Positions 1-20,576 of a DNA stretch of 20,576 nucleotides are shown one piece after another (position 1 is the first letter of the stretch; the number at the start of each line of letters is the position of its first letter). The notes under the pieces were generated by a model that ran no database searches, was not told where the DNA came from, and worked only from the letters and a program-made list of their open reading frames with translations. Source of the DNA: a virus; IMG/VR virus record IMGVR_UViG_3300021197_000744, positions 1-20,576 of that record. One strand, written 5' to 3'. The translations under genes and the position numbers were made by a program.

Positions 1-2
1 CC

Positions 3-89
3 AGAAAGTTGAATCAATATGTTGATGGTGACGCTGAATCAAAATTAATTGAAAAAACTTTAATTAAACGATCAAAGGGTTTAAAATAA
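3..89 (+). CDS. 3' end of an upstream ORF (partial, unidentified)
   Basis: This frame is open from the window edge to a TAA at 87-89 and codes the last 28 residues of a possible protein, ending KTLIKRSKGLK. The peptide is charged and lysine-rich, with no motif I recognise. It stops 22 bases before the small terminase start, so it could be the last gene before the packaging genes. With only 28 codons visible, chance openness in AT-rich DNA cannot be excluded. No function is proposed. Confidence 0.35.
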   Translation, partial: RKLNQYVDGDAESKLIEKTLIKRSKGLK

Positions 90-111
90 AGTTTTCAATA
101 GGGTTTTATTT

Positions 112-552
112 ATGACGACTAAACGAGGAAGACCTAAAACTGTACCGCCACAAGTGCAGCTCGATGCGATATGCGAGTGGATAAGTGAAGGTAAAACATT
201 ATCGGCATATTGCCGTCAGCCCAATACGCCGGCTTTCAGAACGGTATACGCGTGGATAAACAAAGATCCAGATTTTGATGCGCGCTTTGCACGTGCGCGT
301 AAAATAGGGCACGACGCCATTGCGCAAGAATGCTTTGAAATTGCAGACGAACGGCCGCCTACCGATCAAACAGGTCGCACCGATGCTGGTTATGTTGCTT
401 GGCAAAAAAATCGCATACACACACGCACACAGCTTTTAGCCAAATGGGATAGACGTCGTTATGGTGATGGTAATGATCAGAATCAAGACCAACCATCAAA
501 TGGTTCAATCCAGAAAGTACAAATTGAAGTCATAGGCAAAGATGGAGATTAG
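112..552 (+). CDS. terS: Terminase small subunit (Sf6 gp1-like)
   Basis: 146 residues. The order of segments matches the Sf6-type small terminase family as I know it: a basic start (KRGRPK), a helix-turn-helix-like stretch at about residues 15-55 (ICEWISEGKTLSAYCRQ, then TVYAWINKDPDF), a helical middle (FARARKIGHDAIAQE) and a basic distal helix around 105-118 (TQLLAKWDRRRYGD). Small terminase forms a ring that recognises viral DNA and regulates the large subunit. The gene overlaps the large terminase by 11 bases, so the two are probably translationally coupled. The Shine-Dalgarno is weak (TAGGG about 10 bases upstream). Arginine codons are mostly CGN, like the first half of TerL and unlike most of the genes that follow. 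The family call is from recalled sequence patterns. Confidence 0.88.
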   Translation: MTTKRGRPKTVPPQVQLDAICEWISEGKTLSAYCRQPNTPAFRTVYAWINKDPDFDARFARARKIGHDAIAQECFEIADERPPTDQTGRTDAGYVAWQKNRIHTRTQLLAKWDRRRYGDGNDQNQDQPSNGSIQKVQIEVIGKDGD

Positions 553-1810
553 CGTCAAAGCCACTAAGCCGCAAGCGGACTTTTTCAATCTTGATTGTAA
601 GTTTCCGGCGTTTATTGGTGGTTTTGGTGTTGGTAAATCAGAGACAATGTGCAACAGTGCGTTACTGGATAGCCTAGAAGGCGGCGCAGACAGTTTAATT
701 GCGATGTATGAGCCAACGTACGACCTGGTGCGTTTAATACTCGCACCGCGCATGCAGGAGAAGTTGAGCGAGTGGGGTGTGCGTTATACCTACAACAAAT
801 CTGAGAATATAATCTACACGTCGAATGGTCAGATGGGTGATTTTATTTTGCGTACTTTAGACAACCCTGCCAGGATTGTGGGTTTTGAAGCGTTTAGATC
901 TAAAATTGATGAATTGGATACACTAAAGGCCGAACACGCGCAAGATGCCTGGAATAAAATCATTGCGCGTAATCGTCAGCGCCCAAGCACTTATCAAGCG
1001 ATGAGCAATAAGCCCATTAATACGGTAAGCATTTTCAGTACGCCAGAAGGCTTTAGGTTTGCATATCAACGTTGGTCTAAAAACAAAACCGACGATTATC
1101 AGATGATCCAAGCGCACACAGAATCAAATCCATTTTTACCCGATGATTATATTCAATCGTTAAAAGACACGTACCCGCCTGCCTTACTAAAAGCATATCT
1201 TGAAGGTCAATTTGTTAATTTAACCAGCGGTACGGTATATTCAAGTTATGATAGAAAAATACATAGAAGCAATGAAAAATATATACCAGGTGAGACCGTA
1301 CGCATAGGCTGCGATTTTAACGTAACTAAACAAGCCGCAACGGTATATGTAGTTAGAAATGGCGATGAGTGGCATTGTGTAGATGAATTAGTTGATATGT
1401 ACGACACGCCTGATATGGTTAATAAGATTAGACAAAAGTTCTCTAAGAGCATTGTGTACATCTATCCGGATGCATCGGGTAAAGCCAGGAAAACAGTTGA
1501 TGCAAGTAAGTCGGACATAGCATTGTTAGAACAGGCCGGCTTTAAGGTCAGAGTAAACAATTCAAATCCAGCTGTTAGGGATAGGATAATTGCATTTAAT
1601 TCGGCATTAGAGTCCAAGCGTGTTAAAATAAATGATAATATGTGTCCTGTTGTTGCAGATTGCTTAGAGCAGCAAGCATATAATGAAAAAGGCGAGCCTG
1701 ACAAAACTAGTGGCAATGATCACCAAAACGATGCGACCACGTACCCTATCGCGTACGAAATGCCTATCAGCAAACCTGTCAGTAACATTAACTTTAAATT
1801 TGCGGTGTAA
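542..1810 (+). CDS. terL: Terminase large subunit (ATPase plus nuclease)
   Basis: 422 residues, a normal length. The N-terminal packaging ATPase has a Walker A (GGFGVGKSE, residues 26-34), a likely Walker B with the catalytic acidic pair (KIDELD, 121-126) and a coupling motif (STPEG, 166-170). The C-terminal RNase-H-like headful nuclease shows its acidic residues in GCDFN (D258), YPDAS (D310) and GNDHQNDATTYP (D393/D397). The protein translocates DNA through the portal and cuts the concatemer. The start ATG lies inside terS (11-base overlap), and the portal begins 3 bases after the stop. Arginine codon use changes sharply at about base 1230, between the two domains: CGN-rich before, AGA/AGG-rich after. 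This is a possible recombination joint. All key motifs are intact. Confidence 0.95.
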   Translation: MEISVKATKPQADFFNLDCKFPAFIGGFGVGKSETMCNSALLDSLEGGADSLIAMYEPTYDLVRLILAPRMQEKLSEWGVRYTYNKSENIIYTSNGQMGDFILRTLDNPARIVGFEAFRSKIDELDTLKAEHAQDAWNKIIARNRQRPSTYQAMSNKPINTVSIFSTPEGFRFAYQRWSKNKTDDYQMIQAHTESNPFLPDDYIQSLKDTYPPALLKAYLEGQFVNLTSGTVYSSYDRKIHRSNEKYIPGETVRIGCDFNVTKQAATVYVVRNGDEWHCVDELVDMYDTPDMVNKIRQKFSKSIVYIYPDASGKARKTVDASKSDIALLEQAGFKVRVNNSNPAVRDRIIAFNSALESKRVKINDNMCPVVADCLEQQAYNEKGEPDKTSGNDHQNDATTYPIAYEMPISKPVSNINFKFAV

Positions 1811-1812
1811 TT

Positions 1813-3222
1813 ATGCCTATAGATACTAAAAATCCACAATACCAGTTATATAGTCCTGTATGGCAACGTACACGCGATGCTGTTGCTGGCTCGGTCAAAG
1901 TCAAAGAAAAGCGCAATGAATATCTACCTGTTCCAGATGCAGAGGCCGGTGAGGGCTTAGGTACTGAGTCATTAAGATACAGACAATACCTAAAGCGAGC
2001 TGTATATACTAACTTTACTGGGCGCACTAAAAACGCATTAGTAGGGGCGGCATTTAGGAAGAATCCAACAGCTGAATTACCCGAATCATTAAGTTATTTA
2101 CTGGATGATGCTACTGGTGATGGATTGCCATTATCACAGTTAGCCAAAGACACGCTCAGTGACTTACTAGAAACTGGTAGAGCTGGTTTCCTGGTTGATT
2201 ACCCTCAGGCCGATGATGGTTTAAGCGTAGAAGAAATTAGCCGACTAGACCTTAGGGCGTCAATTATTCCTTATTCAGCCGAAAGTATTATTAACTGGAA
2301 AACATCAGTAGTGAGTGGCCGTAAGCTGGTTACTATGATAGTGCTTTCTGAGTCATACTTAGAATCAAATGATGAATTTTCGCATGAGAGTAAGACACAA
2401 TATCGAGTGCTAAGATTACGTAATGACGGTTACACTCAGCAAATTTACCGAGATGAGGCAGCATATACAGATGAATTTTATCCTAAGCAGTATGATGGAA
2501 GTAGCTGGGATTTCATACCATTCCAGTTTATTGGTAGTAAAAATAACGATTCTACTGTTGATGATGCTCCTTTGTCTGATATTGCTAACGTCAATATGGC
2601 TCATTATCGCAATAGTGCAGACTACGAAGAAAGTTGTTTTATCACTGGTCAACCTACCTTATTCATTACTACAAGCTTTAGTGCAGACCAATTCCAGGAA
2701 ATAAACCCCAGGGGTATTAAGCTAGGCGCAAGGGCCGGTCATGTATTAGGTGAGTCTGGTTCTGCTACTTTGCTGCAGCCTAACGCAAACCAATTAGTAC
2801 TAGAGGCAATGAAAGCTAAAGAATCTCAGATGGTGGCTATTGGTGCGCGTATCATCACAGATAGAACTGGGAATGAAACGGCAGAGGGCGCAAGAATCAG
2901 ATTTGCATCAGAAAACTCAGTGCTCGGTGATGTTGTGCACAACCTATCAATGGCTATAAATAAGTGTGTTGAGTGGTGCGGTTTGTTTATGGGCGCAGCA
3001 CCAGATGATGTTAACTTTGATATCAACCGAGAGTTCTACGATAAGCAGGTTGACCCCCAGATGATTATGGCAATGGTTACTTTATTAGATAGAGATTTGA
3101 TTGCACATGGCGATGTATTTCAAAATTTAAAATCAGCTGGTCTTATCGACCCAGAGCGAACTTTAGAAGATGTACAAAGCGAATCAGGTGAAGTTAATCC
3201 ATTAGGAGGAAGCAATGGCTAA
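1813..3222 (+). CDS. Portal protein (DUF4055-like)
   Basis: 469 residues, typical of phage portals. It sits directly after TerL, where portals usually lie. The N-terminal half (YSPVWQRTRDAVAG, a YLPVPDAEAGEG segment, LKRAVYTNFTGRTKNALVG, then LLETGRAGFLVDYP near residues 110-135) resembles the DUF4055 portal family as I recall it. A portal forms a dodecamer at one capsid vertex, through which DNA enters and leaves and to which the connectors bind. The C-terminal part (residues 330-420) is helical, with the ARIITDRTGNETAEGARIR stretch typical of the family. The gene ends in an 8-base overlap with the next small gene. A good GGAGG lies just before that next start. Confidence 0.88.
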   Translation: MPIDTKNPQYQLYSPVWQRTRDAVAGSVKVKEKRNEYLPVPDAEAGEGLGTESLRYRQYLKRAVYTNFTGRTKNALVGAAFRKNPTAELPESLSYLLDDATGDGLPLSQLAKDTLSDLLETGRAGFLVDYPQADDGLSVEEISRLDLRASIIPYSAESIINWKTSVVSGRKLVTMIVLSESYLESNDEFSHESKTQYRVLRLRNDGYTQQIYRDEAAYTDEFYPKQYDGSSWDFIPFQFIGSKNNDSTVDDAPLSDIANVNMAHYRNSADYEESCFITGQPTLFITTSFSADQFQEINPRGIKLGARAGHVLGESGSATLLQPNANQLVLEAMKAKESQMVAIGARIITDRTGNETAEGARIRFASENSVLGDVVHNLSMAINKCVEWCGLFMGAAPDDVNFDINREFYDKQVDPQMIMAMVTLLDRDLIAHGDVFQNLKSAGLIDPERTLEDVQSESGEVNPLGGSNG

Positions 3223-3487
3223 AAAAATTGATAAATCTAAAATGAAGTGTAACACACCTAAACGTACACCAAGCCATCCAACTAAATCACATGTTGTAAA
3301 GGCTTGTGAAAATGGTAAAGAAAAAATAATTAGATTCGGTCAGCAAGGTGTAAAAGGTTCACCACCTAAGCAGGGTGAAAGTAAAGCTGCTAAAGCCAGA
3401 CGTGCCTCATTTAAAGCGAGACATAAAGAGAATATTAAAAAAGGCAAAATGAGCGCAGCTTACTGGGCTAATAAGGAAAAATGGTAA
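3215..3487 (+). CDS. Small basic protein beside the portal, function unknown
   Basis: 90 residues with a very high lysine and arginine content. The start is well supported: a GGAGG lies 6-10 bases upstream and the gene overlaps the portal end by 8 bases. Visible segments are a Cys-containing basic N-terminus (KMKCNTPKRTPSHP), then KSHVVKACENGKEKIIRFGQQGVKGSP, and a charged helical C-terminus (FKARHKENIKKGKMSAAYWANKEKW, residues 66-90). I recall similar small proteins in other phage structural clusters, so it looks like a conserved phage family, but I know no function. Its charge suggests nucleic-acid contact, or a role as an internal or minor head component. That is inference only. There is no transmembrane segment or signal peptide. 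Confidence 0.8.
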   Translation: MAKKIDKSKMKCNTPKRTPSHPTKSHVVKACENGKEKIIRFGQQGVKGSPPKQGESKAAKARRASFKARHKENIKKGKMSAAYWANKEKW

Positions 3488-3520
3488 TGACATGCACTTG
3501 TAAAAGAAAAAGCCTAGTAA

Positions 3521-4597
3521 ATGAATGCTAATGACAAGATTGTTGATGGTATAACACGGCATCATATTTTCGTACAAAGGTATGCAAAAGGTCGAGAGAA
3601 TGAAGCAAGCCAATACATTGGCAGGCTGATAGATACCGTTATCAATCGTATAGAGAAAGGTAACATCACGCAAATATCTAGAGCCAGGTTAGGTGCTTTT
3701 TTGTTAGATCTAACGCAGACTGTCAGATTGTTTAATGATGAGCATTCTAGTGTATTATTAAATCAAGTAGTAGACTTTGCTATAAAAGACGCTGAGACAC
3801 TCGGCGCTATTGTGCAAAACGCAGTTGAGGCACAAATAGCACTACCAACAGCGACGCAGCTAGAAAGTGCCGTATTTACTAACGTGATGGATTTAGAGCC
3901 AGCAAAAGGTTATACAATAAGCTCTATTCTGTCAGAGTTCGGTGATAAGAAAGCCAGGCAGATAGAGCAATATATTCGTGATGGGTTTGCGTTAGGCGAA
4001 ACAACCGACCAAATAGCGTCTAGAATACGCGACACGGCGTTTATGATGAAAAGCCAAGCAAAAGCATTAGCTAGGACTATTGTTAATCATACAGCTACCC
4101 AGGCGCGCAATACGACCATGAAAGAAAACACTGATATACTAGATGGATACAAATGGATTGCCACCTTAGATAGTAGAACGAGTTTAGTCTGCGCCAGTCG
4201 TGACGGTATTCTTTACGATATGGACGATAATAATCCTAAACCGCCGGCACATTTTAATTGTCGCAGCACTATTACATATGTTGTTAAACCTGAGTTTAAT
4301 TTAGGCGGTAATGTAGATATTAAACGACCATCAAAAGGCGCCAGCGGCACAAAGCGAGTGAGCCAAGACACAAACTACGCCAGGTGGTTAAAAAGGCAGC
4401 CTGCGAGTTTCCAGGATGAGATATTAGGTGATAAAAAAGGTAAGCTATTTCGTAGGGGTAAGGTTAAGCTGCAAAACTTTGTTGATGAACAAGGCCGGCC
4501 GCTATCATTAGACCAGCTCGAGGCGCTTGAGCGTAGGATTAATGTGGTACCTAATATTGTTAATAGGATTAGTCCATTAGGCTTACCTAAACCTTAA
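3521..4597 (+). CDS. MuF-like minor head protein
   Basis: 358 residues. The Mu F / SPP1 gp7 core is clear at about residues 170-255: KALARTIVNHTATQARN, a central GYKWIATLDSRTSLVCASRDG, then PPAHFNCRSTITYVV. The family's conserved Cys-His-Cys set is present at C224, H244 and C247. MuF proteins bind the portal inside the capsid and can be ejected with the DNA. The C-terminal segment (residues 286-335: YARWLKRQPASFQDEILG, then LFRRGKVKLQNFVDEQGRPLSL) is a familiar extension of this family. I see no fused toxin domain. The start ATG follows an in-frame stop directly, so it is the first possible one, but its Shine-Dalgarno is poor. A 14-codon mini-ORF (3487-3531) leads into it and may supply coupling. 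Confidence 0.92.
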   Translation: MNANDKIVDGITRHHIFVQRYAKGRENEASQYIGRLIDTVINRIEKGNITQISRARLGAFLLDLTQTVRLFNDEHSSVLLNQVVDFAIKDAETLGAIVQNAVEAQIALPTATQLESAVFTNVMDLEPAKGYTISSILSEFGDKKARQIEQYIRDGFALGETTDQIASRIRDTAFMMKSQAKALARTIVNHTATQARNTTMKENTDILDGYKWIATLDSRTSLVCASRDGILYDMDDNNPKPPAHFNCRSTITYVVKPEFNLGGNVDIKRPSKGASGTKRVSQDTNYARWLKRQPASFQDEILGDKKGKLFRRGKVKLQNFVDEQGRPLSLDQLEALERRINVVPNIVNRISPLGLPKP

Positions 4598-4635
4598 TTA
4601 CATAGTTTTTATAAATATGCTATTATACATATAAT
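4598..4635 (+). promoter_or_regulatory. Candidate promoter before the scaffold and coat genes
   Basis: The 83-base gap between the MuF gene and the scaffold is one of the longest non-coding stretches here and is very AT-rich. It contains an extended -10 (TGC then TATTAT, 4618-4626) and a second -10-like TATAAT at 4630-4635. A -35-like TTACAT at 4598-4603 lies 17 bases before TATTAT, but it matches the consensus poorly. A promoter here would boost the highly needed scaffold and coat proteins. This rests on sequence pattern alone, and AT-rich DNA yields such matches by chance. Confidence 0.3.
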
Positions 4636-4680
4636 TACAAAACACGCGTTAGGCGCAATCCATTAAAAACGAGGTTAGCA

Positions 4681-5343
4681 ATGGAATTTTTAAATGACAT
4701 CGAACTAGAGGCCGATGTAAAACAGCAACTAGAAACAAAAATAAAAGAAACCCTGCAAACAACAGTCGAGGCTGAAGTAAAAGGGCTAAAAGCTAAAAAC
4801 GACGAGCTACTAGGTAAATTTAAGACTTATGAACAGCAAAAGCAAGAGGCAGAGCAACAAGCCAAATTGATAGCTGAGCAGAAAGCAAAGACTGAGAATG
4901 ATTATAAGCAGTTATTCGAGAGTCAAAAGAACGAAACAGAACAGTATAAAAAGCAGCTTGAGGATATGAATAAGAATATCGTTAAGCAGAAGATTAACGG
5001 AGAGGCGGCTAAGATTGCCTCACGTATGACAAAAGACACTAGCAAAGCGAGCTTATTGCAAGAGCAAATTGAACGCAGATTAACGCTAGTTGATAACGAA
5101 ATTCGAGTAGCTGATGAGTCAGGCCAACTGACTGTTAGCACACTTGATGAGTTGGAAGGTTCGATTAGGTCGAATTATCCATTTTTAGTAGATGGCGTAC
5201 AGTCACAAGGTGGCGGCGCAGTTCGTAGTGAAAGCAAGGCGGAAACTACAAGCAAATTAAGTCGTGCCGATTTTGACGCAATGAAGCAAGGTGAAAGAGC
5301 CGAGTTTATTAAGTCTGGTGGCAAAATTTTTGATGATATTTAA
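4681..5343 (+). CDS. Capsid scaffolding protein
   Basis: 220 residues, acidic and almost wholly helical. Residues 15-110 form a long coiled coil rich in E, K and Q (KAKNDELLGKFKTYEQQKQE, then further EQ/KQ-rich helix). Residues 120-165 carry a helical segment followed by a loop, and the C-terminus (SRADFDAMKQGERAEFIKSGGKIFDDI, 194-220) is the short conserved hook of GP20-type scaffolds. The protein would organise coat subunits into a prohead and then leave. Its position right before the coat gene and the absence of a prohead protease support this. GAGG lies 8-11 bases before the start, and the stop is 11 bases from the coat start. Confidence 0.85.
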   Translation: MEFLNDIELEADVKQQLETKIKETLQTTVEAEVKGLKAKNDELLGKFKTYEQQKQEAEQQAKLIAEQKAKTENDYKQLFESQKNETEQYKKQLEDMNKNIVKQKINGEAAKIASRMTKDTSKASLLQEQIERRLTLVDNEIRVADESGQLTVSTLDELEGSIRSNYPFLVDGVQSQGGGAVRSESKAETTSKLSRADFDAMKQGERAEFIKSGGKIFDDI

Positions 5344-5354
5344 GGAATTTTAAT

Positions 5355-6275
5355 ATGGCGAACGTATTAACAAACTTAGCCGCTGACATTTATAAAGCGG
5401 CAGATGTAGTAGGTCGAGAGCTAGTAGGATTTATCCCAGCGTCGACTATCAATGCAAATGGTTCAGAGCGTGTTGCAAAAGGCGATACAGTTCGAGCATC
5501 TTTCACACGTGCAGCAACTGCTGTTGATGTGTCAGAATCAATGACAATCCCAGAGGGAACAGATCAAACTGTAGATAGCAAAACGCTATCTATCAGCAAG
5601 GCGCGAGCTGTTCAGATCCCTTATACTGGTGAAGATATTTTACACCTTAACAATGGTATTGGTTTTGAGACTGTATACGGTGATCAAATCGTACAAGCTA
5701 TGCGTACAATCACCAATGAGATTGAACTTGACTTAGCTACAGAAGCAGCTACAGAAGCTACTGCAGGTAGCATCGGTACAGCTGGTACTACGCCGTTTGC
5801 ATCTGGTTTTGGTGAAGTTGCTGACTTACGCAAATTGTTAGTTGATAACGGTATGCCTACTAATGATGGTTTAGCGTCATTAATCGTTGACACTGCGGCT
5901 GGTGCAAACTTACGCCAGTTAGCTCAGTTACAACGTGCTAATGAGGCTGGTGGTACTGACTTATTACGTCAAGGTATCTTACTAGATTTACAAGGTGTTG
6001 CAATTCGCGAATCAGCGAATGTTGATGTTGACGGTACAAACAATCCAATTAACATCATTATGCACCGTAACGCTATGGAATTAGCAGTACGTGCGCCAGC
6101 CGTTCCTAACGGTGGTGACTCTGCTGATGACGCTATGTTGGTTCAAGACCCTCATTCAGGTATGGTATTCGAAGTACGTATGTACAAAGGTTACCGTAAA
6201 TCAATGATTGAAGTTGCAGCCGCTTGGGGTGTTAAAGCGTGGAAACCTGAATTTATTGGTACACTTTTAGGTTAA
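5355..6275 (+). CDS. Major capsid protein (P22 coat-like)
   Basis: 306 residues. The sequence follows the P22-like coat family as I know it: the start (LTNLAADIYKAADVVGRELVGFIP), a strand-rich segment (GDTVRASFTRAATAVDVSES), the spine helix (GDQIVQAMRTITNEIELDLA, 109-128), LRKLLVDNGMPTN (158-170), ANEAGGTDLLRQGILLDLQGVAIRES (195-220) and the end (VAAAWGVKAWKPEFIGTLLG). This HK97-fold protein forms the icosahedral shell. The usual insertion domain is not seen: after IRES (about residue 222) the chain goes nearly straight to the MHRNAMELAVRAP strand, which explains the 306-residue length against about 430 in P22. Synonymous codons are uniform, as expected for a highly expressed gene. A hairpin follows the stop. 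Confidence 0.93.
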   Translation: MANVLTNLAADIYKAADVVGRELVGFIPASTINANGSERVAKGDTVRASFTRAATAVDVSESMTIPEGTDQTVDSKTLSISKARAVQIPYTGEDILHLNNGIGFETVYGDQIVQAMRTITNEIELDLATEAATEATAGSIGTAGTTPFASGFGEVADLRKLLVDNGMPTNDGLASLIVDTAAGANLRQLAQLQRANEAGGTDLLRQGILLDLQGVAIRESANVDVDGTNNPINIIMHRNAMELAVRAPAVPNGGDSADDAMLVQDPHSGMVFEVRMYKGYRKSMIEVAAAWGVKAWKPEFIGTLLG

Positions 6276-6279
6276 TACA

Positions 6280-6305
6280 TGATGGGCGGCTGATGTCGCC
6301 CGTTA
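6280..6305 (+). terminator. Hairpin after the coat gene (possible partial terminator or RNA stabiliser)
   Basis: Bases 6280-6288 (TGATGGGCG) pair with 6297-6305 (CGCCCGTTA). This gives a 9-bp stem with two G-U pairs around an 8-base loop; the core is GGGCG/CGCCC. Only a short, impure T stretch follows (CTCTTTA), so it would be a weak intrinsic terminator. Its place in the 51-base gap directly after the coat gene fits an element that makes coat mRNA more abundant than downstream mRNA, either by partial termination or by blocking 3' exonuclease. Confidence 0.5.
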
Positions 6306-6326
6306 CTCTTTAGGGTGAGGTAAATA

Positions 6327-6803
6327 ATGGCGTTAATTATAGAAGATGGCTCAATAGTCACTAACGCAAATAGCTACATTACAGTACAGGAGTTCCTGGA
6401 TTGGATGATTGCTAGAGGCTATCCGTGCGAACACGCAGAGTCGCATGTTGAGGAACATATCTTAAAAGCTATGGACTACATCGAAAGTCTTAATTTTATG
6501 GGTATTAAATATACCAAAGAACAGCCATTACAATTCCCTAGAGACAGATTATTTATTGATGGCTACAGTGTTGAGGCTAATGAGATACCAAAGGAGCTTA
6601 AAGAGGCGCTATATAACGCCACTAAAGCTGACCATGACGGTGACTTAGCTACACAGCCAGTAGAGCGTCAAACAGTTAAAGAAAAGATAGGCGATATTGA
6701 GGTAGAATATAAGTCTACCTCAAGCATGCGGCGTCAAACGCCAGGGCTATCTAACGCACTTAGAAAGTTGGTCATTCCTACTACTATGGTAAGTAGAGCA
6801 TGA
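6327..6803 (+). CDS. Head-tail adaptor (gp6-like, DnaT-like domain family)
   Basis: 158 residues. It starts LIIEDGSIVTNANSYITVQEFLDW and continues with paired helices (EEHILKAMDYIESLNFMGIK), a LQFPRD segment at about 71-76 and IPKELKEALYNATKAD. That is the pattern of phage adaptor proteins often annotated as DnaT-like ssDNA-binding, which sit under the portal as a ring. The later EKIGDIEVEYKS segment is the usual C-terminal arm. It is the first gene after the coat, where connectors are expected. GGTGAGG precedes the start. Its stop overlaps the next gene's start (ATGA), the first of three such overlaps. The DnaT label reflects family naming, and a structural role is far more likely. Confidence 0.8.
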   Translation: MALIIEDGSIVTNANSYITVQEFLDWMIARGYPCEHAESHVEEHILKAMDYIESLNFMGIKYTKEQPLQFPRDRLFIDGYSVEANEIPKELKEALYNATKADHDGDLATQPVERQTVKEKIGDIEVEYKSTSSMRRQTPGLSNALRKLVIPTTMVSRA

Positions 6804-7144
6804 ACTACGCAACTATCGCACAATCAGCCACAACTTTGATTACTAAGTTTGGTAGGCAGCTTACTTTTACCCGGGTAACGAATGGCGATTACAACCCAGT
6901 AACAGGCAATACTGCCAATACTGAAATACAATATAATAAGTTTGCATGTGTATTTGATTACACCGAGCAGGACAGATTAAATACAAACGTATTACAAGGT
7001 GATAAGCGGTTGCTAGCAGAGGCATATGTATATGAGGTGGGTGATAAGGTAAGTATTGACGGTAAGTCTTATGAGGTTATTGCTATCGAATTATCTATGC
7101 CTGCCGATGAGATATTATCAGCCACCTTACAGGTTAGAGCATGA
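6800..7144 (+). CDS. Head closure / head-tail stopper protein
   Basis: 114 residues, predicted largely beta. It starts ATIAQSATTLITKFGRQLTFTRV and has a small barrel ending DKVSIDGKSYEVIAIELSMPADEILSATLQVRA. This size, position and ending (a strand pair at the hydrophobic IDGKSYEVIAI, then a last strand) fit stopper proteins of the SPP1 gp16 / HK97-type connector, which plug the channel after DNA is packed. The gene is joined by ATGA overlaps on both sides. The call rests mainly on gene order and fold-like pattern, since sequence identity in this family is low. Confidence 0.65.
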   Translation: MNYATIAQSATTLITKFGRQLTFTRVTNGDYNPVTGNTANTEIQYNKFACVFDYTEQDRLNTNVLQGDKRLLAEAYVYEVGDKVSIDGKSYEVIAIELSMPADEILSATLQVRA

Positions 7145-7521
7145 GTAATTTTAAGTTAGCCATTGATAACTTTGCCGAGATACCTGAAAAAGTAATCAGA
7201 GGCGGTACTTTAAATTTATTCAATAATATAGTTATAGGGACGCCTGTAGACACAGGTAGAGCCAGAGGTAATTGGTTTACTAGTATTTCATCGCCATCAA
7301 ACGCAGTAAGGTCGGCCACTAATGAGCAAGCCAGTATATCAGATGCGAATATAACAGTTTCTACCTGGGATGTTAGCGATTCAATACATATAACTAATAA
7401 CTTACCGTATATAATGAGACTTGAATACGGATACAGTAAACAAGCCCCTAGTGGTTGGGTAAGAAAGTCGGTAGCAAGATTTCAAGATGTATTTGATAAA
7501 GAGGCTAGAAAATACAAATGA
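7141..7521 (+). CDS. HK97 gp10-like neck / tail-completion protein
   Basis: 126 residues. The HK97 gp10 family pattern is visible: an N-terminal helix (FAEIPEKVIRGGTLNLFNNIV), the signature TPVDTGRARGNW at about 38-49, a beta core (ITVSTWDVSDSIHITNNLPYIMRLEYGYSKQAPSGWVRKSVARF, broken here as 70-113) and a last helix. Proteins of this family sit between the head connector and the tail in siphophages. ATGA overlaps bind it to the stopper gene and to the tail terminator gene, so the three are probably made in step. Confidence 0.85.
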   Translation: MSNFKLAIDNFAEIPEKVIRGGTLNLFNNIVIGTPVDTGRARGNWFTSISSPSNAVRSATNEQASISDANITVSTWDVSDSIHITNNLPYIMRLEYGYSKQAPSGWVRKSVARFQDVFDKEARKYK

Positions 7522-7913
7522 CAATATTTAATGATATGCAAACAGCCCTAGACTCACATTTAAACACATTAAATGTAGCACCCGTTGCATGGTCTAATAT
7601 TAAGTATGAACCAACTACAACTTATTTAAGACCTTCATTTTTGCCAACAGATACTATACAAGCCGGCATGGGCAGCACCGGTCTTGACGTTACCAATATT
7701 GTATATCAAATTGATGTAGTTACTCCAAAAGGTAGCGGCAGAACAACCATGACTGACGATGTAGCTAATCACTTTAAAAGAGGCACCATTATAGCTTATA
7801 ATGGTGTTAAGTTGAGGGTTGTTAGTGTTAGCATTGCTTCAGCCCTTTTAGATGGTGCGTGGTATTTCGTGCCAGTTACAGTTAATTTACAAACTTACAC
7901 AGAAGCGAGATAA
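7518..7913 (+). CDS. Tail terminator protein (DUF4128-like)
   Basis: 131 residues, alpha/beta. Early segments are a first helix (FNDMQTALDSHLNTL) and IKYEPTTTYLRPSFLPTDT. They are followed by IVYQIDVVTPKGSGRTT (60-76), a helix (MTDDVANHFKRGT) and two closing strands ending GAWYFVPVTVNLQTYTEAR. This matches the tail terminator fold (lambda gpU-like; the DUF4128 group as recalled). Such proteins cap the finished tail tube and mate with the neck. The place between the gp10-like protein and the tube gene is the classic one. Confidence 0.78.
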   Translation: MTIFNDMQTALDSHLNTLNVAPVAWSNIKYEPTTTYLRPSFLPTDTIQAGMGSTGLDVTNIVYQIDVVTPKGSGRTTMTDDVANHFKRGTIIAYNGVKLRVVSVSIASALLDGAWYFVPVTVNLQTYTEAR

Positions 7914-7915
7914 TT

Positions 7916-8827
7916 ATGGCTATTGCAAACGGCGCACAGCATTCATTACAATACGTAGCTGAAACTAGTTACGGAACAACTCCAGCGACTCCATCATGGA
8001 GCGTATTACCGCATACAGGCACAAGTTTAGCACTTTCTAAAGATGCTATTGAGTCAGAGAAGTTACGAGGCGATCGCCAGGTTGAAGATTTTCGACATGG
8101 TAACAAATCTGTATCTGGTGATGTTAGCTCTGAATTAGAATTTGGCGCATTTGATGATTTATTAGAGGCAGTCATGTGTGGCGCTTGGGCCTTAGATGTT
8201 GTTAAAGCAGGCACTACACGCCGCTCATTTACATTTGAGCGTAAATTTGGTGACTTAGCTACCCCAGAATATCACAGATACTCAGGTTGCGAAATTAACA
8301 CTATGTCATTATCAGTATCACCTAACTCTATGGTTACTGCTACATTTGGTGTTATCGGTAAAGATTTAACTATTGCTACATCAGCAACAGGCACTAACGG
8401 TACTGACTCAGGCAATACGCCATTTGACTCATTCACAGGTTCAATCAGTGAAGGCGGTGCTACTATTGCAACAGTAACGGCATTAGAGTTAAGCCTAGAG
8501 AATGGTATTGAGCCATTATTTAGCATCGGTTCACAAACTACTAGCCGTCCATCTATCGGTAAATCACGATTAACGGGTACGCTAACCACTTACTTTGAAA
8601 GCAAAGCATTATATGAGAAGTTCTTAAATGAAACATCATCAAGCATCAGCCTTACATTGACTGATTTAGATGGTAATTCATACACCATTGAGCTTGGCAA
8701 TGTTAAGTATAACAGTGGTCAACCAGATGTGTCTGGCGAGGGTGCTGTAACTATCGCTATGGAGTTTGTTGGTTTATATGATTCTGTAGATGACTCTAAC
8801 TTAGTAATTACACGAGCGAGTGCATAA
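7916..8827 (+). CDS. Major tail tube protein
   Basis: 303 residues, strand-rich. The start (LQYVAETSYGTTPATPSW, about residues 11-28) is the usual signature of phage tail tube proteins of this type. It continues with SGDVSSELEFGAFDDLLEAVMCGAW (61-85), a beta core with LSVSPNSMVTATFGVIG, and a second half with repeated strand patterns ending VTIAMEFVGLYDSVDDSNLVITRASA. Subunits stack as hexamer rings to form the tail tube. It lies 3 bases after the tail terminator, and the following chaperone start lies 2 bases past the stop. There is no obvious extra Ig-like domain; the 303-residue length is within the family range. Confidence 0.87.
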   Translation: MAIANGAQHSLQYVAETSYGTTPATPSWSVLPHTGTSLALSKDAIESEKLRGDRQVEDFRHGNKSVSGDVSSELEFGAFDDLLEAVMCGAWALDVVKAGTTRRSFTFERKFGDLATPEYHRYSGCEINTMSLSVSPNSMVTATFGVIGKDLTIATSATGTNGTDSGNTPFDSFTGSISEGGATIATVTALELSLENGIEPLFSIGSQTTSRPSIGKSRLTGTLTTYFESKALYEKFLNETSSSISLTLTDLDGNSYTIELGNVKYNSGQPDVSGEGAVTIAMEFVGLYDSVDDSNLVITRASA

Positions 8828-8828
8828 T

Positions 8829-9212
8829 ATGGAGCTAACTAGCTTAACTACTGTAGATAAGCATGAGGCTGGGGCGGAGTACAATGTACTCTGTCCCGTT
8901 TCAAACAAGCCTACTGATGTGTTTATCAAGATAAAGGGTGCTGACTCTAAAGAGTGGCGTAAGGCTAAAAAGAATCAGACAGCCGACATTCTCAATGCTA
9001 AATCACAAGGCAAGGAGAAAGAGTTGGACTTTGATTCTATGGATGTAGATGCTTTAGTTTCTATTACCATAGGCTGGAAAGGTATCACTCAGGATGGCGA
9101 AGAATACAAATACAATAAAACAAACGCCAGAAAGCTATACGAAAACTCGCCTAATATCGTTAATCAGCTAATAGGTTTTATTGCTAAGCAAGAAAATTTT
9201 ACCAAGGGTTAA
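8829..9212 (+). CDS. Tail assembly chaperone, short form (gpG-like)
   Basis: 127 residues from ATG 8829, which I prefer over a GTG at 8820 that would overlap the tube gene. The protein has a beta start (ELTSLTTVDKHEAGAEYNVL), a basic helix (EWRKAKKNQTADILNAKSQG) and a helix near the end (YENSPNIVNQLIGFIAKQ) that resembles the core of siphophage tail chaperones. These coat the tape measure while the tube assembles around it. Near its 3' end lies a heptamer A AAT TTT (9194-9200) in the zero frame, followed by a hairpin, so some ribosomes should slip back one base and make the longer fusion that ends at 9505. Confidence 0.83.
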   Translation: MELTSLTTVDKHEAGAEYNVLCPVSNKPTDVFIKIKGADSKEWRKAKKNQTADILNAKSQGKEKELDFDSMDVDALVSITIGWKGITQDGEEYKYNKTNARKLYENSPNIVNQLIGFIAKQENFTKG

Positions 9213-9234
9213 TTGATGAGTTTATAACCTTTGG
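9194..9234 (+). promoter_or_regulatory. Programmed -1 ribosomal frameshift site with hairpin
   Basis: The heptamer AAATTTT (9194-9200) is split by the zero frame as A AAT TTT, an exact X XXY YYZ slip site. Bases 9202-9210 (CCAAGGGTT) can pair with 9226-9234 (AACCTTTGG), a 9-bp stem with one G-U pair and a 15-base loop. The zero frame stops at 9210-9212, inside this structure. The stem starts only one base after the slip site, closer than the usual 5-9, so its lowest pairs may be melted by the ribosome. A rival 6-bp stem (TGGGCG 9232-9237 with CGCCCA 9260-9265) could form instead. Confidence 0.8.
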
Positions 9235-9505
9235 GCGGTGGGCCATTGATATGAACCAACGCCCAGAAGGCTCTAAAATTAGCCGATATGAAACACTTAA
9301 GCAAGTAGAAAAATCTACAGGTAAAACACCACCTGAGCTAATTAATGCACCCTCACTAAGAGCTGAGCTTACTGATTTATGGGATGCTTACAGTTCAATA
9401 GTAGAATATACTTACACCGAATTAAAACATTATGGCGATTTAACCGGTAATCAGTTGAATGCCTGGGAAATACGTGCCATAATCAAACTATCTAAATACA
9501 GGTGA
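9200..9505 (+). CDS. Frameshift extension of the tail assembly chaperone (gpGT-like)
   Basis: This is the -1 frame continuation read after slippage at 9194-9200. It adds about 101 residues to the first 124 of the short form, for a fusion of about 225. From the slip, the frame reads YQGLIDEFITFGRWAIDMNQ and runs to the TGA at 9503-9505. The stretch before ATG 9251 (LIDEFITFGRWAID) looks like real protein, which argues for a frameshift product rather than a gene starting at 9251. The later helices (PSLRAELTDLWDAY, GNQLNAWEIRAII) resemble the T part of known G/GT pairs. The extension normally recruits the tape measure and tube subunits. The tape measure starts 4 bases later. Confidence 0.8.
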   Translation, partial: YQGLIDEFITFGRWAIDMNQRPEGSKISRYETLKQVEKSTGKTPPELINAPSLRAELTDLWDAYSSIVEYTYTELKHYGDLTGNQLNAWEIRAIIKLSKYR

Positions 9506-9509
9506 TACT

Positions 9510-11762
9510 ATGGCAGAAGTCGCACAGCTTACAGTTGAAGTAAAGCAAAAAGGTGTACAAAAAGCTACATCGGATATAAAAGGCCTCGGTGATACAGCAG
9601 CCCGTACCGAAAAACGAGTACAAGGGATGCAAACTCAAGCATCTAAATCGTCAGGTAGTGTAGGTAACTTTGGTCGTACAGCCGGTATGGCTGGTATACA
9701 AATTGAGCAAATGGCTGGCCAAATGGCATTAGGCGTTAATCCTATGCGCGCGCTAGGTGTTCAAGCTGCCGATTTAGGTTTTATCTTAGGTGTGCCTTTA
9801 TTAGGTGCTGTAATTGGTATAGGTGCTGCTATCGGTTCAGTATTAATGCCACAGACTAGTAGAGCCAAAACATCTATTGAAGAATTGCAAGAAGTCACAG
9901 ATCTACTAGATAAAACATTTAAGCGCACATCATCAAGCACGCAAACCTTATCAGACGATATACTAGAAATAGCACAGCGCTCAGAAGCCATGGCACTACT
10001 CAAACTAGCACAAAGCGCTAGACAGGTAGAAGTGGCAATTGAGGCTGCATCTGATGCAGTAGGCAGTGAGCTAGCCGATACCCTAGGCTCAGCTGCTACC
10101 GTATCAAAAAACTTCAACTCTAATATGGATAGACTGGGAATATCTGCTCAGGAGTTAGCTAATAATGTTATTGATACGACATCTGCTGTGGATAACTTTG
10201 GTGCAGGCGGTGCTAATGCTATCAATGACCTAAGAGACACTATTAGCAGTTTAACCAGAATATTCGGCCTTACTAGAGAACAGGCTATTGAGTTTGCTGT
10301 AGCTGTATCTGACTTTAAAACAGATGACTCAGTTAATAACATTGATGCACTAGCACAAGTATCATCAACATTAGGCGCTCAGCTAAAGGGTGACTCTGCT
10401 GATGCCTTTCAAACATTTGCATCTAACTTAATAGACATATCATCTAAAGCTATCAGTGCAGAGGACAAGCTAAAACTTATCAATAAAGCACAGGCTGACT
10501 TAACTGGATTTATCAAAGATAACAGCCGAGTAATGGGTGACAATATAACGGCGATAGATACGCTTGTTCAAGCCCTGGATGATGAAGAAAAAGCATTAAC
10601 GCGAGCTAAAAATGAAACTATTAGCCTAGCAGCGGCAAAAGTTTATTTGCAGGCTGTAGATGCGGGTATGACAGCTGATCAAGCGTTAGCATTGCAGAAT
10701 AGATACCTAAATATACAGGCAATGAGAGACGAGCTAAGACAGACTAACCAGAACACAAATGCTAATAAAACCTCTTTGCAGACATTGTTAGCGCTCGGTG
10801 ACAAAAGGCTATCTCAAGACCAGCAAATAAGAAACTCATACGCTAGACGTATAGCAGAGCTACAATCACAAAGAGATACTGACCTGGCTAATGAGCAGGC
10901 CTACAATGATGCTATTTTAGGCCTAGAGATGGAGCGAGATGGTAAGTTACAGGATTTATCAGATAGACGTATAAGACGAGCACAGGCAGAGGCTCAGGCT
11001 AATATGGATAGCCTGGATTTATACATGCAACAAGTACAATTCAATATGGAAAATGTGGATGTAGCCCTAAGAGATATTACAGCAGGCGCATTACAAACAT
11101 TTCAATATTCTGTAGGTGATGCGTTTGAGCAGTTTGCTACTGGCCAGATAAACGCTGAGGAGGCGCTACAAAATGTAAGTAGAGCTATCCTGGGCGGTGT
11201 TATTAATGCACTAGGCCAAATGGTTGCTCAATACATTGTCTCGCAGTTAGCTATTGATAGTTTCGCTAGAACAGCCGCCGTTGCTGCCGCTACGGGTACG
11301 GCATTTCAATCGCAAGCAATGGTTATGCAAGCCGGTTTGAACGCATACGCATCAACGGCGGCGATACCAGTTGTTGGTCCGGCATTAGCACCCGCAGCAA
11401 TGGCCACAGCGATTGCGACAACTCAACCTCTAGCAACCGCCGCCGGCACACTAGCAATGACAGGGGCGGTTATTGGTGGCCGTGCATTAGGTGGCCAGGT
11501 GCGACCTGGTGAAACGTATGTTGTCGGTGAACGCGGTCCGGAAGTGTTAACAATGGGTAATTCAATGGCCCAAATCACAACCAATGAAGCATTGCGCGGC
11601 GGTAAACAAACGCCCGTATCAAATAACGTTGCAAACGTATCGTTTAATATTAATGCAAATGATACTAAAGGATTTGATAAATTATTAAACGCGCGTCGCG
11701 GTCAAATTGTTGGTATGATTAACCAGGCATTGAACGAATCAGGTAAAGTGAGGTTGGTATAA
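9510..11762 (+). CDS. Tail tape measure protein
   Basis: 750 residues, which by the usual rule (about 0.15 nm per residue) suggests a tail near 110 nm. The N-terminus (AQLTVEVKQKGVQKATSDIKGLG) is typical of tape measures. A strong hydrophobic, probably membrane-spanning segment lies at about 89-113 (FILGVPLLGAVIGIGAAIGS). Long helices follow, with coiled-coil stretches at about 410-520 (RIAELQSQRDTDLANEQ). A second hydrophobic, Ala-rich region spans about 545-655, and the family's C-terminal motif follows (GGQVRPGETYVVGERGPEVL, about 659-678). No lysozyme or peptidase domain is seen. Codon use changes at about base 11270: AGA arginines before, CGN and more GC-rich third positions after. This makes it a possible mosaic joint inside the gene. 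Confidence 0.93.
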   Translation: MAEVAQLTVEVKQKGVQKATSDIKGLGDTAARTEKRVQGMQTQASKSSGSVGNFGRTAGMAGIQIEQMAGQMALGVNPMRALGVQAADLGFILGVPLLGAVIGIGAAIGSVLMPQTSRAKTSIEELQEVTDLLDKTFKRTSSSTQTLSDDILEIAQRSEAMALLKLAQSARQVEVAIEAASDAVGSELADTLGSAATVSKNFNSNMDRLGISAQELANNVIDTTSAVDNFGAGGANAINDLRDTISSLTRIFGLTREQAIEFAVAVSDFKTDDSVNNIDALAQVSSTLGAQLKGDSADAFQTFASNLIDISSKAISAEDKLKLINKAQADLTGFIKDNSRVMGDNITAIDTLVQALDDEEKALTRAKNETISLAAAKVYLQAVDAGMTADQALALQNRYLNIQAMRDELRQTNQNTNANKTSLQTLLALGDKRLSQDQQIRNSYARRIAELQSQRDTDLANEQAYNDAILGLEMERDGKLQDLSDRRIRRAQAEAQANMDSLDLYMQQVQFNMENVDVALRDITAGALQTFQYSVGDAFEQFATGQINAEEALQNVSRAILGGVINALGQMVAQYIVSQLAIDSFARTAAVAAATGTAFQSQAMVMQAGLNAYASTAAIPVVGPALAPAAMATAIATTQPLATAAGTLAMTGAVIGGRALGGQVRPGETYVVGERGPEVLTMGNSMAQITTNEALRGGKQTPVSNNVANVSFNINANDTKGFDKLLNARRGQIVGMINQALNESGKVRLV

Positions 11763-11763
11763 A

Positions 11764-12336
11764 ATGGCATATCCTACAACGCCAGAATTTAGCGCGGTAA
11801 ATGTTACAAGCGCAAACGCAAACATTACAAGCGAAACGCGCAGCGGTCGTATGCAAGTGCGTAGTATTGGCGCACAAAAGTGGTCATTTACTGCCAAATA
11901 TAACGACTTGACGCGCGACGAATTTGCGCCGGTGTTTGCATTTATTATGACGTTGGGCGGTCAGCTAACATCGTTTGATATTGTTCCACCGGTCATTAGT
12001 AGCACATCAGGCAACGCCACAGGTACAGTATTGGCAAACGGTGCGCATACTATAGGTGATACGACAATCACCGTTGACGGCCTTACAGGTACGTTAAAAG
12101 CCGGTGATTTTATAAAGTTTGCCAATCATAGCAAAGTCTATATGGTGACGGCAGACCGCACCGGTGGTGGTACGTTATCAATTCAACCGGGTTTATTATC
12201 ATCGGTCGCAGATGACGAAGAAATAACATATAATAATGTTACTTTTAAAATGCGATTAGATAACGACGTACAAGAATTTGGTTTGTCGGGATTTGACCGC
12301 TATTCATACGATGTTGATATGGTCGAGGTTATCTAA
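11764..12336 (+). CDS. Minor tail protein, distal-tail-like (Dit or gpM position)
   Basis: 190 residues. Two outer parts, SGRMQVRSIGAQKWSFTAKYNDLTRDEF (27-54) with FAFIMTLGGQLTSFDIVPP (58-76) and FKMRLDNDVQEF through the end (161-190), form the core of a small tail-tip protein seen directly after tape measures. Between them sits an inserted beta module (77-157) with LKAGDFIKFANHSKVYMVTAD (111-131), a pattern I recall from hub-type inserts in tail proteins and in coat proteins of related phages. The protein probably forms the ring joining the tube to the tip. It starts TAAAATG after the tape measure and ends in a TAATG overlap with the next gene. Confidence 0.72.
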   Translation: MAYPTTPEFSAVNVTSANANITSETRSGRMQVRSIGAQKWSFTAKYNDLTRDEFAPVFAFIMTLGGQLTSFDIVPPVISSTSGNATGTVLANGAHTIGDTTITVDGLTGTLKAGDFIKFANHSKVYMVTADRTGGGTLSIQPGLLSSVADDEEITYNNVTFKMRLDNDVQEFGLSGFDRYSYDVDMVEVI

Positions 12337-12890
12337 TGCCAAGAAATATTGATTCAAGTGTAATTACCGAACTAGCAAAAGATGGGTTTAATTTTTGCCA
12401 TTTAGTGTTTATTGATTTTGATACTGCGCTTTATTTGACCGATAATTTTCGCGATATTTCATACGGTGGTAATGCTTATACTGCCAGTTCACATTTAGTT
12501 GAAGTGGGTTCACCTACCGAAACAAGCGAATTACAAGTTGGTTCGCTAAGTGTCACATTATCCGGCGTTGAACAATCATACATTAGTGCGTTTTTACAAT
12601 CTAACTGGATAAACAAGCAAGTTACAATACAACGCGCATTGTTAGACGATAACAATGCAATTATCGGTACACCGATACCCGTATTTGACGGCCAAATTAC
12701 ACAATTTTCAATTGATGAAGATGAAGACGGTAGCGAAATCGACATTGCTATTGCATCGCATTGGGCAAACTTTCAATTAAAAGGCGGTCGTTTTACAAAC
12801 AACAATTCACAGCAATATCATTTCCCTGGTGATTTGGGTTTTGAGTATTCGCCAAATATTAATAAAGATTTACGTTGGGGTCGCGAATAA
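12336..12890 (+). CDS. Tail tip protein (DUF2163 / gpL-like)
   Basis: 184 residues, mostly beta. Visible parts are FNFCHLVFIDFDTALYLTDNFRDISYGGNAYTASSHLVEVGSPTE (residues 17-62, in pieces), SLSVTLSGVEQSYISAFLQSNWINKQVTIQRALLD (67-101), FDGQITQFSIDEDEDGS and the end LRWGRE. This is the N-terminal hub barrel pattern of DUF2163/gpL-like proteins, which form part of the tail tip between the distal ring and the J protein. No iron-sulfur cysteine cluster is seen (a single Cys), unlike lambda gpL. It overlaps both neighbours by TAATG. No gpK-like peptidase or gpI-like gene follows; the next gene is the J-like protein. Confidence 0.75.
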   Translation: MPRNIDSSVITELAKDGFNFCHLVFIDFDTALYLTDNFRDISYGGNAYTASSHLVEVGSPTETSELQVGSLSVTLSGVEQSYISAFLQSNWINKQVTIQRALLDDNNAIIGTPIPVFDGQITQFSIDEDEDGSEIDIAIASHWANFQLKGGRFTNNNSQQYHFPGDLGFEYSPNINKDLRWGRE

Positions 12891-15800
12891 TGGGTTTTTT
12901 AGACAAGATAGGGCTTGGCTTTGTTGAAGATGCGCTGAAATGGGTGTTGGGTATTGAAGATCCAGAAGCACCAAGCACAACAGTCAACAAACAATCTAAT
13001 ATCGAACCATTACCGGTTATTTACGGCCAACGCAAAGTCAGCGGTACGCGTGTTTTTGTATCGACCGGCGGCGGTCAAAATAACGAATATTTATACATTG
13101 CGCTTGCATTGTGTGAGGGTGAAATTGACAGCATTGGCGACGTATACATTAACGACGTTTTAAGCACCGACGCAAAGTTTAGCGGCAAATTAACTATTCA
13201 AAAATACATTGGTTCAGACGACCAAACAGCAACAACGCTATTTGCCGACGCCGATACAAGTTGGACAAGCGCGCACCGTTTACGCGGCGTTGCATACCTT
13301 GCTATGCGTTTCAAATATGATAGCGATACATTTAGCGGTATACCCGAAGTGAAAGCCGTTGTGAATGGTCGCAAGGTTTATGATCCGCGTCAAGACAGCA
13401 CAAGCACGCATTACGATGCAAGTGTTGGCGTATCAACGCAACGACAAGGCGATCAAAGCACTTGGAAATATTCAAGCAACAACGCCATTTGTTTGCGCGA
13501 TTACCTTACTAATGCGCGGTTCGGTAAAGGTTTACCAACAAGCGCAATCAACGACGCGTCGTTTGTCAGTGCTGCCGACGATTGCGATGATATTGTTACA
13601 TCTTACACAAGCGGGCCAGATATTAGTTTGTTTTCGTGCAACGGCGTATTCCCTACCGATAGCACTGTATTCGACAACGTAAAAACCTTTTTGGGTAACA
13701 TGCGCGGCATCATGGCGTATGAATATGGCCAGTATAAGCTAAAAATCGACAAGCCAGAATCAAGCACGTTTGATTTAACGCCGGACAATATTTTGTCGGA
13801 CATTAAAATCACGTCTAACAGTAAGAACAAAAAATACAACAAGGTGACGGCAAAATTCACCAATCCCGATGCAAACTGGCAAGAAGATACGGCGATTTGG
13901 CCACCGGCGGGTAGTACCGAAGAAACCACATTTTTAGCCGCCGATAATAATCAAGAATTAGCGACCGAAATCACATTATCAAACACGACAAACTTTTACG
14001 CGGCGCGTGATTTAGCGCGTATTGTATGTTTGGCGTCGCGTGATGCGGGCCTACAAATTGAACTAACCGCAACAAGTGAAGCGTTTAATATTGCGGTGGG
14101 TGACGTCGTACGGCTTGAACAGCCGTCACTAGGTTGGACAGGTGCAGCGCGTAAATTGGCCCGCGTATCGTCAATGCAATTGCAAGACAGCGGTGAAGTT
14201 GATTTGCAATTGCAAGAGTACAGCGCGAGCGTATATACATGGGATGAGGGCAGCCAAGCACCGGATTCACCGGCGACAAGTTTACCCGATCCATTTACCA
14301 TCGCACCACCAACCAATTTAAGCGCAACAGCAAGCACACAGCAAGGTGACGACGGTACGACGCTAAGTTATGTCGATGTTAGTTGGACAGCCGCCGACGA
14401 TGCGTTTGTGGCGCAATACGAGCTAACATATACGCCGGCCGGTGGTAATGCGCAAACGGTTATAATTAATAATACCGATTATCAATTGTTGATTATTGAT
14501 ACGAGCGTTGATTATACGTTTAGCGTTAAAAGTATTAATTCATTGGGTGTTAAATCTACAGCGGCAACCGTTAGCGGTATTAGTCCGGTAATCGATACAG
14601 TTGCGCCAGGTGTACCAACATCGTTAAGCGTGACCGGCACGTTCAAGCAAATCGAACTTAAATGGGCCAATCCAAGCGACAGCGATTTTAAATACGTCGA
14701 AATTAAACGCGCCGGTACTACGGTCGAGGGTGACGCGGTTGTAATTGCTACAACGGCGGGCGATTCGTACATTGATGGAAATTATAGCGGTGTTGTGACG
14801 CGTTATTATTGGTTGCGTGCGGTGGATTACTCAGGCAATGCAAGCGCATGGGTATCAGGTGGCGCGGGTACAACGCAACATTTGGTAACAGATGATTTTG
14901 ACGACGGTATCATTAGCATTGACCATATTAATCAAACGTTTTTAAATACGATTGACGGTAAAGCAAGTCAAACAAGCGTTGATGATATAAATGCAAACTT
15001 AACCACCGTCGAAAGCGATATTGTCGGCATAGTTAACGAGCAGCAAGATTTTGGCAATACAATCGACACCATTGCGACGCGTATGCTTACATTGGCAGTA
15101 GACCAAAGCGAGTATTTGGGGTTGATGCGTGATGCGGGTATAACGGTCGATCCAAATAACGGCACAGTATCAATACAAGCCGTTGAAAGTTTACGCACCG
15201 AAACACAAACAAGCATTAACAACGTGCAAATTGACCTTGATGCAGCCGAAGCCGAAATAACGTTAAAGGCAAGCACAACATACGTCAATAATGCAATCGC
15301 TAGTGCGGTATTAGATAGTGCAGATTTGGCATCGTTAAACGCACTTGAAGCACAAGTGAACCAAGCCGAAATCGACATTGATGCAAATACAGCAAGTATT
15401 GCATTAAAAGCCGATGCAACAACCGTCACCGGTTTGGACGTTAGAATAAGCCAAGCCGAGGTCGATATAAATGCAGCCGAGGCAAGTATTTTATTAAAAG
15501 CGGATCAAACCGATTTCACCAATCTTGAAAATCGCGTGACAACCGCCGAAATTGATATTAGTGCGCTTGATGCGGCAAGTATTACACAAACCGTTGCTGA
15601 TTCACGTTCAAACGCACAAGCAATTGATAAAAGTGCAATTACATCATTACGTGACGTATTAAACCAATACCGCGACCGCGAAAATACCATTCAAGATTTG
15701 GCGTTTACGCGTACACAGATTTTTGCCGATGTTAACGACCAACGCGAATCATTAGCGCGACAACGCACAGAATTAGCCGCGTTAATTGACACAAACACCG

Positions 15801-17098
15801 CAAATATTATTAGTGAGCAAACCGCACGAGCAACAGCCGACAGCGCGTTAGCGTCTGATATAACAGCATTGACGGCGACAGTTGACACCAATACAGCAAG
15901 CATACAAACAGAATCAACCTCACGCGCCGATGCGGATACAGCACTTGCAAGCGACATTACATCGCTAAGTGCTACCGTTGACCAAAATGCGGCGAACATT
16001 GCAACCGAATCAACCGCACGCGCCGACGCGGACACCGCATTGGCGTCAGATATAACCGCGTTGACGACAACCGTTGGTAACAATACAACGGCCATATCAA
16101 CCGAACAAACTGCGCGTACCGATGCAGATACCGCGTTGGCGTCGGATATAACGGCGTTAACAACAACCGTTGGTGATAACACGACGGCGATAACAAATGA
16201 AGTCACCGCACGCACTACAGCAGACACAGCATTAGCGTCAGACATAACTGCGTTAACGACTACGGTGGGCGGTCACACGACAAGTATTGCCACAAACACG
16301 ACAAGTATAAACGGCGTAAAAGCGCAATACAGCGTGACGATTAATAACAACGACCATGTTACAGGTTTTGGCCTTGTATCGGATATTATCGACGGAAATC
16401 CAACGTCGTCGTTTACGGTTAACGCTGATTCATTTGGTATTGGCGCAACAGATGCAACCGATGAATATCCATTTGTTGTATACACCACAGCGCAAAACAT
16501 TACCAAAAACGGCACAAGTTACACCATACCGGCGGGAACGTATATTGCCGATGCGTTTATACAAAACGCGGCAATTGGTAATGCAGAGATACAAACCGCC
16601 GCGATTACTACAGCAAAAATTGATAATCTTGCAGTAGAATCAGCCAAAATAGATAACCTGGCAGTGACAGAGGGTAAGATTGCAAACCTTGCAGTTGATA
16701 CGCTTAAAATAAAAGACAATGCGGTAACAATCCCGTCGAACGCATTTACCACAGCCGAACAAAAGACCGGTACTGGTGAAGTAACATTACAAGAAGTTAC
16801 CTACACAAGCACAGGTGCGCCGGCAACCGTTACGTTTTCAGCAATGGTTAAAGCATATAATATCGGTTTTGGTGGTAATGCCATTGGTACGTTGAAAATT
16901 TATCGTGGTACAACGTTATTGCACACATACGACGGCGTGATTAATATGCCATATAATCAAACAACGACAATCGGTTTTACAATACAAGATACGCCGAGCG
17001 CGGGAAGTGTGGATTATATCGTAAAAGGTACGTCAACAAGTAATAATGGGCATGGTTATACGTTGCGATCATTAAGCGTGTTAGAGGTTAAAAAGTAA
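12890..17098 (+). CDS. Central tail fibre / tip attachment protein (lambda J-like)
   Basis: 1402 residues from ATG 12890, which overlaps the previous stop (TAATG) and is preferred over a TTG at 12875. The N-terminal tip part (IEPLPVIYGQRKVSGTRVFV near residue 42, YLYIALALCEGEIDSIGDVYIND near 70) matches J-type hub proteins. A beta-rich middle is followed by two fibronectin III-like domains (about 470-560, 565-660). Next come coiled-coil and pseudo-repeats: 30-residue units from about 819, then five 32-residue units (973-1132). Four 10-residue LAVxxxKIxN-type units (1237-1276) precede a beta-sandwich C-terminus (to 1402), the likely receptor-binding end. Such proteins form a trimer that extends from the tail tip to touch the host surface. 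Codon use is strongly biased (CGN arginine, TCG, ACG, TTG), unlike most other genes here. Confidence 0.9.
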   Translation: MGFLDKIGLGFVEDALKWVLGIEDPEAPSTTVNKQSNIEPLPVIYGQRKVSGTRVFVSTGGGQNNEYLYIALALCEGEIDSIGDVYINDVLSTDAKFSGKLTIQKYIGSDDQTATTLFADADTSWTSAHRLRGVAYLAMRFKYDSDTFSGIPEVKAVVNGRKVYDPRQDSTSTHYDASVGVSTQRQGDQSTWKYSSNNAICLRDYLTNARFGKGLPTSAINDASFVSAADDCDDIVTSYTSGPDISLFSCNGVFPTDSTVFDNVKTFLGNMRGIMAYEYGQYKLKIDKPESSTFDLTPDNILSDIKITSNSKNKKYNKVTAKFTNPDANWQEDTAIWPPAGSTEETTFLAADNNQELATEITLSNTTNFYAARDLARIVCLASRDAGLQIELTATSEAFNIAVGDVVRLEQPSLGWTGAARKLARVSSMQLQDSGEVDLQLQEYSASVYTWDEGSQAPDSPATSLPDPFTIAPPTNLSATASTQQGDDGTTLSYVDVSWTAADDAFVAQYELTYTPAGGNAQTVIINNTDYQLLIIDTSVDYTFSVKSINSLGVKSTAATVSGISPVIDTVAPGVPTSLSVTGTFKQIELKWANPSDSDFKYVEIKRAGTTVEGDAVVIATTAGDSYIDGNYSGVVTRYYWLRAVDYSGNASAWVSGGAGTTQHLVTDDFDDGIISIDHINQTFLNTIDGKASQTSVDDINANLTTVESDIVGIVNEQQDFGNTIDTIATRMLTLAVDQSEYLGLMRDAGITVDPNNGTVSIQAVESLRTETQTSINNVQIDLDAAEAEITLKASTTYVNNAIASAVLDSADLASLNALEAQVNQAEIDIDANTASIALKADATTVTGLDVRISQAEVDINAAEASILLKADQTDFTNLENRVTTAEIDISALDAASITQTVADSRSNAQAIDKSAITSLRDVLNQYRDRENTIQDLAFTRTQIFADVNDQRESLARQRTELAALIDTNTANIISEQTARATADSALASDITALTATVDTNTASIQTESTSRADADTALASDITSLSATVDQNAANIATESTARADADTALASDITALTTTVGNNTTAISTEQTARTDADTALASDITALTTTVGDNTTAITNEVTARTTADTALASDITALTTTVGGHTTSIATNTTSINGVKAQYSVTINNNDHVTGFGLVSDIIDGNPTSSFTVNADSFGIGATDATDEYPFVVYTTAQNITKNGTSYTIPAGTYIADAFIQNAAIGNAEIQTAAITTAKIDNLAVESAKIDNLAVTEGKIANLAVDTLKIKDNAVTIPSNAFTTAEQKTGTGEVTLQEVTYTSTGAPATVTFSAMVKAYNIGFGGNAIGTLKIYRGTTLLHTYDGVINMPYNQTTTIGFTIQDTPSAGSVDYIVKGTSTSNNGHGYTLRSLSVLEVKK
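15344..15583 (+). repeat. 90-base (30-residue) pseudo-repeats in the J-like fibre
   Basis: Two full units (15344-15433, 15434-15523) and a 20-residue partial third (15524-15583) share the pattern L-x3-[VI]-x2-AE[IV]DI, then a short helix and a SI-x-LKAD segment. An earlier, looser copy lies before 15344 (AEAEITLKAS). The units are diverged in DNA but share register. They are probable coiled-coil segments of the fibre stalk. Confidence 0.7.
15806..16285 (+). repeat. Five 96-base (32-residue) tandem repeats in the J-like fibre
   Basis: The units are 15806-15901, 15902-15997, 15998-16093, 16094-16189 and 16190-16285; a decayed sixth begins at 16286. The consensus is roughly ESTARADADTALASDIT followed by ALTTTVGxNTT. 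All five carry ALASDIT exactly, but each codes it with a different 21-base string. The pattern suggests a trimeric coiled-coil stalk whose length can change by whole units. Confidence 0.9.
16598..16717 (+). repeat. Four 30-base (10-residue) repeats near the fibre tip
   Basis: The units AAITTAKIDN, LAVESAKIDN, LAVTEGKIAN and LAVDTLKIKD run without gaps from 16598 to 16717, followed by NAVTIPS. This short-repeat type is common just before the terminal domain of phage fibres, where it probably forms a beta-helical or triple-stranded neck. Confidence 0.8.
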
Positions 17099-17475
17099 TG
17101 AAGCACTTTATTATATACAATGACGACGGCGACATATTGCGCACCGGTACGTGCCAGGATAATGATTTTTACTTGCAAGCGCGTGACGGTGAAAATATCA
17201 TTGAGGGTATTGCCGACGATAGTAAACAAATAATTCAAAACGGCGGGGTAATTGAAAAACCGCCAGTGGTAAAATCTACCGAAGAAATATTAAACGAGGT
17301 ACGCGCGCAACGTGATGCGCTTTTATTGGCAACCGATTGGACACAATTGGCGGATATTCCACCGGCAACAAAAAGCGCATACAAAACGTATCGAAAGGCA
17401 TTGCGTGATTTACCCGCAAAATATGATAGTATTACAGATATTAATGACGTGGTTTATCCACAATTAGGAGATTAA
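17098..17475 (+). CDS. Tail fibre assembly protein (Phage_tail_APC-like)
   Basis: 125 residues. The N-terminal half is a small beta domain (FIIYNDDGDILRTGTC, ENIIEGIADD). The C-terminal half carries the signature of the fibre-assembly chaperone family: EILNEVRAQRDALLLATDW, then TQLADIPPATKSAYKTYRKAL and RDLPAKYDS (about 62-110). Proteins of this type help fibres fold or attach and are usually coded next to the fibre gene, as here between the J-like protein and the S74 fibre. The gene starts by TAATG overlap with the J-like gene. The next gene starts 2 bases later, behind a good AGGAG. Confidence 0.83.
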   Translation: MKHFIIYNDDGDILRTGTCQDNDFYLQARDGENIIEGIADDSKQIIQNGGVIEKPPVVKSTEEILNEVRAQRDALLLATDWTQLADIPPATKSAYKTYRKALRDLPAKYDSITDINDVVYPQLGD

Positions 17476-17476
17476 A

Positions 17477-19231
17477 ATGGCGTGGTATGACACAGGTACG
17501 GTTGCAGTAACAAACGGCTCAACCACCGTTACCGGTACAGGCACAAACTTTATTACAGGCGCACAAATTGGTGAAGCCTTTTATGGCCCAGACGATAAGC
17601 TATATGAGATTGCATCAATCACAAGTGCAACCGTATTGGTGTTAGCTGATAATTATCTAGGCTCAACGCAATCAGGACAAGGCTATAAGATTGTACCGAC
17701 TCAATCCCTAGTTGCTGATTTAGCCAGTGATGTTACCGACCTTATCGCAGATTATGCCGATGTTAAAGATAAAGCAGGCGCAGGTAAGTTCAACGATGGC
17801 TCAGTAACCGCACCTGCTATCACATTTGAACAAGACCAGAATAACGGCTTATATCGTATCGGCTCAGATAATTACGGTTTATCAGCAGGTGGCACAAAGC
17901 AGATTGATATTAGCACCACAGATGTCGAGCTGAATTACTCAGGCAGTAAGAAACTAGCCACAACTGCCACAGGCGTTGACGTTACAGGTACAGTGACTGC
18001 GGATGGTTTGACGGTTGATGATGGCGGTATAGGTACAGCAACAGACTCAATTAAAATTAAGTCAGGTTGGAGTAGCCCGTCTGGTTTAAAGTCTATCGCA
18101 TTTGAAGACCAATCTAGTAATACAATAGGTCAGTTTGGTGTGTCTTATTCAGGTGGGGTGGGCTCTTTCGAGATTGATTCACTTTACAATTCAGGCAATA
18201 ACTCAAATAAAGTATTCAAGGTAAGTGCAGGTGGAGACGTATCATTCTACGAAGACACTGGCACGACTGCGAAGATGGTGTGGGATGCTAGTGCTGAATG
18301 TCTAAGATTAGGTGCAACTTCAAGTTTAGGTAAATTAAGTATAAAGCAAGATAGTGATACGACAACTGGCGGCTTGCTTATTGGCTCCACCGATGGTGCG
18401 GCAGGTGCTATTAGCCGATTAACTTCAGGCGCTATGGTTTTTAGAAATAACGTTATAGATACCATGTATTTAAAATCAGGCAACGTTGGGATTGGTACGG
18501 CTAGTCCTAGTTACACTCTTGATATTCTTGCTACAACAGCACAGGCACGTATTGAGTCAACTTCAGGTAATGCTCTTTTACGCATTCAGTCTACAGATAC
18601 TGGCGAATCAAAAATTTATTTTGGTGATACCACTGGCAATGCCGTAGGACGTATTGAATATGAACACCTTAATGACTCGATGCGCTTTCACACTGACAAC
18701 ACAGAACGAGCCAGAATAGACAGCTCGGGTAATCTATTGGTTGGCACTACGTTATCGCCTATTGATTTAGTCACTTCAACCAGTATCACAGGTTTTGGTT
18801 ATGACGCAAATGATTATTTAGCTATTGCAAGAGACGGAAACCCTCTAATCTTAAATAGAGTTGGAAGTGACGGTAGTATTACTAGTTTTAGCAAAGACGG
18901 CGTAATAGTTGGGTCGATTTCTGTAACAGGCTCAGCCACAAGCTACAACACAAGCTCAGACGAACGCTTAAAAGAAAACATTAAAGACACTACACATACT
19001 ACAGATATTGATGACATTAAAGTACGAGAGTTTGATTGGAAATTAGATGGTAGTCATCAACGCTATGGTTTCATAGCTCAAGAGTTAGAAGTGGTTTATC
19101 CAGAAGCGGTCACACGCCATGATAGCGATGATGAAATGATGTCAGTGGACTACAGTAAACTTGTACCACTACTGGTTAAAGAGATACAGCAACTTAAAAC
19201 ACGAATTGAAGCGTTAGAGGCTAAACTGTAA
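17477..19231 (+). CDS. Tail fibre with self-cleaving S74 chaperone domain
   Basis: 584 residues. The N-terminal 78 residues (TGTVAVTNGSTTVTGTGTNF, then YGPDDKLYEIASITSAT and a GSTQSGQGYKI ending) form the adaptor domain common on phage fibres. The shaft (about 95-485) has fibre motifs such as GLYRIGSDNYGLSAGG, GNVGIGTASPSYTLDI and ERARIDSSGNLLVGT. The last 96 residues are a Peptidase_S74 intramolecular chaperone: SSDERLKENI (493-502, likely cleavage serine at 493/494 and K499), YGFIAQELE and a final trimerising helix. The domain assembles the trimer and then cuts itself off. Codon use turns from GC-ending to AGA/CTA-rich at about base 17600, near the adaptor-shaft border. The stop overlaps the HNH gene by TAATG. 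Confidence 0.9.
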   Translation: MAWYDTGTVAVTNGSTTVTGTGTNFITGAQIGEAFYGPDDKLYEIASITSATVLVLADNYLGSTQSGQGYKIVPTQSLVADLASDVTDLIADYADVKDKAGAGKFNDGSVTAPAITFEQDQNNGLYRIGSDNYGLSAGGTKQIDISTTDVELNYSGSKKLATTATGVDVTGTVTADGLTVDDGGIGTATDSIKIKSGWSSPSGLKSIAFEDQSSNTIGQFGVSYSGGVGSFEIDSLYNSGNNSNKVFKVSAGGDVSFYEDTGTTAKMVWDASAECLRLGATSSLGKLSIKQDSDTTTGGLLIGSTDGAAGAISRLTSGAMVFRNNVIDTMYLKSGNVGIGTASPSYTLDILATTAQARIESTSGNALLRIQSTDTGESKIYFGDTTGNAVGRIEYEHLNDSMRFHTDNTERARIDSSGNLLVGTTLSPIDLVTSTSITGFGYDANDYLAIARDGNPLILNRVGSDGSITSFSKDGVIVGSISVTGSATSYNTSSDERLKENIKDTTHTTDIDDIKVREFDWKLDGSHQRYGFIAQELEVVYPEAVTRHDSDDEMMSVDYSKLVPLLVKEIQQLKTRIEALEAKL

Positions 19232-19734
19232 TGGATGTTAACTATTTAAAAGAATGCTTTGAATACCATGATGGGAATTTATATTGGCTAGAACGCCCTA
19301 TTCATCACTTTCCGACACAAGGCAGAGCAAATATATTCAACGGTAAGCACAAAGGTGATAAAGCAGGTAGTTTACATAAGACAGGTTATTACCAAGTTTC
19401 TTTGTGTGGCAAGAAACATAAACTTCATCGTTTAATATGGGCTTTGTTTAATGGCGAAATGCCAACAAAAACGATAGACCATATCAATCGAAATAAAGCA
19501 GATAATAGGATTGAGAATCTGCGACATGTAACACAGCAAGAAAATTGCCAAAATATGTCAGCAAGAAATAACGGTAAAATATCAGGTGTATACCTAAGAA
19601 ACCAGAGAGGTTTTAAATATTGGTATGCCTCTATAGCTGTTAATGGCGTTAAAAAGCATTTAATATCAACTAAAGACTTTTTTGAGGCGGTATGCGCAAG
19701 AAAGTCGGCAGAATTAAAATACTACGGAGAATAA
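19231..19734 (+). CDS. HNH homing-type endonuclease with AP2-like domain
   Basis: 167 residues. An N-terminal NUMOD4-like or substrate-contact segment (GYYQVSLCGKKHKLHRLIWA, 52-71) leads into the HNH_3 core: H66-R67, then TIDHINRNKADNRIENLR (81-98) with the D83-H84 pair, N92 and N96. The C-terminal part (GVYLRNQRGFKYWYASIAVNG, then a helix, about 119-165) resembles an AP2-type DNA-binding domain. All expected catalytic residues are present. Such enzymes cut DNA at a long site and are copied into phage lacking them. Here the gene is tied to the S74 fibre by a TAATG overlap and lies 1 base before the next gene, so it is read as part of the operon. Confidence 0.88.
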   Translation: MDVNYLKECFEYHDGNLYWLERPIHHFPTQGRANIFNGKHKGDKAGSLHKTGYYQVSLCGKKHKLHRLIWALFNGEMPTKTIDHINRNKADNRIENLRHVTQQENCQNMSARNNGKISGVYLRNQRGFKYWYASIAVNGVKKHLISTKDFFEAVCARKSAELKYYGE

Positions 19735-19735
19735 A

Positions 19736-20020
19736 ATGATTAACATCGTAAACTTAGAACGTGAACCAGATAATAACGGAATTGTGATTGTGCATTGGAC
19801 TGCCTCAAAAGTCGATGGTGAACTTGAAGCCAAGAGTTACGGCACAAAGTCTTTCACGCCTAATCCTGAGTCTGATGACTTCACAGCCTTTGAAGATTTA
19901 ACACAAGATATTGTGGTTGGTTGGTTTAGTGCTGAAGAGACTGCACAGATTGAATCAGTGCTAGACGCAGACTTAGCGGCTCAGCAAGCGCCACAAGTAA
20001 TCTCAGGGCTACCTTGGTAA
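19736..20020 (+). CDS. Small fibre-associated protein (unknown family)
   Basis: 94 residues, acidic. The start forms beta strands (INIVNLEREPDNNGIVIVHW, then TASKVDGELEAKSYGTKSF), followed by a helix-rich end (FEDLTQDIVVGWFSAEETAQIESVLDADLAAQ) and a closing GLPW. I recall small phage proteins with this plan (strands, then the TxxxVVGW segment, ending in xxPW) coded just after tail fibre genes, possibly the DUF7936 group. That name is unverified. A role in fibre attachment or assembly is possible from context only. It follows the HNH gene with the TAAAATG pattern, which suggests that the HNH gene was inserted between the fibre and this gene. Confidence 0.75.
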   Translation: MINIVNLEREPDNNGIVIVHWTASKVDGELEAKSYGTKSFTPNPESDDFTAFEDLTQDIVVGWFSAEETAQIESVLDADLAAQQAPQVISGLPW

Positions 20021-20043
20021 AAAATTGCCAACAATGATATAAT
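20014..20043 (+). promoter_or_regulatory. Probable promoter for the lysis genes
   Basis: TTGGTA (20014-20019) and TATAAT (20038-20043) are spaced by 18 bases, and the -10 has the extended TG motif (TGA just before it, 20035-20037). The -10 hexamer is a perfect consensus and the -35 matches 4 of 6. The element overlaps the end of the preceding gene and sits in a 54-base gap before the holin-like gene, so it would allow lysis genes to be expressed apart from the late operon. Confidence 0.5.
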
Positions 20044-20074
20044 TCGACAAAGCCCTAATCAAAGGATTGAAATA

Positions 20075-20353
20075 ATGAGTGAAGTAAGATTAGACAGGAT
20101 TGAGCAGAAACTAGATAGATTAGTTGATATTGTCGAAAGCATTGCTCGCGTCGAGGAAAAGATGGCGGCTAATGATAGCAAGTTAGGCAGACTAGAGTAC
20201 CGCATGGACAAAATGGAAGAAGATATTAACGAGATTGGCAAAGTCGCGCGTGAGAACTCAGGCGTTGTCAAGTTCGCAGATAAATTCTTTTGGATCATTA
20301 TTGGTGCGATTGTCAGTGTTGGCGCGTATCTTATTAAGTCGAGCATAGGATAA
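20075..20353 (+). CDS. Holin-like membrane protein (XhlA-like)
   Basis: 92 residues. Residues 1-58 form a charged coiled coil (RLDRIEQKLDRLVDIVES, RVEEKMAANDSKLGRLEYRM), followed by one transmembrane segment at about 72-88 (FFWIIIGAIVSVGAYLI) and a short polar tail. This is the layout of XhlA-type and related single-span holins or holin partners. The endolysin gene comes 3 bases later, which supports a lysis role. AAGGA lies about 8 bases upstream of the start. It may instead be an accessory that needs a second membrane protein outside the window; no other holin is visible here. Confidence 0.72.
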   Translation: MSEVRLDRIEQKLDRLVDIVESIARVEEKMAANDSKLGRLEYRMDKMEEDINEIGKVARENSGVVKFADKFFWIIIGAIVSVGAYLIKSSIG

Positions 20354-20356
20354 ATT

Positions 20357-20576
20357 ATGGCAAGCTCTAAGAACTTCAAATCTGGCGAATTAAAATGCTC
20401 ATGTTGCGGTGTTGAACACGTACAGCAATGGGCGTTAGATAAGTTACAGGCTATACGTGAAGAATTAGGGCGACCATTATCAGTCACTAGCGCATACCGA
20501 TGCGAAAATCATCCCGTAGAGTCACAAAAGAAAAAAGCAGGTACGCATAACCAAGGTATTGCTTTTGATATATTTG
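20357..20576 (+). CDS. Endolysin, M15 peptidase type (5' part, cut by window end)
   Basis: 73 residues are visible from ATG 20357, in frame to the window end. The sequence carries a CSCCG pair near residues 14-18 and the M15A core: LSVTSAYRCENHPVE (42-56), then KKAGTHNQGIAFDIF (59-73). In this family the His and Asp of GTHxxGxAxD bind the catalytic zinc, and both are present. Such enzymes cut peptide crosslinks in the cell wall (D-Ala or L-Ala/D-Glu endopeptidases) to release phage. No signal peptide is seen, so export would need the upstream holin. The remaining C-terminal part lies outside the window. Confidence 0.9.
   Translation, partial: MASSKNFKSGELKCSCCGVEHVQQWALDKLQAIREELGRPLSVTSAYRCENHPVESQKKKAGTHNQGIAFDIF

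Follow-up and report, generated by a model that had tools for sequence, protein, structure and literature searches.

The central tail fibre gene of the window (the whole stretch of DNA that was analysed, 20,576 bases of a virus record with terminase, portal, major head and tail genes according to PHROG annotation) encodes five 32-residue units arranged head to tail, and the codons of these units differ from each other as much as expected by chance. The scrambling of codons in the array is synonymous saturation and nothing beyond it. Our preferred reading, to which we assign a probability of roughly 0.8, is that the units constitute an old tandem coiled-coil array, probably a trimeric spacer in a stalk similar to that of lambda gpJ, that is under selection at the protein level and saturated at its synonymous sites. 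The codons would look scrambled because synonymous sites drifted to saturation while purifying selection held the core residues.

The five-unit array in the J gene

The product of the J gene is 1407 amino acids long when counted from the TTG, and the in-frame ATG at 12890 may be the start instead. The phrog_31 profile covers most of the protein (best stretch residues 116-1111), the N-terminal part matches a solved baseplate hub protein (PDB 8hqz_A), and upstream of the array lies a coil with repeats of about 30 residues, for which the match to the tail needle protein gp26 (4zkp_A) is weak (E=2e-4). In the register used here, the five full units occupy J residues 973-1132 (15791-16270); the register of an earlier note on this DNA was 15806-16285. 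Between units 19-27 of 32 residues are identical, and Tandem Repeats Finder reported a 96-base period with 3 copies at 15974-16257. The earlier note had stated that the heptapeptide ALASDIT is present in all five units and spelled by five different 21-mers, with TCT, AGC, TCA, TCG and TCA for Ser and TTA, CTT, TTG, TTG and TTA for Leu, and this was borne out by reading the codons: the motif occurs exactly five times, starting at nucleotides 15845, 15941, 16037, 16133 and 16229, i.e. with a spacing of 32 residues.

Table 1. Features of the J gene in the window.
Feature	Position	Strand	Basis
J-type central tail fibre gene	12875..17098	+	phrog_31 'central tail fiber J', E=4.2e-84
Baseplate-hub N-terminal part, residues 128-531	13256..14467	+	phmmer to PDB 8hqz_A, E=9.3e-19
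Coil upstream of array, residues 820-919	15332..15631	+	weak phmmer match, gp26
Single uninterrupted alpha helix (predicted)	15761..16330	+	AlphaFold2 monomer model
Unit 1 TNTANIISEQTARATADSALASDITALTATVD	15791..15886	+	
Unit 2 TNTASIQTESTSRADADTALASDITSLSATVD	15887..15982	+	
Unit 3 QNAANIATESTARADADTALASDITALTTTVG	15983..16078	+	
Unit 4 NNTTAISTEQTARTDADTALASDITALTTTVG	16079..16174	+	
Unit 5 DNTTAITNEVTARTTADTALASDITALTTTVG	16175..16270	+	
Straight-fibre (CSF / Phage_Tail_Tip-like) domain, putative	16319..16606	+	hhalign; 9ze4_N match

An AlphaFold2 monomer model built with a six-row alignment predicts a single helix through the array (residues 2-189 of 190, mean pLDDT 97). Over 97 arrays the most conserved positions of the unit were I6 (0.90), E9 (0.99), R13 (0.99) and D17 (0.97), positions 20, 24 and 27 were V, I, L, M or F at frequencies of 0.95-0.98, and at the junction between units V31 (0.82), N2 (0.85) and T3 (0.60) stood out beside I6. 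The spacing between units was 32 residues in 430 cases, the next most common being 33 (27 cases). If positions 31, 2, 6, 9, 13, 16, 20, 24 and 27 are taken as the core, the spacings 3-4-3-4-3-4-4-3-4 sum to 32, which we read from the conserved positions as three heptads and one hendecad; core positions 9, 13 and 16 are E, R and A and not large aliphatic residues. Trimeric coiled coils with asparagine at position d (N@d) have layers of the pattern hydrophobic-x-x-N-T-x-x-hydrophobic. The junction V-x-x-N-T-x-x-I fits such a layer, and would be compatible with a trimer. Asparagine triads at d that bind chloride have been described (PMC12933892).

Codon identity in the window array and in its relatives

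Codons were compared for the ten unit pairs of the window array at the 228 positions where both units carry the same degenerate amino acid. The same codon was used at 87 of these positions, and the expected number was 85.8 (sd 8.2) from the codon usage of the J gene outside the array, 77.6 (sd 8.1) from the usage of 18 window genes and 83.3 (sd 6.4) when the array's own codons were dealt among positions with the same residue (z 0.57 and 0.17 under two nulls). Of random synonymous spellings, 99.7% gave five distinct 21-mers for ALASDIT and 90% mixed AGY with TCN serine codons; outside the array AGY accounts for 67 of the 106 serine codons in the J gene. Exact repeats within the array reach at most 12 nt, where the null gives a mean of 14 (P=0.36). 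Pairwise dS between units ranged from 0.82 to infinite and dN from 0.12 to 0.44.

Two explanations had been offered in the earlier note: that the repeats are old and under strong protein-level selection, or that long identical DNA is selected against. The first is supported by the dS and dN values with their saturated synonymous sites, and also by the conservation of most core positions over the 97 arrays. According to the second, recombination deletes identical tandem units so that synonymous changes that break identity are favoured and diverged arrays survive; we regard this as improbable, given that across arrays there was no deficit of identical codons, no shortening of identical runs and no significant difference between adjacent and non-adjacent units.

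For this survey, the J protein, the array and an alignment of three units served as queries (79 loci taken in from 365 relatives), and 93 arrays of three or more units were obtained, copies included (74 were distinct). A later scan (80 loci of 176) and added records brought the set to 88 distinct arrays, which fall into 29 lineages. Units that overlapped, were aligned with gaps or scored below 10 bits (first scan) or 8 bits (later scan) were left out, and at most the first 10 units per array entered the test by lineage. In none of the 93 arrays did codon identity fall short of either null by more than 2 sd; it exceeded the within-array null by more than 2 sd in 53 arrays and the gene-usage null in 35. 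By lineage (29 lineages, 88 arrays), z was below -2 in none, within 2 sd in 18 and above in 11. For the longest arrays the two nulls disagree (e.g. z for L024 was 9.0 within the array and 0.7 with gene usage), which indicates that codon usage differs there between array and gene. In the 57 of 88 arrays that are saturated (20 lineages) the average identical run exceeded the null in length (mean z 1.79; none below -2 and 28 above +2), and similarity was not lower between adjacent units than between distant ones (71 arrays, p = 0.22). These results count against selection that breaks up identical DNA, while leaving room for weak or past selection. The apparently striking pattern of same protein with different codons is accordingly a product of synonymous saturation, for which the comparison above supplies a simple null model. 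No report describing such a codon pattern was found in the literature, which was covered mostly without subscription papers.

The observations that favour selection against identical DNA come from pairs of units with almost the same protein sequence. Many unit pairs in the marine arrays are identical at 29 or more of 32 residues while their codons are nearly saturated (O/E 1.05-1.35), and in the Enterobacter phage-plasmid L175 two pairs with at least 29 identical residues share 20 of 60 codons. Such sameness of protein is more than saturation by itself predicts, except under very tight constraint or in very old pairs. Among the 48 arrays with pairs of this kind (O/E averaged over each array's pairs with at least 29/32 identical residues), nine had O/E of 2.21 or more, i.e. 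nearly identical DNA, and 39 had 1.74 or less, the gap from 1.74 to 2.21 being empty with no null applied. At 28-31 identical residues unit pairs shared 58% of codons and non-array orthologous J windows 76%; tighter constraint or older unit pairs can explain this difference and a filter at the DNA level could as well, and the comparison, which is made at matched protein identity between paralogs and orthologs and is confounded by pair age, was not used as a test. When all 32 residues were identical, the shared fraction was 99% in unit pairs (19 pairs in 4 arrays) compared with 87% in orthologs, which again speaks against selection for diverged codons. That a DNA-level filter operates, such that new DNA-identical units are soon lost or persist only when diverged in codons, seems to us improbable; if it did, long-lived rods would consist of near-identical protein units in different codons and be a natural counterpart of the codon scrambling of repetitive genes.

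Switches between AGY and TCN serine codons were considered as a sign of accelerated synonymous change and rejected, since their rates were below the random expectation of 43%: the two serines of a pair differed in class in 28-31% of cases in unit pairs at a four-fold difference above 0.4 and in 19-25% in the marine family, compared with 36-41% in orthologous windows at a four-fold difference above 0.6. At a four-fold difference of 0.2-0.3 the rate was 0.235 in units and 0.033 in orthologs, an excess that may reflect mosaic units. Serine switches seem to inflate the Nei-Gojobori dN of marine unit pairs, and marine dN/dS was therefore not used. Metagenome assembly is unlikely to be the cause of saturation, given that 10 arrays from isolate phages or plasmids have O/E of 0.90-1.18 (one of them, L174, with two units only). 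Short-read assembly may still obscure arrays of identical DNA in IMG/VR, and individual copy-number variants (L050, for example) may be affected by it.

Gain, loss and origin of units

Near-identical units at the DNA level in relatives, which the earlier note had named as the refuting finding, one that would show recent duplication to be common and tolerated, were looked for and found. They are present in L088, L005, L030, L080, L081, L089 and L093/L094/L097. In L088 the eight units share 714 of 749 codons (array within the ORF 2204-6485), and this array, built of the window's type of unit, has expanded very recently; L005 and L030 have one unit pair each with all 32 codons identical. Two copies of a 99-base unit, 0.99-1.00 identical, lie in a complete E. 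coli phage-plasmid (NZ_CP182176.1). From these cases it follows that recent duplication occurs and is tolerated at least temporarily.

Comparison of unit numbers in related phages, together with a search for deletion variants, had also been suggested, and whole-unit differences were found. Within the marine family, array flanks compared over up to 450 bases per side are about 97-99% identical, while the arrays contain 3, 4, 5 or 6 units and their lengths vary in steps of 32 residues. Identity reached 95% or more in both flanks for 37 pairs of distinct arrays, of which 25 were equal and 12 different in array length. L050 corresponds to L055 less one unit, with 0 mismatches in 480; this deletion or duplication of one unit is of the kind that selection against identical DNA presupposes. 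Given that unit number varies among arrays with scrambled codons, scrambling does not prevent gain or loss of units, which weighs against the same explanation. In L032 and L060, with four units each and flanks 99-100% identical, identity falls to 0.81 for unit 2 and 0.72 for unit 3, indicating that different units have been kept or exchanged. The marine contigs with similar J flanks and 3-6 units, the units being mosaic, are L029, L031, L032, L034, L037, L039, L040, L043, L050, L055, L057 and L060.

A match to the phage-plasmid J region was present in 225 of 5,426 complete E. coli genomes. Among the 60 of these 225 that were listed, 43 matches had at least 99% cover (the record of the query included), of which 40 span exactly 2,641 bases, one is 99 bases longer, one is 99 bases shorter and one, which carries an IS1 annotation, is longer. 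Since units of the phage-plasmids mostly have 33 residues, 99 bases correspond to one unit. In an E. coli plasmid (NZ_CP020118.1, 40857-44273) an IS1 family transposase is annotated inside the J match, which is split in two pieces. The survey also provides natural copy-number variants of a candidate fibre spacer in steps of 32 or 33 residues beside near-identical flanks, and such length variants would allow one to ask whether unit number tunes the reach of the fibre.

The window array itself probably grew from one unit. The coil that precedes the array is also present in five relatives, L001 and L180-L183 (44-66% identity), where a single 32-residue unit, complete or almost so, stands at the place of the array (29-42 bits), other hits of the unit profile in them being partial and at most 8.3 bits. 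In protein identity to units 1-5 of the window, this single unit was closest to unit 1 in 5/5 relatives (19, 20, 21, 19 and 13 of 32, the last leading by one residue), as expansion from one unit in the window lineage predicts; the expansion would have taken place long enough ago for synonymous sites to saturate. In L001 and L180-L182 other repeats follow the single unit. In L001, whose J is 39% identical, four copies of a repeat of about 61 residues (TADGK...DLWIDTND...) at about 8300-9000 replace units 2-5, suggesting that the spacer module is exchangeable for another type.

A different origin would be that the units were collected from other phages by recombination and were never DNA-identical in the window genome. 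The best foreign DNA matches of units 1, 2 and 5 (68, 65 and 68 of 96) are indeed slightly better than the best matches within the array (64, 63 and 66), and the differing middle units of L032 and L060 would fit exchange in the marine family. The foreign matches are, however, maxima over hundreds of units compared with four own units, units 3 and 4 match each other best (73/96), and no trace of recent import was seen, the closest unit in other arrays being only 70/96 at the DNA level. Together with the single units of the five relatives this makes assembly from foreign units an unlikely origin, and growth from one unit is preferred.

The array as a probable spacer and its counterparts in other fibres

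A module of 32 residues would make nine turns and keep the helix in register, so that the rod would stay intact when whole units are gained or lost. As a spacer, the array would probably set the reach from the tail tip to the receptor-binding end, each unit adding about 4.8 nm if a residue contributes 0.15 nm. Lambda gpJ consists, in this order, of FNIII, the three-helix bundle AHS (upper helix 809-840), CSF and RBD, and the helix bundle is remodelled upon receptor binding (PMC11101478). The window J resembles lambda gpJ in its match to phrog_31 and in a predicted helical segment directly before a putative straight-fibre-like domain, which is the position of AHS, whereas lambda has one short helix bundle in place of five tandem units. 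The unit profile gave no match above 0 bits in lambda J. By Pfam, PF24801, PF13550, PF09327 and PF12421 are all present in lambda J and the first three in the L175 J; none of the four was found in the window J at E<=1, where only two unrelated sub-threshold matches appeared, and the window J thus differs from lambda also in the C-terminal receptor-binding domain PF12421. FNIII domains were likewise not found in the window J by Pfam.

The straight-fibre-like domain was aligned by hhalign, using five sequences of the lineage against lambda J and two phage-plasmid J proteins (E=3.9e-5 over 77 columns, with a probability of only 70%). Residues 1023-1203, spanning the array and this domain, match PDB 9ze4_N (tip attachment protein J, central straight fibre) with E=2.9e-10, a sequence match of low identity.

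The same unit type as in the window is found in the J proteins (TipJ, DUF1983/Phage_Tail_Tip) of Salmonella phage SSU5 and of E. coli and Enterobacter phage-plasmids, and the L175 array stands before a Phage_Tail_Tip domain (PF09327). Unlike in the window, the spacing in these proteins is mostly 33 residues and most units vary more in amino acids. Four such phage or phage-plasmid arrays (L171, L173, L175 and L176) have 5-11 units with saturated codons (O/E 0.90-1.02). In Enterococcus phage EfV12-phi1, tail-fibre duplications of 1.8 kb arose in experimental co-evolution (PMC6365445); these are similarly in-frame changes in copy number within a tail fibre gene, differing in that the duplicated segments are 1.8 kb long and not short coiled-coil units.

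Past the straight-fibre-like domain, the window contains at 16589-16696 a series of repeats of about 10 residues (IQTAAI, IDNLAV, IDNLAV, IANLAV) whose codons are likewise varied. Downstream of J and a Phage_tail_APC gene there is a second tail fibre gene (17477-19231) with a Peptidase_S74 chaperone domain at its end.
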